Under the pieces are notes generated by a model. That model was not told where the DNA came from and made no database searches. It saw only the letters and a list, made by a program, of their open reading frames with translations. The position numbers and the translations under genes were made by a program. This document shows positions 1 through 64,000 of a stretch of DNA of 64,000 bases, piece by piece. How positions within the stretch are numbered: position 1 is the stretch's first letter; every line of letters starts with the position of its first letter. The stretch is from Clostridia bacterium (GTDB lineage: Bacteria; Bacillota; Clostridia; UMGS1840): the NCBI GenBank assembly GCA_017936745.1, contig JAGBEY010000014.1, forward strand, positions 62,001 through 126,000, given 5' to 3'.

Positions 1-679
1 TTCTTGCCAGAGAAATCACTTTCTGCTTGGCACGCTCGGAGGTGTAGGGATAAGAATAAAAATGCACTGCCTCTAATTTTAAGCCTCGTTTTGCCATCAT
101 AAAGCCGGCAACGGGGCTGTCGATCCCCCCCGACAAAAGAAGCACCCCACGGCCCCCCGTTCCAACGGGAAGCCCGCCATGACATTCTTCCTTTTCAAAA
201 TAGATGTATGCACCTTTTTCCCGTACCTCCACCATCACCTGAATGTCGGGATTTTGCACATTTACCGTAACATTTTCGATGTTATCGTGGAGAAATCCCC
301 CCAATTCCCGGCAGATGGCGGGAGAATTTAAGGGAAAGGTTTTATCCGCACGCTTTGCTTCCACCTTAAAAGATTTTCCGTTTAATTTATCCTTTAACAG
401 AGTAAGAGCATCTGCTTTGATGGTGTCCATATCCTTTTCGGTCTGGTACACTACCGAAACACTTTTTAAGCCGAACACATTTTTTGCCTTTTCCAGCATT
501 TCGTAAAAATCGGCATCCTCCTCAGGCTCAATGTAAATGGCAGACTGATGAATGGACACGGATTTTAACAGTCCTTTTAATTGATTTCTGATATTTTTTA
601 ATAGCTGATCCTCAAAATTTCTGCGGTTCAAGCCCTTAAGTGCCAGCTCTCCGCATTTTCCCAATAATAATTTTCGCAT
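1..679 (-). CDS. thiI: tRNA 4-thiouridine synthase ThiI (3' part outside window)
   Basis: ThiI adenylates U8 of tRNA and transfers sulfur to give 4-thiouridine; in many bacteria it also serves thiazole synthesis. About 226 residues are visible: an N-terminal ferredoxin-like segment beginning MRKLLLGKCGELALKG, a THUMP region, then the PP-loop SGGIDSPVAGFMMAKRG followed by HFYSYPYTSERAK, which is diagnostic for ThiI. The C-terminal part, including any rhodanese domain, runs off the left edge. The ATG at 679 lies one base beyond the stop of the upstream membrane-protein gene, so the two are translationally coupled. Identification is firm; completeness cannot be judged. Confidence 0.95.
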   Translation of the reverse strand, partial: MRKLLLGKCGELALKGLNRRNFEDQLLKNIRNQLKGLLKSVSIHQSAIYIEPEEDADFYEMLEKAKNVFGLKSVSVVYQTEKDMDTIKADALTLLKDKLNGKSFKVEAKRADKTFPLNSPAICRELGGFLHDNIENVTVNVQNPDIQVMVEVREKGAYIYFEKEECHGGLPVGTGGRGVLLLSGGIDSPVAGFMMAKRGLKLEAVHFYSYPYTSERAKQKVISLAR

Positions 680-680
680 T

Positions 681-1205
681 TTACTGCTCCTTTTTTGTTT
701 CTTCGGTTTCTACAGGGCGATACAACAATTTATGCACCAGTGCCATCAGATGAAAGCCCTTTACTCCTGCCAGGTATCCCAATGCAGTCACCACGGTAAT
801 GAGGGCAGAAAAACCGCCAGCTGCAATGAAATTTACCACACCGTCGTGATAAATGATGTGTGCAAAATAAAAGGGAGCTTCCCATAACAGCACCAAAAGA
901 TACACAGTGCCATAGGGCAAAACAAGCCACAAAAGAAGCGGCACAATCACGTAGCAAACGGCAATGAGGGCATACGCCAGAGGGAATTTGATGTGTGGCT
1001 TTACCACACTGTAGGACTTCTGATGGCCCCACCCTGCTTTATGGGCATAGCTGTAAATGCCCGATAAATATAAAATCAGAAAAAACATCCCGAAAAATAT
1101 CTGCCATTTTCCGCTCATGGAAGTGACAATGAGGAAGGAAAAAATGGCATACACCAGGTGATTGAACAACAGTGCCAAAAGGGGATGCTGTCTTTTTTCT
1201 ACCAT
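681..1205 (-). CDS. Multipass membrane protein of unknown function
   Basis: A 174-aa protein with about four to five hydrophobic segments, roughly residues 13-30, 33-52, 73-97, 99-117 and 126-148, and a charged C-terminal tail rich in Lys and Glu. I do not recognise the family. It sits between glyQS and thiI on the same strand, ends one base before the thiI start, and begins after a 16-bp hairpin that follows glyQS. A good ribosome binding site (GGAGG) precedes the ATG at 1205. A transport or envelope role is possible but nothing in the sequence specifies it. Confidence 0.75.
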   Translation of the reverse strand: MVEKRQHPLLALLFNHLVYAIFSFLIVTSMSGKWQIFFGMFFLILYLSGIYSYAHKAGWGHQKSYSVVKPHIKFPLAYALIAVCYVIVPLLLWLVLPYGTVYLLVLLWEAPFYFAHIIYHDGVVNFIAAGGFSALITVVTALGYLAGVKGFHLMALVHKLLYRPVETEETKKEQ

Positions 1206-1230
1206 AGGATTACCTCCGCATAAATTGTGT

Positions 1231-1270
1231 AAATGGCAAGTGTTTCAGAAAATGGAAACACTTGCCATTT
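1231..1270 (-). terminator. 16-bp perfect hairpin after glyQS
   Basis: AAATGGCAAGTGTTTC (1231-1246) is exactly complementary to GAAACACTTGCCATTT (1255-1270), with an 8-base loop. It lies 16 bases past the glyQS stop on the minus strand. No strong T run follows on either strand, so it may be a weak or partial terminator, or an mRNA-stability or processing hairpin between glyQS and the membrane-protein/thiI pair. Confidence 0.5.
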
Positions 1271-1285
1271 TGTAATGATGTGAAA

Positions 1286-2659
1286 TTAAAATTCCAGTTT
1301 GGATTCAATATAAGGAATCACTTCGTCAATGGGCAGACGAATCTGTTCCATAGTATCACGGTCACGCAAGGTAACAGAGTTATCTTCTTCGGATTCAAAG
1401 TCGAAGGTGATACAGATAGGAGTGCCGATTTCGTCCTGACGTCTGTACCGTTTTCCGATAGAACCGGCATCATCATATTCGCAGGGGAACTTTTTAATCA
1501 GCTGTTCATACAGCTTGAATGCAGGCTCCGACAGTTTTTTGGATAAGGGCAGAACTGCCGCTTTTACGGGAGCCAGTGCAGGATGGAGTCGGAGAACCAC
1601 ACGGGTGTCTCCCTCGGACACTTCTTCCTCGTCGTAAGCGTCTACCAAGAATGCCAGTGCCACACGGTCTGCACCCAAGGAAGGCTCAATTACATAGGGA
1701 ATATAGCGTTCGTTGGTAACGGGGTCGATATATTCCATTTTTTCACCGCTGTGTTCGCTGTGCTGTTTTAAGTCAAAATCGGTTCTGTCTGCAATGCCCC
1801 AAAGCTCGCCCCAGCCGAAGGGGAATAAAAATTCAAAGTCGGTAGTAGCATTGGAATAGTGAGACAGTTCTTCCTGCTCGTGGTCACGGAGTTTTAAGTT
1901 TTCTTCCTTAATTCCCAATGACAAGAGGAAGTTTTTACAATATTCCTTCCAATACTGGAACCATTCTAAATCGGTGCCGGGCTTACAGAAAAATTCCAGT
2001 TCCATCTGTTCAAATTCACGGGTACGGAACACGAAGTTACCGGGAGTGATTTCGTTACGGAAGGATTTCCCGATCTGACAAACGCCGAAGGGCACTTTTT
2101 TACGGGAGGTTCTCTGCACGGATTTGAAGTTTACGAAAATACCCTGTGCCGTTTCGGGACGCAGGTAAAGCTCGCTCTGTGCATCCTCGGTAACACCCTG
2201 AAAGGTTTTGAACATCAGATTGAATTTTCTGATTTCGGTAAAGTTGGATTTGCCGCAATCGGGGCAAACGATGTTGTTATCTTTAATGTACTGTGCCATC
2301 TGCTCGTTGGACCAGCCTGCCGGCAGAACACCGGTGTCCTCAATGAGCTTGTCTGCACGGTGACGGGTTTTACATTCCTTACAATCCATTAAGGGGTCGG
2401 AAAAACCGCCTACGTGACCGCTTGCCACCCATACCTTGGGATTCATTAAAATTGCTGCATCCAGCCCTACATTGTAGGGATTTTCCTGCACAAATTTTCT
2501 CCACCAGGCACGTTTTACATTGTTTTTAAATTCCACACCCAACGGGCCATAATCCCAGGTGTTGGAAAGGCCGCCGTAAATTTCGGAGCCGGAATATACA
2601 AATCCTCTGCCCTTACAAAGAGCAACAATTTTTTCCATTGTTTTTTCTGTATTTAACAT
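1286..2659 (-). CDS. glyQS: Glycyl-tRNA synthetase, single-chain (alpha2) class II type
   Basis: Charges tRNA-Gly. The 457-aa protein shows the class II catalytic core of eukaryote/archaea-type Gly[16 protein letters not shown] near the N-terminus, the zinc-finger insertion with CKEC and CPDC pairs, motif 2 [20 protein letters not shown], and the C-terminal anticodon-binding domain. An upstream in-frame ATG at 2686 would add nine residues. I prefer the ATG at 2659 because AAGGA lies about ten bases before it and the family starts near this point. The gene lies in a minus-strand run with rsmE and thiI. No T-box is visible upstream. Confidence 0.96.
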
Positions 2660-2707
2660 ATCTGCTGATTCCTTTCCCTGATGCAATTATTTTTTGTCTT
2701 TGAAAAA

Positions 2708-3235
2708 TTATTTGTTTCCTTTATTCAAAGAAGCCTTATGAGCCTGAGCGGAAATGATGCCGTAGTGAATAAATGCTGCAATGGTGTAAATGCCAACTAA
2801 AATCATCACAACGAGAATTCTGAAAGAAATGGGGCTTCCCAGGAAGAAGTTCAGCTTATTGATTGCTAACACGATGGGCATACCGATGCCGGGAATCAGA
2901 CCGATGATTTCGGTGGGATAAATGAAAAATGCACAGATTGCAGTTGCCACAGATACCCAGAACCAGTTATTGTATTTTTGTGCACGGGCAGCCTGACCCT
3001 GCTGAACAAATTTTTTGGATTTCAGTTTTAAGAACACTGCCAGTACAATAAAGCCAACCAGCAGAATGTAGGTTAACCATCTTGCAGTGGTTACAAAGCC
3101 GGCAGAGCCGCGGAACCAGTTGATTAAGTACAGACAGAGCATTTCTGCACCCAGAGCAGTTGCAAAAATTGCCAGCAGTCTGTTTTCAATTCTTTCTTTT
3201 TCTTGTTTGGTGAGTTTGGTTGCTTGTTTTTTCAT
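2708..3235 (-). CDS. Four-TM membrane protein of unknown function
   Basis: A 175-aa protein with a short Lys/Glu-rich cytoplasmic N-terminus and about four hydrophobic helices, roughly residues 21-40, 52-70, 90-110 and 140-162. A conserved-looking PTEIIGLIPGIGMPIVLAIN stretch sits before the last helix. I do not recognise a named family. It lies between rsmE and glyQS on the same strand and is probably co-transcribed. A ribosome binding site (GGAG) lies just upstream of the ATG at 3235. Function unknown. Confidence 0.75.
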   Translation of the reverse strand: MKKQATKLTKQEKERIENRLLAIFATALGAEMLCLYLINWFRGSAGFVTTARWLTYILLVGFIVLAVFLKLKSKKFVQQGQAARAQKYNNWFWVSVATAICAFFIYPTEIIGLIPGIGMPIVLAINKLNFFLGSPISFRILVVMILVGIYTIAAFIHYGIISAQAHKASLNKGNK

Positions 3236-3280
3236 TTTCTAAAAAAACTCCTTTTATGAAAATATTTTTTAATCGGAAAA

Positions 3281-4003
3281 TCAGTTGCAAAACCGGTAGT
3301 TCAGGTTGGCGAGAGTGTAAAGACCTGCCGTTTCGGTCCGCAAAATGCGGCTGCCCAGTGATACAGCGCAAAAGCCCTGCTCCAGAAGATATGCGGCTTC
3401 CTCCTCGGAAATACCGCCCTCGGGGCCAATCACCACGGCAATGTTTTTTGGGGTATCCACCCTCTCAAGCACTTCTTTTAGGGTGGTTTTCTTCTCGTCC
3501 TCATAGCAGAGGAGCTTTACATCAAACCTGCTCCAGTCCACCTGCTTGGGAGTGACAGGCTCTCCCACCGTGGGAATAACCAGTCTGCCCGACTGCTGTG
3601 CTGCGGATTTTGCAATTTTTTGAAACCGTTGCGTTTTTTTGGGGATATCCTTTCCCTCGATTTTGGCAATGGAACGCTTCATTTTCAAGGGGACAACGGC
3701 GGTGACGCCTGCTTCCACTGCTTTTTCCACGATGAAATCCAGCTTGTCTCCCTTGGGAATCCCCTGATAAAGGGTGACCGAAAAAGGGTTTTCGGCGTGT
3801 GATTCCAATTCTTTTTCGACAATTACTATTATACTGTTTTTTTCGATTTTGTCAATATTACAAAGCAATTCTTTTTCATTTTTTATGAGAATTACAGATT
3901 CTCCTTCCCGAAGTTTCAACACATTTTTGATATGATGAACGGTTTCATCGGTTAAGGTAACGGTATTGCCCTGAATTTCAGCATCGGTAAAAAATCGGTT
4001 CAT
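3281..4003 (-). CDS. rsmE: 16S rRNA (uracil-1498-N3)-methyltransferase RsmE
   Basis: SPOUT-class enzyme that methylates N3 of U1498 in the decoding region of 16S rRNA using S-adenosylmethionine. The 240-aa protein has the N-terminal PUA-like segment (MNRFFTDAEI, then HHIKNVLKLREGE) and the C-terminal knotted domain with VVIGPEGGISEEE and SLGSRILRTETAGL, the family signature. The reading frame is open to 4144, but the ATG at 4003 has GGGAG nine bases upstream and matches the family start. It follows the radical SAM gene by 44 bases. prmA, a frequent partner, is absent here. Confidence 0.95.
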   Translation of the reverse strand: MNRFFTDAEIQGNTVTLTDETVHHIKNVLKLREGESVILIKNEKELLCNIDKIEKNSIIVIVEKELESHAENPFSVTLYQGIPKGDKLDFIVEKAVEAGVTAVVPLKMKRSIAKIEGKDIPKKTQRFQKIAKSAAQQSGRLVIPTVGEPVTPKQVDWSRFDVKLLCYEDEKKTTLKEVLERVDTPKNIAVVIGPEGGISEEEAAYLLEQGFCAVSLGSRILRTETAGLYTLANLNYRFCN

Positions 4004-4047
4004 AAAGTTCTCCCTTCGGGATATGGTATTGTGAATGATTTCATTCT

Positions 4048-5421
4048 TTAAAACATTGGTTTGTGCGGATTCTTTTTTTGAAAATCCATCTGCAATTTTT
4101 CTAAAAATGCTTCGGGATTTTTTAGTCCTTGCTCCAGATACCACTCATAAAACAGGCGGAACAAGGCAGGATGTGACAACGGAGGTCGGTGCTTCAACAG
4201 ATTGCCCAGAGAAAGAAAGGTATCATAATACGACAGGGGGTTTTTCTCCCACAAAAAGGAGAGTGCAGTGGGGAAAAAGCCTTTATTGGAAAAGGTGTCC
4301 AGCCCATCCTCTGCCACTTTTAATTCCATCATATCCTCCACTGAGAGCCAGTTGGTACAAATGACCTGATAGGGAGGATGGGGGGAATAGACCAGCCCGT
4401 ATTCCTTTGTCTTTTCCTTGATTTCGGTGCCGTTTAGCACCTTTAAAAAGCCAAGCTGAAGCAGATGGGGCGAAAGGGCATAAACACGGTTGAACCCCTC
4501 CACAAAGCTATGCTTATCCTCATAGGGAAGCCCTGCAATTAAATCCAGATGGAGGTGAATATTTCCCATGGAAAGAATTTCTTTCAAATTGGCAAAGGCT
4601 TTCTCTGTGTTATTTTGCCGATGGATGGCGGTGAGGGTGGTTTCGTTTAAGGACTGAAGCCCCGCTTCAAACTGAATCCGCCCGCGGGGAGCAGTTTTTA
4701 AGAGGGTAAAATCTTTTTTTGAAAACAGCTCGGGCTTGATTTCAAAGTGAAAGCCGGTATCTCTCCCCTCTTCAATCACAAAATTCCAGATTTCATACGC
4801 ATCGGGATTCACATTAAAGGTGCGGTCAATGAATTTCACCTTTTTCACGCCGGCTCGGATGAACACCGAAAGCTCCTCCTTCACCTGCTCGAAAGGCTTG
4901 AACCTAAGATTCTTCTCCAGAGAGGAAATGCAATAACTACAACGGTATGGACACCCTCTGGAGGATTCGTAATAGACGGTTTTGCCTACGGAAGGTAAGG
5001 TTTCATAAGAAAAGGGAAGATTGGGAAACTCGCCGTCGGGTTCTTTCCCCGTAAGGTAGCGGTACACTGCCCCCTCTCCCTCCCCGGCTATGACAAAATC
5101 GGCTTCGGGGTATTGGGAGTCCTTATCCTCGTGATAGCCGGCTTCGGGGCCCCCGTAAAAGATGCGGAGTCGGGGACGTGCCAGCTTCAAATCCTGTGCC
5201 AGACGGCGGACTGCGGAAATGTTCCATAAGTAGGTAGAAAACCCGATGATATCGGGCTGTTTGGACAAAATATCATAAAAAACTTTTTCATAAGGGTCAT
5301 TCACCGAATATTCCGCCACCTCGTGTGCTACCCCTTTTTTTGTCAAATAGGCACTGATGGAATACACCGCCAGTGCCGTGTGTGTATATTTGGCATTGAT
5401 ACCCACTAAAAGAATCTTCAT
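4048..5421 (-). CDS. B12-binding-domain radical SAM protein (DUF4080 type)
   Basis: The 457-aa protein starts with a cobalamin-binding-like Rossmann domain (MKILLVGINAKYTHTALAVY) and continues into a radical SAM core with the [4Fe-4S] motif CPYRCSYC near residue 158. The C-terminus resembles the DUF4080 region often found at the end of such proteins. The classical DxHxxG cobalamin motif is not obvious, so cobalamin binding is uncertain. Substrate unknown; relatives have been implicated in methylation or other radical chemistry. It sits 11 bases after the M42-like gene and 44 before rsmE in one probable operon. Confidence 0.85.
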   Translation of the reverse strand: MKILLVGINAKYTHTALAVYSISAYLTKKGVAHEVAEYSVNDPYEKVFYDILSKQPDIIGFSTYLWNISAVRRLAQDLKLARPRLRIFYGGPEAGYHEDKDSQYPEADFVIAGEGEGAVYRYLTGKEPDGEFPNLPFSYETLPSVGKTVYYESSRGCPYRCSYCISSLEKNLRFKPFEQVKEELSVFIRAGVKKVKFIDRTFNVNPDAYEIWNFVIEEGRDTGFHFEIKPELFSKKDFTLLKTAPRGRIQFEAGLQSLNETTLTAIHRQNNTEKAFANLKEILSMGNIHLHLDLIAGLPYEDKHSFVEGFNRVYALSPHLLQLGFLKVLNGTEIKEKTKEYGLVYSPHPPYQVICTNWLSVEDMMELKVAEDGLDTFSNKGFFPTALSFLWEKNPLSYYDTFLSLGNLLKHRPPLSHPALFRLFYEWYLEQGLKNPEAFLEKLQMDFQKKNPHKPMF

Positions 5422-5432
5422 AACAAGCTCCG

Positions 5433-6245
5433 TTAATTAAGAGTTTCCAAGAAATCAAACAAGGCTTTTACCGTTTCTTTTTTGATTTTCCATTGTCCTG
5501 CAGGAAGCTCCTCACAGTTGAGGACGATGCCTGCGGTATTGTGACAGCCTGATGCTCCGAAATAAGCATTTGCCAAAGAAATTTCTTTCTCCGAAATAAA
5601 GGAGGGAAGTGCGGCAAGCGCCATAGGAGAAACATAGTCTCCTTCTTTTTTGAGGAAGCAGACGGGATGGGGCAAGTTCTTTTGACAGGTGACAAAATAC
5701 GCCTCATCACAAAGGAAATTTTTCCCCAGTGCATACGCACCTTTTTTGGTTTCCCGTATAAAAGCAATGGAAACACGGGTGTTTTTGGTTTTTAAAAATT
5801 CGGTAAAAATATGCTTCCAGAACCAGCAAAGCTCATTGGTAAGGTAAGAGTCTCCCACTGTTTCCAAAAAGGGTTTTAAATATATTACATCTCCGGGTTT
5901 TACCACACGGAGGGTTTTTGCTTCACTTTCCGTAAAAAAATCTACGGTGTTTTCTTTGGCATCAAAAATGCCCTGCTTCCCGTTTGGGGAAAGTACCCGT
6001 TGCCCCGAGCAAGCCTCTGCCACGGGAAATAATGGGGACACCTTAACCTTGCCGTTTTCCATAATTTCAGACACTAAAAACGCATTTTCCGAAGCTCCGA
6101 ACCCGACCACAACGGATTTGGTTCCGTTGCGTTTGGCAATGAGGTTGGAAAACCCGTCAAAACAGGTGTCGTCTGTATAAATCAAAAGTTCTTTACTCAG
6201 CTGGGAAAGATAGTCCTTTTCCATGCCGTAAACGGGATTTTTCAT
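5433..6245 (-). CDS. M42-aminopeptidase-like protein lacking the metal ligands
   Basis: The 270-aa protein follows the outline of M42 (FrvX/glutamyl aminopeptidase) enzymes. DGFSNLIAKRNG matches the usual DxxGNLIA segment, GASENAFLVSEI takes the place of AHMDEVGF-V-I, SGQRVLSPNGKQGIF matches the G-RV...GVI step, and VVKPGDVIYL matches V-VGD-V. The zinc ligands are not present: the HMDE motif has become GASE, and no DNR, QEEVG or GGGTDA equivalents are visible. It is also shorter than the usual 340-360 residues. It may be a non-catalytic paralogue. It lies between murC and the radical SAM gene with gaps of 15 and 11 bases. The assignment is my own reading and is tentative. Confidence 0.55.
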   Translation of the reverse strand: MKNPVYGMEKDYLSQLSKELLIYTDDTCFDGFSNLIAKRNGTKSVVVGFGASENAFLVSEIMENGKVKVSPLFPVAEACSGQRVLSPNGKQGIFDAKENTVDFFTESEAKTLRVVKPGDVIYLKPFLETVGDSYLTNELCWFWKHIFTEFLKTKNTRVSIAFIRETKKGAYALGKNFLCDEAYFVTCQKNLPHPVCFLKKEGDYVSPMALAALPSFISEKEISLANAYFGASGCHNTAGIVLNCEELPAGQWKIKKETVKALFDFLETLN

Positions 6246-6260
6246 ATTCCTGATGTCTCC

Positions 6261-7613
6261 TTATTCTTCTGCTTTGAGCAGATTTTCTCCCACTTTATAA
6301 ATATCCCCTGCTCCAACGGTAACAAAAATGTCGCCGTCTTTCAGTTCTGCCTGAAGCTGTTCCACCGCTTCCTGGAAAGAGGGGGAATACACCGCACCGG
6401 GGATTTTTTCCACCAAATCACGGGTGTGAATCAGCCCGGTGTCCGGTTCTCTTGCAGGATAAATATCAGCAAGAAACAACACATCGGCTTTTTTCAGCAC
6501 CTCAATAAATTCGTCCTTTAACGTATAGGTTCTGGTGAAGGTATGAGGCTGAAACAGCATCACCAGCCGTTTGGGCTGTTTTTGGCGGATGGAAGAAATT
6601 GTGGTTTCGATTTCGGTGGGATGATGGGCATAATCGTCATAGACGGGGACACCCTTTGAATCCCCTTTATATTCCATTCTCCTTTTTGTACCCAAAAATT
6701 CAGACAATCCCTCTAAAACGGGAGCTAAATCCAGCCCCAGCTCACGGCAGAGTGCCAGCACGGCAAGAGAATTGGAAACGTTGTGCTTTCCTGCCACCTT
6801 GAGAACCACGTGGGCAATTTTTTCATCGTGGAAATACGCGTCATACTCGGTTTTGTCAAAAGAAAGCTGAATGTTATTGGCAAGATAGTCGCCGTGGTTG
6901 ATTCCATACAGCACTGCCTTACAGCCGCGGAAGGTCAGCTTTCTGACATTTTCATCATCCCCGTTTGCCACAATCAGCCGCTCGGTTTTGTCGGCAAATT
7001 TTTGAAATGCAGAGCGGATATGGTCGATATCACGATAATAATCCAGATGGTCTGCTTCGATATTTAAAATGATGGATGCAGAGGGGAAAAATTCTAAAAA
7101 GCTTTCCACATATTCACAGGCTTCGCAAACAAAGTAGTCGTTCTTTCCAAGAAGCAGATTGCCATTCATCTGAGGAAATTCACCGCCAACGGTTACGGTA
7201 GGCTCTTTGCCGGCTTTCATCAGGGCAAGGGCGGTCATTGCCGTGGTGGTGGTTTTGCCGTGGGTGCCGGAAATGTTGATACGCTCTTTATACTCCTTCA
7301 TAACAATGCCCAGAAGTGTGCTCCGTTCCATTACGGGAATGGAAAGCTCCATGGCTCTTACCACCTCGGGGGAATCCATCGGAACTGCGGCAGTCCGCAC
7401 CAGAAGCCCGATATCCTCGGTGATATTTTCCGCAACCTGCCCGATACACACGGGGATTCCGCCCGCAATGAGGCGGTCAGTTACCACAGAGGAGACACGG
7501 TCCGACCCGCATACCTCGTAACCGTTTCCCTTCAAAATGATAGCAAGGGCATTCATACTGACTCCGCCAATGCCAGAAAAAAACACTTTCCGATTGTTTA
7601 AATTTCCCAACAT
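6261..7613 (-). CDS. murC: UDP-N-acetylmuramate--L-alanine ligase MurC
   Basis: Adds L-alanine to UDP-MurNAc with ATP, the first step of the peptidoglycan stem peptide, in the cytoplasm. The 450-aa protein has the N-terminal nucleotide motif FSGIGGVSMNALA, the Mur-ligase P-loop SGTHGKTTTTAM near residue 115, the EACEY segment, NIEADHLDYYRD, and DDYAHHPTEI in the C-terminal part. Length is normal. It is first in a probable operon with the M42-like, radical SAM and rsmE genes, and a good minus-strand promoter lies 70 bases upstream of its ATG. Confidence 0.97.
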   Translation of the reverse strand: MLGNLNNRKVFFSGIGGVSMNALAIILKGNGYEVCGSDRVSSVVTDRLIAGGIPVCIGQVAENITEDIGLLVRTAAVPMDSPEVVRAMELSIPVMERSTLLGIVMKEYKERINISGTHGKTTTTAMTALALMKAGKEPTVTVGGEFPQMNGNLLLGKNDYFVCEACEYVESFLEFFPSASIILNIEADHLDYYRDIDHIRSAFQKFADKTERLIVANGDDENVRKLTFRGCKAVLYGINHGDYLANNIQLSFDKTEYDAYFHDEKIAHVVLKVAGKHNVSNSLAVLALCRELGLDLAPVLEGLSEFLGTKRRMEYKGDSKGVPVYDDYAHHPTEIETTISSIRQKQPKRLVMLFQPHTFTRTYTLKDEFIEVLKKADVLFLADIYPAREPDTGLIHTRDLVEKIPGAVYSPSFQEAVEQLQAELKDGDIFVTVGAGDIYKVGENLLKAEE

Positions 7614-7682
7614 GCTTTCCTCCGCCTTTCCTCATTATGTAATCATATTGATGTTTTTTATTATTGTTCGGGGTATCTTTAT

Positions 7683-7711
7683 ATTATACACAAGTTTGTT
7701 TCCTTTTGCAA
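7683..7711 (-). promoter_or_regulatory. Promoter of the murC operon, inside an inverted repeat
   Basis: Read on the minus strand, TTGCAA (7711-7706) and TATAAT (7688-7683) are separated by 17 bases. This is a near-consensus vegetative promoter about 70 bases upstream of murC. An inverted repeat TTGTTTCC...GGAAACAA is centred on the -35 box and could be an operator. The rest of 7614-7947, upstream of the DUF378 gene, shows no gene. Confidence 0.7.
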
Positions 7712-7947
7712 GGGGAAACAAGCTGTTTTTTTGAAAATTATGGAAATATTTTAAAAGCATCATCCGTGCAAATCTGTAAAGAAAAGAAAACCACCGAAAA
7801 ATACAACATCTTTCCCGGCAAGTGCAGCATCATTTTTTAAAAAAATGTATAAAATCAAACAGTCTGCCGTAAAATAGTGTTGAAATAAACATAAAAATAA
7901 AGCTGCAAACCGTAGCTTGTTTCCATGAGACAGGAGGTTATATCATT

Positions 7948-8160
7948 ATGATGCTCGCAGACACCATTTCTTTAATTCTTGTAATTGTAGGTGCACTTAA
8001 CTGGGGCGCAATCGGCTTATTCGGCGTGGATGTGGTTTCGTCCATTTTCGGTGCAGGTTCTCTGATTACCAGAATTATCTTTTCTTTAGTAGGTATTGCC
8101 GGCTTATGGGCAATTACCATTTTATTCAAAGAAAAAATTCCTGCAGACCACAGAGACTAA
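7948..8160 (+). CDS. DUF378 family small membrane protein
   Basis: A 70-aa protein with two hydrophobic helices. The segment IVGALNWGAIGLFGVDVVSSIFG is typical of the DUF378 (YuzA-like) family, whose function is unknown. AGGAGG stands about ten bases before the ATG at 7948, with a second ATG directly after. It is the only plus-strand gene in the first 11 kb, divergent from murC, and is followed at once by a strong terminator, so it is monocistronic. Confidence 0.88.
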   Translation: MMLADTISLILVIVGALNWGAIGLFGVDVVSSIFGAGSLITRIIFSLVGIAGLWAITILFKEKIPADHRD

Positions 8161-8161
8161 C

Positions 8162-8202
8162 AAAAAAGCTCCTTCCAAATTACATCGGAAGGAGCTTTTT
8201 TA
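8162..8202 (+). terminator. Intrinsic terminator of the DUF378 gene
   Basis: AAAAAGCTCCTTCC (8163-8176) pairs with GGAAGGAGCTTTTT (8187-8200) around a 10-base loop. The arm ends in a T run, immediately after the stop codon. The A-rich left arm means it may also work for transcription arriving from rdgB. Confidence 0.9.
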
Positions 8203-8306
8203 ATGGAAAATTGAGAATGGAACGTGCAGCTTCCCCTGAACCTTTCCACTTTCCATTTTCCGTTTTCAACTTTCCATTTTCCACTTTCAACTTTCCATTC
8301 TCAACG
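8203..8306. repeat. Imperfect 21-bp tandem repeat with inverted end, running into rdgB
   Basis: The stretch holds repeated TTTCCATTTTCC and TTTCAAC units with a period near 21 bases (8246-8304). It also has an inverted copy at its left end: TTGAGAATGGAA (8211-8222) is the exact reverse complement of TTCCATTCTCAA (8293-8304). The right end overlaps the last codons of rdgB. It resembles a small palindromic repeat element rather than a terminator. Confidence 0.7.
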
Positions 8307-8877
8307 CCAGCTGTTCTTTTAACGCACGGATGGCATTGCCTCTGTGACTTAAGCTGTTTTTTTCGCCATCGATCATTTCGGCAAAGGTTTTGGACAGAGC
8401 TTCCACGTAGAAAATAGGGTCATAGCCAAAGCCGTTGTCTCCCCGCTTTTCGTCGATAATCACACCCTCGCATTCTCCCTCAGATACCAAAATATCTTCC
8501 TCGGAGAACACTGCCGCAATCACACTTTTAAATCGTGCGGTGCGATTGGTTACGCCCTGCAGCTTGGAAAGGAGCTTGTCCATATTTTTGTTATCATCAG
8601 ATGGCTCTCCCGCATAACGGGCAGAATAGACACCCGGCTCGCCGGAGAGTGCATCCACCATTAAACCGGAATCGTCGGAAATGGTGGGAATTTTTGCAAT
8701 TTTATAAATTTCTTTTGCTTTTAAGAGTGCATTTTCCAAAAAGGTGGTTCCCGTTTCTTCCACATCCACGGTGATGCCCATATCCTTTAGAGAGACACAT
8801 TCGATGCCAAGCTCTCCTAAAATTTCGTTAAATTCTTTTAATTTCCCTTTGTTATTGGTGGCTACTAACAGCTTCAC
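8287..8877 (-). CDS. rdgB: XTP/dITP diphosphatase (RdgB/HAM1 family)
   Basis: Hydrolyses non-canonical purine nucleotides (XTP, dITP, ITP) to monophosphates and pyrophosphate, cleaning the nucleotide pool. The 196-aa protein has the family start KLLVATNNKGKLKEF, ISDDSGLMVDAL, GEPGVYSARYAG, GDNGFGYDPIF and SLSHRGNAIRAL. The start is GTG at 8877 with AAGGAGG eleven bases upstream, overlapping the end of the upstream ECF gene by 26 bases. The last five residues (LRMES) and the stop are encoded by the repeat element at 8203-8306, which appears to have replaced the original 3' end without harming the domain. Confidence 0.95.
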   Translation of the reverse strand: MKLLVATNNKGKLKEFNEILGELGIECVSLKDMGITVDVEETGTTFLENALLKAKEIYKIAKIPTISDDSGLMVDALSGEPGVYSARYAGEPSDDNKNMDKLLSKLQGVTNRTARFKSVIAAVFSEEDILVSEGECEGVIIDEKRGDNGFGYDPIFYVEALSKTFAEMIDGEKNSLSHRGNAIRALKEQLALRMES

Positions 8878-9421
8878 GGCTCTGTTTGCCTCCTTTTAAC
8901 AAACTGGGGTTGATAATTTTTGCTTTGGCAAGAGGAATCATAATCAGATAGGCAATAAAGAAGTCAACCAGATGATGAACCGCAGTTCCCAAGCCCAGCC
9001 ATGCCTGCACCAAGCCCATGGTGTTGTTATTTAAAAGTCCGCTCATTCCCATAAGGCTTGCAGCCACATAGACGGTTGCCATATCGGCAAGAGAGTGAAG
9101 CACCAGAGTTACCAGAACTGTCCACACGGGATGGCTTTTCTTCCGAATCATATACGCACCTGCCAGAGTGAAAAACACATGGGTTGCCGCTCTTGCCGCA
9201 ACAATGGGCGAGAAGGTGAAGAAAAAGCCGATGGCAGACCCGATGGCAGTTAAAATTGCCGCTAAGGGGCTGACAAACATTGCTAAAATCAAAGGGGTGT
9301 GGGATGCTAAGGTTGCCGTAAAGGGTGGCATCACCACTTTTACGGGCATCACCATAGGAATGATAATTGCCAGAGCAGTTAACAGGGCTGTTAAGGTAAG
9401 TTCTTTTGTTTTGACTCTCAT
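8852..9421 (-). CDS. ECF transporter S-component, probably niacin-type (NiaX-like)
   Basis: A 189-aa membrane protein with about five to six helices. The start MRVKTKELTLTALLTALAIIIP and the following MPVKVVMPPF...SHTPLILAMFVSP resemble NiaX-type substrate-binding subunits of energy-coupling-factor transporters, which bind a vitamin and use a shared EcfA/A'/T module encoded elsewhere. The frame is open to 9508, but the ATG at 9421 with GGAGG upstream matches the family start. No NAD-salvage gene is next to it, so the substrate is an inference. It lies between ispF and rdgB and overlaps rdgB by 26 bases. Confidence 0.6.
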   Translation of the reverse strand: MRVKTKELTLTALLTALAIIIPMVMPVKVVMPPFTATLASHTPLILAMFVSPLAAILTAIGSAIGFFFTFSPIVAARAATHVFFTLAGAYMIRKKSHPVWTVLVTLVLHSLADMATVYVAASLMGMSGLLNNNTMGLVQAWLGLGTAVHHLVDFFIAYLIMIPLAKAKIINPSLLKGGKQSREAVSSHQ

Positions 9422-9450
9422 GATAGTTTGTCCTCCATATCTTGTAAATG

Positions 9451-9924
9451 TTATTTCTGTTTCAAAAGGCAGACTGCATAGGAAGAAATGCCTTCCTCTC
9501 TGCCGCAAAACCCCAATTTTTCGGTGGTGGTTGCTTTTACGCTGATGTTTTTTACATCAGTTCCCAAAACTTCGGCAAGGTTCTGCCGCATCGTTTCAAT
9601 ATAAGGCAAAAGCTTTGGCTTTTGTGCACAAACGGTGCAATCAAGATTGCCCATCTCGTAGCCCTCAGCTTCTATGATTTCTTTCACTCTGGAAAGAAGC
9701 AGCATACTGTTGATATCTTTATACTGCCCATCCGTATCGGGAAAATGCTTTCCGATATCGCCCAGAGACAAAGCTCCAAGCATGGCATCCATAATACTAT
9801 GTACCAAAACATCGGCATCTGAATGCCCTAAAAGCCCTCGGGAATGGGGGATTTCCACACCGCCCAAAATGAGCCTGTGCTGTTCGGTCAATCTGTGAAC
9901 ATCATAGCCAAATCCGATTCGCAT
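9451..9924 (-). CDS. ispF: 2-C-methyl-D-erythritol 2,4-cyclodiphosphate synthase IspF
   Basis: Converts CDP-methylerythritol 2-phosphate to the cyclic diphosphate in the MEP isoprenoid pathway. The 157-aa protein starts [12 protein letters not shown], with the zinc ligands in YDVH and [14 protein letters not shown]. It continues with [10 protein letters not shown] and ends with [18 protein letters not shown], all family hallmarks. The ATG at 9924 has GGAGG upstream; an in-frame ATG at 9972 would lie inside ispD. It follows ispD by 16 bases, the usual pairing of these consecutive pathway enzymes. Confidence 0.97.
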
Positions 9925-9940
9925 AAAAAACGCCTCCTTG

Positions 9941-10678
9941 TTATTCCTCCTCCGAGAAAGCTTCGGCATCAATCAGGGCGGAAAGCATCGTCAGATCCTC
10001 TCTTGTGGTTAGCTTCAGATTGGCATAACTGCCCTCGGTGATATATACCCTGACACCCGTTTTTTCCACCAGGACACAATCATCGGTGGCAGAGGGGTCA
10101 AAATTTTCATACGCCCGCACAATGACTTCTTTTTGGAAGCACTGGGGGGTTTGAATTTCACAGAGGGTATCCCGGTCAACGGTTTCTTCAATAAATCCGT
10201 TTTTATCTGTTTTTTTAATGGTGTTTTTGGGCTTGACTCCCAAGGCGGAGGCACCGTGCTTTTCAGCATTTTTAATACACTCCTCTATGAGAGAAGCCTT
10301 CACACAGGGACGCACCCCGTCGTGAATCAGCACAATGGAGGCGTTATCCGAAACCTCAGACAGTCCCTTTTTCACCGATTCGCCTCTGGTTTTTCCGCCG
10401 GAGATAATGGTTTTCACTTTATCCAGACCGGTTGCCAGAACAATATCCTTGGCAGTGAGCAAATCCTCCTCGGAAACCACCAGAATGATTTCTCCCACCG
10501 AAGGGCATTTTTCAATCGCTTCTAAGGTATGTGCCAGAACCGGCATCCCAAGCAAGGGTAAAAACTGCTTTTTCACTTCCGACTGCATCCGTTCTCCTTT
10601 GCCTGCCGCCACCACAATGGCAGAGCAGACAGGGTCAGGCTCGTCGGAAGAAAATAAATTTTTAATTCCGTCTAACAT
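9941..10678 (-). CDS. ispD: 2-C-methyl-D-erythritol 4-phosphate cytidylyltransferase IspD
   Basis: Joins CTP and methylerythritol 4-phosphate in the MEP pathway. The 245-aa protein has the nucleotidyltransferase motif [31 protein letters not shown], and [10 protein letters not shown] near the C-terminus. A 16-residue acidic leader ([16 protein letters not shown]) precedes the usual start. No later ATG matches the family start, so the extension is probably real. It stands between carD and ispF on the same strand, an arrangement common in Clostridia. Confidence 0.96.
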
Positions 10679-10711
10679 AAAGAAACACCTCTGTTTTTTG
10701 TGTTATTTTTG

Positions 10712-11209
10712 TCAGCCCACAGTCGCTTCCTTTTTGCAAATACTGTCGGAAAGCAACGCCTCTGCTTCTTCCTTACCAATGTTTTTCGACAGCATAATTT
10801 CGGAAACCAAAATCTGATGTGCCGACATAAACATTTTCTTTTCTCCCGAAGAAAGCCCTTTTTCCAGATCCTTCTCCAGAAGATATTTATAAATGGGGCC
10901 GATTTCAAACAAATCTCCCGATTTAATCTTTGCCATATTTTCCCGATACCGCTTGTTCCAGTTATCTAACACCGCAATTTCTGCACTGCCGATATGGGAA
11001 AGCAAACGGTCAATCACCACCGGCTCCACAATGGGACGAACGCCGATTTCGTCTGCATTTTTTACGGGCACCATCAGAGAAATATTCCCTGTGGGGACTT
11101 CCAGCATATAGTATGCATTAACCTGACCTAATATTTCTTTTTCTTCAATGGCACAAATCACTCCTGCGCCGTGAATGGGATACACGATTTTGTCCCCAAC
11201 CTGATACAT
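10712..11209 (-). CDS. carD: CarD family transcriptional regulator
   Basis: RNA-polymerase-binding protein with an N-terminal Tudor-like RNAP-interaction domain (MYQVGDKIVYPIHGAGVI...EKEILGQVNAYYML) and a helical C-terminal domain that in known members contacts promoter DNA and stabilises open complexes. It is 165 aa from the ATG at 11209; the frame is open to 11242, but this start matches the family. A minus-strand promoter lies about 50 bases upstream. It is first in a run carD-ispD-ispF-ECF-rdgB and is divergent from the T-box operon. Confidence 0.92.
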   Translation of the reverse strand: MYQVGDKIVYPIHGAGVICAIEEKEILGQVNAYYMLEVPTGNISLMVPVKNADEIGVRPIVEPVVIDRLLSHIGSAEIAVLDNWNKRYRENMAKIKSGDLFEIGPIYKYLLEKDLEKGLSSGEKKMFMSAHQILVSEIMLSKNIGKEEAEALLSDSICKKEATVG

Positions 11210-11268
11210 TCTGACATCAACTCCCGTCCATAACCGTTTCACTTGAAAAATACTTACATATCACCGCT

Positions 11269-11297
11269 ATTTTAACACATTTTTCCGCTAAAGTAAA
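11269..11297 (-). promoter_or_regulatory. Promoter of the carD operon
   Basis: On the minus strand TTTACT (11297-11292) and TAAAAT (11274-11269) are 17 bases apart, placing transcription start near 11262 and the carD ATG about 50 bases downstream. The stretch 11298-11396, between this and the divergent T-box promoter, is AT-rich and holds no gene. Confidence 0.7.
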
Positions 11298-11396
11298 GAG
11301 AAAACGGCACTTTTTTGAAAATTTTTTCATTTTCGTGAGATTTTCACAAAATTTGATAAATTTCCCTGCCTTATTCTTAAAAATTTTCAATATGTC

Positions 11397-11425
11397 TTGA
11401 CAGAAGAAAAAGATTGTGATAAACT
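11397..11425 (+). promoter_or_regulatory. Promoter of the T-box/ior operon
   Basis: TTGACA (11397-11402) and TAAACT (11420-11425) with a 17-base spacer. Transcription should begin near 11432, just before the first helix of the T-box leader. An overlapping TATAAT at 11434-11439 lacks a good -35 box. Confidence 0.75.
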
Positions 11426-11431
11426 GTAAAT

Positions 11432-11704
11432 AATATAATGTGACGATGGAGAACAAGTAGCGTATTTACGAAGCTTTGAGAGAACTGTCGGGTGGTGCAA
11501 GACAGGAGCAGACAAGTGCGTGAATACATCTCCGGAGCAGAGCACCGAACGGATTTCCCCAGTAGACTGCTACGGGTGTGCCCGTTACAGCACAAGGGTA
11601 TTTTCGTGTACCCGTTGAGGCCGATTTATCGGTAAACTGAGGTGGTACCGCGGGAAAATGACTTCTCGCCCTCTGAAACTAATTCGTTCAGAGGGCGTTT
11701 TTTA
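11432..11704 (+). promoter_or_regulatory. T-box leader, tyrosine specifier (UAC)
   Basis: A tRNA-sensing antitermination leader. The stem I base GGAGA (11448-11452) pairs with TCTCC (11529-11533). The specifier loop has AAGTA on its 5' side and GAATACA on its 3' side, closed above by GCGTATTT pairing with AAGTGCGT. This puts TAC (Tyr) at 11525-11527 in specifier position, followed by the usual A. The T-box AGGTGGTACCGCGG starts at 11640. The terminator CGCCCTCTGAA/TTCAGAGGGCG (11667-11697) is followed by T6. Uncharged tRNA-Tyr should allow readthrough into the acyl-CoA ligase and iorAB. Confidence 0.93.
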
Positions 11705-11747
11705 TATCCTTCTGAAGCAAAAAATTTGGAAACGGAGGTAATTCCTT

Positions 11748-13382
11748 ATGGTAATTACAGATTTCTTGGAACAAAATGCACAAAAATTTGCAAACGATGT
11801 GGCACTCGTGGAAATTGTGCCAAACATTATTTCCCAGGCGAGAACCACCTGGAAGGAATACGCTTTAATCCCCCCCAACTCCGAAGAAAGCGGCCGGACG
11901 GAAATCACCTGGCAGGAATTTAACAAAAAAGCCAACCGATTTGCGAACCTTTTACTGTCCCGGGGCGTCAAAAAAGGAGATAAGGTTGCCATTCTGATGA
12001 TGAACTGTTTGGAATGGCTGCCCGTTTATTTCGGCGCACTGAAAACAGGCGCACTGGCTGTTCCCTTAAATTACCGTTACACTTCGGACGAAATTAAATA
12101 CTGTCTGGAGCTTTCCGAAGCGGATGTGCTGGTATTCGGCCCGGAATTTATCGGGCGTGTGGAGGAAATCTGCGATGTGATTCCCAAAGTGAAGCAGCTG
12201 TTTTATGTGGGAAAGGATTGCCCCTCCTTTGCGGAAAGCTACGATAAGCTGACCACCTACTGCACTTCTAAAACTCCCGAAATTCCCCTTACTCCCGAGG
12301 ATAATGCGGCAATTTATTTTTCTTCCGGCACAACCGGCTTCCCCAAAGCTATTTTACATAATCACGAAAGTCTCACCCACTCGTGCTTAACCGAGCAGAA
12401 TCACCACGGGCAGACCAAAGACGATGTTTTCCTTTGTATTCCGCCCTTGTATCACACCGGAGCAAAAATGCACTGGTTCGGATGTCTGGTGGTGGGAGCA
12501 AAGGCTGTTCTCTTAAAAGGTGTGAAGCCTGAATGGATTGTGGAAACAGCGGCAAATGAAAAATGCTCCATCGTGTGGTTACTGGTGCCGTGGGCGCAGG
12601 ATATCTTGGATGCCATTGACAGCGGCACGATTAAAATAAATGAAATGGATTTGTCCCGTTGGAGACTGATGCATATCGGCGCACAGCCCGTTCCGCCCAG
12701 CTTAATCAAGCGCTGGAAGAACATCTTCCCCAACCATCAGTATGACACCAACTACGGGTTATCCGAATCCATCGGACCCGGCTGTGTGCACCTGGGTGTG
12801 GAAAACATTCACAAGGTGGGTGCCATCGGCAAGGCAGGCTACGGCTGGGAAGTAAAAATTGTGGATGAACACGGCAACACCGTGAAAAAAGGCGAGGTTG
12901 GCGAGCTTGCGGTAAAAGGCCCCGGCGTGATGACCTGCTACTACAATGACGAGAAAGCCACCAACGAGGTGTTGAAGGATGGCTGGCTCTTTACCGGCGA
13001 TATGGCACAGGAGGATGCCGACGGCTTTATCTTCTTGGTTGACCGGAAAAAAGATGTTATCATTTCCGGCGGAGAAAACTTATATCCCGTGCAGATTGAA
13101 GATTTTATCCGCACCAACAATGCAGTCAAGGACGTTGCGGTAATCGGCTTACCCGACCCCAGACTCGGCGAAATGGCAGCGGCAATTATTGAGCTGAAGG
13201 AAGGCGTGGCTTACACTGAGGAGGAAATGGAAACCTTCTGTAAGGCACTCCCCAAATATAAACGTCCCCGTAAAATTATTTTTGCCGATGTTCCCAGAAA
13301 TCCCACCGGCAAGATTGAAAAACCCAAATTAAGAGAAATCTACTGCGGCGAAAGCCTGGTTGCGGCGCAGAACGAAATATAG
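11748..13382 (+). CDS. AMP-forming acyl/aryl-CoA ligase
   Basis: Member of the ANL superfamily that activates a carboxylic acid with ATP and transfers it to CoA. The 544-aa protein has the AMP-binding P-loop YFSSGTTGFPKAILHNH, NYGLSESIGP, the hinge and adenylate motifs DGWLFTGDMAQEDADGFIFL and DRKKDVIISGGENLYP, and the catalytic Lys in NPTGKIEKPKLRE. All key residues are present. The substrate is not readable from sequence. Being first after a Tyr T-box and 12 bases before iorA, an aryl acid (4-hydroxyphenylacetate, phenylacetate or indoleacetate) is a reasonable inference. Confidence 0.88.
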   Translation: MVITDFLEQNAQKFANDVALVEIVPNIISQARTTWKEYALIPPNSEESGRTEITWQEFNKKANRFANLLLSRGVKKGDKVAILMMNCLEWLPVYFGALKTGALAVPLNYRYTSDEIKYCLELSEADVLVFGPEFIGRVEEICDVIPKVKQLFYVGKDCPSFAESYDKLTTYCTSKTPEIPLTPEDNAAIYFSSGTTGFPKAILHNHESLTHSCLTEQNHHGQTKDDVFLCIPPLYHTGAKMHWFGCLVVGAKAVLLKGVKPEWIVETAANEKCSIVWLLVPWAQDILDAIDSGTIKINEMDLSRWRLMHIGAQPVPPSLIKRWKNIFPNHQYDTNYGLSESIGPGCVHLGVENIHKVGAIGKAGYGWEVKIVDEHGNTVKKGEVGELAVKGPGVMTCYYNDEKATNEVLKDGWLFTGDMAQEDADGFIFLVDRKKDVIISGGENLYPVQIEDFIRTNNAVKDVAVIGLPDPRLGEMAAAIIELKEGVAYTEEEMETFCKALPKYKRPRKIIFADVPRNPTGKIEKPKLREIYCGESLVAAQNEI

Positions 13383-13394
13383 GAGGCAAAGAAA

Positions 13395-15119
13395 GTGTCA
13401 AAACGATTGATGATTGGTAACGAAGCAGTTGCCAGAGGATTATATGAAGCAGGAGTTACGGTGGTTTCCAGCTATCCCGGAACTCCCTCCACCGAAATCA
13501 CCGAATTTGTTGCTAAATTCCCCGAAGTGGATGCAGAATGGGCGGCAAATGAAAAGGTAGCAGCAGAGGTAGCAATCGGAGCAGCGATTTCCGGTGCACG
13601 TTCCTTTTGCGCCATGAAGCACGTTGGGTTAAACGTGGCGGCAGACCCCTTGTTTACCGTGTCTTACACCGGAGTAAACGGCGGACTGGTCATCGGAGTT
13701 GCCGATGACCCGGGAATGCACTCCTCTCAGAACGAGCAGGACTCCCGTAACTATGCCAATGCGGCAAAGGTAACCATGTTAGAGCCTGCCGACAGCAAGG
13801 AATGCAAAGAATATGCAAAATTGGCGTATGAAATTTCCGAACAGTTTGATACCCCCGTATTGCTCCGCTTAACCACCCGTATTGCACATTCCCAGTCTAT
13901 TGTAGAAGAAGAACCGCGGGCGGATGTGCCGTTAAAGGAATACAAAAAGGATGTTATGAAATATGTTATGATGCCCGGTATGGCGAAAAAACGCCGTGTG
14001 GTGATTGAAGGCAGAAAAGAAAAGCTGCTGGAATATGCAGAAACCTCCGGCATCAACCGAATGGAATTAAACGACACCAAAATCGGTATTATCACCGCAG
14101 GTGCTCCCTATCAGTATGCGAAAGAGTCTTTCCCCGAAGCGTCTTACCTGAAATTGGGTATGCTCTGGCCTCTGCCTGTAAAGCTGATTCAAGAATTTGC
14201 AAGCAAGGTGGACAAGCTTTACGTTTTAGAGGAATTAGACCCCTATATTGAAAATCATATCAAAGCAATGGGCATTGAAGTCCACGGAAAAGATACCTTC
14301 TCTATGTTTGGCGAATTTTCCAATGTGTCGGTAAGAGAAGCAATCTCCGGCAAAAAGGATGAGGAAACTTATCCCGACTACAATCCGCCTATGAGACCCC
14401 CTGTAATGTGTCCCGGCTGCCCTCACAGAGGTATGTTTTATGTGCTGTCCAAGCTGAAGCTGGTGGTTTCGGGAGATATCGGTTGCTATACCTTAGGTGC
14501 GGCAGCACCCTTATCCGCTATGGACACCACCATCTGTATGGGTGCTTCCATCAGTGCGGCACACGGGATTTCCAAAGCAAATCCCGAGCTTTCCAAAAAA
14601 ACGGTTGCGGTTATTGGTGACTCCACCTTTATCCATTCGGGTATGACGGGGCTTGCCTCCACCGCATACAACAAGGGCACTTCCACCGTCATTATTTTAG
14701 ATAACTCCATCACGGGGATGACCGGTCATCAGCAGAATCCCACCACGGGCAAAACCTTAAAAGGCGAGCCTACGGTTGCGGTGAACTTAGAAAAATTTGC
14801 CGAAGCGGTGGGCTACACCCGTATCAGAGTGGTTGACCCCTTCAATGTGGAAGAATGCGAACGGGTCATTAAGGAAGAAACTGCTGTGGAAGAACCGTCT
14901 CTGATTATTGCACGCCGTCCCTGCGTGTTGTTAAAAGGCGTGAAATACGACTTTGATGTAACCATTCAGAAAGACAAATGTAAAAACTGCAAAATGTGTA
15001 TGAAAATCGGATGTCCTGCCATTTCCATTGTAGACGGCAAGCCCGAAATCAACAAAACCTTATGTACCAACTGCGGTCTTTGCAAAAATATCTGTAAATT
15101 TGATGCCATTACTCTGTAA
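13395..15119 (+). CDS. iorA: Indolepyruvate:ferredoxin oxidoreductase alpha subunit
   Basis: Thiamine-diphosphate iron-sulfur enzyme that interconverts aryl-pyruvates and aryl-acetyl-CoA with ferredoxin. The 574-aa protein begins RLMIGNEAVARGLYEAG with SYPGTPSTEI (pyruvate-binding half). It has CPGCPHRGMF, the TPP region GDIGCYTLG and GDSTFIHSGMTG, and two C-terminal [4Fe-4S] clusters (CKNCKMCMKIGCP and CTNCGLCKNIC). The start is GTG at 13395 with AGGAGG 11 bases upstream. Length and domain order are normal. It is the second gene of the T-box operon, followed by iorB. Confidence 0.95.
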   Translation: MSKRLMIGNEAVARGLYEAGVTVVSSYPGTPSTEITEFVAKFPEVDAEWAANEKVAAEVAIGAAISGARSFCAMKHVGLNVAADPLFTVSYTGVNGGLVIGVADDPGMHSSQNEQDSRNYANAAKVTMLEPADSKECKEYAKLAYEISEQFDTPVLLRLTTRIAHSQSIVEEEPRADVPLKEYKKDVMKYVMMPGMAKKRRVVIEGRKEKLLEYAETSGINRMELNDTKIGIITAGAPYQYAKESFPEASYLKLGMLWPLPVKLIQEFASKVDKLYVLEELDPYIENHIKAMGIEVHGKDTFSMFGEFSNVSVREAISGKKDEETYPDYNPPMRPPVMCPGCPHRGMFYVLSKLKLVVSGDIGCYTLGAAAPLSAMDTTICMGASISAAHGISKANPELSKKTVAVIGDSTFIHSGMTGLASTAYNKGTSTVIILDNSITGMTGHQQNPTTGKTLKGEPTVAVNLEKFAEAVGYTRIRVVDPFNVEECERVIKEETAVEEPSLIIARRPCVLLKGVKYDFDVTIQKDKCKNCKMCMKIGCPAISIVDGKPEINKTLCTNCGLCKNICKFDAITL

Positions 15120-15136
15120 GAAAGGGGGAGAAAAAA

Positions 15137-15709
15137 ATGAGCACAAAATCCATTATGATTGTAGGTGTTGGCGGTCAGGGTACCTTACTTGCCAGCAGAA
15201 TTTTAGGAAACATAGCCATTGAGAAGGGCTACGATGTAAAAGTGTCTGAGGTTCACGGGATGTCTCAAAGAGGAGGCAGTGTGGTAACCTATGTGAAATA
15301 CGGCGAAGTTGTACATTCTCCCGTCATCTGTCAGGGAGAGGCAGATATCATCATTTCCTTTGAAGAGCTGGAGGCACTCCGCTGGTTGCCCTACTTAAAA
15401 AAGGGCGGTAAGCTGATTACCAATGTGCAGCAGATTATGCCCATGCCCGTGATTATCGGAGCAGCAGAATATCCCCAGGATATTTTAGAAACTCTGAAGA
15501 AGGAAGAAGTAGACCTGGTTTCCGTGAATGCACTGGAAATTGCAGAATCTATCTTAAACTCCAAGGTGACCAACGTGGTGCTTCTGGGAGTTCTGGCAAA
15601 ATATCTGGAATTTGATAAAAAGGACTGGGTGGATGCCGTTTTATCCACCGTGCCTGAAAAATTTAAGGAAGCAAACGAGAAAGCATTTTTAGCAGGATAC
15701 GAGCAGTAA
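15137..15709 (+). CDS. iorB: Indolepyruvate:ferredoxin oxidoreductase beta subunit
   Basis: The 190-aa gamma-domain subunit partners IorA. It shows the family N-terminus IMIVGVGGQGTLLASRILG and the HGMSQRGGSVVTYVKYG motif. An AAGGGGGAG ribosome binding site lies before the ATG at 15137, and the gap to iorA is 17 bases. It is the last clear member of the T-box operon. A short inverted repeat (GGCTGA...TCAGCC, about 15715-15734) follows but has no T run, so readthrough into the LCP gene is possible. Confidence 0.94.
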   Translation: MSTKSIMIVGVGGQGTLLASRILGNIAIEKGYDVKVSEVHGMSQRGGSVVTYVKYGEVVHSPVICQGEADIIISFEELEALRWLPYLKKGGKLITNVQQIMPMPVIIGAAEYPQDILETLKKEEVDLVSVNALEIAESILNSKVTNVVLLGVLAKYLEFDKKDWVDAVLSTVPEKFKEANEKAFLAGYEQ

Positions 15710-15750
15710 TCGGCGGCTGACCGGTTTTCAGCCAATATGGGAGAAAGAAT

Positions 15751-16608
15751 ATGAATACAAAAACCTTTTTTAAAACCCTTGTTATTGCATTGATTGTGTT
15801 TCTGATTGCAGGCTGCTGGATTCTGATGAACCGTAATATCGGCGGCGGAGCAGATTTACCCGAGCTGGACAAGGCATCGGCTAAAGACCTTCGCAATCTT
15901 GTGGTATTCGGTACGGACGAGGGGGGCGAACGCTCCGACGTTATTATGATTTTCTCCGTAGACCCCCGCACCGACCGATTGAGTCTGATGTCGGTTCCCC
16001 GTGACACAAAGGTGCAGATAAACGGCAGAAATCAGAAAATCAATGCGGCAATGGCTCTGGGGGAAGAAAGTCTTGCAATTTCCACCTTAAAAGAGCTGTT
16101 AGGCATTGAAATTCACGATTATCTCACCGTGAACTTTCAGGCTGTGGCAACCATCATCGACGAGCTGGGCGGCATTGAATTTAATGTTCCCAGCAATATG
16201 AAATACAAAGACCCCGACCAGGATTTGTATATCGACATCAAAAAAGGCTTGCAGATTTTAAACGGGGAGGATTCGGTGAAGGTGCTTCGCTTCCGTCAGT
16301 ATGTGATGGGCGATTTAGACAGAAACAAAGTGCAGCAGGACTTTTTCAAAGCTGCTTTTGAACAGAAATTCCAACCCAAATACATCAAGAAGGTTCCTGC
16401 CATCTATGAGCTGGTGGAAAATAACACAAAATCCAGTTTAAGCACCAAGGAGCTTCTTTCTTACTTAAACACGGTGAAGAAAATGAAAGAGCCTGTTGTG
16501 GAAACCTTTGAACTGCCTGTTTCCATCCGGGATCCCTATGTGGTAATCCAACAAGAGGAGGCAGACACTATCCTCACCAGACACTTTGGTAAGTACCGCC
16601 GGAAATAA
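15751..16608 (+). CDS. LytR-CpsA-Psr (LCP) family cell-wall polymer ligase
   Basis: A 285-aa protein with an N-terminal membrane anchor (residues 8-26, LVIALIVFLIAGCWILM) and an extracytoplasmic LCP domain. Family landmarks are VFGTDEGGERSDVIMIFSVD, SVPRDTKVQI and NFQAVATIIDELGGIEF, with VKVLRFRQYVMGDLDRNKVQQDF at the C-terminal active-site part. Known LCP enzymes attach teichoic acids or other glycopolymers to peptidoglycan. The glycopolymer here is unknown. It follows iorB by 41 bases and precedes recX by four, so it may be the start of the recX-rimO-murB-whiA-dnaE run. Confidence 0.9.
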   Translation: MNTKTFFKTLVIALIVFLIAGCWILMNRNIGGGADLPELDKASAKDLRNLVVFGTDEGGERSDVIMIFSVDPRTDRLSLMSVPRDTKVQINGRNQKINAAMALGEESLAISTLKELLGIEIHDYLTVNFQAVATIIDELGGIEFNVPSNMKYKDPDQDLYIDIKKGLQILNGEDSVKVLRFRQYVMGDLDRNKVQQDFFKAAFEQKFQPKYIKKVPAIYELVENNTKSSLSTKELLSYLNTVKKMKEPVVETFELPVSIRDPYVVIQQEEADTILTRHFGKYRRK

Positions 16609-16612
16609 AGGT

Positions 16613-17230
16613 ATGATTACTCTCACCATTAAGCCCCAAGCAAAGCGAAAAGACCGTTTTTCCGTGTTTTTCGGAGAGGAATACTTATTTTCCATCTCAC
16701 GGTATACCTACCGGAAGCTGGGAGAGCCGGACACACTCACGGTGGAAAGTGCAGATGCTTTTCAGAGGGAGTGTGTCTTTCCTGAGCAGTATAATTACTG
16801 TCTGGATTTATTGTCTCGACGGGGATATTCCTCCAAGGAGCTTACCGAAAAACTGCAAAACCGGGGTGTTTCTCCTGAAATGACGGAAGCAATCCTCGCT
16901 CGCCTGACGGAAGAAAAGCTGATTTCGGATGAAGAATTTTCCCAGAGCTTTGTGAGAAGCCGTCAGCTGTATCACAAGCAGGGCTTTTATAAAATTCGTC
17001 AGGATTTAGCAAGAAAAGGAATTTCTCTTTCCAAAGAAGAGTATGACGAGGACCGTGAACGGGAAATCCTAAAAGAGCTGGTGGCAAAGCTGGTTTCCCA
17101 GAATATAGAACCGAAAAAAATCATACAAAGACTGATGCGAAAGGGGTTTCGCTACGGAGATATTGTCTCCCATTTAAAGGAGCTGCCACAGGACGAAGCT
17201 TATGAGGAGTTTGAAGATTATGAAAGCTAA
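16613..17230 (+). CDS. recX: Regulatory protein RecX
   Basis: RecX proteins bind RecA filaments and limit strand exchange. The 205-aa protein has a variable N-terminal part and then tandem three-helix repeats: YNYCLDLLSRRGYSSKELTEKL, ILARLTEEKLISDEEFSQSFVRSR, GFYKIRQDLARKGI, and KIIQRLMRKGFRYGDI. The frame is open from a TTG at 16586 that would overlap the LCP gene; the ATG at 16613 is preferred. It overlaps rimO by 11 bases. No recA is in the window. Confidence 0.88.
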   Translation: MITLTIKPQAKRKDRFSVFFGEEYLFSISRYTYRKLGEPDTLTVESADAFQRECVFPEQYNYCLDLLSRRGYSSKELTEKLQNRGVSPEMTEAILARLTEEKLISDEEFSQSFVRSRQLYHKQGFYKIRQDLARKGISLSKEEYDEDREREILKELVAKLVSQNIEPKKIIQRLMRKGFRYGDIVSHLKELPQDEAYEEFEDYES

Positions 17231-18539
17231 GGTGCTGTTTATCCAGCTTGGATGCTCGAAAAATAAGGTAGACGGCGAAATTATGATTACCAATCTGGTA
17301 AATGCAGGCTACACTATGGTGGACACCGAGGAAAAAAGCGATGTCATCGTGATTAACACCTGCGGTTTTATTCAGGCTGCGAAAGAAGAAGCCATTTCAG
17401 AAATTTTAAATGGCGCAGGCTACGGCAAAAAAATTGTGGTAACAGGTTGTTTATCCCAGCGGTATCAGGAAGAAATTTTAGAAAGCTTTCCCGAGGTGGG
17501 TGCCGTTTTGGGCATTCACGATTTAGATAAAATTGTTCCCGCGGTAGAGAAGGTGCTATCGGGGGATAAATGTGCATATTTTAATAAACGAGACGAAGTA
17601 GAGCCAAACTATAAAGACCGGATTCTCACTACCCCCTTTTACTATGCTTATTTAAAAATTGCAGACGGATGCAGCAACGGCTGCTCCTACTGTGCCATCC
17701 CGAAAATCCGCGGCAAATATGTGAGCCGCCCCATAGAATCGGTGGTGGAGGAAGCCAAAGCACTGGCAAATCAGGGAGTTACCGAGCTGATTGTGATTGC
17801 ACAGGACACCACCCGTTACGGGTTGGATTTGTATGGTGAGAAAAAACTTCCCGCTCTGCTATTGGAATTGGAGAAAATTGAGGGACTCCGCTGGATTCGT
17901 CTCCATTATCTCTACCCCGAAGCAGTCACCGATGAGCTTTTGGATGTGATTGCAAATTCCAAAAAAATTCTTCATTATTTTGACATTCCCATTCAGCACG
18001 CAAACGACAGAATTTTGTCTCTTATGAACCGCCGCACCAATCAGGCAGAAATTGTAACACTGATAGAAAAAATAAAGGAAAAAATGCCGGACGCGGTGCT
18101 TAGAACCTCGTTAATCAGCGGATTTCCCACGGAAACCGAAGAAGAACATCGGGAGCTGGCGGATTTTGTAAAAAGAGGGTATTTTGACCGGTTGGGTGTG
18201 TTTCCCTATTCCTCGGAGGAGGGAACAAAAGCCGCACGGATTTCGCCTAAAGTAAAAAAGACAGTGCGGCAGAAGCGTGCCAACGAAATTATGGCACTCT
18301 CTCAGGACATTTCTCTTGCGAAAAACCGTGAAAAAATCGGAAAGACCTACACCGTTTTGGTAGAGGGCATTGACACCCTCAACAACATTTATTTCGGCAG
18401 AACCTATATGGATTCTCCCGAAATTGACGGCGTTGTTTATTTTGAAGCAGACTTCGATGTGGATATCGGAGACTATATTGCAGTGGAAATTACCGGCTGT
18501 GACCATTACGATTTAACGGGCACAGCGTCAGAACAATAA
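17220..18539 (+). CDS. rimO: Ribosomal protein uS12 methylthiotransferase RimO
   Basis: Radical SAM enzyme that adds a methylthio group to the conserved Asp of ribosomal protein uS12. The 439-aa protein has the N-terminal MTTase domain (FIQLGCSKNKVDGEIM with later Cys at NTCGF and TGCLSQ), the radical SAM motif CSNGCSYCAIPKIRG near residue 150, and a C-terminal TRAM domain. The CSKNKVD and CSYCAIP signatures separate it from MiaB and MtaB. The ATG at 17220 lies within the end of recX and has GGAG 11 bases upstream. Confidence 0.95.
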   Translation: MKAKVLFIQLGCSKNKVDGEIMITNLVNAGYTMVDTEEKSDVIVINTCGFIQAAKEEAISEILNGAGYGKKIVVTGCLSQRYQEEILESFPEVGAVLGIHDLDKIVPAVEKVLSGDKCAYFNKRDEVEPNYKDRILTTPFYYAYLKIADGCSNGCSYCAIPKIRGKYVSRPIESVVEEAKALANQGVTELIVIAQDTTRYGLDLYGEKKLPALLLELEKIEGLRWIRLHYLYPEAVTDELLDVIANSKKILHYFDIPIQHANDRILSLMNRRTNQAEIVTLIEKIKEKMPDAVLRTSLISGFPTETEEEHRELADFVKRGYFDRLGVFPYSSEEGTKAARISPKVKKTVRQKRANEIMALSQDISLAKNREKIGKTYTVLVEGIDTLNNIYFGRTYMDSPEIDGVVYFEADFDVDIGDYIAVEITGCDHYDLTGTASEQ

Positions 18540-18556
18540 AAAGGAGGAAAGGAACG

Positions 18557-19279
18557 ATGTATCAGATTCAGGTAGAAACCCACAGCCATACCATTGTGAG
18601 CAAGCACGCCTATTCCACCCTCCAGGAAAACATCAAAGCAACACTGGATGCAGGGATGAAAGGTCTTTGTATGACCAATCATGCACCTGCCATTCCCGAT
18701 GCACCCTCGGAGGTGCATTTTACCTGCTTAAAATATCTGCCCGGCGAAATTGACGGCATCCGTTTTTTCAAAGGGGCAGAAGCAAATATTATTGATTATC
18801 AGGGCGGATTAGACCTGAGCAATTCCATTCTTGCTATGCTGGACTGGGTGATTGCCAGCATTCACACCCCCTGTCTCAAGCCGGCAAGTATGGAGGAAAT
18901 CACCAACACCTATCTTCGTGTGCTGGAAAACCCTTATGTGCACTGTCTGGGGCATATCGGTCAGCAAAGCTATCTGTGCGACTGGGAGGCTGTGGTAAAG
19001 CACGCCAAGGAAATGGGAAAAATTATTGAACTCAATAACCATTCCTTAGAGGGCATCCGCCCCGGTGCGAAAGAGCTTTGCACCAAGGTTGCTGCGCTTT
19101 GTAAAAAACACGGCTGCCGTGTGGCAGTTTCCTCCGATGCTCATTATTCCGGCTGCATCGGAAACTATAAACTGGTGAAAGAAATGCTCACCGAAGTGGA
19201 TTTTCCCAAGGAACTGATTGTAAACACCTCGCTGGACACCTTTGAAGCATATCTGAAAGAGGCGAAACAGCAATTTTAA
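18557..19279 (+). CDS. PHP-domain phosphoesterase (YcdX-like)
   Basis: A 240-aa stand-alone PHP hydrolase with the metal ligands laid out as in YcdX: ETHSHTIVSKHAYST at the start, MTNHAPAIPD, GAEANIIDYQG, ASIHTPC, LGHIG, IELNNHS and VSSDAHYSG. Members are trinuclear-metal phosphatases with poorly defined substrates. It lies between rimO and the ROK kinase with short gaps of 17 and 21 bases, each with a GGAGG site, so it is probably part of one operon. Confidence 0.88.
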   Translation: MYQIQVETHSHTIVSKHAYSTLQENIKATLDAGMKGLCMTNHAPAIPDAPSEVHFTCLKYLPGEIDGIRFFKGAEANIIDYQGGLDLSNSILAMLDWVIASIHTPCLKPASMEEITNTYLRVLENPYVHCLGHIGQQSYLCDWEAVVKHAKEMGKIIELNNHSLEGIRPGAKELCTKVAALCKKHGCRVAVSSDAHYSGCIGNYKLVKEMLTEVDFPKELIVNTSLDTFEAYLKEAKQQF

Positions 19280-19300
19280 CCACCCAAGGAGGAACTGACG

Positions 19301-20251
19301 ATGAAATACTATCTGGGCGTGGATGTAGGCGGCACCAATATCAAAGCAGGTGTCACCGATGAATCTGGAAAAATCATTTTGAAACACTCGGTAAAAACCA
19401 ATGCAGGTGGAACGGCGCAAGCCCTGGCAGATCAAATCACCCTTTTATGCCGTGAAATCTCCAAAAAAGCAAATATCCCGATGAAAGACATTTGTTCTGT
19501 GGGAGTGGGCATTCCCGGAACGGTGGATTCGGAAAAAGGCATCGTGATTTATGCCAATAACCTCTGCATTGACGGAGAACCCATTGGAAAAATGCTTGAG
19601 GCAGGCTTACAAAAGCCCGTCTCTCTCGCCAACGATGCTTCCTGTGCCGCTTTGGGCGAATTTGTGGGCGGCAGCGGAAAAGAATTTCGCAGTGTTGTGA
19701 TGGTAACCTTGGGAACGGGGGTTGGCGGCGGAATTGTGTTAAACGGAAAGCTCTGGGACGGATTTCAGTGTGCAGGGGTCGAAATCGGCCATATGGTAAT
19801 CCAGAACGGCGGAGAAAAATGCACCTGCGGAAGAAACGGGTGCTGGGAAGCATATTCCTCTGCAACTGCACTGCTTCGTGATACCCGCCGTGCCATGGAG
19901 CAGCATCCCGAAAGTCTCTTGCATAAGGTTGCAGGCCCATCGGGGAAAATTTCTGCAAAAACCGCTTTTACCGCCATGTATCAGGGAGACCAGGTGGCAA
20001 AAAGCGTGGTCGAAAATTATCTTTGGTACTTATCGGAGGGCATTGCCAATATCATTAACATATTTGCCCCCGAAGCCGTAATTTTAGGCGGCGGTGTATG
20101 CAACGAGGGTGATGCTCTGCTGAATCCCTTAAAAAAATTAGTTTATGAAAAATGTTACGGCGGTGACAGAATCCGTCATGCCGATTTAAGAATTGCAAGG
20201 TTAGGAAATGATGCAGGCATTGTAGGTGCTGCCATGCTGCATCAGGCTTAA
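19301..20251 (+). CDS. glcK: ROK family sugar kinase, probable glucokinase
   Basis: Phosphorylates a hexose, most likely glucose, with ATP. The 316-aa protein begins YYLGVDVGGTNIKAGVTDESG (phosphate-1 motif). It has VSLANDASCAALGE and GTGVGGGIVLNGKLWDG, and the ROK zinc motif CTCGRNGCWEAYSS with HMV upstream supplying the His ligand. The sequence is complete. Substrate specificity is inferred from similarity to Clostridial and Bacillus GlcK. It lies between the PHP gene and murB. Confidence 0.88.
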   Translation: MKYYLGVDVGGTNIKAGVTDESGKIILKHSVKTNAGGTAQALADQITLLCREISKKANIPMKDICSVGVGIPGTVDSEKGIVIYANNLCIDGEPIGKMLEAGLQKPVSLANDASCAALGEFVGGSGKEFRSVVMVTLGTGVGGGIVLNGKLWDGFQCAGVEIGHMVIQNGGEKCTCGRNGCWEAYSSATALLRDTRRAMEQHPESLLHKVAGPSGKISAKTAFTAMYQGDQVAKSVVENYLWYLSEGIANIINIFAPEAVILGGGVCNEGDALLNPLKKLVYEKCYGGDRIRHADLRIARLGNDAGIVGAAMLHQA

Positions 20252-20265
20252 AAAGGAGAGGTTTT

Positions 20266-21177
20266 ATGCGTAACCGTCTTTTGGCTCTTACACCCAATGT
20301 GCTGGAGCAGGAGAATTTATCCAATCATACCACTTTAAAAATCGGTGGTCCTTGTGACTATCTCATTATTCCCGATACAGTGGAAGAGCTTATCAACGTG
20401 GTTTCCTTTGCCAAAGAACAGGGCATTCGTCTGACTGTCTTAGGCAACGGCTCCAATGTGCTTGTGGATGACTCCGGCATTGACGGCATTGTGTTAAAAA
20501 CCACCAATTTAAAAACCATTACTGTGGAGGGAAACACCATAACTGCAGGCACAGGGGTGCGGCTTTCCACCCTTTGTGAAACAGCACTGCAAAACGGATT
20601 GAACGGGTTATGTGAACTGTCGGGCGTGCCGGGCACGGTGGGCGGCGGTGTGTATATGAATGCTGGTGCTTACGGAGGCGAAATCAAGGATACGCTTACC
20701 ACAACCCGTTATCTCTCTGAAACCTTTGAAGTAAAAACCTTAACCAACGAAGAACACGAGTTTTCTTATCGGAAAAGTGTGTTCCAAAAGCATCCGGAAT
20801 GGATTATTTTAGAAAGCACCTTTACCCTTACCCCCGGCAACCGGGAGGAAATGAAGAAAAAAACGGTGGAGCTTTTAAAAAAAAGAAACGATGCACAGCC
20901 CTTGGAATATCCCAACGCGGGCAGCACCTTTAAACGTCCCGAGGGCTACTTTGCCGGAAAGCTCATTGACGACTGCAAGCTCCGCGGCTGCCAAATCGGC
21001 GGTGCTCAGGTTTCCGAAAAGCATTGCGGTTTTTTGGTAAATAAGGGGGGTGCAGCCTCAAAAGATGTGGTAAAGCTGATTCAGCACATCAGAAACACAG
21101 TGGAGGATGCCTTTGGTGTTACCTTGGAGGCGGAAATCCGCTATTACAAACGGGGAGAAGATTCCGTTCGCTTATAA
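20266..21177 (+). CDS. murB: UDP-N-acetylenolpyruvoylglucosamine reductase MurB
   Basis: FAD/NADPH enzyme that makes UDP-MurNAc from the enolpyruvyl intermediate. The 303-aa protein has HTTLKIGGPCDYLI, the FAD-binding GNGSNVLVDDSGIDGIVLKT, and SGVPGTVGGGVYMNAGAYGGEI. It also has YRKSVFQ and the type II-style PNAGSTFKRPEGYFAGKLID ending in CGFLVNKGGA. AAGGAGAGG lies just before the ATG. It is followed after 23 bases by whiA, a gene order often seen in Firmicutes. Confidence 0.96.
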   Translation: MRNRLLALTPNVLEQENLSNHTTLKIGGPCDYLIIPDTVEELINVVSFAKEQGIRLTVLGNGSNVLVDDSGIDGIVLKTTNLKTITVEGNTITAGTGVRLSTLCETALQNGLNGLCELSGVPGTVGGGVYMNAGAYGGEIKDTLTTTRYLSETFEVKTLTNEEHEFSYRKSVFQKHPEWIILESTFTLTPGNREEMKKKTVELLKKRNDAQPLEYPNAGSTFKRPEGYFAGKLIDDCKLRGCQIGGAQVSEKHCGFLVNKGGAASKDVVKLIQHIRNTVEDAFGVTLEAEIRYYKRGEDSVRL

Positions 21178-21200
21178 TCCCCGAGCAAGGAGGGAAAACG

Positions 21201-22115
21201 ATGTCCTTTACGGGAGAAATCAAGCGGGAGCTGGGTGCGATTGCACCCCATAAGGCTTGCTGCGAGCGAGCTGTGCTGGCAACTCTTTATGCCCTGTTGT
21301 CGGAAGAAAGACGAAACGAATTATCCTTAAAAACGGAAAATATCACCGTTGCGAGACGGATTATCATTCTCTCCAGACGGCTGTTAGGACTGGAGCTGGA
21401 TGCAGACATCCGCTCCAACCGCTCCAAAACCAGAAAACAGATTTTGGTAACCGTGAGCAAAAAGGAAGATATCAAGCTGTTAAAAGAGGGCCTCAGGCTG
21501 GTGTCAGACAAGGCAGATATTTTTCATTCCCGCATTGACCCTGCCTTTTCGGTGAACACCTGCTGTAAATATGCGATTTTACAGGCGGCATTTTTAGCCG
21601 GCGGATTTATTAACAATCCGAAAAAAGCCTATCACCTGGAAATTTCCACCCACAAAAAGCAGGTTTTTTCTGATTTGCTTCTCATCACCGAGGAGCTTGG
21701 GTTGGAGATGAAAACTATCACACGGCAGAATAAATATGTGATGTACTTAAAAAATAACGAGCAGATTTGCGACTTTTTAAATATTTTAGGCATTAAGCGG
21801 GGTTTGTTTTTATACCACGAAATCAAGCTGGAAAAAGAACTGAAAAACGACATCAACCGCCAGATGAACTTTGAAAATGCCAACGAAAATAAACGGATTG
21901 ACGCGGCTCTTTCTCAGATTAAAGCATTGAAAAAACTGGAAAAGAGCAAAAAAAAGGAAACCCTTTCCCCCCAGCTTCTGGAGGCAATGGAGCTACGGCT
22001 TTCCCACCCGACATTATCTCTTTCCGAGCTGGCTGAAGTGTCTCCCGTTCCCATTTCCAAATCGGGGCTGAACCATCGGCTGAAAAAGCTGATGCAGCTT
22101 GCAGAAACCTTATAA
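21201..22115 (+). CDS. whiA: DNA-binding protein WhiA
   Basis: A 304-aa protein with the diagnostic start SFTGEIKRELGAI, a degenerate LAGLIDADG-like homing-endonuclease fold in the middle (AAFLAGGFINNPKKAYHLEI), and a C-terminal helix-turn-helix (LSLSELAEVSPVPISKSGLN). WhiA controls sporulation septation in Actinobacteria and influences division and nucleoid organisation in Bacillus. The usual yvcJ-yvcK neighbours are not present; instead murB precedes and dnaE follows by 14 bases. Confidence 0.95.
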   Translation: MSFTGEIKRELGAIAPHKACCERAVLATLYALLSEERRNELSLKTENITVARRIIILSRRLLGLELDADIRSNRSKTRKQILVTVSKKEDIKLLKEGLRLVSDKADIFHSRIDPAFSVNTCCKYAILQAAFLAGGFINNPKKAYHLEISTHKKQVFSDLLLITEELGLEMKTITRQNKYVMYLKNNEQICDFLNILGIKRGLFLYHEIKLEKELKNDINRQMNFENANENKRIDAALSQIKALKKLEKSKKKETLSPQLLEAMELRLSHPTLSLSELAEVSPVPISKSGLNHRLKKLMQLAETL

Positions 22116-22129
22116 AAACGGAGCAGGCT

Positions 22130-25100
22130 ATGGATTTTTGTCATTTACACACCCATACCGAATACAGCTTATTGGATGGCTTGTGCCGTATCCGTGAGCT
22201 TGTTTCCCGTGCCAAAGCACTGGGGCAGACTGCTCTTGCCATCACCGACCACGGTGCTATGTTTGGTGCGATGGAGTTTTATAAAGAGTGTGTTTCACAA
22301 GGAATCAAGCCCATTATCGGCTGCGAATTTTATGTTGCAAGAGGTGACCGCACCAACCGGGATATCCCCGGCTACTATCATCTGGTGCTTCTTGCCAAAA
22401 ACGAAACAGGGCTTCAGAATCTTTATGCCCTTTGTACCGAAAGCTATCAGTCAGGCTTTTATTACAAGCCCCGGATTGATAAGGAGCTGCTTTCCCGTCA
22501 CACCGACGGGTTGGTTTGCTTGTCGGGATGTCTGCAGGGTGAGCTTTCCCAGCTGTTATTGTCGGGTGACGAAAAAACGGCAGAGCAGGTGGCACAAGCC
22601 TATCAGAATATGTTTTCCCATGACTATTACATCGAGGTGCATAACCATCTTTTGCCCGAAGAACGCACTGTGGTGCCAAAGCTTTTAAAATTGGCAAGCA
22701 AGCATGGAATTAAGGCAGTTTGTGCCAATGATATCCACTATGTAGAAAAGGCAGACCACGACATTCAGGATATTCTCATGTGTGTGCAGATGCAGCGTCA
22801 GGTGTCGGAAACTGACCGAATCCGCCTGGAAACCAAAGAATTTTACCTAAAATCCTATGAGGAAATGGCAGAGCTGTTTCCCGAAGAATTATTGAAAAAC
22901 ACCCTGGAGGTTGCCAATAAATGTAATTTGCAAATAGAATTTGGCAAATTCCGGTTCCCCAAATATCCCGTGGAGGTGCATACCACACCGGAAAAATATC
23001 TTCGTGAGCTTTGCGAATACGGACTTAAGGCAAAATATGAAACCGTAACCGAGGAGCTGAAGGCACGGCTGAAATACGAGCTGGACACCATTATTTCCAT
23101 GGGATTTTGCGACTACTTTCTCATTGTGTGGGATTTTGTCCGCTATGCCAAGGAAAAAGGCATTCCCGTTGGTCCGGGCAGAGGCTCTGCAGCAGGAAGC
23201 TTAGTTGCTTATTGCTTAAACATCACCACCGTTGACCCCATCCGTTACGGGCTGGTGTTTGAACGGTTTTTAAACAAAGAACGAATCAGCATGCCCGATA
23301 TTGATATTGATTTCTGCAAGGAACGCCGCGGAGAGGTCATTCAGTATGTGATTTCCAAATACGGTGCTGACCGTGTGGCACAGATTGTTGCCTTTGGTAC
23401 ACTGAAAGCCAAAGCCGCCATAAAAGACACAGCAAGAGCCATGGGCATTCCCTATCAGGTGGCAGACGAAATTACCAAGGAGTTAACCAAATGCCGTGTG
23501 CCGGATATCACCTTAGAGGAAGCAATGAACCGCACAGATAACGAGCTTCCCAGGCTGTATCGCACCAATGATACCATCCGCCGTCTGGTGGACACTGCAA
23601 AAAAATTAGAGGGGCATATCCGCCACTGCACGGTGCACGCCGCCGGCGTTTTAATCTGCGGAGAGCCTGCAGCGAATCTGGTACCGCTGTGCACTGTCAC
23701 CGATGTTCTGACCACCCAGTACGAAATGGCTCATCTGGAGTCGTTAGGGCTTCTAAAAATGGACTTTTTAGGGCTTCGGAACTTAACTGTGATTGAAAAT
23801 ACCCTGACGGAAATATACCGCCGTACAGGAAACAGAATATACTTTCACCAAATGGAATACGATGACCCCAAGGTGTATCAGCTCATTGCAAGAGGCGATA
23901 CTGACGGGGTATTCCAGATGGAATCCTCAGGGATGAAAAACTTTTTGCGGGAGTTTCGCCCCCGCTGTTTTGAGGACCTGATTGCCGCCATTTCTCTGTA
24001 TCGGCCGGGCCCGGCAAAGAAAATCCCCGAATTTATCAAAAATAAAGACAATCCTACGGGTATTCGATACAAATGCAAGGAATTAGAGCCGATTTTATCG
24101 GTAACCTACGGCTGTGTGGTATATCAGGAGCAGGTAATGGAAATTTTCCGCCGTCTGGCAGGCTACTCTTTGGGGCAGGCAGATTTAATCCGCCGTGCCA
24201 TTTCCAAAAAGAAAGCCGATGTGTTGCTTCGGGAAAAGGAAAAATTTGTGGAGGGCTGCTTAAAAAACGGCATTCCCCCCGAAATTTCCAACGAAATTTT
24301 TCAGGAAATTGAAGATTTTGCATCTTATGCCTTCAATAAATCCCACGCTGCCTGCTACTCAGTGCTGGCGTATCAGACCGCATTCTTAAAATGTTACTAT
24401 CCTGCTGAATTTTATGCGGCACTGATTACCTCATATCTCGGTGATACCGATAAGGTTGCCTACTATATCCAGTCTGCAGCAGATTTAGGCATTGGCGTGA
24501 GTGCACCCAACATCAATTCCGGCAGTGCCACCTTTACAGTCAGCAAAAACCAGATTATTTTCTCCCTCTCTGCCATTAAGGGCGTGGGAATCCAGCTGAC
24601 ACAAGCCATTGTAGACCAACGTCAGAATGGCAAATTTACCTCCCTGGTGGACTTTATCAAGCGAGTGCCGCGAAAGCACTTGAACAAATGGGCGATGGAA
24701 GCCTTAATCAAAGCAGGCTGCTTTGACGATTTCGGTTCCCGAAAGGAATTTCTGGATTGCTTTGAGCATTTTATGGACCGCCATGCCGAAGAAATGGTAC
24801 ACAATGTCAGCGGTCAGCTGGACTTGTTCGGTGCAGTGCTTCAGGAGCCGGCTCAGCCCGAACCAAAACCGTCTCCGGACAGGGAGGCCTATGAGCCTGA
24901 CGATGAGGACCTGAAAATGGAAAAAGAGGTGCTTGGGCTTTATATTTCCGGTCACCCGTTAAAGCAATTTCAGAAGAAGCTCAAATCCATGGGGTCGGAT
25001 TCTCTTCCCAAAGCCTTAGAGGAATATCGGGAAACCGGTTTAGAAAAGGAATACACCTTTATCGGGGTGATTTCCGGGCTGCAGGTTCGCACCACAAAGA

Positions 25101-25531
25101 AAGGAAACCGTATGGCATTCTTCACCCTGGAGGCACTTTCCGGGAATGTAAAATGTATTGCCTTTTCCGACTTCTTTGTGCATCACACCGATGCCATTGT
25201 GGAAGAAAATATTGTGGTAGCAACGGGAAAATTCAGCCGGGATCATGACGATTCCATCCGCTTTATTCTCACACGGCTGGATCGGTTTGACACCAAAATC
25301 AACTATTTGAAGCTGTATCTCAGGCTACCGGGCAGAACCCATCCTCTGATGAATGAGCTGAAAAAGCTGCTCACCTTTTTCTCGGGAGAAACTCCCGTAT
25401 TTGTCTATTTTGAGGACGAAAAGCAGCTGACCAAAGCACCCAAATCCCTCTTTGTAAGCGAAAATAAAATTCTGATGGAAAAGCTTACCAACCTTTTAGG
25501 CGAAGAAAACGTAAAGCTGGTAAAGGACTAA
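22130..25531 (+). CDS. dnaE: DNA polymerase III alpha subunit DnaE
   Basis: A 1133-aa C-family DNA polymerase. It opens with a PHP domain that keeps the metal-binding motif (CHLHTHTEYSLLDGL, ITDHGAMFG). The polymerase palm carries GPGRGSAAGSLVAYCL and the acidic pair in MPDIDIDFCKERR. Fingers, beta-binding and HhH regions follow (AISKKKADVL, FNKSHAACYSVLAYQTA), with an OB fold near residue 970 (TFIGVISGLQVRTTKKGNRMAFFTLE). It has no DEDD exonuclease, so it is DnaE rather than PolC. It is the last gene of the run that includes murB and whiA. Confidence 0.97.
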   Translation: MDFCHLHTHTEYSLLDGLCRIRELVSRAKALGQTALAITDHGAMFGAMEFYKECVSQGIKPIIGCEFYVARGDRTNRDIPGYYHLVLLAKNETGLQNLYALCTESYQSGFYYKPRIDKELLSRHTDGLVCLSGCLQGELSQLLLSGDEKTAEQVAQAYQNMFSHDYYIEVHNHLLPEERTVVPKLLKLASKHGIKAVCANDIHYVEKADHDIQDILMCVQMQRQVSETDRIRLETKEFYLKSYEEMAELFPEELLKNTLEVANKCNLQIEFGKFRFPKYPVEVHTTPEKYLRELCEYGLKAKYETVTEELKARLKYELDTIISMGFCDYFLIVWDFVRYAKEKGIPVGPGRGSAAGSLVAYCLNITTVDPIRYGLVFERFLNKERISMPDIDIDFCKERRGEVIQYVISKYGADRVAQIVAFGTLKAKAAIKDTARAMGIPYQVADEITKELTKCRVPDITLEEAMNRTDNELPRLYRTNDTIRRLVDTAKKLEGHIRHCTVHAAGVLICGEPAANLVPLCTVTDVLTTQYEMAHLESLGLLKMDFLGLRNLTVIENTLTEIYRRTGNRIYFHQMEYDDPKVYQLIARGDTDGVFQMESSGMKNFLREFRPRCFEDLIAAISLYRPGPAKKIPEFIKNKDNPTGIRYKCKELEPILSVTYGCVVYQEQVMEIFRRLAGYSLGQADLIRRAISKKKADVLLREKEKFVEGCLKNGIPPEISNEIFQEIEDFASYAFNKSHAACYSVLAYQTAFLKCYYPAEFYAALITSYLGDTDKVAYYIQSAADLGIGVSAPNINSGSATFTVSKNQIIFSLSAIKGVGIQLTQAIVDQRQNGKFTSLVDFIKRVPRKHLNKWAMEALIKAGCFDDFGSRKEFLDCFEHFMDRHAEEMVHNVSGQLDLFGAVLQEPAQPEPKPSPDREAYEPDDEDLKMEKEVLGLYISGHPLKQFQKKLKSMGSDSLPKALEEYRETGLEKEYTFIGVISGLQVRTTKKGNRMAFFTLEALSGNVKCIAFSDFFVHHTDAIVEENIVVATGKFSRDHDDSIRFILTRLDRFDTKINYLKLYLRLPGRTHPLMNELKKLLTFFSGETPVFVYFEDEKQLTKAPKSLFVSENKILMEKLTNLLGEENVKLVKD

Positions 25532-25583
25532 CCAAACAAATAATCAGTATCAATACAAATCAAAAAAAGAAAGGACGTTCATT

Positions 25584-25994
25584 ATGAAACTGTTCAAATT
25601 CATCACATTACTTCTGGTGGCAATGCTGTGCCTCACCGCTTGTCAGACCACCAAAACCCCATCCACTACCCCCGAACCGCCTGTGGTTGAACCCAACCCC
25701 AATGTCACTCCCGACCCGGCATCCAACATTCCGCCGGCAACCACAGACAAAGAACCCACCAAAGCAGATGAAACCTACACTGCTGCAGGAATGTACTTAG
25801 GAATGGCAGACAACAATCTTTTGGTTATTATCGAAGCCAACCCCGAGGATGGAAAGCCGGAAAAATCCTATCACATTTCCCCCGATATTGACCTGGATGC
25901 AATGGGTATCACCGAGGGCAGTATGATAGAGCTGGAATACACTGTTGATGAAAACGGCATCAAAAAGGTGAAAACCATCTCAATCCAGCACTAA
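25584..25994 (+). CDS. Small lipoprotein of unknown function
   Basis: A 136-aa protein with a lipoprotein signal peptide (MKLFKFITLLLVAMLCLTAC, lipobox LTAC with Cys20). A Pro/Thr-rich linker runs to about residue 60. A compact C-terminal domain of about 75 residues contains YLGMADNNLLVIIEANPED and ELEYTVDENGIKKVKTI, suggesting a small beta-barrel. I do not recognise a named family. It is probably anchored on the outer face of the membrane. It lies 52 bases after dnaE and four before the PPC-domain gene. Confidence 0.8.
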   Translation: MKLFKFITLLLVAMLCLTACQTTKTPSTTPEPPVVEPNPNVTPDPASNIPPATTDKEPTKADETYTAAGMYLGMADNNLLVIIEANPEDGKPEKSYHISPDIDLDAMGITEGSMIELEYTVDENGIKKVKTISIQH

Positions 25995-25997
25995 GCT

Positions 25998-26438
25998 ATG
26001 GAATATCAAAGAAAAGACAATTTCTTCTTCCTCCGTTTGGAAAGGGGAGAGGAGATTACACAAGCAGTCAAGGCTCTTTGTAAGAGAGAAAATATTATAG
26101 CGGCAACGGTGTCCGGCATTGGCGCAACCGACTGTGTCACCGTTGGCCTTTACGATACCAAAGAGAAGCAATATGTTGCCAACACCTACACGAAAGATAT
26201 GGAAATCACCTCTCTTTCGGGGAATATTTCCCAAAAAGACGGGGAAGAATATCTTCATCTGCACATCACTGTGGCAGACAGCTCCAACAGAGTGCTTGGC
26301 GGGCATCTGACCCATTGTATTGTCAGCGTCACCGCCGAGATTGTCATCACTGCGTTTCCGGTGGAAACCAATCGTGTCCGGGACAAGGATACCGGAATCA
26401 ATCTTTTGCACTTTCCAAAAGGAACTGTTTTGAAATAA
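25998..26438 (+). CDS. PPC/DUF296-domain protein
   Basis: A 146-aa single-domain protein of the PPC (plant and prokaryote conserved, DUF296) family. It shows FFFLRLERGEEITQAVKALCKREN, ATVSGIGATDCVTVGLYD, ITSLSGNISQ, HLHITVADSSNRVLGGHL and AEIVITAF. The HLH and GGHL residues often bind a metal in the trimeric bacterial members. Some are called DNA-binding proteins by analogy to plant AT-hook proteins, but the bacterial function is unknown. It is three bases after the lipoprotein stop. Confidence 0.88.
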   Translation: MEYQRKDNFFFLRLERGEEITQAVKALCKRENIIAATVSGIGATDCVTVGLYDTKEKQYVANTYTKDMEITSLSGNISQKDGEEYLHLHITVADSSNRVLGGHLTHCIVSVTAEIVITAFPVETNRVRDKDTGINLLHFPKGTVLK

Positions 26439-26451
26439 GGAGGGTTTCACA

Positions 26452-26922
26452 TTGGTTTACAAAACCGTAAAGGATTCCGAAACCGAGCAAATTCAACTGG
26501 TTCTCCCTGAACATCTGAACCCGTCGGGCAGATTGTTCGGAGGACAGCTTCTCTCCTGGATTGACATTGTGGCAGCAGTCACGGCACAGCGTCACTCGGG
26601 AACCTCCGTTACCACCGTTTCTATTGACCGCCTCACCTTTAAAGAGGGAGCATTCCCCGGAGATACTTTGATTCTGCGGGGGCGGATTACCTATGCAGGC
26701 AAAACCTCTATGGAAATCCGTGTGGATACCTTTCGGGAGAATCGGTCGGGCAAACGAAGGCTCATTAACTGTGCCTATCTGGTAATGGTTGCCATTGACC
26801 AGATGCAAAAGCCTGTCAGTGTGCCGAAGCTGAAGCTTTCTACTCTCACCGAAAAAATGGAGTGGGAACGGGCAAAAATCCGTAAGGAGCAACGGAAAGA
26901 AGAACGGTTTGGCTCTCTTTAA
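26452..26922 (+). CDS. Acyl-CoA thioesterase, hotdog fold (YciA/BFIT type)
   Basis: A 156-aa single-hotdog protein with the family start VLPEHLNPSGRLFGGQLLSWIDIVAAVTA, followed by SVTTVSIDRLTFKEGAFPGD and SMEIRVDTFREN. NPSGRLFGG with the downstream Asp matches the catalytic layout of acyl-CoA hydrolases. The start is TTG at 26452 with AAGGAGGG about ten bases upstream; no ATG serves the same frame. Preferred acyl chain unknown. It follows the PPC gene by 13 bases. Confidence 0.88.
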   Translation: MVYKTVKDSETEQIQLVLPEHLNPSGRLFGGQLLSWIDIVAAVTAQRHSGTSVTTVSIDRLTFKEGAFPGDTLILRGRITYAGKTSMEIRVDTFRENRSGKRRLINCAYLVMVAIDQMQKPVSVPKLKLSTLTEKMEWERAKIRKEQRKEERFGSL

Positions 26923-26964
26923 ATAAGAAATTTCACCAAAATTCAGAAAAAATTGAAAAACTAC

Positions 26965-26993
26965 TTGCAATTTATACCAATCTTTGCTATAAT
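26965..26993 (+). promoter_or_regulatory. Promoter of efp
   Basis: TTGCAA (26965-26970) and TATAAT (26988-26993) with a 17-base spacer, giving a start near 27000 and a leader of about 55 bases to the efp ATG. This is one of the best promoter matches in the window, fitting a highly expressed translation factor. Confidence 0.8.
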
Positions 26994-27054
26994 GGATTCG
27001 GTATAAAATAGTTTAAATAACGGAAAATCATTCCGATTGAGAGGAGAATTCACT

Positions 27055-27612
27055 ATGGTAGGAGCTGGCGATTTCAGAAACGGCGTTACCTTTGAAGAAG
27101 ACGGAAACATTTATCAGGTTGTTGAATTTCAGCATGTAAAACCCGGTAAAGGTGCCGCTTTCGTAAGAACAAAAATTAAAAACATCATCACCGGTTCTGT
27201 AGTAGAAAAAACCTACAGACCCACAGATAAATTCCCGAAAGCTCATATCGAAAGAAAAGATATGCAGTATTCATACAACGATGGTGACCTGTATTACTTT
27301 ATGGATCAGGAAACCTTCGACATGATTCCCATCAATGCAAGCCAGGTTGGCGATGCACTGAAATTTGTGAAAGAAAACGAATGTGTTAAAATTCTGTCTC
27401 ACAACGGCAACGTATTCGGTATTGAACCCCCCAACTTTGTTGAGCTGGAAGTAACCGAAACCGAGCCGGGCTTAGCAGGTAACACCGCTCAGGGTGCAAC
27501 CAAACCCGCAACCTTGGAAACCGGTGCAACCATCAACGTGCCTTTGTTTATTAACATCGGCGATGTGCTGAGAATCGACACCAGAGACGGAAGCTACATG
27601 GAAAGAGCGTAA
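27055..27612 (+). CDS. efp: Translation elongation factor P
   Basis: Relieves ribosome stalling at polyproline. The 185-aa protein begins [43 protein letters not shown]: domain I, with the tip loop PGKGAAF where the conserved Lys or Arg is modified in other species (Lys here). Two OB domains follow, ending with [20 protein letters not shown]. The ATG at 27055 is preferred over an in-frame ATG at 27037 because GGAG lies just upstream and the family starts here. It has its own promoter. Confidence 0.96.
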
Positions 27613-27705
27613 TTTTCCGGCTGTGTCACCCTTTGTATGCAAAACGGATGGGTTCCGGTTGTCATTTTGGGGGGTTTCCCCGAAAAATCTTAAACCAAAA
27701 TCCGT

Positions 27706-27743
27706 GAGATCCTTCTCTTCGCTTTGCTTCGCTCAGGATGACA
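27706..27743. repeat. REP-like intergenic repeat (GTCATCCTGAGCGAAGC family)
   Basis: Read on the minus strand this is CTGTCATCCTGAGCGAAGC followed by an AAGCGAAGAGAAGGATCTC tail. It belongs to the same broad family as the TGTCATTCCGAGCGACAGCG copies at 61.8-62.6 kb. It occupies most of the space between efp and the zinc-ribbon gene. Confidence 0.7.
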
Positions 27744-27791
27744 GTGCAAGACGGATTTTTGCATCCGCTTATACTTGAAAGGAGATTTGCT

Positions 27792-28223
27792 ATGGAAAAT
27801 ATCGGCGAAAAAATTGCATACTTAAAAGGTCTGGCTGAGGGCTTAAAAGTAGATGAATCCACCAATGAAGGAAAAATCATTGCCGGCATTTTAGATGTTC
27901 TGGCTGAAATGAATGAATACATTGTGGAAATTGATGACGATTTGGCAATGGTTCAGGAAGAAATGGATAACTTATCCGACGATTTGGCAGATGTGGAAGA
28001 CATCGTGTTTGAAGATGATGACGATTGCGATTGCGATTGTTGCGATGATGATGACGATGTATATGAAATTATTTGTCCCAACTGCGGAGAAGAAGTATAT
28101 GTTGACGGAGAAACCTTGGAAACCGAAGATGTTTACTGTCCCTCCTGCCGTCAGGTGATTGAACTGGATTTACCCGAAGGCTGTGATTGCGGTTGCGATT
28201 GTGACTGCGATTGCGACGACTAA
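27792..28223 (+). CDS. Cys/Asp-rich zinc-ribbon protein
   Basis: A 143-aa protein with three parts. The N-terminal 60 residues are helical and probably coiled-coil (GEKIAYLKGLAEGLKVDEST, then MAMVQEEMDNLSDDLADVED-like acidic heptads). An Asp/Cys cluster (DDDDCDCDCCDDDDD) comes before a zinc ribbon (CPNCGEE...CPSCRQ). A second Cys/Asp run forms the C-terminus (CDCGCDCDCDCDD). The start at 27792 has AAGGAG eight bases upstream. The helical-plus-ribbon core is known from Clostridial hypothetical proteins; the Cys-Asp repeats look metal-binding. Function unknown. A strong terminator follows. Confidence 0.85.
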   Translation: MENIGEKIAYLKGLAEGLKVDESTNEGKIIAGILDVLAEMNEYIVEIDDDLAMVQEEMDNLSDDLADVEDIVFEDDDDCDCDCCDDDDDVYEIICPNCGEEVYVDGETLETEDVYCPSCRQVIELDLPEGCDCGCDCDCDCDD

Positions 28224-28241
28224 TATTGTAAAAGTAGCATA

Positions 28242-28280
28242 AAAAATACCGTTTGCAAGATGCAAACGGTATTTTTTATA
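28242..28280 (+). terminator. Intrinsic terminator of the zinc-ribbon gene
   Basis: AAAAAATACCGTTTGC (28242-28257) pairs with GCAAACGGTATTTTTT (28263-28278) around a 5-base loop. It sits 18 bases after the stop codon and could act on both strands. Confidence 0.92.
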
Positions 28281-28397
28281 GGTTCATTTTACGATCCTAT
28301 TTTCCCAGGTTCAAAAAGCCTGATACAGAACATCTCTTTTTGGGAATAATCAATGCAGGATAGAGCAGCCGTGCGGCAATTGAGCACTCGTGTAAAA

Positions 28398-28447
28398 GGG
28401 GTAAGGGGATTGTTAAGGGGGATAGGGGGAATATCGAAAATTCCCCC
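28398..28447. other. G-run cluster with adjoining hairpin
   Basis: Four G runs (28398-28401, 28405-28408, 28417-28421, 28425-28429) with short loops fit a G-quadruplex pattern on the plus strand. The last run also pairs with ATTCCCCC (28440-28447) as GGGGGAAT...ATTCCCCC. It lies just past the 3' end of the minus-strand 75-aa gene, and no T run follows. Confidence 0.5.
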
Positions 28448-28471
28448 TGCTCCCTTGACAAAAAAAGGTTC

Positions 28472-28699
28472 TTATCCAAAATCATGCCGTGTTCCCACAT
28501 TCCATCCATTTGCCATCATAATTTCTACGATTTCTTCTACCACTTCAAAGTCATCCAATTCTTTATTTTTTATGACAGTTTGAATTTCCTTTAAACACTG
28601 TCTGTCAGAATGGTTTTCACAGATTTCCAATACTTTTAGTGTTTGTGTGCAGCAACTTTTTAATTGTGCCATCAAATCTTGATTGTTGTGATAATCCAT
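28472..28699 (-). CDS. Small soluble protein of unknown function behind a structured leader
   Basis: A 75-aa protein starting MDYHNNQDLMAQLKSCC (or one Met earlier at 28702). It is predicted to be all-helical and acidic, with three Cys (adjacent pair at residues 16-17, one near 26) and no membrane segment. GAGGA lies at 28708-28712 just before the start. A longer frame to 28861 would run through the folded leader and is not credible. I do not recognise a family. It is divergent from the flavodiiron/rubrerythrin genes and is preceded by its own promoter, a large hairpin structure and a terminator. Confidence 0.65.
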   Translation of the reverse strand: MDYHNNQDLMAQLKSCCTQTLKVLEICENHSDRQCLKEIQTVIKNKELDDFEVVEEIVEIMMANGWNVGTRHDFG

Positions 28700-28717
28700 C
28701 ATTGTTTCCTCTTTTCC

Positions 28718-28746
28718 AAATAAAAAATGCGTGACCGAAGCCACGC
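28718..28746 (-). terminator. UUCG-tetraloop terminator in front of the 75-aa gene
   Basis: On the minus strand GCGTGGC-TTCG-GTCACGC (28746-28729) is followed by ATTTTTTATTT. The 7-bp stem (one G-T pair) is capped by a stable UUCG loop and ends a few bases before the ribosome binding site of the 28472-28699 gene. That is the position expected for a transcription attenuator. Confidence 0.75.
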
Positions 28747-28906
28747 ACGAAAAATGCATAGCTTCTGTGCAACCACGCAAATTCAACATCTTACAGCATA
28801 AAACTCCAAAATGTGTGAAAACAGAGTATGCATTTTTACCAATAATAAAAATACACACCATTGGAATGTTTTATGTGTAATAACAAGATATTTAATTTGC
28901 GTGGTT
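28747..28906 (-). promoter_or_regulatory. Candidate structured cis-regulatory leader RNA
   Basis: On the minus strand the predicted transcript begins at about 28906 with AACCACGCAAATT (28906-28894). This pairs perfectly with AATTTGCGTGGTT (28783-28771). After one A-G mismatch the helix continues with AATATCTT (28892-28885) on AAGATGTT (28792-28785), and then CATAAAAC (28875-28868) on GTTTTATG (28804-28797). Inner shorter helices are also possible. The GCGTGG of the closing stem is repeated in the terminator arm at 28746, so the two structures could compete. No known riboswitch class fits by eye. Confidence 0.6.
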
Positions 28907-28912
28907 AGTGTC

Positions 28913-28941
28913 AGTATAGCATAGTTTATAAAATTATGCAA
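28913..28941 (-). promoter_or_regulatory. Promoter of the structured leader/75-aa gene
   Basis: On the minus strand TTGCAT (28941-28936) and TATACT (28918-28913) with a 17-base spacer. The start point falls at about 28906, exactly at the first base of the closing stem of the leader RNA. Confidence 0.75.
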
Positions 28942-28980
28942 TAGTTTTTTTAGTTTTTTATGTTCAGAAGGACAGATCAC

Positions 28981-29012
28981 CTTTTTCGTTATCGAACGGA
29001 ATAACGAAAAAG
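28981..29012. promoter_or_regulatory. 12-bp perfect palindrome in the divergent intergenic region
   Basis: CTTTTTCGTTAT (28981-28992) and ATAACGAAAAAG (29001-29012) are exact inverted copies with an 8-base spacer. Neither strand has a following T run, so it is not a good terminator. It lies 25 bases upstream of the flavodiiron promoter and 40 upstream of the divergent promoter, a position suited to an operator. The binding protein is unknown. Confidence 0.5.
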
Positions 29013-29037
29013 AACCAATAAATTTTTCATAAAAATA

Positions 29038-29066
29038 TTGTAAAAATATTTTTGTTGTGATATAAT
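29038..29066 (+). promoter_or_regulatory. Promoter of the flavodiiron/rubredoxin/rubrerythrin genes
   Basis: TTGTAA (29038-29043) and TATAAT (29061-29066) with a 17-base spacer. The start codon of the flavodiiron gene lies about 60 bases further on. Confidence 0.7.
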
Positions 29067-29134
29067 TGTGTTAAGAATTGCGTTTAACTGTCCAGAATAT
29101 GGATATACTATATTTACATATAAGAGGTGACACA

Positions 29135-30925
29135 ATGCAAATTACCAAAGATATTAAATACATCGGCGTAAACGACCACAAAATTGATTTATTTGAAGGG
29201 CAGTACGAAGTGCCAAACGGCATTTCTTACAATTCCTACGCCATTTTGGATGACAAAATCGCCATTATGGACACGGTGGACATCAACTTCACCCACGAAT
29301 GGCTGGATAACATTCAGAATACTTTAGGAAGTAAGTCTCCCGATTATCTTATCATTCAGCATATGGAGCCGGACCACTCCGCAAATATTGTAAACTTTAT
29401 AAAGGCATATCCCAACGCGAAAATCGTTTCTTCGGGGAAAGCATTTGCTATGATGAAGCAATTTTTCGGAATGGATTTTTCCGACAAGCAGATTGTGGTA
29501 GGAGAAGGAGATACCCTTTCTCTGGGCACGCACACTCTCACCTTTGTCACCGCTCCCATGGTGCACTGGCCGGAAGTAATCGTGACGTATGATTCCACCG
29601 ATAAGGTGCTGTTTTCTGCTGACGGCTTCGGTAAATTCGGTGCGCTGGACGTGGAGGAGGACTGGGCATGCGAGGCTCGCCGTTACTATATCGGCATTGT
29701 TGGAAAATACGGTGCACAGGTGCAGAACCTCCTGAAAAAAGCAAGTGGGCTGGACATTGAAAAAATCTGTCCCCTGCACGGCCCTGTTTTAACCGAAAAT
29801 TTAGGCTATTATCTCAATTTATATAGCACCTGGTCAGCCTATCAGCCGGAAGAAGAGGGCATTGTGATTGCCTACACCTCGGTCTACGGCAACACCAAAA
29901 AAGCGGTGCTGAAATTAGCCGAACGCTTAAAAGCAAAGGGATGCCCCAAGGTTGTGATAAATGACCTGGCACGGTGCGATATGGCAGAAGCGGTGGAGGA
30001 TGCGTTCCGCTACAGTAAGCTGGTGCTTGCTACCACCACCTACAATGCAGAAATTTTCCCCTTTATGCGGGAATTTATAAATCACTTAACCGAGCGGAAT
30101 TTTCAGAACAGAACCCTTTCGTTTATCCAGAACGGAAGCTGGGCACCCCTTGCCACAAAAGTGATGAAAGAACTGTTTTCCAAGTCGAAAAACCTGAAAT
30201 TCTGCGAAAATGAAGTAACCATTCTTTCTGCTTTAAATGAGGAAAGTAACAATCAGCTGGAAGCCCTTTCCGATGAGCTTTGTCAGGATTATCTGGCACA
30301 GCAGGGTAACACGGTGGATAAAAACAATCTGTCTGCTCTCTTTAACATCGGCTACGGCTTATATGTGATAACCTCCAACGACGGCAAAAAGGATAACGGC
30401 TTAATTGTAAACACGGTAACTCAGGTGACAAACTCTCCCAACCGTATTGCCGTTACCATCAATAAGGAGAATTATTCTCACCATATCATCCGTCAGACAG
30501 GCAAAATGAATATCAACTGTTTAACCACCGACACGCCCTTTTCCGTATTTGAGCAGTTTGGCTTCCAAAGTGGAAGAAATGTGGATAAATTCGGAGATGC
30601 CGAGGTGCTCCGGTCGGATAACGGGCTGGTGTTCTTATCCCGGAATATCAATTCGTTTTTGTCATTAAAGGTAGAAAATTATGTAGATTTAGACACTCAT
30701 GGTATGTTTATCTGCTCGGTAACCGAAGCAAGAATTATCAATCAGTCAGAGACCATGACCTACACCTACTACCAGAACCATGTGAAACCAAAACCGCAGA
30801 CAGACGGCAAAAAAGGCTATGTCTGCAAAATCTGCGGATATATTTACGAGGGCGAACCACTGCCCGAAGACTTTATCTGCCCCTTGTGCAAACACGGTGC
30901 AGCAGACTTTGAAAAAATTCAATAA
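29135..30925 (+). CDS. Flavodiiron protein fused to flavin reductase and rubredoxin
   Basis: Reduces O2 to water (or NO to N2O) in anaerobes. The 596-aa fusion has four domains. First is a metallo-beta-lactamase-like diiron domain with the HMEPDHSANI ligand motif (about residues 1-240). A flavodoxin domain follows (IAYTSVYGNTKKAV, about 243-390), then a flavin-reductase domain (about 395-545) and a C-terminal rubredoxin (CKICGYIYEG...CPLCKHG, about 559-596). The fusion would carry electrons from NAD(P)H inside one chain. The ATG at 29135 with GAGGTG upstream is chosen over an in-frame ATG at 29078. Rubredoxin and rubrerythrin genes follow. Confidence 0.93.
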   Translation: MQITKDIKYIGVNDHKIDLFEGQYEVPNGISYNSYAILDDKIAIMDTVDINFTHEWLDNIQNTLGSKSPDYLIIQHMEPDHSANIVNFIKAYPNAKIVSSGKAFAMMKQFFGMDFSDKQIVVGEGDTLSLGTHTLTFVTAPMVHWPEVIVTYDSTDKVLFSADGFGKFGALDVEEDWACEARRYYIGIVGKYGAQVQNLLKKASGLDIEKICPLHGPVLTENLGYYLNLYSTWSAYQPEEEGIVIAYTSVYGNTKKAVLKLAERLKAKGCPKVVINDLARCDMAEAVEDAFRYSKLVLATTTYNAEIFPFMREFINHLTERNFQNRTLSFIQNGSWAPLATKVMKELFSKSKNLKFCENEVTILSALNEESNNQLEALSDELCQDYLAQQGNTVDKNNLSALFNIGYGLYVITSNDGKKDNGLIVNTVTQVTNSPNRIAVTINKENYSHHIIRQTGKMNINCLTTDTPFSVFEQFGFQSGRNVDKFGDAEVLRSDNGLVFLSRNINSFLSLKVENYVDLDTHGMFICSVTEARIINQSETMTYTYYQNHVKPKPQTDGKKGYVCKICGYIYEGEPLPEDFICPLCKHGAADFEKIQ

Positions 30926-30949
30926 TATAAATATTTATGGAGGAAAAAA

Positions 30950-31111
30950 ATGATGGAAAAATACGTATGCGATGCTTGCGGCTGGGTGTATGATGAAGCA
31001 GAAGGCGCACCCGATATGGGAATTGCTCCCGGCACAAAATGGGAAGATGTTCCCGAAGATTTCATCTGCCCCTTATGCGGCGTAGGAAAAGATATGTTTT
31101 CCAAAGAATAA
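30950..31111 (+). CDS. rd: Rubredoxin
   Basis: A 53-aa single-iron electron carrier: [19 protein letters not shown], then [20 protein letters not shown]. The four iron-binding Cys are at residues 7, 10, 40 and 43. GGAGG stands eight bases before the ATG at 30950; a second ATG follows directly. It lies 24 bases after the flavodiiron fusion and 25 before rubrerythrin, and probably supplies electrons to rubrerythrin. Confidence 0.96.
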
Positions 31112-31136
31112 TTTTTATAAATGGAGGAAGAAAAAA

Positions 31137-31673
31137 ATGTCCAAATATCAAGGAACTCAAACTGAAAAAAATTTAATGGCAGCGTTTTCCGGTGAATCGG
31201 AAGCAAGAAATAAATACACCTATTTTGCATCCAAGGCAAAAAAAGAGGGTTATGAACAGATTGCAGCGCTGTTTTTAAAAACTGCCGATAACGAAAAAGA
31301 ACACGCGAAGCTGTGGTTCAAGGAATTAGACGGCATCAGTGATACTGCTCAGAACTTAGTTTCCGCTGCAAACGGCGAAAACTACGAATGGACCGATATG
31401 TATAAAGGCTTTGCGGAAACTGCTGAAAAGGAAGGCTTTCATGAGCTGGCGGCAAAATTCCGTATGGTTGCTGAAATTGAAAAACATCACGAGGAAAGAT
31501 ACCGTGCACTGCTGAAAAATGTGGAAACTCAGCAGGTATTCCAGAGGAGCGAAGTTAAGGTCTGGGAATGCCGTAACTGCGGTCATATTGTAGTTGGGGA
31601 AAAAGCACCCGAGCTCTGCCCCACCTGTAATCATCCGAAGGCATACTTTGAGCTTCACGCAGAAAATTATTAA
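31137..31673 (+). CDS. rbr: Rubrerythrin
   Basis: Peroxide-reducing diiron protein. The 178-aa chain has a ferritin-like four-helix domain with the iron ligands in [23 protein letters not shown] and [17 protein letters not shown]-terminal rubredoxin-type domain follows ([28 protein letters not shown]). It is complete. With the upstream flavodiiron protein and rubredoxin it forms a compact oxygen and peroxide defence set. The sequence directly after its stop codon begins the inverted structured element at 31674. Confidence 0.96.
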
Positions 31674-31800
31674 GGGCTTGATAAAAGGCACAGAATCCGT
31701 GAATCCCGCCGCTTGCCGTACAATGTGTACGGCTTCTGGCTAACAAAAAAACTATGGTTTTCTTTGGATTTTTGAATTCTGTATTCTTTTCGTCTCAGGT
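31674..31800. repeat. Structured repeat element, left copy
   Basis: Starts with GGCTTGATAAAAGGC (31675-31689). Three helices follow: ACAGAAT (31690-31696) with ATTCTGT (about 31776-31782), GCCGTACA with TGTACGGC (31715-31733), and AAAAC with GTTTT around 31749-31762. The same order of helices, with compensating base changes, occurs inverted at 31945-32061. No reading frame is present. Confidence 0.6.
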
Positions 31801-31858
31801 AGAGCTCGTTCTGTTAGCTCTGTTCCTCAGATTTTCAAAATCTATCATTTGAATGAAG

Positions 31859-31907
31859 AAAGGAGACTTTAACAAATTATTTTCATTTGAAAAAGTCTCC
31901 TTTTTTG
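31859..31907 (+). terminator. Terminator between the two inverted elements
   Basis: AAAGGAGACTTT (31859-31870) pairs with AAAGTCTCCTTT (31892-31903) across a loop of about 20 bases and ends in T6. It should end rubrerythrin transcription; its A-rich left arm would also work on the minus strand. Confidence 0.75.
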
Positions 31908-31944
31908 CGACAAAAATCGATTAACACTGTTACTTCTCAAATTC

Positions 31945-32061
31945 AAGGCGATGAGAAAAGGATGAAAAACAGGGAAACTGAACCCCACAGGGGGTTATCC
32001 GAAGCTGTACATAGGTACAGCGAGCGGTGAAGTTAACCTGTTTTACGCCTTTTATCAAGCC
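31945..32061. repeat. Structured repeat element, right (inverted) copy
   Basis: Ends with GCCTTTTATCAAGCC (32047-32061), the exact inverse of the left copy's start. Internally it has AAAACAGG with CCTGTTTT (about 31967-31974 and 32036-32044), AACCCC with GGGGTT (about 31981-31997), and GCTGTAC with GTACAGC (32004-32021). It lies 18 bases before the ZIP start codon. Together with the left copy and the central terminator it fills the whole gap 31674-32079. Confidence 0.6.
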
Positions 32062-32079
32062 TGCAAAAGGTGACGAATT

Positions 32080-32832
32080 ATGACAATGGTATTCTTAACG
32101 GCATTGGGCGTCGGCGGTGCTACCATGATTGGGGCACTGGTCGGATTTTTATTTCAAAAACAGTCCCACCGCTTTTCCGATATTATTTTGTCCTTTGCGG
32201 CAGGGGTGATGCTTGCGGCAGCAGTGCTTGGCTTAATTCTGCCCTCCTTGGAATATGGCGGAAAATTTGGTATTCTTACGACCGTTTGCGGGATATTTGT
32301 CGGAGCGCTATGTCTGAATTTTATGGATAAGCTGGTCCCCCATTTACATAAAATGGCAGGAACGGATATGGAGTCCCATCAGGACACAAATCTAAGCAAG
32401 GTGCTTCTGTTTGTGATGGCAATTGCCATCCATAATCTGCCTGAGGGCATTGCTGCAGGTGTTGGCTTCGGGTCGGACAATTTGGCTCAGGCGCTTCTCA
32501 TTGCAGGGGGAATTGCCCTGCAGAATATTCCGGAGGGGATGGTGATTATTGCTCCCATGCTTTCTGCCGGAGTATCCAAAGGGAGAACTCTCTTTTTAGC
32601 ACTTATGACCGGTGTGGTCGAAGTAATCGGTACATTTATCGGCTATTTTGCCGTTAATCTTTCCACTGCCGTTCTCCCCTTTATGCTTGCTTTTGCCGGG
32701 GGGACTATGCTCTATGTTATCAGCGATGAAATGATTCCCGAAACCCATGCTCACGGCAGTGAACGCGGTGCTACTTATGCCCTTTTAGCGGGCTTTTCGG
32801 TGATGCTTATCACCGATGTTTTACTGGGGTAA
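32080..32832 (+). CDS. ZIP family divalent metal transporter
   Basis: A 250-aa membrane protein with eight hydrophobic segments. The metal-binding motifs of the ZIP fold are visible: AIHNLPEGIAAGVGFG in TM4 and GIALQNIPEGMVIIAP in TM5, supplying His, Asn and Glu ligands. Metal specificity (zinc, iron or manganese) cannot be told. It starts at the ATG at 32080 with AAAGGTG upstream, 18 bases after the right inverted element. gpsA follows with its own promoter. Confidence 0.92.
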   Translation: MTMVFLTALGVGGATMIGALVGFLFQKQSHRFSDIILSFAAGVMLAAAVLGLILPSLEYGGKFGILTTVCGIFVGALCLNFMDKLVPHLHKMAGTDMESHQDTNLSKVLLFVMAIAIHNLPEGIAAGVGFGSDNLAQALLIAGGIALQNIPEGMVIIAPMLSAGVSKGRTLFLALMTGVVEVIGTFIGYFAVNLSTAVLPFMLAFAGGTMLYVISDEMIPETHAHGSERGATYALLAGFSVMLITDVLLG

Positions 32833-32862
32833 TCCCTTATCAAAAAAAATTTCCAAAAGGCA

Positions 32863-32891
32863 TTGCCAAATCGGGCATTGTATGCTATACT
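32863..32891 (+). promoter_or_regulatory. Promoter of gpsA
   Basis: TTGCCA (32863-32868) and TATACT (32886-32891) with a 17-base spacer put the transcript start near 32898. This argues that the in-frame codons from 32863 are promoter DNA, and that gpsA starts at the TTG at 32917. Confidence 0.7.
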
Positions 32892-32916
32892 GATAGGTGG
32901 AAAGGTGTTGATCGGT

Positions 32917-33909
32917 TTGGCTCAAATCGCAATTTTAGGCTCAGGAAGCTGGGGCTGTGCCCTTGCTCATACATTATCCAAACAAAATACTGTTGTGATA
33001 TGGTCTTTTTTCCCGGAAGAAACCGAAAGTCTTAAGCTTCATCAGGAAAATATACAATTTCTGCCCGGTGTATCGCTCAAAGACGGTATTTCCTTTACTT
33101 CCGATTTGAAAGAAGCAGTTGACGGTGCCGAATTTATCGTATTTGCCGTTCCCTCCTTTGCCATCCGGCAAACTGCAAAGAGTGTGGCAGAATACATCAA
33201 TTCCGAAAAACAGATCTGCGTTTGTGTGGCAAAAGGGTTAGAGGAGGAAACTCTTTTTACCTTATCTGAAGTGATTGCAGACGAATTGCCATCCGGCTGT
33301 GCCGTTTGTGCCTTATCCGGGCCTACCCATGCGGAAGAAGTGGGGAAAGACTTACCCACCACCATTGTAGCTGCCTGTGAGGACGAAGCTGTGTCCAAAC
33401 GAGTGCAGGAAGCATTTATGAACGAACAGTTCCGTGTTTACACCAGCACCGATGTCAAGGGAGTTGAGCTGGGCGGCACGGTAAAGAATATTATTGCCCT
33501 TTGTGCCGGCATTTCCGACGGCTGCGGTTACGGTGATAACACAAAGGCCGCACTGATGACCAGAGGAATGCACGAAATTGCCAAGCTCGGCATTGCCATG
33601 GGCGGCAATTTAGAAACCTTTTTCGGCTTGTCCGGAATGGGTGATTTGATTGTTACCTGTACCAGCCTCCATTCCAGAAATCGCCGTTGCGGTATCTTAA
33701 TCGGGCAGGGAATGAAGCCCGAGGATGCTATGAAAGAGGTCAATATGGTGGTAGAGGGAATCAAATGCTTAAAAGCCGTGAAAAAGGCGGCAGACAAATT
33801 CGGAGTGGATATGCCCATTTTGGAAGAAGCTTACGAAATTGTCTATGGCGGGAAAAACCCGAAAGAATCGGCATTTTACTTAATGACACGAGACAAAAAA
33901 GCAGAATAG
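32917..33909 (+). CDS. gpsA: Glycerol-3-phosphate dehydrogenase [NAD(P)+]
   Basis: Makes sn-glycerol 3-phosphate for phospholipids from dihydroxyacetone phosphate. The 330-aa protein starts AQIAILGSGSWGCALAHTLS (Rossmann loop). It has FAVPSFAIR, CVAKGLEEETL, ALSGPTHAEEV and the catalytic-domain segment GVELGGTVKNIIALCAGISDG with GDNTKAALMTRGMHEI. I chose the TTG at 32917, nine bases after AAAGGTG, because the promoter at 32863-32891 covers the earlier codons and the family begins here. The alternative is a GTG at 32905. Confidence 0.95.
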   Translation: MAQIAILGSGSWGCALAHTLSKQNTVVIWSFFPEETESLKLHQENIQFLPGVSLKDGISFTSDLKEAVDGAEFIVFAVPSFAIRQTAKSVAEYINSEKQICVCVAKGLEEETLFTLSEVIADELPSGCAVCALSGPTHAEEVGKDLPTTIVAACEDEAVSKRVQEAFMNEQFRVYTSTDVKGVELGGTVKNIIALCAGISDGCGYGDNTKAALMTRGMHEIAKLGIAMGGNLETFFGLSGMGDLIVTCTSLHSRNRRCGILIGQGMKPEDAMKEVNMVVEGIKCLKAVKKAADKFGVDMPILEEAYEIVYGGKNPKESAFYLMTRDKKAE

Positions 33910-33940
33910 GATAATCTTCTGCTCAAGGAGTGTGAAACCT

Positions 33941-34882
33941 ATGTATAACATCTATAAATCCTTTGACGGGAAAATTCAGCAGATTTCAAATATTGAAAAG
34001 GACTGTTGGATTAACTTTGTGGATCCGGATGAAAAGGATACCCGTTTTTTAACCGAACAGCTGGGCATCGACCCGGATTTTATCCGTTCCTCCTTGGACG
34101 AAGAAGAAATGTCCCGGGTAGAAACCGATGACAACGGCACTACCTTAATTATCGTGGACATTCCCGCACCGGAAAAGGAAGAACACGTAGGAAACACCAT
34201 TTTGTTTGAAACACTCCCGTTGTCTATCATTGTGAATAAAGATTATATTATCACTATCTGCAGTGACGAAAACGCCATTTTAAAATCATTTACCGATGGT
34301 GTGGTGAAGCAGGTACATACCAATATGAAAACCCGCTTTATTTTGCAGATTTTGTACCGTGTGGCAAGCAAATATCTGTTTTATTTAAAGCAAATTGACA
34401 AAATTTCCAGCTATGTGGAGCGTCAGCTTCACCGCTCGATGAAAAATAAAGAGCTGATTCAGCTTCTGGACTTGGAAAAATCTCTGGTATTCTTTTCCAC
34501 CTCCTTAAAAGCGAATGAAATCACCATGCAGAAAATCCGTCGCGGGAAATTTATCCGTCTGTATGAGGAGGATGAAGATTTACTGGAGGATGTACTGATT
34601 GAAACCAATCAGGCAATCGAAATGGCAAGCATTCACTCCAACATTCTTTCCGGCACGATGGATGCCTTTGCATCGGTAATCTCCAATAACCTGAACATTG
34701 TAATGAAGGTGTTGGCATCGGTTACCATTTTGATGGCAATTCCAAACATTGTCACTTCCTTTTACGGAATGAATATTGCAGGCGGAATCCCTATGGATCA
34801 CTTCTGGTGGTTCCCGGCACTGATTTCTGCCATTGCCATCTGTGTGGCTGCGTGGATTTTAATTAAGAAAGATATGCTATAG
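33941..34882 (+). CDS. CorA/MIT-family divalent cation transporter
   Basis: A 313-aa member of the CorA superfamily: a large cytoplasmic N-terminal domain, a long helix with acidic stretches, and two C-terminal transmembrane helices. The signature FYGMN sits between the helices (PNIVTSFYGMNIAGGIP). Transports Mg2+ or a similar ion as a pentamer. The ATG at 33941 is preferred over a GTG at 33932 because AAGGAG lies ten bases before it. It follows gpsA by 31 bases and ends at a strong terminator. Confidence 0.92.
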   Translation: MYNIYKSFDGKIQQISNIEKDCWINFVDPDEKDTRFLTEQLGIDPDFIRSSLDEEEMSRVETDDNGTTLIIVDIPAPEKEEHVGNTILFETLPLSIIVNKDYIITICSDENAILKSFTDGVVKQVHTNMKTRFILQILYRVASKYLFYLKQIDKISSYVERQLHRSMKNKELIQLLDLEKSLVFFSTSLKANEITMQKIRRGKFIRLYEEDEDLLEDVLIETNQAIEMASIHSNILSGTMDAFASVISNNLNIVMKVLASVTILMAIPNIVTSFYGMNIAGGIPMDHFWWFPALISAIAICVAAWILIKKDML

Positions 34883-34939
34883 GCTGTAAAAAAAAATCTA
34901 TCCGCTCCAGCCGCACAAAAAACACTATAAATTCACACG

Positions 34940-34966
34940 AAAACCCTTGATTTTCAAGGGTTTTTC
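34940..34966 (+). terminator. Terminator after the CorA-type gene
   Basis: AAAACCCTTGA (34940-34950) and TCAAGGGTTTT (34954-34964) with a 3-base loop and a T tail. Confidence 0.88.
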
Positions 34967-35001
34967 CATAATTTGAAAAAACACAGAAAACAGAGGTTTT
35001 T

Positions 35002-36297
35002 ATGAAAACATTCCGCATTGTTACCTTGGGCTGCAAGGTGAATCAATATGAATCAGAGGCACTCACACAGTCCTTTCTGGAAAGTGGGTACGAAATGGCA
35101 AAAGAGGGTGAAACGGCAACGGTGGGCATCGTGAACACCTGTTCGGTTACCAATATCAGCGACCGGAAATCCCGAAAGCTGATTCGGCAAACTGCAAAGG
35201 AGTGCGAAGTTCTTGCCGTCTGCGGTTGCTATGCTCAGGCAAAGCCGGAGGAAGCTGCTGCCATTGAAGGTGTTGACCTGGTAATCGGAAACGGAAATAA
35301 GCATCGGCTGTTTTCCATGCTGGAGGAACAGCTGTCCCGAAACGAGCTGGAAAAAATTTCCATTTTTCCATTGACTGCAGAAACCTCCTTTGACAAGAAG
35401 CCGGTTACCCGATATCAGGAAAAAACCCGTGCCATTATCAAAGTGCAAGATGGTTGCAATTCCTTTTGCTCCTACTGTATTATTCCTTATGTAAGAGGGC
35501 GGCTCCGAAGCCGAAATCCCTTGGAAATCCTGGAAGAAGTGACACGATTAGCAAAAAACGGATATCAGGAAATTGTTCTTGCCGGCATTCACGTCTGCCA
35601 TTACGGAAAGGAGTTTGAAGAAAGCTCTCCTTACAGAGATTTGGTGGATTTACTTCGCAGCATCGAAAAAATTTCCGGCATTGAAAGGATTCGCTTAAGC
35701 TCCATTGAACCCTTTGCCTTTACCGAAAAATTCTTTGAATATTATAAAGAAACAAAAAAGCTGTGCCCCCATTTTCATATCTCACTGCAGAGTGGTTCTG
35801 ATACTGTGCTGAAACGAATGAACCGACATTACACAGGAGAATACTACTTAAATATTGTGAAAACTCTTCGGAATATTCGCCCACAAACCACCGTTACCAC
35901 CGACGTAATTGTTGGCTTCCCCGGAGAAAGCAAGGAAGAATTTCAGGAAACCCTTCAACTGGCAGAACAAGTCGGTTTTCTAAAAATTCACACCTTCCCC
36001 TACTCCAGACGGTCAGGAACGGCAGCAGATGGTATGCCGAATCAGCTTTCTAACGCCGTAAAAAGCGAACGGTGCAAAAAAATGCTTGATGTATCCGACC
36101 GATGGGAAGAAAAGATTCTGTCACAATTTGTGGGGAAAACTCTTTTCGTGTTGGCAGAAGAAGAAAAAGAGGGCGGAATCTTCGGATTTTCGGAGAATTA
36201 CCTGCCGGTAATTTTAGAGGATAAAACCCTTACCCCTCATCAGATTTATCGGGTTATCCCCTACAGAACAGACGGAAAATTTTTATATGTTAAATAG
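35002..36297 (+). CDS. mtaB: tRNA (t6A37) methylthiotransferase MtaB
   Basis: Radical SAM enzyme that converts t6A37 to ms2t6A37 in tRNAs reading ANN codons. The 431-aa protein begins TFRIVTLGCKVNQYESEALTQ, the subgroup signature. It has NTCSVTNISDRKSRK and the radical SAM motif CNSFCSYCIIPYVRGR near residue 150. A GVHxxxYG-like stretch and a C-terminal TRAM-like domain follow. It differs from RimO at 17.2 kb (CKVNQYES in place of CSKNKVD). It is flanked by terminators on both sides, so it is a single-gene unit. Confidence 0.94.
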   Translation: MKTFRIVTLGCKVNQYESEALTQSFLESGYEMAKEGETATVGIVNTCSVTNISDRKSRKLIRQTAKECEVLAVCGCYAQAKPEEAAAIEGVDLVIGNGNKHRLFSMLEEQLSRNELEKISIFPLTAETSFDKKPVTRYQEKTRAIIKVQDGCNSFCSYCIIPYVRGRLRSRNPLEILEEVTRLAKNGYQEIVLAGIHVCHYGKEFEESSPYRDLVDLLRSIEKISGIERIRLSSIEPFAFTEKFFEYYKETKKLCPHFHISLQSGSDTVLKRMNRHYTGEYYLNIVKTLRNIRPQTTVTTDVIVGFPGESKEEFQETLQLAEQVGFLKIHTFPYSRRSGTAADGMPNQLSNAVKSERCKKMLDVSDRWEEKILSQFVGKTLFVLAEEEKEGGIFGFSENYLPVILEDKTLTPHQIYRVIPYRTDGKFLYVK

Positions 36298-36324
36298 AAA
36301 AAGCCTTGCAATGCAAGGCTTTTT
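36298..36324. terminator. Bidirectional terminator between mtaB and a convergent gene
   Basis: AAAAAGCCTTGCA and TGCAAGGCTTTTT form a hairpin that ends T5 on the plus strand and reads the same way on the minus strand. It lies directly between two convergent stop codons. Confidence 0.9.
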
Positions 36325-36549
36325 CTATCTTATTCTGCGGTGAATGCAATCAAACAGCACCGCCCCCCACACGCCCTGACAGGCAATGGTAATTGCTAAA
36401 ATAGTAAGATATCTGGCTTCCAAATATAATCCGCCAGCCAATGCAGTAAAAATGCCGATTACCGCAGTTAAGGTTGCTCCCAGTAAAAACCATTTTAAAA
36501 GAGTAAAGCATTTTGGCGACACCGATTTCCATGCTTCTTTCAGCTTCAT
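36325..36549 (-). CDS. Small two-helix membrane protein
   Basis: A 74-aa protein with two hydrophobic helices (about residues 18-42 and 46-66), a basic N-terminus (KLKEAWKSVSPK) and a basic C-terminus (HRRIR). An AGGAG site lies seven bases before the ATG, and a terminator follows the stop, so it is probably a real gene. Family not recognised. It is convergent with mtaB and next to the parS region. Confidence 0.65.
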   Translation of the reverse strand: MKLKEAWKSVSPKCFTLLKWFLLGATLTAVIGIFTALAGGLYLEARYLTILAITIACQGVWGAVLFDCIHRRIR

Positions 36550-36600
36550 ATCCGGTCTCCTTTCTTCCCTGAAGATATCCCCGTCTTTCCCGGTTTGGAA

Positions 36601-36616
36601 TGTTCCACGGGGAACA
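36601..36616. promoter_or_regulatory. parS-like site 1
   Basis: TGTTCCACGGGGAACA, one base off the perfect palindrome TGTTCCACGTGGAACA and close to the Bacillus parS consensus. Three identical copies stand upstream of parA and parB. Confidence 0.85.
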
Positions 36617-36670
36617 TTTCCCGTGTAATTTATCAGAACAGAAAAAATAAATATTTTTTTAGGAAAACTA

Positions 36671-36699
36671 TAGACTTTTTTATCGTATTATGTTACAAT
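36671..36699 (+). promoter_or_regulatory. Probable parAB promoter
   Basis: TAGACT (36671-36676) and TACAAT (36694-36699) with a 17-base spacer, upstream of two of the three parS-like sites and 150 bases before parA. The -35 box is imperfect. Confidence 0.5.
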
Positions 36700-36742
36700 A
36701 ATCTTTACCAACTAATTTTTTAGATGGCATACACTGCCGAAA

Positions 36743-36758
36743 TGTTCCACGGGGAACA
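36743..36758. promoter_or_regulatory. parS-like site 2
   Basis: A second exact copy of TGTTCCACGGGGAACA in the same orientation, between the probable promoter and parA. Confidence 0.85.
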
Positions 36759-36788
36759 TTTTTAGCAGAAATTACATAAAAAACAGTT

Positions 36789-36804
36789 TGTTCCACGGGG
36801 AACA
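36789..36804. promoter_or_regulatory. parS-like site 3
   Basis: A third exact copy in the same orientation, 43 bases before the parA start codon. ParB bound here could also regulate parAB. Confidence 0.85.
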
Positions 36805-36847
36805 ATTTCCATTTTTTTAGAAACAAGACGATAAGAAAGGTAAAAAT

Positions 36848-37612
36848 ATGGGAAAAATTATTGCAGTAGCAAACCAAAAAGGCGGGGTTGGAAAAACCAC
36901 CTCTGCCATTAACATTGCAGCCTGCCTGGGCCATTTTGGAAAAAAAGTGCTTCTCATTGATGCCGACCCTCAGGGCAATTCCACCAGCGGTGTTGGTGTG
37001 GACAAGGAAAAGGTTGAAATTTCTTTTTACGATGTGTTAATCGGCAATGAACCCATTGAAAAATCAGTGGTGGAAACCCAGTGGGAAAATCTCTCTCTTT
37101 GCCCCTGTAACATTGACCTTGCCGGTGCAGAAATTGAGCTGGTTGGAGTGTCGGACAGAGAGTTTCAGTTTTCCAAATCCTTAGAGCCTGTAAGGAATGT
37201 CTACGATTATATCATTGTTGACTGTCCGCCGTCGTTAGGGTTAATCACCATCAATATTCTCTCCGGCTCTGATTCTATTCTGATTCCTCTGCAATGTGAA
37301 TATTTTGCATTGGAAGGACTCAGCCAGCTGATGAATACCTTACGGAAAATTAAATCCCGCTACAATGAAAATTTAGCAGTGGAAGGGGTTATCCTCACCA
37401 TGTATGACGGAAGAACCAATCTGACACTTCAGGTTGCCGAAGAAATCAAGAAATATTTTGGTGATAAGGTGTTTAAATTCCCCGTTCCCAGAAGTGTGCG
37501 GCTTGGAGAAGCCCCCAGCTACGGAGAGCCTATTTTATATTACGACAAGCGTTCCCGCTGCACCGAAGCATATCTTAACATAGCAAAAGATATTCTGGAA
37601 AATCACGGTTAA
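36848..37612 (+). CDS. parA: Chromosome partitioning ATPase ParA (Soj)
   Basis: A 254-aa deviant-Walker ATPase. It starts GKIIAVANQKGGVGKTTSAINIAACLG (deviant Walker A with both Lys), then LLIDADPQGNSTSG (A') and YDYIIVDCPPSLGLITIN (Walker B). It has PLQCEYFALEGLSQL and the C-terminal PRSVRLGEAPSYGEPI typical of chromosomal Soj proteins. It acts with ParB and parS in origin segregation and, in Bacillus, modulates DnaA. The three parS-like sites lie just upstream. Confidence 0.96.
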   Translation: MGKIIAVANQKGGVGKTTSAINIAACLGHFGKKVLLIDADPQGNSTSGVGVDKEKVEISFYDVLIGNEPIEKSVVETQWENLSLCPCNIDLAGAEIELVGVSDREFQFSKSLEPVRNVYDYIIVDCPPSLGLITINILSGSDSILIPLQCEYFALEGLSQLMNTLRKIKSRYNENLAVEGVILTMYDGRTNLTLQVAEEIKKYFGDKVFKFPVPRSVRLGEAPSYGEPILYYDKRSRCTEAYLNIAKDILENHG

Positions 37613-37777
37613 CTTCCGCAATATGGAGGGGAGCAACGGATTTGGATAAAACCGCCGCTTGTGTAAATTACCCGATGAAATTCCAAAACGGACACAGAAT
37701 CTATCGTTTTTTCAAGAAGCATTTTGAATACCGCAAAAATCTTTTTGAAAAGCGTCAAATAGGAAAGGATTTTAGTT

Positions 37778-38626
37778 ATGACAAAAAAAGGCGGACTTGG
37801 CCGCGGACTTTCTTCTTTACTGGAAGAAAAGGTAGAAACCGGAACGGGAAAGGTTCACGAACTATCGGTTTTGGATATTGAACCCAATCCCAAACAGCCT
37901 CGTAAAAACTTTGACCAGGAGGCACTTCGCACTCTTGCAGATTCCATCAGTGAGGTGGGTGTGCTTTCTCCCATATTGGTTCGTCAAAAAGAAAACGGAC
38001 TGTATGAAATCATTGCAGGAGAACGCCGCTGGCGTGCTTCCAAGCTGGCAGGAAAGAAGAAAATCCCTGCCATTGTTAAGGATTATGAAACCAAAGAGGT
38101 TATGGAAATTGCGTTAATTGAAAATCTCCAGAGAGAGGATTTGAATCCTCTGGAAGAAGCAATGGGCTACCAGACGTTAAAAGAACAATTTGGTCTCACT
38201 CAGGAGGATATTGCAAAACGGGTTTCCAAAAGCCGTTCCACCGTGGCAAATATTTTAAGAATTTTAAATTTGCCCGATTTTGTATTAAAGGAAATCAAAA
38301 ACGGAAAGGTTTCCCTGGGGCATGCAAAAGCCTTGACATCGCTGGAATCGGACGAATTGAAGAAGCTTCTTCTGTATGAAATTGTAAAAAATGAAATTTC
38401 GGTGAGGGAAGCTGAGGAATACGCCAAAAAGCTTTCGGAGAAAAAACGGCCGCAAATGATTCGGAAAAACCTGAAAAAAGACCCCAATCTCATTGAGGTG
38501 GAGCATCAGCTGACCTCCAAGTTCGGCACAAAGGTTCTGATTAAAAGCGGAAAAATCAAAAGTAAAATTGAAATTGAATATTATTCGCAGGAAGATTTGA
38601 AGCGAATTGTGGACCAGCTTTCTTAA
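37778..38626 (+). CDS. parB: Chromosome partitioning protein ParB (Spo0J)
   Basis: A 282-aa CTP-dependent DNA-sliding clamp. It starts KKGGLGRGLSSLLEEK (ParA-stimulating Arg region). The ParB/CTPase motifs are IEPNPKQPRKNFDQEAL, LSPILVRQ, IIAGERRWRASKLAG and ALIENLQREDLNPLEEA. An HTH (TQEDIAKRVSKSRSTVANILRILNLP) and a C-terminal dimerisation domain follow. The 165 bases between parA and parB are longer than usual and hold no convincing gene. Confidence 0.96.
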   Translation: MTKKGGLGRGLSSLLEEKVETGTGKVHELSVLDIEPNPKQPRKNFDQEALRTLADSISEVGVLSPILVRQKENGLYEIIAGERRWRASKLAGKKKIPAIVKDYETKEVMEIALIENLQREDLNPLEEAMGYQTLKEQFGLTQEDIAKRVSKSRSTVANILRILNLPDFVLKEIKNGKVSLGHAKALTSLESDELKKLLLYEIVKNEISVREAEEYAKKLSEKKRPQMIRKNLKKDPNLIEVEHQLTSKFGTKVLIKSGKIKSKIEIEYYSQEDLKRIVDQLS

Positions 38627-38756
38627 CATTTTATATGAAATCTTATCAAGGTGCAAAACAAAAAACTCCCAATCATCCAAAATTGGGTTGAAATTTAAAC
38701 AATTTGAGGCAAAAAGCGTATAAAAAACAAGACCGAAAAAAGCCTCCCGAAAAGCC

Positions 38757-40095
<1,339 letters not shown>

Positions 40096-40117
40096 GTAAT
40101 TCGGTTCAACTTTATCA

Positions 40118-40152
40118 TCGGAAAAACTGTTTTTATAGCAGTTTTTCCGAAA
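40118..40152 (+). terminator. Terminator of serS
   Basis: TCGGAAAAACTG (40118-40129) and CAGTTTTTCCGA (40139-40150) form a 12-bp perfect stem with T-rich arm and loop. Confidence 0.75.
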
Positions 40153-40194
40153 CAATTTTCTCAGATTCTTTTTCTTAAAAATTTTGTGTCAACC

Positions 40195-40243
40195 GGTTTA
40201 CCAAAAATAATTAAAAAATATTTTTTAAATTATTATGTAAACC
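40195..40243. other. AT-rich near-palindrome upstream of dnaA
   Basis: GGTTTAC (40195-40201) and GTAAACC (40237-40243) enclose AATAATT, AAAAAATATTTTTT and AAATTATT, which nearly complete a 49-base palindrome. It sits between the serS terminator and DnaA-box-like sites before dnaA, and may be a DNA-unwinding or regulatory structure. Confidence 0.5.
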
Positions 40244-40249
40244 AAAAAG

Positions 40250-40324
40250 GTGGAAAAGCTGATAGTTTCGCAAATTCGGTTTTCCACACAAAATGAAAAA
40301 TTATTCCACAAAAAATGTGGAAAA
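40250..40324. promoter_or_regulatory. DnaA-box-like cluster upstream of dnaA
   Basis: TTTTCCACA (40280-40288) and its inverse TGTGGAAAA (40316-40324) each differ by one base from TTATNCACA. TTATTCCACA (40301-40310) and GGTGGAAAA (40250-40258) are weaker relatives. Such boxes before dnaA usually serve autoregulation and may be part of the origin. Confidence 0.6.
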
Positions 40325-40348
40325 GTATGAAATATGAGGTGAAATAGC

Positions 40349-41674
40349 TTGTTTTTTGCAGAAAATCTCTACAAACAAGTGGTAGACATAATAAAAAATG
40401 AAATCTCTTCGGTTGCTTTCAGCACATGGTTTTCTTCTGTCGTACCGGAGAAGATAGAAAATGATACCCTTTATTTAAGAGTTCCCATTGCATACACCCG
40501 GGATATGATTCAAAAAAAATATAAAGAGCTTTTAAAAACTGCAGTGGTAACTGCATCTCAGGGAGAAATTTCCGATTATGAATTTTTAGTGGAGGACCGC
40601 AGTAATGCTCCCTCCGTGTTAGACCGGTTTCAATCGGATTTTCAAGAAGAATCTTCCTCTTTGAATAAAAAATATACCTTCCAGAATTTTGTTATCGGAG
40701 AATCCAACCGCTTTGCTCACGCAGCAGCCATTGCCGTTGCAGAAAGCCCGGCAGAAAATTATAACCCGTTATTTATTTACGGGGGTGTTGGTTTGGGAAA
40801 AACCCATCTGCTCCACGCAATCGGTAACAGAATTAAAGAAAATGACCCCTCAAAACGAGTGTTATACATAACCTCTGAAAGCTTTACCAACGAATTTATC
40901 GACTCCATTAAAGCAGGGAAAAACAATGGATTCAGAGAAAAGCTCCGTAACATTGATGTTTTGATGGTGGATGATATTCAGTTTATCGGCGGTAAAGAAG
41001 GAACTCAGGAGGAGTTTTTCCATACCTTTAACCATCTTTATCATAATGATAAGCAGATTGTTCTGTCCTCCGACCGTCCTCCAAAGGATATCAGAACCCT
41101 GGAGGAACGTCTGAGAACCCGTTTTGAAGCAGGATTGATGTGTGACATCAATGCACCGGATTTAGAAACCAGAATTGCAATTTTAAAGAAAAAAACAGAA
41201 GAAGAAAATTTCCCCATTGAAGATGAAATCATCCAGTTTATTGCATCAAAAATTAAATCCAATGTAAGAGAGCTGGAGGGAATTTTTACCCGTTTGGTTG
41301 CAATGACCAAATTATCCAAAAAAGAAATCACCAAAGAGCTGGCAGAGGATGTTATCAAGGTAATTATTGCCGATTCCAAAAAGGTGAAGCCGGGAATTGA
41401 AACCGTAATGGTAGAAACTGCAGGCTACTTTAACATTGACCCTCAGCTTTTGAAATCTTCTTCCAAAAAGAAAGAGATTGTGAAAGCCCGTCAGGTAGCA
41501 ATGTTTTTAGCAAGAGAAGTGCTGGAAATGAGCTTACCCAAAATCGGAGAGGAATTTGGAGGCAGAGACCATTCCACCGTTATGTATTCCATTGAAAAAA
41601 TCAATGAAATCAGAAAAACAGACGCTTATATTGATACCATTATTGAAGAAATTACCGACCTTTTGGTGGACTAA
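40349..41674 (+). CDS. dnaA: Chromosomal replication initiator DnaA
   Basis: A 441-aa initiator. Domain I has the family form (VVDIIKNEISSVAFSTWFSSVVPEKIEND), followed by a short linker. The AAA+ domain has NPLFIYGGVGLGKTHLLHAIGN (Walker A) and VLMVDDIQFIGGKEGTQEEFFHTFN (Walker B). Domain IV recognises DnaA boxes (MSLPKIGEEFGGRDHSTVMYSIEKI). The start is TTG at 40349 with GAGGTG nine bases upstream. rpmH, rnpA and yidC do not precede it; serS does. Confidence 0.97.
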   Translation: MFFAENLYKQVVDIIKNEISSVAFSTWFSSVVPEKIENDTLYLRVPIAYTRDMIQKKYKELLKTAVVTASQGEISDYEFLVEDRSNAPSVLDRFQSDFQEESSSLNKKYTFQNFVIGESNRFAHAAAIAVAESPAENYNPLFIYGGVGLGKTHLLHAIGNRIKENDPSKRVLYITSESFTNEFIDSIKAGKNNGFREKLRNIDVLMVDDIQFIGGKEGTQEEFFHTFNHLYHNDKQIVLSSDRPPKDIRTLEERLRTRFEAGLMCDINAPDLETRIAILKKKTEEENFPIEDEIIQFIASKIKSNVRELEGIFTRLVAMTKLSKKEITKELAEDVIKVIIADSKKVKPGIETVMVETAGYFNIDPQLLKSSSKKKEIVKARQVAMFLAREVLEMSLPKIGEEFGGRDHSTVMYSIEKINEIRKTDAYIDTIIEEITDLLVD

Positions 41675-42256
41675 CAGCCGTTGGCTGTTCTCGCTGAATA
41701 ATTTCTTTATATTATAATGTAATATGAAATTATTAAACCGTATCAAAAAATTTTGGTATGAAAATCTGAACCTCATTTTAAGAATTTTTTATTGGTTGAC
41801 TGTGGTAACCATTTTCATACTGATATTTATAAAAAAAATATTCATTCATTACCCATAAATTCAATCAGCATGAAAAAACTCTATCCACAGCTTTTGTGTA
41901 AATTTCCCGTGGAATTTGACGAAATTCGTGAGGATAACTTGTCCGTTATACACACTCTGAAAAATAAGAAAAATTTAATTCCTCATTTTTCTCCACAATC
42001 CCACAGAAAATCACTTTGGAATTTGTGTGTAAAAAAAAGCCCCCTACATTCTATGTGGAAAACCCAAAAGTTATTCCAAATAATTACACAAGCTTCATCC
42101 ACAGGAAAATTTCTTTGAAATCAAGGGTTTTTGACACATTTCAACATTTCCCCAACGCCTATTAATATTATTATATTACTTAATTATATTTACTATATAT
42201 CAATCATAAAATTTAAAAATTGTTTTTGATTGATTCAGAAAGAAAGGACCGCAGTT
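41675..42256. other. oriC: Probable chromosomal origin region (oriC) between dnaA and dnaN
   Basis: A 582-base gap without a credible gene. It contains TTATACACA (41946-41954, exact TTATNCACA) and several one- or two-mismatch boxes: CTATCCACA (41881-41889), TTCTCCACA (41989-41997), TCATCCACA (42095-42103), and inverted TGTGTAAAA (42026-42034) and TGTGGAAAA (42054-42062). A very AT-rich stretch at about 42160-42225 next to dnaN fits a duplex-unwinding element. A short hairpin AACAGCC/GGCTGTT at 41673-41689 may end dnaA transcription. Confidence 0.8.
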
Positions 42257-43351
42257 ATGAAATTTCAATGTTTAAAGGAAATTCTTTTAGAAAATCTTTC
42301 CACCGTGTTAAAAGCAGTTTCTCAAAAAGCCACTGTTCCTCAGCTGGAAGGCGTTTATATCCGGGCTACAGACGGTATGCTTACCATGATAGGGAATAAT
42401 ACGGAAATTGCCATTCAGTCTGTGTTTGAAGCAGATATTGAACGGGAGGGCAACTGCGTACTGAATGCAAAGAATCTGTTTGATATGGTTCGTCTGATGC
42501 CGGAGGGATATGTGGATATTTCGGTAGAGGAGGATTATACCACTGTGATTGCATCCGGCTCTGCGAAATATGAAATTGTAGCAATGGACCCGGAAGCTTT
42601 TCCTTTGGTGGAGGATATGGTCAGCGATTTTTCCATTAAGCTTCCCGAACAGAAGTTAAAAGAGCTGATTAAGAAAACTCTCTTTTCTATCGGCACGCAG
42701 GATACAAAAATCACCTTTACCGGTGCATTGTTTGAAGTAAAAAATGATACATTGACTGTGGTAACCTTAGACGGATACCGTATGGCAGTAAGAAAAGAAG
42801 AAATTTATCCCACAAAGGAAGAACGCTCCTTTATTATTCCCGGAAAGAGCTTAAATGAGCTTTTGAAAATTCTTTCTGATTCCGATAGTGATATCACCAT
42901 CGAATTCGGCGGAAAGAAAGCACTGATAAAAATTGACAATTACAAATTCTATACCAGACTTATCGACGGAGAATTTTTCAACTATCAGCAGATTATTCCC
43001 AAAAATGCAGAAATTAAAGTAAAAGCCGTTACCCGTGATTTAACCAATGCACTGGAGCGTGCTTCTCTTCTCATTACTGCAGACAATAAAGCTCCCATCC
43101 GCATCAATATGGTGGGAGATAAAATGGTGTTGAACACCGTTTCCAGAATCGGTCAGGCAGAGGATACCATTTTCATTCAGAAGGATGGGGAGGATTTGGA
43201 AATCGGCTTCAACCATAAATTTTTGCTGGATGCATTGAAAGCATCGGAAACCGATGAAATTTTCTTAGATTTCAGCAATCATTTAAGCCCCTGCATTTTG
43301 AGAGGCGAAACCGATGAATTTATTTATATGGTGCTGCCGGTTCGTTTGTAA
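42257..43351 (+). CDS. dnaN: DNA polymerase III sliding clamp (beta subunit)
   Basis: A 364-aa clamp subunit with the three-fold domain layout. It starts MKFQCLKEILLENLSTVLKAVSQKATVPQLEGVYI, has VVTLDGYRMAVRKEE and SFIIPGKSLNELLKIL, and ends YMVLPVRL, the usual clamp C-terminus (M-PxR). The ATG at 42257 has AAAGGA upstream; an earlier in-frame ATG at 42230 is not needed. The next genes are aroA and hisZGH, not recF-gyrB, which is unusual. Confidence 0.97.
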   Translation: MKFQCLKEILLENLSTVLKAVSQKATVPQLEGVYIRATDGMLTMIGNNTEIAIQSVFEADIEREGNCVLNAKNLFDMVRLMPEGYVDISVEEDYTTVIASGSAKYEIVAMDPEAFPLVEDMVSDFSIKLPEQKLKELIKKTLFSIGTQDTKITFTGALFEVKNDTLTVVTLDGYRMAVRKEEIYPTKEERSFIIPGKSLNELLKILSDSDSDITIEFGGKKALIKIDNYKFYTRLIDGEFFNYQQIIPKNAEIKVKAVTRDLTNALERASLLITADNKAPIRINMVGDKMVLNTVSRIGQAEDTIFIQKDGEDLEIGFNHKFLLDALKASETDEIFLDFSNHLSPCILRGETDEFIYMVLPVRL

Positions 43352-43362
43352 GGGAAGAAAAT

Positions 43363-44625
43363 ATGAAAAAAAGAATTTTGGGAGAAATCACGGTTGCTCC
43401 CGATAAATCCATTTCTCATCGCGGTGTTTTTTTTGGAAGCATTGCAAAGGGAATTACCAGAATTGAAAATTTTTTAACCGGAGAGGATTGTATTTCCACA
43501 ATCAATTGTTTTCGCTCTCTGGGCGTTAACATTGAACAAAAGGGAAATACGGTCACCGTTTACGGAAAGGGCATTCTAAAACAGCCGGAAACTGTGTTAA
43601 ATACGGGCAATTCTGGCACAACCACCCGTCTTTTATGCGGGCTGTTGTCCGGATATCCGATTCAAACCACTTTGTCCGGGGATGACTCTCTGAATAAACG
43701 CCCGATGAAGCGTGTGATAGAGCCGTTAAGCTTAATGGGTGCAGAAATTTCTGCTAAGGATGGCAATTTCTGCCCGCTTACCATTCAAGGGAAAAACCGG
43801 CTGAAAGCGGTTTCTTATACATTGCCCGTGGCATCGGCACAGTTAAAATCGGCTCTCATTTTAGCCGGACTTCATGCTGACGGAGCTACTGTTTTAAGAG
43901 AGCCTGAATTATCCCGCAATCATACTGAGGTGATGCTTCGGTCTATGGGAGCGGATATTCAATCCATAGGAAAAGAAATCAGAGTGAATCCTATAGAGAC
44001 TCTGTCGCCATTGGAACTAAGTGTTCCCGGAGATATTTCTTCTGCTGCATTTTTTATTGTGGCAGCACTCATCACCAAAGGCAGTGAGCTTGTTATAAAA
44101 AATGTGGGAGTAAACCCCACCAGAACAGGAATTGTTACCGCTTTACGTAAAATGGGCGGCAATATCAAGGAAGAAAACAAACGGATTGTCTGCGGAGAAG
44201 AGGTTTGTGATTTGTATGTTACTTCTTCAGAGCTTCACGGCATTACGATAGAGGGAGAAATCATTCCTGCCTTAATTGATGAAATTCCCATTTTAGCAGT
44301 TGCGGCAGCAGCGGCAACGGGAACTACCGTTGTAAAAGATGCCCGTGAGCTTCGGGTTAAGGAAACAGACAGAATCCGTGCCGTTTGCGATATGCTAACG
44401 GTTGCCGGTGTAACATTTGAAGAATTTGAGGATGGCTTTTCGGTAACGGGGGCAGAAACAGTAAAAGGCGGTATTTATGAGTCATACGGTGACCACCGTA
44501 TGGCAATGAGTGAGCAGATTCTTTCTCTGTTATCGGAAGAAGAATTTCAGATTAAAGACAAAGAATGTGTGAATATTTCATTCCCTGATTTTTGGGGATT
44601 ATTTGAGCAGATAACAAAGGAGTAA
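43363..44625 (+). CDS. aroA: 3-phosphoshikimate 1-carboxyvinyltransferase (EPSP synthase)
   Basis: Transfers enolpyruvyl from PEP to shikimate 3-phosphate, the sixth step towards chorismate. The 420-aa protein has the family motifs VAPDKSISHRGVFFGSIA, NTGNSGTTTRLLCGLL (PEP-binding loop), LNKRPMKRVIEPLSLMGA, LRVKETDRIRAV and YGDHRMAMSEQIL. It is complete. It is 11 bases after dnaN and 10 before hisZ, so it may be co-transcribed with the clamp gene. No other shikimate genes are in the window. Confidence 0.96.
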   Translation: MKKRILGEITVAPDKSISHRGVFFGSIAKGITRIENFLTGEDCISTINCFRSLGVNIEQKGNTVTVYGKGILKQPETVLNTGNSGTTTRLLCGLLSGYPIQTTLSGDDSLNKRPMKRVIEPLSLMGAEISAKDGNFCPLTIQGKNRLKAVSYTLPVASAQLKSALILAGLHADGATVLREPELSRNHTEVMLRSMGADIQSIGKEIRVNPIETLSPLELSVPGDISSAAFFIVAALITKGSELVIKNVGVNPTRTGIVTALRKMGGNIKEENKRIVCGEEVCDLYVTSSELHGITIEGEIIPALIDEIPILAVAAAAATGTTVVKDARELRVKETDRIRAVCDMLTVAGVTFEEFEDGFSVTGAETVKGGIYESYGDHRMAMSEQILSLLSEEEFQIKDKECVNISFPDFWGLFEQITKE

Positions 44626-44635
44626 GCATACCATT

Positions 44636-45712
44636 ATGAAAAAAACAGCTTTAACCATTGAGGGAACAAACGATATTTTATTTGCGGAATGTCAGTTTAA
44701 GCACCGTGTGGAAGAAAATATTATGAAATGTTTTCAGAGCTACGGCTATTTTCAGCTGGAAACTCCCTTAATGGAGCATGACAGTGTGTTTTGTGAAGCG
44801 GAGGGCTTGTACCGTCTGGTAGACAGAAACGGTGCCGTTGTGTCCTTGCGTCCTGATATGACGATGCCCATTGCCCGGGTTGCGGCAACTAAGCTCTATG
44901 ATGAGCTTCCCGTAAGAGCATCTTATTTGGGGAATGTATACCGTTTTTCCGACCCCACCAAAGGGGGCAGACAAAACGAATTTACCCAGGCAGGCATTGA
45001 GCTTTTAGGAGAAACGGGCACCTTTTATGATGCAGAGGTCATTGCCCTGACTGTGAATGCATTGCTGGATGCCGGTGCTACCGATTTTATGGTGGAATTG
45101 GGAAACGTCAACTTTGTAAGAGGCTTATTATCCGAAAGCCATCTGTCGGAGGAAATGCAGGAAGAAATCAACGACCTGATGGTGAAAAAAGATATTCTTT
45201 CTATGGAAGAAGTGCTGGAAACTGTTACTTTGGAAAAAGAAATTAAAGATATTATTTTAAAGCTGCCCACTTTATTTGGCGGAAAAGAAGTGTTGGAAGC
45301 TATGATGCAGTCCGTTCTGCCGGAGCAGTCTAAGCAGGCTTTAAATGAGTTATATGAAATTTATACCTATCTTTCTTACTACGGCTATGAAAACTATATC
45401 ACCTTTGATTTGGGTATGAATAAAAATATGGATTATTATACCGGTATGATTTTTAAAATTTTCCATCAGGGAGTAGGCTTTCCTGTTGCCGGCGGCGGTC
45501 GGTATGATAAGCTGATTTCCCGATTCGGAAAAGAAATTCCCGCAACCGGTTCTGCTATTTACATCAACCGTCTGACCGACGGAATGAGCCATGTGATTTC
45601 TCATGCTGCTCCCAAAGCAGACGAACTTCTTTCGGGAGATGACAAAAAGGCTTTGATTGAGAAAGCAAATGAGCTTCGGAAAGCGGGAAAATCCGTGATT
45701 GTAAACGGGTAA
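44636..45712 (+). CDS. hisZ: ATP phosphoribosyltransferase regulatory subunit HisZ
   Basis: A HisRS-like paralogue that lacks aminoacylation and activates the short-form HisG. The 358-aa protein shows the class II core (FQLETPLMEHDSVF, LRPDMTMPIARVAATKL, NVYRFSDPTKGGRQNEFTQAGIELLG) and GGGRYDKLISRFGKEIPATGSAI, with no anticodon-binding domain. It is directly followed by hisG after 12 bases, which settles the assignment. Confidence 0.93.
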   Translation: MKKTALTIEGTNDILFAECQFKHRVEENIMKCFQSYGYFQLETPLMEHDSVFCEAEGLYRLVDRNGAVVSLRPDMTMPIARVAATKLYDELPVRASYLGNVYRFSDPTKGGRQNEFTQAGIELLGETGTFYDAEVIALTVNALLDAGATDFMVELGNVNFVRGLLSESHLSEEMQEEINDLMVKKDILSMEEVLETVTLEKEIKDIILKLPTLFGGKEVLEAMMQSVLPEQSKQALNELYEIYTYLSYYGYENYITFDLGMNKNMDYYTGMIFKIFHQGVGFPVAGGGRYDKLISRFGKEIPATGSAIYINRLTDGMSHVISHAAPKADELLSGDDKKALIEKANELRKAGKSVIVNG

Positions 45713-45724
45713 GGGGGAAACAAG

Positions 45725-46360
45725 ATGGAATATATTACAGTTGCACTGGCAAAAGGACGGCTGGGAGATTATGCCGCAGGCATTTTCGGGAAAGCCGGCT
45801 ACGATATTTCCTGCCTGGAGGATAAAGGAAGAAAACTGATTTTTACGGATGAAATCGGGAAAATCAAATATATTTTGGTAAAAGCATCCGATGTTCCCTG
45901 CTATGTGGAATACGGTGCTGCCGATATCGGCATTGTAGGGAAAGATACCATTTTAGAAGAGGGCAGAAGTCTCTATGAGGTGCTGAACTTAAATTTCGGC
46001 AAATGCAGAATGTGTGTGTGCGGGCCGGAAAGTGCCAGAGAAAAGCTTCAAAGCCGGGTGTCCTCTCTAAAGGTTGCCACCAAATATCCCAACATTGCCA
46101 GAAAGTATTTTAAAGATGTGAAAAAGCAGTCTCCCGACATTATCAAGTTAAACGGGTCCATTGAATTAGCTCCCATTGTGGGGCTTTCCGATGTGATTGT
46201 GGATATTGTGGAATCGGGAAAAACTCTGGAGGAAAACGGGCTTGGTGTGCTGGAGGAGGTATGTCAGCTGTCTGCCAGACTCATTGTAAATAAAGTCAGT
46301 ATGAAAATGAAACGTCAGATTTTGCCTATGATTGAAACATTAAAGGCAGTGATTGAATAA
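45725..46360 (+). CDS. hisG: ATP phosphoribosyltransferase, short form
   Basis: First enzyme of histidine synthesis: couples ATP and PRPP. The 211-aa short form begins ITVALAKGRLGDYAAGIF and has LVKASDVPCYVEYGAADIGIVGKDTI. It also carries VATKYPNIARKYF and the PRPP loop PIVGLSDVIVDIVESGKTLEENGL. It lacks the regulatory ACT-like domain, so it depends on HisZ, encoded just upstream. Confidence 0.96.
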   Translation: MEYITVALAKGRLGDYAAGIFGKAGYDISCLEDKGRKLIFTDEIGKIKYILVKASDVPCYVEYGAADIGIVGKDTILEEGRSLYEVLNLNFGKCRMCVCGPESAREKLQSRVSSLKVATKYPNIARKYFKDVKKQSPDIIKLNGSIELAPIVGLSDVIVDIVESGKTLEENGLGVLEEVCQLSARLIVNKVSMKMKRQILPMIETLKAVIE

Positions 46361-46369
46361 GAGGATAGT

Positions 46370-46969
46370 ATGATTGCAATTATAGACTATGGTGCCGGGA
46401 ATCTGTTTGGGGTTTCCAACGCCTTAAAACAGTTCAGCGAGGATGTGTTTATCACTTGTGACAAAGACCTTATCCGAAATGCCGACCATGTAATTTTGCC
46501 CGGAGTAGGAAGCTTTGGCGATGCAATGGGAAGCATCAAAAAATCGGGTCTGATTGAAACAGTGTATGAAGTGATTGAGAAGAAAACTCCCTTTTTAGGC
46601 ATTTGTGTGGGCTTACAGATGTGTTTTGAGCATTCCGAGGAGGGAGATGTTGCGGGACTGGGGATTTTCCCCGGAAAGATTAAAAAATTTCCCGTGGATA
46701 TCTGTAAAAAAGTGCCTCAAATCGGCTGGAATCAGGTAACAATGAAAGAAAGCCTTTTGTTTTTGGATTTACCGGATAACTATTTTTATTTTGTGCATAG
46801 CTACTACTTAGATGCCGTGAACCGTGACGAGGTAATTGCCACGGCGGAATATGGCATTCCCTTTGACTGTGCCTATCAGAAAGAAAATGTGTTCTTAACT
46901 CAGTTTCACCCGGAAAAAAGCGGAAAAACAGGCCTTAAGCTGTTGGAAAACTTTTTAAAAGTAAAATAG
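46370..46969 (+). CDS. hisH: Imidazole glycerol phosphate synthase subunit HisH
   Basis: Glutamine amidotransferase that feeds ammonia to HisF. The 199-aa class I glutaminase has IIDYGAGNLFGVSNALKQF, ILPGVGSFGDAM, the nucleophile in LGICVGLQMCFE, and the His/Glu pair in LTQFHPEKSGKTGL. All catalytic residues are present. Its obligatory partner HisF and hisA, hisB, hisD and hisI are not in the window. A terminator follows directly, so the unit ends at hisZGH. Confidence 0.95.
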   Translation: MIAIIDYGAGNLFGVSNALKQFSEDVFITCDKDLIRNADHVILPGVGSFGDAMGSIKKSGLIETVYEVIEKKTPFLGICVGLQMCFEHSEEGDVAGLGIFPGKIKKFPVDICKKVPQIGWNQVTMKESLLFLDLPDNYFYFVHSYYLDAVNRDEVIATAEYGIPFDCAYQKENVFLTQFHPEKSGKTGLKLLENFLKVK

Positions 46970-46970
46970 A

Positions 46971-46999
46971 CTTCCCCAAAAAAAGGGGGAAGCCTTTTA
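46971..46999 (+). terminator. Terminator after hisH
   Basis: CTTCCCC (46971-46977) pairs with GGGGGAAG (about 46985-46992) across an A-rich loop and is followed by CCTTTT. Confidence 0.75.
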
Positions 47000-47034
47000 A
47001 ACCACTACTTACAGAAAGGAGGGTTTGAAACAGG

Positions 47035-47709
47035 ATGGAGAAAAAAATCGGCTACACATTTCAGAACAAAAAGCTGTTGCAAATAGCACTGACAAGGCGT
47101 TCCTATGCAGTGGAGCATAATATGAAAGACTATAATCAACGGCTGGAGTTTTTGGGAGATTCGGTTCTTGGCTTAACAATTGCCGAGGAGCTTTACAAAC
47201 TGCTTCCCGATGTAAAAGAGGGGGAGCTGACCAAATTAAAGGCATCTGTGGTTTGTGAAAAATCCTTGGCTGTTGTGGCAAATGCGCTGGAAATCCCAAA
47301 ATATCTCATGATTGGAAACGGAGAGAGACTCTTAGGAATTGAAAAACTGGATTCCACCACCTCCGACACGTTGGAAGCCATTTTCGGTGCAGTTTTTTTA
47401 GACAGCGATTTTCCCACTGCAAAAGAGGTGGTTCTTCGTTTAATGAAAGATACCGTAGCAGAAACGGTGAAAAACCGGAATGTTCTGGATTCCAAATCCA
47501 AGCTTCAGGAGCTGGTGCAGAAAGAATCCAAAATAGATTTGGTTTATGAACTGATTAAATCTGAGGGTCCCGACCATGATAAGCATTTTGTGTCCCAGGT
47601 GTCCCATATGGGAAAGGTTCTGGGTCAGGGTGAGGGCAAAACCAAAAAGGAAGCGGAAAAGCAGGCAGCTCTCCGGGCAATCGAGACCTATTATCCAAAC
47701 GAAGTATAA
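47035..47709 (+). CDS. rnc: Ribonuclease III
   Basis: Cleaves double-stranded RNA in rRNA and mRNA processing. The 224-aa protein has the signature QRLEFLGDSVLGLTIAEELY with the catalytic Glu/Asp, and DTLEAIFGAVFLDSDF with the second acidic pair. A C-terminal dsRNA-binding domain follows (SKLQELVQKESKIDLVYELI ... GEGKTKKEAEKQAALRAIE). The usual neighbours (acpP, smc, ftsY) are absent; an aminotransferase gene follows by 17 bases. Confidence 0.96.
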   Translation: MEKKIGYTFQNKKLLQIALTRRSYAVEHNMKDYNQRLEFLGDSVLGLTIAEELYKLLPDVKEGELTKLKASVVCEKSLAVVANALEIPKYLMIGNGERLLGIEKLDSTTSDTLEAIFGAVFLDSDFPTAKEVVLRLMKDTVAETVKNRNVLDSKSKLQELVQKESKIDLVYELIKSEGPDHDKHFVSQVSHMGKVLGQGEGKTKKEAEKQAALRAIETYYPNEV

Positions 47710-47726
47710 GAAAGGAAGTTTTAAAA

Positions 47727-48911
47727 ATGCAATATCATATTTCCGATAATATAAAAACCATGAAAGGCTCTGCCATTCGTGAAATGTTTAAAACCATGGC
47801 AAAGCCGGGGATTATCTCCTTTGCCGGCGGAAATCCCTCTCCTCTTACCTTCCCCGTGGAGGAAATTAAGGAAATCGCCCAAAAGGTGTTAACCGAAATG
47901 CCGTCTTTATGCTTGCAATACGGCATCACCGAGGGGTATACTCCCTTAATTGAGCAGGTGGAAGCACGATTGAAAAAGCAGGGCATCTACCGGGAGGGCA
48001 ACAACACCATCATCACCACCGGCGGTCAGCAGGGTCTTGATTTAGCGGTAAAAAGCATTTTAAATCAGGGAGATACTGTAATTGTGGAAGAACCCAGCTT
48101 TATCGGTGCGCTGAACTCTTTCCGCACCTACGGTGCTGTATTAAAGGGTGTTCCCGTGGAAGCAGACGGTATGAATATGGAAAAGCTGGAGGAAATCTTA
48201 AAATCCGATGACAGAGTGCGGATTATTTATGTGATTCCCACCTTCCAGAATCCCACCGGGATTACCATGTCTTTGGAAAAAAGAAAGAAGCTTCTTTCTT
48301 TAGCATACAAGTACAATGTGGTTATTTTTGAGGATAACCCTTACGGTGAGCTTCGGTTCAAAGGGGAAAATGTACCCACCTTAAAATCTATGGATGAAGA
48401 AAATGCGGTGATGTATTTTGGTTCTTTCTCCAAAATTTTAGCACCGGGACTTCGTCTGGGCTTTACTCACGGCATTCCCGAAATTATGGAAAAAATGGTG
48501 GTAGCAAAGCAGGTAAATGATGTGCATACCAACCTTTTGACTCAGGTAATTGCCTCCGAATGGCTGAAAACCTGTGATATTGATGCTCACATCGGCAAGG
48601 CAAGAGAGCTGTATGGACATCAGTGTGAGCTGATGCTTTCCGAAATGGATCAGCACTTCCCCAAAGCGGTTACCTACACCCGTCCCGAGGGGGGACTTTT
48701 CATCTGGTGCACGCTGCCTGAGGGAATGGATGCTGCAGGCATTGTGAAAAAAGGCGTGGAAAAAAATGTTGCCTTTGTGCCAGGCTCTAATTTTATGACC
48801 GATATGGGCAAGCCCTGTAACTGCTTCCGTCTGAACTATTCCACCATGACAGACGATAAAATTGTGGAAGGTATCGGCATTTTAGCAGAAGTATTGAAAG
48901 AAAATTTATAA
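47727..48911 (+). CDS. PLP-dependent aminotransferase (fold type I, 2-aminoadipate/LysN-like)
   Basis: The 394-aa enzyme starts GSAIREMFKTMAKPGIISFAGGNPSP, typical of the MocR-type aminotransferase domain without the HTH. It has TTGGQQGLDLAVKSI, YVIPTFQNPTGITMS, and the PLP-lysine segment YFGSFSKILAPGLRLGF. It ends EGGLFIWCTLPEGMDA and FRLNYST. Relatives act on 2-aminoadipate, aromatic or branched-chain amino acids; the substrate here is not readable. It lies between rnc and trpS with short gaps, so co-transcription is likely. Confidence 0.9.
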   Translation: MQYHISDNIKTMKGSAIREMFKTMAKPGIISFAGGNPSPLTFPVEEIKEIAQKVLTEMPSLCLQYGITEGYTPLIEQVEARLKKQGIYREGNNTIITTGGQQGLDLAVKSILNQGDTVIVEEPSFIGALNSFRTYGAVLKGVPVEADGMNMEKLEEILKSDDRVRIIYVIPTFQNPTGITMSLEKRKKLLSLAYKYNVVIFEDNPYGELRFKGENVPTLKSMDEENAVMYFGSFSKILAPGLRLGFTHGIPEIMEKMVVAKQVNDVHTNLLTQVIASEWLKTCDIDAHIGKARELYGHQCELMLSEMDQHFPKAVTYTRPEGGLFIWCTLPEGMDAAGIVKKGVEKNVAFVPGSNFMTDMGKPCNCFRLNYSTMTDDKIVEGIGILAEVLKENL

Positions 48912-48923
48912 GAGGAAAAAACT

Positions 48924-49931
48924 ATGGAAACCGTTGAAAGAAAAAAACGAATTTTTTCGGGCATTCAGCCCTCCGGACATATCACCATCGGCAATTACAT
49001 CGGTGCATTGAAAAACTGGGTAAAGCTTCAGGATGAATATGATTGCGCCTACTGTGTGGTGGATATGCACGCCATCACTGTCCGTCAGACTCCTGCAGAT
49101 TTAAGAAAGCGGTGTTTAGACTTTTTAACCCAGTATATCGCCTGCGGATTAGACCCCCAAAAAAATATTATGTTTATGCAGTCTCACAATCCCGCTCACG
49201 CGGAATTGGCGTGGATTTTAATGTGTAATTCCTATATGGGAGAGCTTTCCCGTATGACACAGTTTAAAGACAAAACCAAAAACAAGCAGAACGAGTCCAT
49301 CGGAGCTGGTCTTTTCACCTATCCCGTTTTAATGGCAGCAGATATTCTGCTTTACGGAACAGACCTTGTTCCCGTTGGTATCGACCAGATGCAGCATTTA
49401 GAGCTGGCAAGAGACTTAGCCATTCGCTTTAATAATTATTATGGCGAAACCTTTACGGTTCCCGAGGGTTACCTCTCTAAAACCGGTGCAAAAATTATGA
49501 GTCTCCAGGAGCCTACCAAAAAAATGTCGAAATCGGACGAAAACCCCAAGGCATACATCACCATTACCGATGAACCGGATTTGATTGTGAAAAAAATCAA
49601 ATCCGCTGTAACTGACAGTGATATGTGCATCTGCCGCGGCGAGGGCAAAGAGGGGATTGAAAACCTGATGAGCATTATGGGTGCAATTACCGGCAAAACC
49701 TTTGAGGAAATTGAAAAAGAATATCAGGGTAAAAACTACGGGGTATTCAAAAGCGATGTGGCAGAATGTGTGGTAGAAGAGCTGCGGCCCGTGAGAGAAC
49801 GGTATTTACAGCTCCAAAGCGACAAAGCATATTTAGAGCAGGTATACAAGGCAGGTGCCGAAAAAGCACAGCTTGCTTCCCGTAAAATTTTAAGAAAAGT
49901 ATATAAAAAAGTTGGCTTTATCGAAAAATAG
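48924..49931 (+). CDS. trpS: Tryptophanyl-tRNA synthetase
   Basis: Charges tRNA-Trp. The 335-aa class Ic enzyme has KRIFSGIQPSGHITIGNYIGAL (HIGH-type motif TIGN), the Trp-binding region DMHAITVRQTP and VPVGIDQMQHLELARDLA. The KMSKS loop is PTKKMSKSDENPKAY. It is complete, with AGAGGAAAA before the ATG. It follows the aminotransferase by 12 bases. No T-box is seen before it. Confidence 0.97.
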   Translation: METVERKKRIFSGIQPSGHITIGNYIGALKNWVKLQDEYDCAYCVVDMHAITVRQTPADLRKRCLDFLTQYIACGLDPQKNIMFMQSHNPAHAELAWILMCNSYMGELSRMTQFKDKTKNKQNESIGAGLFTYPVLMAADILLYGTDLVPVGIDQMQHLELARDLAIRFNNYYGETFTVPEGYLSKTGAKIMSLQEPTKKMSKSDENPKAYITITDEPDLIVKKIKSAVTDSDMCICRGEGKEGIENLMSIMGAITGKTFEEIEKEYQGKNYGVFKSDVAECVVEELRPVRERYLQLQSDKAYLEQVYKAGAEKAQLASRKILRKVYKKVGFIEK

Positions 49932-49981
49932 CTCCCGAAAAGGGGATGCCTTTTCAATAAAATAAAAAAGGAGAATTTACT

Positions 49982-50971
49982 ATGAACAAGTATCTTGGTC
50001 ATCCGTCTCAGCTTGGCGGTATAGAAGAAGTAATTTTAGCCCAGGGCAAAGGAAAGGGTATGAATCTTCTGCAGATAAAAAATACCAAAGCCATTGATTT
50101 GACTCTGGTATGCGACAGATGTATGGATATGTCCCGCCTTTCTTACAAAGGTGTTAATTTAGGCTGGTTTGCTCCCGCAGGATATGTTGCACCGGGTCTT
50201 TATGACGATGCAAAAGGCAGAGGATTCTTGCAGAACTTTACAGCAGGTTTTTTAACCACCTGCGGTCTCACTGCAGTGGGCGGTTCCTGTATGGACGACG
50301 GGGAAAGCACTCCCATGCACGGGCTGATCAGCAATACTCCCTGTGAGCATTATCATTACTACGAAACCGAGGACGAAATCATTGTGGAAGCAACTGTAAG
50401 AGAAGCATCTTTGTTTGCTTGTCACACCGAAATGAAGCGTACCTATAAAATTTCAAAAACCGAAGATAAAATCACTCTTTCCGATGTGATTACCAATATT
50501 GGCAACAAAACTGCTCCCAGCATGGTGCTTTATCACTTCAATTTAGGGTATCCTCTGCTTTCGGAAACGGCACAGCTGTCCATTCCCGAGCATTCCAGCT
50601 TCCCCACTGCAGACGCGTTTAATGCAATGTATCCCAATAGAAAAGTGATGGAAAAACCCCAGGCAGGCTTTTCTGAAGAATGTTATGTATATGATGTCAA
50701 AGAAGAAAATGGGAAAGCAAAAATCGGTATCTACAATCCTGATAGCTCCGTCGGCTTTACCATGAGCTTTTCCAAAGACTCGCTTCCTTTCTTAACCGAA
50801 TGGAAAATGATGGGTGAATATGAATACGTTTTAGGCTTAGAACCCGGCAATGCTTGGCCTTGCGGCAGAGATAAAATGCGGGAACGGGGCGAACTGAAAT
50901 TCTTAGAACCCGGTGAATCCATTACCACTGAAATTGTACTTGAATTTACCGATAAACCGATTTCTTTCTAA
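49982..50971 (+). CDS. DUF4432 family protein, aldose-1-epimerase-like
   Basis: A 329-aa protein with the galactose-mutarotase-like outline of DUF4432. Visible segments are VCDRCMDMSRLSYKGVNLGWFAPAG, FTAGFLTTCGLTAVG, STPMHGLISNTPCEHY, VLYHFNLGYPLL, and EYEYVLGLEPGNAWPCGRDKMRERGEL at the end. Members are thought to bind or epimerise sugars, but no reaction is established. It lies 50 bases after trpS and ends at a strong terminator shared with the convergent clp gene. Confidence 0.88.
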   Translation: MNKYLGHPSQLGGIEEVILAQGKGKGMNLLQIKNTKAIDLTLVCDRCMDMSRLSYKGVNLGWFAPAGYVAPGLYDDAKGRGFLQNFTAGFLTTCGLTAVGGSCMDDGESTPMHGLISNTPCEHYHYYETEDEIIVEATVREASLFACHTEMKRTYKISKTEDKITLSDVITNIGNKTAPSMVLYHFNLGYPLLSETAQLSIPEHSSFPTADAFNAMYPNRKVMEKPQAGFSEECYVYDVKEENGKAKIGIYNPDSSVGFTMSFSKDSLPFLTEWKMMGEYEYVLGLEPGNAWPCGRDKMRERGELKFLEPGESITTEIVLEFTDKPISF

Positions 50972-50979
50972 TACAAAAG

Positions 50980-51013
50980 AAAAATGCCGTAGCATTTGCT
51001 ACGGCATTTTTTA
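50980..51013. terminator. Bidirectional terminator between DUF4432 and clpE-like genes
   Basis: AAAAATGCCGTAGC and GCTACGGCATTTTTT with a 4-base loop; near-perfect symmetry and T runs on both strands serve the two convergent genes. Confidence 0.93.
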
Positions 51014-51020
51014 TTTCCTG

Positions 51021-53279
51021 TTATTTTACTATGACAATTTCATTACCGTTATAATCGGCGGTAAAGGTGGTGCCGGGGAGCAAGTCTCCCGCAATATACA
51101 AATCTGCAATTTTGTCCTCTACCTCCCGTTCAATCAGGCGGCGTAAGGGACGGGCACCGAACTTTTCGTCAAAGCCGTTTTCAATGAGGTATTCCACCAA
51201 AGAATCGGTGAAAGAAACATAGAGCTTCTTTCCTTCTAAGTTTTTCTTGATGTCAGACAGCATAATGGAGGTGATTTTCTTAAGCTCCTCTTTGCCTAAG
51301 GGGTCAAACACTACAATTCTGTCCACACGGTTTAAAAATTCGGGACGGAAAAACTCACGGAGTGCCTTATTGACCTTATCCTTTGCTTTGCCGCTTTCTC
51401 CCTGAGAGAAGCCCAAGGATGCAGCCTTGTAGTCACTTCCTGCATTGGTGGTCATTACAATAATGGAATTGTAAAACCGCACGGTTTTTCCGTGGCTGTC
51501 AGTTAAAATACCATCATCTAAAATCTGCAAAAGCAGATTGAACACATCGGGATGTGCTTTTTCGATTTCGTCAAATAAAATAATGGAGTAGGGCTTCTTT
51601 CTGATTTTTTCGGTTAAAAGACCGGCATCATCATAGCCAACATAGCCCGGAGGCGAACCGATAAGCTTGGAGGCGGTGTGCTTTTCCATATATTCACTCA
51701 TATCAAAGCGGATAATGCTTTCTTCACTGCCAAACAGCTCATACGCCAATGTTTTTACCAGTTCGGTTTTCCCTACCCCGGTAGGCCCTGCGAAAATAAA
51801 GGAGGTGGGTTTACGTTTGGAGGAAAGCCCTGCTCTGCCCCGTCTCACTGCGGCGGCAACGGCTTTCACACCATCCTCCTGACCGGCAATTCGTTTTGCA
51901 ATTTTTTCTTCTAAGTGAATGAGATTTTTTGCTTCGATACCGGTAATATTCCGAACGGGAATCCGGGTGATATTTTCAATTACAGTGGCAATATCCTCGG
52001 TGGACACTGCACGGTAAGCAGACTTCTGGAGTGCGGCAATTTGTTCTCTCAGCTGACATTCCTGAATTTTATAGTCTGCCGCTTTCTGATAATCGTCAAT
52101 GGAATCGCTTTCCACCGATGCTTCTTTTAAGGACACAATATTTTCCAGCTCTTTGTTTAATTCGTCCAGCCGGATTAAGGTATCGTTTGCCACATTTTTC
52201 ACCGCACCGCTTTCGTCCAGCAGGTCAATTGCCTTGTCGGGGAGCTTTCGGTCAAAAATATAACGGTCTGCCATCACAGCGGCAGTTTCGATTGCTTCAT
52301 CGGAATAGGTTACCTTATGATAATCCTCATAGTAGCCTTTGATACCCTTTAAAATCTCGATGGTTTCGTAAATATCGGGTTCTTCCACCATCACCGTTGC
52401 AAAACGGCGTTCCAGTGCAGAATCCTTTTCAATATGCTTGCGGTACTCTTCCGGGGTGGTTGCTCCAATCATACGGAGAGAGCCTTTTGCAAGATAGGGT
52501 TTTAAGATGTTTGCCGCATTCATTGCGCCGTTGGCGTCTCCTGCTGCGACAATATTATGAATTTCGTCAATTACCAAAATTACGTTTTTCCGCTCGATGG
52601 CGTCGTTGATAACAGCTTTTAAGCGCTGCTCAAACTGACCGCGGAACTGCGTGCCTGCAATCATTCCGGCAAAATCCACTAAGAAAATCTGGGCATTTTG
52701 CAGCTTGTGAGGCACTTCTTTGTTTACGATTTTCAAAGCCAGACCCTCTGCAATTGCAGTTTTCCCAACGCCCGGCTCGCCCAGAAGCACCGGATTGTTT
52801 TTGGCGCGGCGGTTTAAAATGTGAATTACACGGTTAATTTCGGTTTCTCTGCCGATGACGGCATCAATTTCGCCTAAGCGTGCCTTATCGTTTAGATTTG
52901 TGCCGTAAGACTCCAGAGGAGTTTTCTTTTTGGGTTTTTTCTTTTTATCCTTAACGCCGATGTCACCGATATCCTCGGGGCGGATTTCCTCCACACCGTC
53001 TACGGGGGTTAAGCCCATATCCTCGGGATTGTCTCCTGGGAACATCATCATATTGTCGCCGAACATCATGCCGTCTCCCATCATTTCGGAGAACTGCTCG
53101 TTCATATTGGAAAAATCCTCTTCCGAAATACCAAACTGGTTGAGCAGCTGGTCAAAGGGTTTGATTCCCATTTCTTTGGCACACTGAAAGCACAAGCCCT
53201 CAGAGGTTTCTTTCCCGTGTTCCATTTTGGTCACGAAAACCACTGCCATATTTTTTTTACATTTTGAACATAATACCAT
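51021..53279 (-). CDS. clpE: Clp ATPase with N-terminal zinc finger (ClpE-like)
   Basis: A 752-aa two-AAA+ protein unfoldase. The N-terminus has a four-Cys zinc finger (CSKC at 4-7, CFQC at 30-33) as in ClpE and McsA, then a Met- and acid-rich linker to about residue 120. AAA1 has GEPGVGKTA (about 167-175) and [10 protein letters not shown] short middle region follows. AAA2 (about residue 500 on) has GPTGVGKTE and [13 protein letters not shown], with an LGF ClpP-contact loop ([11 protein letters not shown]). The double-Clp N-domain of ClpC is absent, which supports ClpE. No CtsR operator is evident upstream. Confidence 0.88.
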
Positions 53280-53314
53280 TTGTATAAAGCCTCTTTTAGT
53301 TTGCTATTTTTAGA

Positions 53315-53650
53315 TTAGTCTACCAGTTCTTCTTCTCTGCGCAGAAGTTCTCTGAAGGCTGCTTCCTCTTCGGTTGCATCTTCAATTTCAATGAAGGCGT
53401 TACCGTCCTCTGTAACCTTCAGCATTACCACATCAATTTCGTTGGGTTCTTCTCCGGTTAAAACAGGGGTAAACGCGCCGTAAACTCCTTCCCGATATTC
53501 AAACAGGTCAATCAGCTCGTAATCTTCGGGGTTGCCGTTTTCATCATATAGTGTTACAATCTGTTCGATTGCTTCTTCTGCCGCTTCTTCGGGTGCTAAA
53601 ATAATATCTTCTCTTTCTTCGGGTGCTTTTGGGGTTTTATTTTCTGCCAT
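53315..53650 (-). CDS. DUF1292 family acidic protein (YrzB-like)
   Basis: A 111-aa very acidic protein with the DUF1292 core EQIVTLYDENGNPEDYELIDLFEYREGVYGAF and DVVMLKVTEDG, flanked by Glu/Ala-rich tails. Function unknown. In many Firmicutes the family lies directly after ruvX (yqgF/yrrK), as here. The frame is open to 53704, but the ATG at 53650 has AAGGAG ten bases upstream and avoids a long non-conserved leader. Confidence 0.88.
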   Translation of the reverse strand: MAENKTPKAPEEREDIILAPEEAAEEAIEQIVTLYDENGNPEDYELIDLFEYREGVYGAFTPVLTGEEPNEIDVVMLKVTEDGNAFIEIEDATEEEAAFRELLRREEELVD

Positions 53651-53710
53651 TTTCCTCATTCTCCTTTTTATAAATACTTGAATTATTGTATGCACTTTTC
53701 TCAAAAAACA

Positions 53711-54124
53711 TTATGGGTGGGTGTCCATATACCCCTGCAGAATAATTGCGGCGGAGAGCATATCCTTTTTGCCCTCTTTTTTCCGCACATTCATATCTAT
53801 CAGTGCCCGTTGTGCCACTACGGTGGTCAGCCGTTCATCAAAAAAATCAAAGCTTAAATGAGGAAATTCCTCCTCCAGTTTTTTTTGAAAGGCTTTGGTT
53901 TTTTCCACTCGTTCTCCCTCTGAGCCATTCATATTTCTGGGAAGCCCCAGAACAATCCGCTTCACCTCATATTGTGTGAGATATGCTCCAATCTGACGGA
54001 TGGCATCACGGTCACCGTTTACGGTGAGGTAGCCAACGGGCTGAGCGGTGATGCCCAGTAAATCCGATACGGCAAGACCGATTCTTCTGTCACCGTAATC
54101 TATGGCTAAGGTTCTGGGATACAT
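53711..54124 (-). CDS. ruvX: Pre-16S rRNA nuclease / Holliday-junction-resolvase-like YqgF (RuvX)
   Basis: A 137-aa RNase H-fold protein of the YqgF family, needed for 16S rRNA 5'-end maturation in E. coli and also described as a putative resolvase. It starts RTLAIDYGDRRIGLAVSD (catalytic Asp) and has VLGLPRNMNGSEGERVEK and DFFDERLTTVVAQRAL. It is complete and precedes the DUF1292 gene, a conserved pair. Upstream lies a repeat-rich gap to the Dabb gene. Confidence 0.93.
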   Translation of the reverse strand: MYPRTLAIDYGDRRIGLAVSDLLGITAQPVGYLTVNGDRDAIRQIGAYLTQYEVKRIVLGLPRNMNGSEGERVEKTKAFQKKLEEEFPHLSFDFFDERLTTVVAQRALIDMNVRKKEGKKDMLSAAIILQGYMDTHP

Positions 54125-54168
54125 AAACGACTCTCTTTCTCAGCGAATGGCTGTTCCTTTCGGTATTC

Positions 54169-54322
54169 CACCCTGATGGGTGGGCTTTCTGATATCAGTA
54201 TACACCCTCTTTGTGTTTTTTCTGTGACACACCCTTCGGGTGCTCTATTTCGGGTGTCAGCCATTGGCTGTTCTATTTCGGCTGTTCTATTTCGGCTGTT
54301 TTATTTCGGGTGTTTGCCATCG
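54169..54322. repeat. Short palindromes and 14-16-bp tandem repeats
   Basis: Short palindromes CCACCCTGATGGGTGG (about 54168-54183), CACCCTTCGGGTG (54230-54242) and CAGCCATTGGCTG (54258-54270) are each linked to TTCTATTTCGG- or CTCTATTTCGG-type tails. These continue as three tandem copies of about 15 bases to 54322. No gene is present between ruvX and the Dabb gene (54125-54394). Confidence 0.65.
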
Positions 54323-54394
54323 GGAAGCACAGCCATCGGTTGTTTGACTGCTTTCTATGGAATTTTGTTCCATCCAATCAATTCGGCGGCTGTG

Positions 54395-54697
54395 TTACAC
54401 CTCGTAGTCGCAAAGGGTGCGGCTTTCTGCTACAGAGCGGATATATCCCTTGCAAGCTACATGCTTGGGATGGTCCTGATAAAATGCCAGGCTTTCCCAG
54501 TCGGGAAATTCGGAATATAAGCAGACATCGTGCGAGGCGTCGGTTTTATTTTGGTCTATCCCTACCTCTGCAAACAAAAGACCCGGAATTTCTCCGTTTA
54601 ATGCTTCCAGCATTTCTTTCATCCGCAGCATAATCTGTTCTTTGGTTTCTCCGTTTACTTCGTCTTTAATGTTCCAGAATACAATGTGTTTTACCAT
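54395..54697 (-). CDS. Dabb (stress-responsive alpha/beta-barrel) domain protein
   Basis: A 100-aa protein with the Dabb outline: VKHIVFWNIKDEVNGETKEQ, MKEMLEALNGEIPGLLFAEVG, HDVCLYSEFPDWESLAFYQDHPKHVA. Such ferredoxin-like dimeric proteins are widespread; some act on polyketides or in stress, most are uncharacterised. It follows the FlaA1-type gene by 29 bases on the same strand, with a weak ribosome binding site (GGAGAAA). Confidence 0.88.
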   Translation of the reverse strand: MVKHIVFWNIKDEVNGETKEQIMLRMKEMLEALNGEIPGLLFAEVGIDQNKTDASHDVCLYSEFPDWESLAFYQDHPKHVACKGYIRSVAESRTLCDYEV

Positions 54698-54726
54698 AAT
54701 TTTTTCTCCGTTTTTTGCTTGGTGGT

Positions 54727-56589
54727 TTAACTTCTTACTTTATTGCAATCCAGATCGGGGGAATAGGTATCCACCATATCGGAAACTGCCTGTTTTACGG
54801 CATCCGGCTCCGTGTCCCATAACACGGTTTTCAGATGCTCCAGCTGCTCTTTCAGAGTTTCATAGCGGCAACCCAGAGGCTGCCCGATAAAAATTTTATT
54901 GTGGGAGGTGTTGGTAAGCCCTTCTTCAGCCATCAGAAGCTCCTCATACAGCTTTTCACCGGGACGAAGTCCGGTTACCTTAATGTGGATATCCTTATCG
55001 GGGATATAGCCGGAGAGACGAATCAGCTTTTCTGCCAAATCATAAATTTTCACCGGTTTTCCCATATCCAGCACAAAAATTTCGCCGCCGGTTGCAAAGG
55101 ATGCTGCCTGCAGCACCAGCTGTGCCGCCTCGGGGATGGTCATAAAATAACGGGTGATATCCTTATGGGTAACCGTGACGGGCCCCCCGTGGATGATTTG
55201 CCGCTTGAAAAGCGGGATAACCGACCCGTTGGAGCCAAGCACATTGCCGAACCGTACCGCAACAAAATCAGTTTCCGAAATTGACTGAATTGCCTGGGTA
55301 ATCATTTCGCAGATTCGCTTGGTTGCTCCCATAATGTTTGTGGGATTCACCGCCTTGTCGGTGGAAATGAGTACGAATTTTTCTACTTGATACTTGTGTG
55401 CCGCGTGTGCCACATTCCAGGTACCAAATACATTGTTCTTGATTGCCTCCTGGGGGCTTGTTTCCATCAGGGGAACGTGTTTATGTGCCGCTGCATGGAA
55501 TACCAGCTGGGGACGGTAATGGGCAAACAGCTCGTCCAGCCGTTTTTCGTCTCTTACCGATGCGATGATGGTGTCTAAGGATAATTCGGGATAATGATAC
55601 CGAAGCTCCTGCTGCAAATCGTATGCATTATTTTCGTAGCAGTCCACCACAACCAGCTTTTTGGGATTGTATTTCGCAATCTGACGGCACAGCTCAGAGC
55701 CAATGGAGCCGCCGCCTCCTGTTACTAAAACGGTTTTGTCCGAAATCTGCTTCTTTAGACTGTGGTTGTCCAAATGAATGGGGTCACGTTCCAGAAGGTC
55801 CTCAATTTCCACATCACGGATAGATTTGGAGGAAAGCTTTCCGTTTTCCTGAATCGCCTGCTCAATGCCGGGCATCAGCTTGATTTTACAGCCGGTTTCT
55901 GAGCAAATGGTAAGAATTTTCTGCAATTCCTTGGAATCAGCAGAGGGAATGGCAATAATGATAACCTCTACGCGGTATTTCTCGCAGACACCCAGAATCT
56001 CTTTTCGGTTTCCCAGAACCTTATAGTTGCCGATATAGCGACCCTTTTTTTCCGGATTATCGTCAATAATTCCCACAATATGATAGGGCTGTGTGTTACC
56101 TCTTTGCATATCGTCTATTAAAAGCTTGGCAGCACTGCCGCCGCCGATAATGAGGGTATTTTCTCCGGTGTTCATTTTATAGGGGAGGTCGGTAACCGAA
56201 AGCACCACCCGGGCAACAATTCTCGTACCCACAATCAGCACGGCACTCACTGCACCGGAAAACAGAATCAGCTTTTCGGTCAGAAAAGGATCCGGAAAAA
56301 TCAGCTTAATCAGGAGCAGAATACAAACTGCAATACCGCACAGAATAACGGTTTTAGAGTAATCTCTGATGCTGCTGTATTTCCAGAGGTTTTCATAGCC
56401 TCTTGCCAGAAGCAGGCAAATCACAGTCAGAATACTGCCGACGATAACAGTGTTCTGTGCCTCCATCATAAATTCTCTGGGGATACCGTTATCGCAGCGA
56501 AGCAGCAGCGTAAACAGATATGCCAGCAGAACGCAGAGAATATCTACAGGAATAAACGCATATTTTTTGTAACGTTTCAAGAAGCCCAT
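54727..56589 (-). CDS. Membrane UDP-sugar 4,6-dehydratase, FlaA1/CapD/EpsC type
   Basis: A 620-aa polysaccharide-biosynthesis protein. Four N-terminal transmembrane helices (about residues 10-28, 46-64, 80-98, 106-124) precede a CoA-binding-like Rossmann domain (NTLIIGGGSAAKLLI, about 145-270). The catalytic SDR domain has VLVTGGGGSIGSELCRQIAKYNPKK, AAAHKHVPLMETSP and GNVLGSNGSVIPLF. The usual Tyr of YxxxK is replaced in the segment STDKAVNPTNIMGATKR, where Met stands at the Tyr position, as in the CapD/PglF group. Likely product: UDP-4-keto-6-deoxy-N-acetylhexosamine for surface glycan. Confidence 0.92.
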   Translation of the reverse strand: MGFLKRYKKYAFIPVDILCVLLAYLFTLLLRCDNGIPREFMMEAQNTVIVGSILTVICLLLARGYENLWKYSSIRDYSKTVILCGIAVCILLLIKLIFPDPFLTEKLILFSGAVSAVLIVGTRIVARVVLSVTDLPYKMNTGENTLIIGGGSAAKLLIDDMQRGNTQPYHIVGIIDDNPEKKGRYIGNYKVLGNRKEILGVCEKYRVEVIIIAIPSADSKELQKILTICSETGCKIKLMPGIEQAIQENGKLSSKSIRDVEIEDLLERDPIHLDNHSLKKQISDKTVLVTGGGGSIGSELCRQIAKYNPKKLVVVDCYENNAYDLQQELRYHYPELSLDTIIASVRDEKRLDELFAHYRPQLVFHAAAHKHVPLMETSPQEAIKNNVFGTWNVAHAAHKYQVEKFVLISTDKAVNPTNIMGATKRICEMITQAIQSISETDFVAVRFGNVLGSNGSVIPLFKRQIIHGGPVTVTHKDITRYFMTIPEAAQLVLQAASFATGGEIFVLDMGKPVKIYDLAEKLIRLSGYIPDKDIHIKVTGLRPGEKLYEELLMAEEGLTNTSHNKIFIGQPLGCRYETLKEQLEHLKTVLWDTEPDAVKQAVSDMVDTYSPDLDCNKVRS

Positions 56590-56681
56590 TGGGATTGTTC
56601 CTCCTCAGATTTAAAAGGTAATCATTCTGAAGTCTTATTTATGCCGAGACAAATTGCAAGCGTTCATAATCTTACCCAAAT

Positions 56682-56710
56682 ATCATACTATAAAATAGAA
56701 AAAAAGTCAA
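56682..56710 (-). promoter_or_regulatory. Promoter of the FlaA1-type gene
   Basis: On the minus strand TTGACT (56710-56705) and TATGAT (56687-56682) with a 17-base spacer, about 95 bases before the start codon. The gap 56590-56907 holds only this and the divergent wzz promoter. Confidence 0.7.
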
Positions 56711-56820
56711 GATAAAAGTGACAGTTGGCAATAATTTCGGCGTTTCTTACGGGAATCTGGAAAAAAATGCTTCTCCTGTGGAAAAAAAGAGGAATTCTTC
56801 CCGAAAAATCCGCAAATCGG

Positions 56821-56849
56821 TTGACATTGACAAAAAATCGTGATAAAAT
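56821..56849 (+). promoter_or_regulatory. Promoter of the wzz-BY-kinase genes
   Basis: TTGACA (56821-56826) and TAAAAT (56844-56849) with a 17-base spacer; start near 56856, about 50 bases before the wzz start codon. Confidence 0.8.
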
Positions 56850-56907
56850 GATGAAGAGAATGTCTGCTTAAGACGAAAATCATCCAATATGAGAAAGGAA
56901 CGGATAT

Positions 56908-57711
56908 ATGGAACGGAATTTTACAATTAACGATATTATCACAATTATTTTAAAGCGGCTCTGGCTGATTGTTGTGATGGCGCTTGTGGGAGGAATTATT
57001 GCATTTACTTACTCTCAGTATGTGCTTCCCAAAAAATACACCTCCAAAATTACCTTGTATGTGTATAACGACAAGGCAGGGCAGATTAACCAGGCGATGA
57101 ACACCAGTGACTTTGCGTTGTCTGCCAAGCTGGTGGATACCTATATGGTTATTTTGAAGAGTGACACTGTGCTGGAAACCGTGTCCTCCAAAATCAGCAA
57201 GCTGGGGTTGAATTATACCGTAACCGAAATCCGTTCCATGATCAGCGCAGAGGTTGTGGACGATACCGAGGTATTTGAAGTAAAAATTTCTGCCGGCAAC
57301 CCCGAGGATGCTAAAATTATTGCGGATGCTATCGAGCAGGTAGCACCTGCGGAAATTATCCGTGTGGTTCGTGCCGGTGCGGTAGAAACGGTTGACAAGG
57401 CAACCCTCCCCACCAAGCACAGCTCCCCCAATATTCCGCAGAATACCATTATCGGGATTGTAATCGGCATTGTGCTGGCGTGTGCCATGGCGTTTGTGTT
57501 CGAGCTGATGAACACCTCCGTAAAGAGTAAAGAAGAGCTGACCGAGCAGTACAAGCTCCCTGTTCTCACCGTCATTCCCAACTTGTATGGAGAACATCAC
57601 GGAAGCGGAAGGTCCTATTATTACGGACGTAAGAACTACAGTTACGATTACGGCTACGGTTATGGTTACGGCTATGGCTATGGCTATGAGTCTCAGCCGG
57701 AAGAACAGTAA
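56908..57711 (+). CDS. Wzz/YveK-type polysaccharide co-polymerase
   Basis: A 267-aa membrane protein that controls chain length and activates the partner tyrosine kinase. It has two transmembrane helices (about residues 17-38 and 178-198) bounding an extracellular loop, then VFELMNTSVKSKEELTEQYKLPVLTVIPNLYGE, the usual cytoplasmic end. Beyond this it carries an unusual tail with Tyr-Gly repeats (YDYGYGYGYGYGYGY). The kinase gene follows by 14 bases, forming a split BY-kinase. Confidence 0.93.
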   Translation: MERNFTINDIITIILKRLWLIVVMALVGGIIAFTYSQYVLPKKYTSKITLYVYNDKAGQINQAMNTSDFALSAKLVDTYMVILKSDTVLETVSSKISKLGLNYTVTEIRSMISAEVVDDTEVFEVKISAGNPEDAKIIADAIEQVAPAEIIRVVRAGAVETVDKATLPTKHSSPNIPQNTIIGIVIGIVLACAMAFVFELMNTSVKSKEELTEQYKLPVLTVIPNLYGEHHGSGRSYYYGRKNYSYDYGYGYGYGYGYGYESQPEEQ

Positions 57712-57725
57712 GGAGGAAACAGAGT

Positions 57726-58631
57726 ATGAAAAAGTTAAATAATGCAACCATCGGAACCCTGTTTCGTTCCCGCAAAAAAGCCAATGAACAGCGTCCCACC
57801 CGTTCCACCCATCTGATTGACGATAAATCCAATTTCAGTATCCGTGAAGCATATAAAATCGGCAGAACCAATATCCGTTTTGCTCTGCCCGATGAACAAA
57901 GCAGTCTTATTATTGTTACCAGCTCCTGGCCTATGGAGGGGAAAACCACCAACTGTGTGAACCTGGCAATCACCTTTTCTCAGACCGGGGCAAAAACCTT
58001 GCTCATTGACTGTGACTTGAGAAAACCCCGTATCGGAAAAATTTTTGGCATTACCTCCAAAATGGGGCTGTCCAATGCACTGCGTAACTTCTGTACCGTA
58101 GATGAGGCGATTCATTCCACACAGTATGATAATTTATTTGTTATGCCCTCCGGGCACATTCCGCCCAACCCGGCAGAATTGATGTCCTCCAAGGAAATGG
58201 AAGAAATGCTCAATGAGCTGAAAAAAGAATATCGCTATATTTTGATTGATACACCGCCGGTAAATCTGTTGGCAGACGCACTGCTTCTGGCAAGCCATGC
58301 CTCCGGTACCATTATGGTTGCCCGTCAGGGAGTAACCGACCATAAATCTCTCCAGGAAGCGTTGGACAAGCTGAATTTTTCCGGTGCAAAGGTTCTCGGC
58401 TTTGTTCTGAACGATGCCTATGAGGAAGGCAATTCATACTACCGTTACCACGGAGGTCACGGCAGATATAACTATTATAAGAAGCAGTATTACGGCAGAG
58501 GCAGCTCTTACCAGTACGGCGAGCAGAAAAAGTCTGACCGCAGCACGGAAAAAGCAGAGCTTCTGAAAAAAATCCGTGAAAAATCCAACACTGCCGACGG
58601 GCAGAAAATGGAAGTCAAGAAAAAGAAATAA
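57726..58631 (+). CDS. BY-kinase (CpsD/CapB family protein-tyrosine kinase)
   Basis: A 301-aa cytoplasmic kinase that autophosphorylates a C-terminal tyrosine cluster and steers exopolysaccharide assembly. It has Walker A SSWPMEGKTTNCVNLA, A' LLIDCDLRKPRIGKIF, and Walker B YILIDTPPVNLLADAL. The C-terminal part is dense in Tyr (YYRYHGGHGRYNYYKKQYYG), the substrate cluster, then ends in a Lys-rich tail. The activating partner Wzz is just upstream and the phosphatase just downstream. Confidence 0.94.
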   Translation: MKKLNNATIGTLFRSRKKANEQRPTRSTHLIDDKSNFSIREAYKIGRTNIRFALPDEQSSLIIVTSSWPMEGKTTNCVNLAITFSQTGAKTLLIDCDLRKPRIGKIFGITSKMGLSNALRNFCTVDEAIHSTQYDNLFVMPSGHIPPNPAELMSSKEMEEMLNELKKEYRYILIDTPPVNLLADALLLASHASGTIMVARQGVTDHKSLQEALDKLNFSGAKVLGFVLNDAYEEGNSYYRYHGGHGRYNYYKKQYYGRGSSYQYGEQKKSDRSTEKAELLKKIREKSNTADGQKMEVKKKK

Positions 58632-58678
58632 CCCCGCGCCACCCCCTTTTATGATTGAGAAAGAAAGCTGGTGACACT

Positions 58679-59461
58679 GTGCTGAAGTATGTAGATGTGC
58701 ATTCTCATATTTTGCATCACATGGATGACGGTCCTGAGCATCTGGAAACCGCACTCCGGATTTTGGAGGAGGAATACCGTCAGAATGTGGAAACTGTAAT
58801 TGTAACCCCCCATTTTAAGGATTATGAGCGTACCTCTATTGACCGTTTTTTGGATCGGCGTGCCCGTCGTGTGGCAGAAATCAAAGAAGCAGCTAAGAAT
58901 CAGGGCATCCAAATTCCCGAAATCCGTATGGGTGCAGAAGTTTTTTTGTCCTGCGATTTGTCTGAAGTAGAGGGCATTGAAAAGCTTGCCATTGAGGGAA
59001 CCCGTTACATTTTAGTGGAAATGCCTTACACTGCGTGGAACGACTGGATGTTTGATTCGCTTTATGCATTGATGGCGCAAACCAACCTGATTCCCGTTAT
59101 CGCCCATATTGAGCGCTACGGTAATGTAGACCGCAAAAAAATCGAAAAGCTTTCCAATATGGATGTATATTTCCAAATCAATGCCGATTCCCTTTTGGAA
59201 CGCGGCTACAAGCAGGTAGCCCTGAAAATGATACGTCAGAATCTCATTCAGTTTATGGGGTCAGACGTGCATAATCTGGCGAGCCGTCCCTCCAGGCTGG
59301 AGGAGGGCTATCGCATTCTCACCAAGAAGATTTCGGGCGAGTTTGCACATTACATCAATGTCAACGGGCATCTTTTGTTAGACGACCACTATGTGGAGAA
59401 ATATTCGGGCAGCTATCACAAAATGGCGCCTAAGCGGTTATTTTCCCGTTTGTTCGGGTAA
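58679..59461 (+). CDS. PHP-type protein-tyrosine phosphatase (CpsB/YwqE family)
   Basis: Manganese-dependent phosphatase that reverses BY-kinase phosphorylation. The 260-aa protein has KYVDVHSHILHHMDDGPEH, TPHFKDYERTS, EVFLSCDL, PVIAHIERYG and GSDVHNLASRPS, the full set of PHP metal ligands. I take the GTG at 58679 as start because the family begins at this point; a TTG at 58655 with a poor ribosome site is the alternative. It completes a kinase-phosphatase trio with the two upstream genes. Confidence 0.93.
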   Translation: MLKYVDVHSHILHHMDDGPEHLETALRILEEEYRQNVETVIVTPHFKDYERTSIDRFLDRRARRVAEIKEAAKNQGIQIPEIRMGAEVFLSCDLSEVEGIEKLAIEGTRYILVEMPYTAWNDWMFDSLYALMAQTNLIPVIAHIERYGNVDRKKIEKLSNMDVYFQINADSLLERGYKQVALKMIRQNLIQFMGSDVHNLASRPSRLEEGYRILTKKISGEFAHYINVNGHLLLDDHYVEKYSGSYHKMAPKRLFSRLFG

Positions 59462-59478
59462 GAAAAGAGGAATTTACT

Positions 59479-59739
59479 ATGAAATTAAAAGAAGGCTTTA
59501 TGCTCAAGGAAGTAGCAGGCAGTTACATCGTAATTCCCGTTGGGCAGATTGATTTCACCGCAATGATTACCGTAAACGAAACCGGCGCTTTTTTGTGGGA
59601 ACGTCTGATGAATCATACCACCGTAGAGGAGCTTTGTGCCGATATGGTTCGTGAGTACGACATTGACGAATCCACTGCAAAGCGGGATATTGAAGCATTT
59701 ATAAAAATTCTTTCCGATAACAATCTTCTGGAGCAGTAA
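59479..59739 (+). CDS. PqqD-like peptide-recognition protein
   Basis: An 86-aa PqqD-fold protein: KLKEGFMLKEVAGSYIVIPVGQ, MITVNETGAFLWERLMN, TVEELCADMVREYDIDESTAKRDIEAFIKIL. In known systems such domains (RREs) bind the leader of a ribosomal peptide and present it to modifying enzymes. No radical SAM or other modification enzyme is adjacent; an S24/S26 peptidase and an ABC exporter follow at once. It may be part of a peptide-processing module or of a Clostridial surface-glycan system that has borrowed the domain. Confidence 0.9.
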   Translation: MKLKEGFMLKEVAGSYIVIPVGQIDFTAMITVNETGAFLWERLMNHTTVEELCADMVREYDIDESTAKRDIEAFIKILSDNNLLEQ

Positions 59740-59744
59740 TTTTT

Positions 59745-60239
59745 ATGGAACACCAAAGAAAAATTGCCGATGTAGAGCTGATGGGGGCACTGGTGGAAGA
59801 AACGCTTTCCCGTGGAAACAGCGTGAAAATCACCGTCACCGGCAACAGTATGTATCCCCTGTTTCATTCCCGGCGGGATACAGTTGTGCTGTCCCCTGCA
59901 GATAAGATAAAAAAATATGATATCACTTTCCACCGCCGTCAGGATGGCAGATACATTCTCCATCGTGTTTTGCGGATTCAAAAAGACGGCACTTATCTCA
60001 TCGCCGGCGACAACGAGCTGAAAACCGAGCCTCCCGTCAGACGGGAGCAGATTTTGGGTGTCGTCACCGAGTTTACCAGATGGGGCAGAGCTTGTAAGCC
60101 CAAAGGGCTGAAATATTGGCTCTATGTGAGAATCTGGCATCTTTTGATGCCCTACCGGTGGAAAATTGTGAATTTCCGTTTGCGAAAATATCGTAAAATC
60201 TTTGGAGAACAAATCAATGAAAAATCAGAGTCAGATTAA
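59745..60239 (+). CDS. S24/S26 family peptidase (signal-peptidase-like)
   Basis: A 164-aa protein with the S26 nucleophile motif VTGNSMYPLFHSRRDTVVL and YILHRVLRIQKDGTYLIAGDNE, which resembles the Ser-His form of signal peptidase (His instead of Lys). There is no clear N-terminal transmembrane anchor; a moderately hydrophobic, basic C-terminal part (about residues 123-160) might associate with the membrane. It starts five bases after PqqD and overlaps the ABC gene by 23 bases, so the three are translationally linked. Likely to cleave a peptide or leader exported by the ABC protein; substrate unknown. Confidence 0.85.
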   Translation: MEHQRKIADVELMGALVEETLSRGNSVKITVTGNSMYPLFHSRRDTVVLSPADKIKKYDITFHRRQDGRYILHRVLRIQKDGTYLIAGDNELKTEPPVRREQILGVVTEFTRWGRACKPKGLKYWLYVRIWHLLMPYRWKIVNFRLRKYRKIFGEQINEKSESD

Positions 60240-61821
60240 ATGGTTACTGCAGCGCACCGGTTCAAAAATGTACTGGAAACTGGCATTTCTCACCCTGTTA
60301 GGGGTGGTTATGGCATATTTCGGTGTGCGCTTTGCCATTGTGTCCAAAGAGGTGCTGGATATTGCCTCCGGCGCAAAAGCAGGCAGCCTGATTGGGCAGA
60401 TTATCCGTCTGGCAACCATGCTGGTATTGCTTCTGGGCAGCCAGATTGTCTATTCCTTGTCTAACGCCCGCATCAGCGGAAAATATGCAATCGAGCTGAA
60501 AGAGCATGTGTTTGGCATCTGTCTGGGGCGAGACTGGCAGGAAATCAGCAAAATTCACTCCGGGGAGCTGATTAACCGCATTCATTCGGATGTTGGGGTT
60601 ATCGTTTCGGGTGTAATGCTTCTGATTCCCAATCTGGTATCCCTGATTTTCCGCATTGTGTTGAGCTTTTTCGAGCTGTTTCGGTTGGACAAATGGTTTG
60701 CACTGGCATGTCTTGTGCTGTCTCCCTTTATTTTAATCAGCGCAAGGCTTTATTCCTCCAAAATGAAAAAATTACACAAAAAATGTATGGAAACAGACGG
60801 CAAAACCAAATCCTTTATGCAGGAAATTCTCCAGAATTTGCTGGTCATTAAAGCATATCGGAACGAAGCTGCCGCAGTGGAGCATGCACGGGAATTTCAG
60901 CTGTTCCACTTCAAATTTACTTTAAAAAGAAATCATATCAGTATTCTGATGAATATATTGTTCTATCTGGCGCTTACTGCCAGCTATTACATCGCCTTAA
61001 GCTATTGCGCGTGGAAGCTGTCGCTGGGGTTGATGACCTTTGGTACACTGATGGCGATTTTACAGCTTCTGAGTCAGGTGCAGACTCCTTTCAAAGACCT
61101 GTCTGCAGTGATTCCGCAGTATTTTTCCACCCTCGCCTCGGCAGAACGTCTGCAGGAGTTGGAGCTGTTGCCGCAGGATGACAGAACGGCATTGTTTTCA
61201 GAACAAGCACCTCTGGTGCAGGTCAAAAATATGAGCTTCTCTTATGGAGACGAGCAGATTTTTGATTGTGCCGACTTCTCTATGCAACCCGGTGAATTTA
61301 TTGCAATCTCCGGGATATCCGGCATTGGAAAATCCACACTGCTTAAGCTGATTATGGGCATTTTGAAGCCCGCCGAAGGCACAATCTCTTTAAATGGTGA
61401 GGTTGCTTATGTTCCCCAGGGGAATATGATTCTTTCCGGCACAATCCGGAAAAATATTGCATTCTATCGGGAAGTCAATGACGAAAAAATCATCCGGTCT
61501 GCCAAGGTGGCAGAAATTTACGACTTTATAGAAACCCTGCCCGACGGCTTTGATACCGTGTTGGGCGAAAAAGGACTCGGCTTGTCCGAGGGTCAGGTTC
61601 AGCGGCTTGCCATTGCCAGAGCCGTTTATTTGGATGCTCCCCTCTTTTTGCTGGACGAGTGTACCTCTGCGCTGGACGAAGCGACTGAGGCGAAAGTTCT
61701 CCGCAATTTAAAGAATATGGAAAACAAATCCTGCATTATTATTTCTCATAAACAAGCCGCTTTTGATGTGGCAGACAGGGCAATCGCCGTGGAAAACAAA
61801 AAAATTGTTCCGGCTCAGTAG
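60217..61821 (+). CDS. ABC transporter, fused permease and ATPase (exporter type)
   Basis: A 534-aa half-transporter. Six transmembrane helices occupy about residues 15-310. The nucleotide-binding domain has GISGIGKSTLLKLI (Walker A), LSEGQVQRLAIARAV (signature with Glu in place of the second Gly), PLFLLDECTSALDE (Walker B) and an H-loop His in IIISHKQ. There is no C39 peptidase domain, so any leader removal would need the adjacent S24/S26 peptidase. The ATG at 60217 lies inside the peptidase gene and has GGAG ten bases upstream. Confidence 0.92.
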   Translation: MKNQSQIKWLLQRTGSKMYWKLAFLTLLGVVMAYFGVRFAIVSKEVLDIASGAKAGSLIGQIIRLATMLVLLLGSQIVYSLSNARISGKYAIELKEHVFGICLGRDWQEISKIHSGELINRIHSDVGVIVSGVMLLIPNLVSLIFRIVLSFFELFRLDKWFALACLVLSPFILISARLYSSKMKKLHKKCMETDGKTKSFMQEILQNLLVIKAYRNEAAAVEHAREFQLFHFKFTLKRNHISILMNILFYLALTASYYIALSYCAWKLSLGLMTFGTLMAILQLLSQVQTPFKDLSAVIPQYFSTLASAERLQELELLPQDDRTALFSEQAPLVQVKNMSFSYGDEQIFDCADFSMQPGEFIAISGISGIGKSTLLKLIMGILKPAEGTISLNGEVAYVPQGNMILSGTIRKNIAFYREVNDEKIIRSAKVAEIYDFIETLPDGFDTVLGEKGLGLSEGQVQRLAIARAVYLDAPLFLLDECTSALDEATEAKVLRNLKNMENKSCIIISHKQAAFDVADRAIAVENKKIVPAQ

Positions 61822-61830
61822 TACCCCCTC

Positions 61831-61859
61831 TGTCATTCCGAGCGACAGCGAGGAATCTC
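61831..61859. repeat. REP-like repeat, copy a
   Basis: TGTCATTCCGAGCGACAGCG followed by AGGAATCTC. An identical 29-mer occurs at 62008-62036, and related versions at 62048-62081, 62526-62559 and 27706-27743. Confidence 0.85.
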
Positions 61860-61887
61860 CCCATAGACTACACTCAACCGAAAGCAA

Positions 61888-61939
61888 GAGATTCTTCACT
61901 TCGTGTCGGTGACACTCTGTTCAGAATGACGAATCCCCC
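61888..61939. repeat. 52-bp direct repeat, left copy
   Basis: Begins GAGATTCTTCACTTCGTGTC and ends ACGAATCCCCC. It is identical over 52 bases to 62374-62425. The pair brackets the GIY-YIG gene. Both copies lead into C-rich units of the form CCACCGGAACAAATCC and CACCCAACGGGTG. Confidence 0.9.
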
Positions 61940-61980
61940 ACCGGAACAAATCCCCCATCGGGACAAAACCACCCAACGGG
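61933..61980. repeat. C-rich short tandem units after the left direct repeat
   Basis: About 17-18-base units (CCCCCACCGGAACAAAT, CCCCCATCGGGACAAAA) end in the palindrome CACCCAACGGGTG. Matching but longer units follow the right direct repeat at 62420-62505. They are degenerate, and no spacers of CRISPR type are present. Confidence 0.7.
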
Positions 61981-62007
61981 TGTCATTCTGTGCACTCCCC
62001 CCCTTTT

Positions 62008-62081
62008 TGTCATTCCGAGCGACAGCGAGGAATCTCGCATCCCCCTTTGTCATTCCGAAAGGCAATGCCTTGAGGAATCTC
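62008..62081. repeat. REP-like repeats, copies b and c
   Basis: Copy b (62008-62036) matches copy a exactly. Copy c (62048-62081) has TGTCATTCCGAAAGGCAATG then CCTTGAGGAATCTC, whose AAGGCAATGCCTT forms a small hairpin. They stand just before the GIY-YIG start codon. Confidence 0.85.
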
Positions 62082-62099
62082 AATATATAGGACGAAAAT

Positions 62100-62375
62100 A
62101 TGTATTATGTATATATTCTTGTAAATAAAACAAACAAAGTGATGTATACCGGAGTTACCAATAATCTGCAACGACGTTTATATGAACATAAACATAAGCT
62201 GATACCGGGCTTCACCAGTAAATACAATGTAGATAAACTGGTATACTACGCTTGCACATCAGATGTGAACGAAGCGATTGCTTTTGAAAAGAAAGTGAAA
62301 GGCTGGAGCAGAAACAAAAAGAATGCTTTGGTAGAACAAGAGAATCCGCAATGGGAAGAACTAAAAGTAGATTGA
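62100..62375 (+). CDS. Small GIY-YIG nuclease-family protein
   Basis: A 91-aa stand-alone GIY-YIG domain: MYYVYILVNKTNKVMYTGVTNNLQRRLYEHK (YVYIL and YTGVT motifs with catalytic Arg in the RR pair), KLVYYACTSDVNEAIAFEKKVKGWSRNKKNALVE (catalytic Glu in FEKKVK). The family is common in bacteria with no settled role. It is embedded in REP-like repeats; the stop codon overlaps the first bases of the right 52-bp direct repeat. This context suggests a repeat-associated or homing-type mobile unit. Confidence 0.92.
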   Translation: MYYVYILVNKTNKVMYTGVTNNLQRRLYEHKHKLIPGFTSKYNVDKLVYYACTSDVNEAIAFEKKVKGWSRNKKNALVEQENPQWEELKVD

Positions 62376-62425
62376 GATTCTTCACTTCGTGTCGGTGACA
62401 CTCTGTTCAGAATGACGAATCCCCC
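62374..62425. repeat. 52-bp direct repeat, right copy
   Basis: Identical to 61888-61939. It starts within the stop codon of the GIY-YIG gene. Confidence 0.9.
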
Positions 62426-62559
62426 TACCGGAACAAATCCTCCACCGGAACGAATCCCCTACCGGGACAAATCATCCACCGGGACAAAACCACCTAACGG
62501 GTGTCATTCCGAGTATTTTCCCCTCTGTCATTCCGAAAGGCAACGCCTTGAGGAATCTC
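62420..62559. repeat. C-rich tandem units and REP-like copy d
   Basis: Four to five degenerate units (CTACCGGAACAAATCC, CCACCGGAACGAATCC, CTACCGGGACAAATC, CCACCGGGACAAAAC) run to CACCTAACGGGTG, then TGTCATTCCGAG. Copy d of the hairpin-bearing REP-like form is at 62526-62559. The following stretch 62560-62824 is AT-rich and shows no gene. Confidence 0.75.
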
Positions 62560-62824
62560 CTCAGATACCACACTTAACCGCGTGGTTACCTATACAATTA
62601 TATATATAATATATACAAAAAAAGACACAAAAAAATGGGAATCCCGTAAAATTTGCCACTTTTAAAACAGAAAATATGCTGATGAAAAAGAATCCCCCAA
62701 TTTTTGTGGAATTTTCTTGTGGAAACAGCAAATCGAAACAAGAATCATTGTAAATTTTGGACAATTTGCACAAAAATAAAACCTTGTTTTTTACAAAAAA
62801 ATTTCACTTTTTTTGAAAAAAGGG

Positions 62825-62853
62825 TTTACAAAGAATAACCCCTATGTTATAAT
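62825..62853 (+). promoter_or_regulatory. Promoter of the copper-amine-oxidase-domain gene
   Basis: TTTACA (62825-62830) and TATAAT (62848-62853) with a 17-base spacer, about 45 bases before the start codon. Confidence 0.75.
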
Positions 62854-62901
62854 TATCATAGTAAAATAGCTGATTGTCTCGGAATGTAGGAGGATAAGCC
62901 A

Positions 62902-63486
62902 ATGGGAAAAAGACTTGTTATGTTGCTTATGGCTCTGCTCATTCTATACACAGTGAGCGCATTTGCGACAGAAGAAGAGCCTGCGGAGCTTACAAACCGC
63001 AAACAAAATGTGGTGTTTTTGCAAATCGGCAACTATGCCACTGTTTCTGATGGCACTCTCACATGGGTGGATCGGGATAATAAAAATGTAATTCCTTATA
63101 TTAAAGATAGCAGAACTATGGTTCCCCTGCGGTTTTTAGCCGAAGAAATGGGTGCAACCGTAGGGTATGACGAACAGACAAGAGGCATCACCATCACTTT
63201 AAACGGCACCGTTATGGAGCTATGGGCAGACCGTGCAGATTATTTTATTAACGGCGAAGCCCGTGTGATGGATTGCGCGACAGAAATTTTAGAGGGCAGA
63301 ACGTTCGTTCCTGTCCGTTTTGTGTCTGAATCGTTAGGAAAAGCTGTTGAATGGCTGAACGAAGAACGTATTGTTGTAGTCACCCCGGCAGACTCTCCCT
63401 GGCAGAGAGAAAACCCGGCAGAAAAAGCCGTTCTGGCAGAGGTTCGTCTGAGCCTTTCCCCCTTAGGGCGCGATAAAATCAGATAA
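62902..63486 (+). CDS. Secreted copper-amine-oxidase N-domain-like protein
   Basis: A 194-aa exported protein. The signal peptide is about residues 1-23 (GKRLVMLLMALLILYTVSAFA). Two tandem beta-rich units of the copper amine oxidase N-terminal-like family (pfam07833 type) follow: YIKDSRTMVPLRFLAEEMGATVGYDEQ and EILEGRTFVPVRFVSESLGKAVEWLNEE. These domains are common on Clostridial cell surfaces as stand-alone or adhesion modules; no oxidase activity is implied. It precedes another secreted protein by 37 bases. Confidence 0.9.
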   Translation: MGKRLVMLLMALLILYTVSAFATEEEPAELTNRKQNVVFLQIGNYATVSDGTLTWVDRDNKNVIPYIKDSRTMVPLRFLAEEMGATVGYDEQTRGITITLNGTVMELWADRADYFINGEARVMDCATEILEGRTFVPVRFVSESLGKAVEWLNEERIVVVTPADSPWQRENPAEKAVLAEVRLSLSPLGRDKIR

Positions 63487-63523
63487 CTTCATTTAGAAAA
63501 ACGAAAAGAGAGGTATGATTCCA

Positions 63524-64000
63524 ATGGTAAAGAAACTGTTAGCAATGATGTTGGTACTGGTGATGGCATGCTCCTGCGTAGCATTTGCAGACGAAGCTGT
63601 GCTGGATGGAACAACAGAAGAAATTCAGGGCGACGTAATGCTCATTTCCGCAGCACCGGTAGATAACACTCCCAAGGTAGTGCTGGAAGCAACCGAACCC
63701 GATGCAGATGGCTATTTTACCTTAGATATCACCCTTTATAACGCTACATACAAAGGTATCATTTCTGCGATTTCTTATGACGAAGCAGTTGTTGCAGTTG
63801 TCAACAAAGAAACCAAGGAAGCTACCACCGATTTGCTGGAAGCATTAACCTGCCCCACCGTGGCAAAAGATTTGGAAACCGGTGAGGAAATTGCAGACTG
63901 GCAGTCTTTCAATGGCTCCAAAATGGCAAATGGTACTATCGCTTTAATGACCATTTTAAACACCAAATGTAAATATCCCAACTCCATCATTAGTGACAAA
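63524..64000 (+). CDS. Secreted protein, 3' end outside window
   Basis: The first 159 residues are visible. They start with a signal peptide (VKKLLAMMLVLVMACSCVAFA, cleavage near AFA-DE; a lipobox reading at ACSC is less likely). The segment DADGYFTLDITLYNATYKGI followed by SAISYDEAVVAVV resembles the first strands of cohesin-like or cell-wall beta-sandwich domains, but the match is weak. The start at 63524 has GAGAGG ten bases upstream; an ATG at 63515 is the alternative. It is probably co-transcribed with the preceding gene. Confidence 0.75.
   Translation, partial: MVKKLLAMMLVLVMACSCVAFADEAVLDGTTEEIQGDVMLISAAPVDNTPKVVLEATEPDADGYFTLDITLYNATYKGIISAISYDEAVVAVVNKETKEATTDLLEALTCPTVAKDLETGEEIADWQSFNGSKMANGTIALMTILNTKCKYPNSIISDK

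Follow-up and report, generated by a model that had tools for sequence, protein, structure and literature searches.

The window analysed here is a stretch of 64,000 nucleotides from a Clostridia bacterium (contig JAGBEY010000014.1, positions 62,001 to 126,000), the genome of which (G000) comprises 1.5 Mb and is 92% complete. On its minus strand an open reading frame (ORF) at 28472..28702 is preceded by a leader with a promoter, a long hairpin, an intrinsic terminator and a ribosome binding site (RBS). The ORF encodes 76 amino acids from the first ATG of ATGATG and 75 from the second, so that the 75 aa originally reported hold for the second start only. Its product matches no Pfam or NCBIfam family above the cut-off, and the same leader lies ahead of a 57%-identical homologue in a sister species (L017).

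The promoter contains a good extended -10 element (TATACT at 28913..28918, with TGC in front; TGCTATACT) and, across a 17-nt spacer, a weak -35 element (TTGCAT at 28936..28941) matching the consensus at 3 of 6 positions, for which the earlier description as near-consensus was generous. The -35 element, at -36 relative to the start of the covariance model described below, also marks the point where homology begins between copies located before unrelated genes. Transcription in the window probably starts on the first base of the closing stem, as the original prediction had proposed, since most homologous copies have their -10 element at a fixed distance before the model start: it is exactly 4 nt in 82 of 136 copies, whose -10 elements match the consensus at 5-6 of 6 positions, and 5 nt in the window copy.

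The closing stem, P1, can be read directly on the minus strand as 13 perfect base pairs between AACCACGCAAATT (28906-28894) and AATTTGCGTGGTT (28783-28771), and is supported by sequence, fold and covariation. A helix ATATCTT/AAGATGT is nested within it, and the minimum free energy (MFE) fold continues inwards with P2, formed by CATAAAAC (28875-28868) and GTTTTATG (28804-28797), for which double changes are found at all 11 pairs across copies. The 5' strand of a third helix, P3, is GTGTGTATTTTTA (28846..28858), identified by the fold and by a family pairing statistic. It faces the core strand AAAAATGCATACTCTGT (28821..28837), the most conserved segment, which is complementary to strand A (ACAGAAGCTATGCATTTTT, 28750..28768) and could pair either within P3 or with A, giving a pseudoknot. 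Strand B (TGCGTGGCTTC, 28737..28747) could in turn pair with A as an antiterminator or with strand C in the intrinsic terminator (28748-28721), which consists of B as GTGCGTGGC, a TTCG loop, C as GTCACGCAT and six T residues. Two terminator-like sites were found versus 0.2 expected. The terminator is followed by the RBS AAAAGAGGA (28707..28715), in which AGAGGA precedes the ATG at 28702. The hairpin RNA folds at -49.0 kcal/mol versus -23.1 for dinucleotide shuffles (z -8.2), and hairpin plus terminator at -69.3 kcal/mol (z -8.6); as no shuffle was equally good in either case, the folding energy is not due to chance. The stem, the inner helices and the UUCG-loop terminator before the RBS were thus all present as originally described.

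DNA searches identified further copies in the same genome, one before a stalk-domain protein and another 460 nt upstream of it, before a Cys-rich 82-aa protein. The strand GUAAAAAUGCAnnCUCUGUUU is common to these copies, the window copy and that of the sister species, and their stem sequences are wholly different. A pattern search then yielded true copies in further families of the class. A covariance model (R1) built from nine copies that did not include the one in the window recovered the window copy at exactly 28750-28907 on the minus strand (64.6 bits, E 6.7e-9), which delimits the whole aptamer-like domain. The original prediction had suggested building such a model to look for compensatory changes upstream of the same small-protein family; compensatory changes were found, and the copies are not tied to the 75-aa family. 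R1 matches 93 of 391 genomes of the class, belonging to 55 of 222 genera. With a second model (R2), refined on the recovered family copies, 3-28 copies per genome were counted in 30 carriers, including 5 in G000. One of the latter (G000:C6:18452-18635, L195) is apparently decayed, its P2 being enlarged and its terminator broken. Among 300 genomes drawn phylum-wide, R2 was positive in G000 and had no match in the others, so the family appears, at the sensitivity of the model, to be confined to this class.

The named carrier records are all metagenome-assembled genomes (MAGs) of uncultured Clostridia, and the labels of many refer to the gut of ruminants or other herbivores. A true copy (97.6 bits) was also found on a human faecal scaffold, an unannotated 'phage' record (MT837627.1, L203, positions 4110-4237). 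This scaffold carries an integrase and XRE regulators, the copy precedes a zinc-ribbon membrane protein, and it rides on a mobile element. Viral contigs gave no full-length match, their 7 pattern matches scoring as chance or short partial matches, and no copy was found in plasmids. Neither the gathering nor the permissive thresholds of Rfam 15 gave a consistent match, and no family fits. The main texts of three RNA discovery papers, on 26 genomes, 50 genomes and the human microbiome (PMC8632094, PMC11109978, PMC8040213), contain nothing recognisable, an unnamed entry in their supplementary motif lists being possible; other literature searches, supplementary motif lists apart, found no description of the RNA. 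The family is apparently previously undescribed.

Structure conservation was evaluated on 84 distinct copies, in an alignment (A5) fitted to P1 and P2 and not to the pseudoknot. Over the 28 pairs of P1, P2 and the pseudoknot, 91.0% of the cells are paired, compared with 29-54% when the strands are slid, changes on both sides occur at 24 of the 28 pairs, and none of 500 shuffles reached as high a pairing score. P1 pairs are formed in 98.6% of the cases, with both-side changes at all 8 outer pairs. The P1 and P2 counts lean towards structure because these helices were used for the alignment; those for the pseudoknot are independent, as it played no part in it. The pseudoknot occurs as GCUC/GAGC, ACUC/GAGU, CCUC/GAGG and UCUC/GAGA, and is wholly changed, to GCUUUGG/CCGAAGU, in two divergent copies (L036, 1666-1789; L037, 792-910). 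This subtype possibly has an altered specificity. P3 strands pair better with their own partners than across copies over the family (z -8.2), and the 3' side of P3 contains the most conserved family segment, AAAAAugcA..CUCURUUU. The family thus has a conserved structured 5' leader domain with covariation, as transcriptional riboswitches do.

The pairing of the strands was then compared between partners of the same copy and cross-copy controls in 135 copies. Strand A directly follows P1 and closes with UUUUU; B and C are the 5' and 3' arms of the terminator, respectively. Energies were lower in the same copy for core:A (-15.0 versus -12.5, z -13 to -14.5), A:B (-12.6 versus -10.4, z -12 to -14) and B:C (-15.2 versus -9.3, z -24 to -26), and in 24 non-redundant copies the z values were -8.2, -5.9 and -9.9, respectively. 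Core:B was weakly above control (z -3.0), and core:C (z -1.0) and A:C (z +1.2) gave no signal above it. Core:C was rejected as an anti-terminator for want of a pairing signal. The core is complementary to A over its full length, an A5 run facing U5, UGCA facing UGCA and NCUCUG facing CGGAGN', with compensatory changes at each variable step. The data thus support three mutually exclusive helices among four strands, and, as these three alone are clearly above control, two putative states, namely core:A with B:C, or P3 with A:B. The leader would therewith possess an expression platform in which terminator and antiterminator exclude each other.

In the window copy the three helices differ little in energy (core:A -15.4, A:B -15.1 and B:C -15.8 kcal/mol). 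The MFE fold of this copy prefers A:B, MFE programs ignoring pseudoknots. Its toehold is reduced to UCUGU/ACAGA, and some copies lack one or another of the pairings. The competing strands initially noticed, GCGTGG and CACGC, common to P1 and the terminator, proved peculiar to the window copy: P1:B (z -2.4) and P1:C (z -1.1) are hardly above the cross-copy controls in the 135 copies. The more general proposal of a riboswitch-like leader with a competing terminator and of no known class is borne out by the covariation, the fixed position before genes and the lack of an Rfam match.

The element has a fixed order of promoter, RNA, terminator, RBS and gene, and in most copies the start codon follows the start of the U-tract by 22-27 nt. 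Of 130 copies, 73 have an RBS and an ORF on the same strand at 35-110 nt beyond the model end, versus 7 of 127 in the mirror window. The other 57 copies have no simple RBS with an ORF of at least 45 aa in the expected window; some of them occupy upstream positions in tandem arrays, one of which is a triple. Leaders more than 85% identical precede unrelated proteins; in several such pairs the homology covers only the region from promoter to RBS, and in others it is somewhat longer. The orthologous interval in sister species is empty (G004), occupied by other single genes (G001, G003) or by a transposase-like end (G002), so leader and gene constitute an accessory insertion. The site, between positions 28223 and 29078 of the window (orthologues L205-L208), appears as an insertion hotspot, holding the leader and the 75-aa gene here, a four-helix-bundle-like ORF in G001 and a DUF559-like ORF in G003.

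Among 66 downstream proteins examined, 13 are leucine-rich repeat (LRR) proteins of the BspA type, 3 contain a stalk domain (Cu amine oxidase N), 3 are AbrB/MazE-like regulators, two are M23 peptidases and two belong to DUF6273, with one each of SLH, CHAP, RCC1, HtrA-like and GIY-YIG. Many others, including a recurrent small Cys-rich protein, have no family match. The latter (MIIDxTGIELxPGNxGKDCxGNG...CCCDECxY..CC, no Pfam match) lies behind the RNA in several families, at L045, L037, L036, L002 (1179-1424), L139, L151 and L064. No biosynthesis or transport theme emerged from the 66 genes, and a classical feedback ligand is therefore not suggested.

We consider it probable that the element is a cis-acting transcription attenuator with its own promoter and a pseudoknotted aptamer-like domain. 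The case for a leader acting as an attenuator is strong, and a riboswitch in the strict sense, with direct ligand binding by the RNA, would be plausible. Such a leader would determine if RNA polymerase terminates ahead of the gene or continues into it. P1, P2 and P3 make up a long hairpin, the asymmetric loop of which is conserved (core AAAAAUGCAnnCUCUGUUUU). In one state the core would pair with A, just 3' of P1, in a pseudoknot of 14-17 bp, leaving B free to form the terminator with C, and the gene would be off. In the other the core would be kept in P3, A would pair with B, no terminator would form, and the gene would be on. CUCUG, free in the loop, may serve as a toehold from which A invades P3. 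A small molecule, an ion or a protein may be the signal sensed by the hairpin; in the simplest case it would make the core:A fold more or less stable, with the direction in which the gene responds likewise conjectural. The large internal loop J1/2 may let P2 fold back along P1 and thereby bring the core to A; by estimated geometry, the 6-nt linker would probably be too short for core:A without this fold-back.

The element would thus travel as a promoter-to-RBS cassette ahead of accessory, often surface-exposed, genes. In a broader reading, which we hold with as much doubt as confidence, it would represent a new riboswitch class that responds to a global signal through a strand-displacement pseudoknot and ranks among the most frequent cis-regulatory RNAs in the lineages that carry it. 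Spreading as a promoter-plus-switch cassette, it would bring surface, secreted and small proteins recently gained by uncultured gut Clostridia under common control. That Rfam 15 lacks a structured RNA carried by about one in four of the sampled genomes in a major gut class, with as many as 28 copies in one genome, would amount to a considerable gap in the picture of bacterial regulation. Through this RNA, surface and small proteins that are otherwise uncharacterised come together in one regulon, and the question of its ligand is directly testable. A modular cassette of promoter, aptamer and attenuator before unrelated genes would also hint at the way in which a host brings acquired genes under its control, and natural switches could be drawn from it.

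Compared with known transcriptional riboswitches, the attenuator shares the conserved structured 5' leader domain, the exclusive antiterminator and terminator, and the RBS and ORF directly behind. It differs in that no metabolic or transport genes are among those examined, that pairing between the core and the antiterminator strand extends over 14-17 nt and includes A5:U5, and that a promoter lies at a fixed distance in a cassette found before unrelated genes. T-box leaders (RF00230) likewise have a long stem followed by an antiterminator/terminator switch, but the hairpin has no T-box features; the Rfam search that detected a real T-box leader on the plus strand at 11434-11676 (115 bits), the sole Rfam match of the window, found none at the hairpin. 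The same attenuator could instead respond to an RNA-binding protein, acting as an antiterminator or stabilising the terminator, in place of a small molecule that the RNA itself binds. The downstream genes, without a common metabolic theme, and the conserved U-rich loop CUCUGUUUU, which could be a protein site, make this a possibility to be taken seriously, if a doubtful one; large conserved pseudoknotted folds such as this one are typical of direct ligand sensing. In Firmicutes, LoaP/dfn-type or EAR leaders likewise have a structured hairpin and govern clusters of accessory or surface genes. The present element has, unlike them, a dedicated local terminator and single genes, and LoaP, the one known candidate tested, had no member above the curated cut-off in 29 carriers, where only general NusG-like scores were obtained.

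Riboswitches for c-di-GMP, like this RNA, occur in many copies per genome, and the surface proteins that they control recall its downstream genes; GGDEF genes are present in 22 of 30 carriers. The tandem arrangement is also shared with c-di-GMP riboswitches (PMC4759541). A switch for c-di-GMP or a close relative is nevertheless very improbable: fold and sequence differ from c-di-GMP-I and -II, the Rfam scans gave no c-di-GMP match (RF01051, RF01786 or related), and GGDEF matches are absent from 8 of the 30 carriers, including G000 and G274 (94% complete, 27 RNA copies), which argues against this ligand with a small doubt left by MAG incompleteness. We give just as little credence to a MITE- or REP-like repeat, mobile or palindromic, that has no part in regulation; a palindromic repeat was the alternative named in the original prediction. 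Multiple copies per genome, tandem copies, near-identical ones before unrelated genes, and the copy on the integrase-bearing scaffold from human faeces are what such a repeat would produce, but orientation and spacing to genes are fixed (the 73 and 7 copies above) where a MITE would have no fixed orientation, and the compensatory evolution of A, B, C and the core would be meaningless for a passive repeat. P1, the inverted repeat, is not terminal, since the homologous block encloses it from promoter to RBS, with boundaries that vary between pairs, and no terminal inverted repeats with target-site duplications were seen at the block ends in a non-exhaustive duplication search. Its own promoter, its strong terminator and the stability conferred by a stem at the 5' end would also suit a small independent RNA that stops at the terminator, the gene being transcribed from a different site. 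This is very improbable, as the short distance from U-tract to start codon (about 18 nt in the window) leaves no room for another promoter there or in most copies, and compensatory changes maintain the A:B antiterminator strand. Translation-coupled attenuation by a short upstream ORF is hardly credible. An AUG follows the AGGAG-like strand A in 61 of 135 copies, but it is absent in 74, the ORFs that it opens are random in length (3 to 126 codons) and in frame, 93 of the 135 copies have no Shine-Dalgarno sequence with a start inside the leader, and no conserved leader peptide was found.

The leader does precede the 75-aa gene here, as first proposed, and its homologue in L017, but with the same RNA before many unrelated genes the 75-aa protein is one of many clients. 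Homologues without the leader, held at the outset to speak against a leader RNA, do exist, adjoining XRE regulators in sister species (L018, L019); they refute a dedicated partnership with this gene and not the RNA element. At L018, L019 and L020 (G003, G004) the leaderless homologues and the adjacent XRE-type HTH genes point away from each other, and a palindrome resembling an operator overlaps the promoter; the arrangement suggests a compact regulatory unit of two genes. In the window the 75-aa gene is immediately followed (about 28380-28470) by an interspersed, partly palindromic repeat, AGGGGGTAAGAGGATTGTTAAGG...GGGGGAA, that recurs in the genus, for example at L002 (540-960) and L019 (about 2100-2150).
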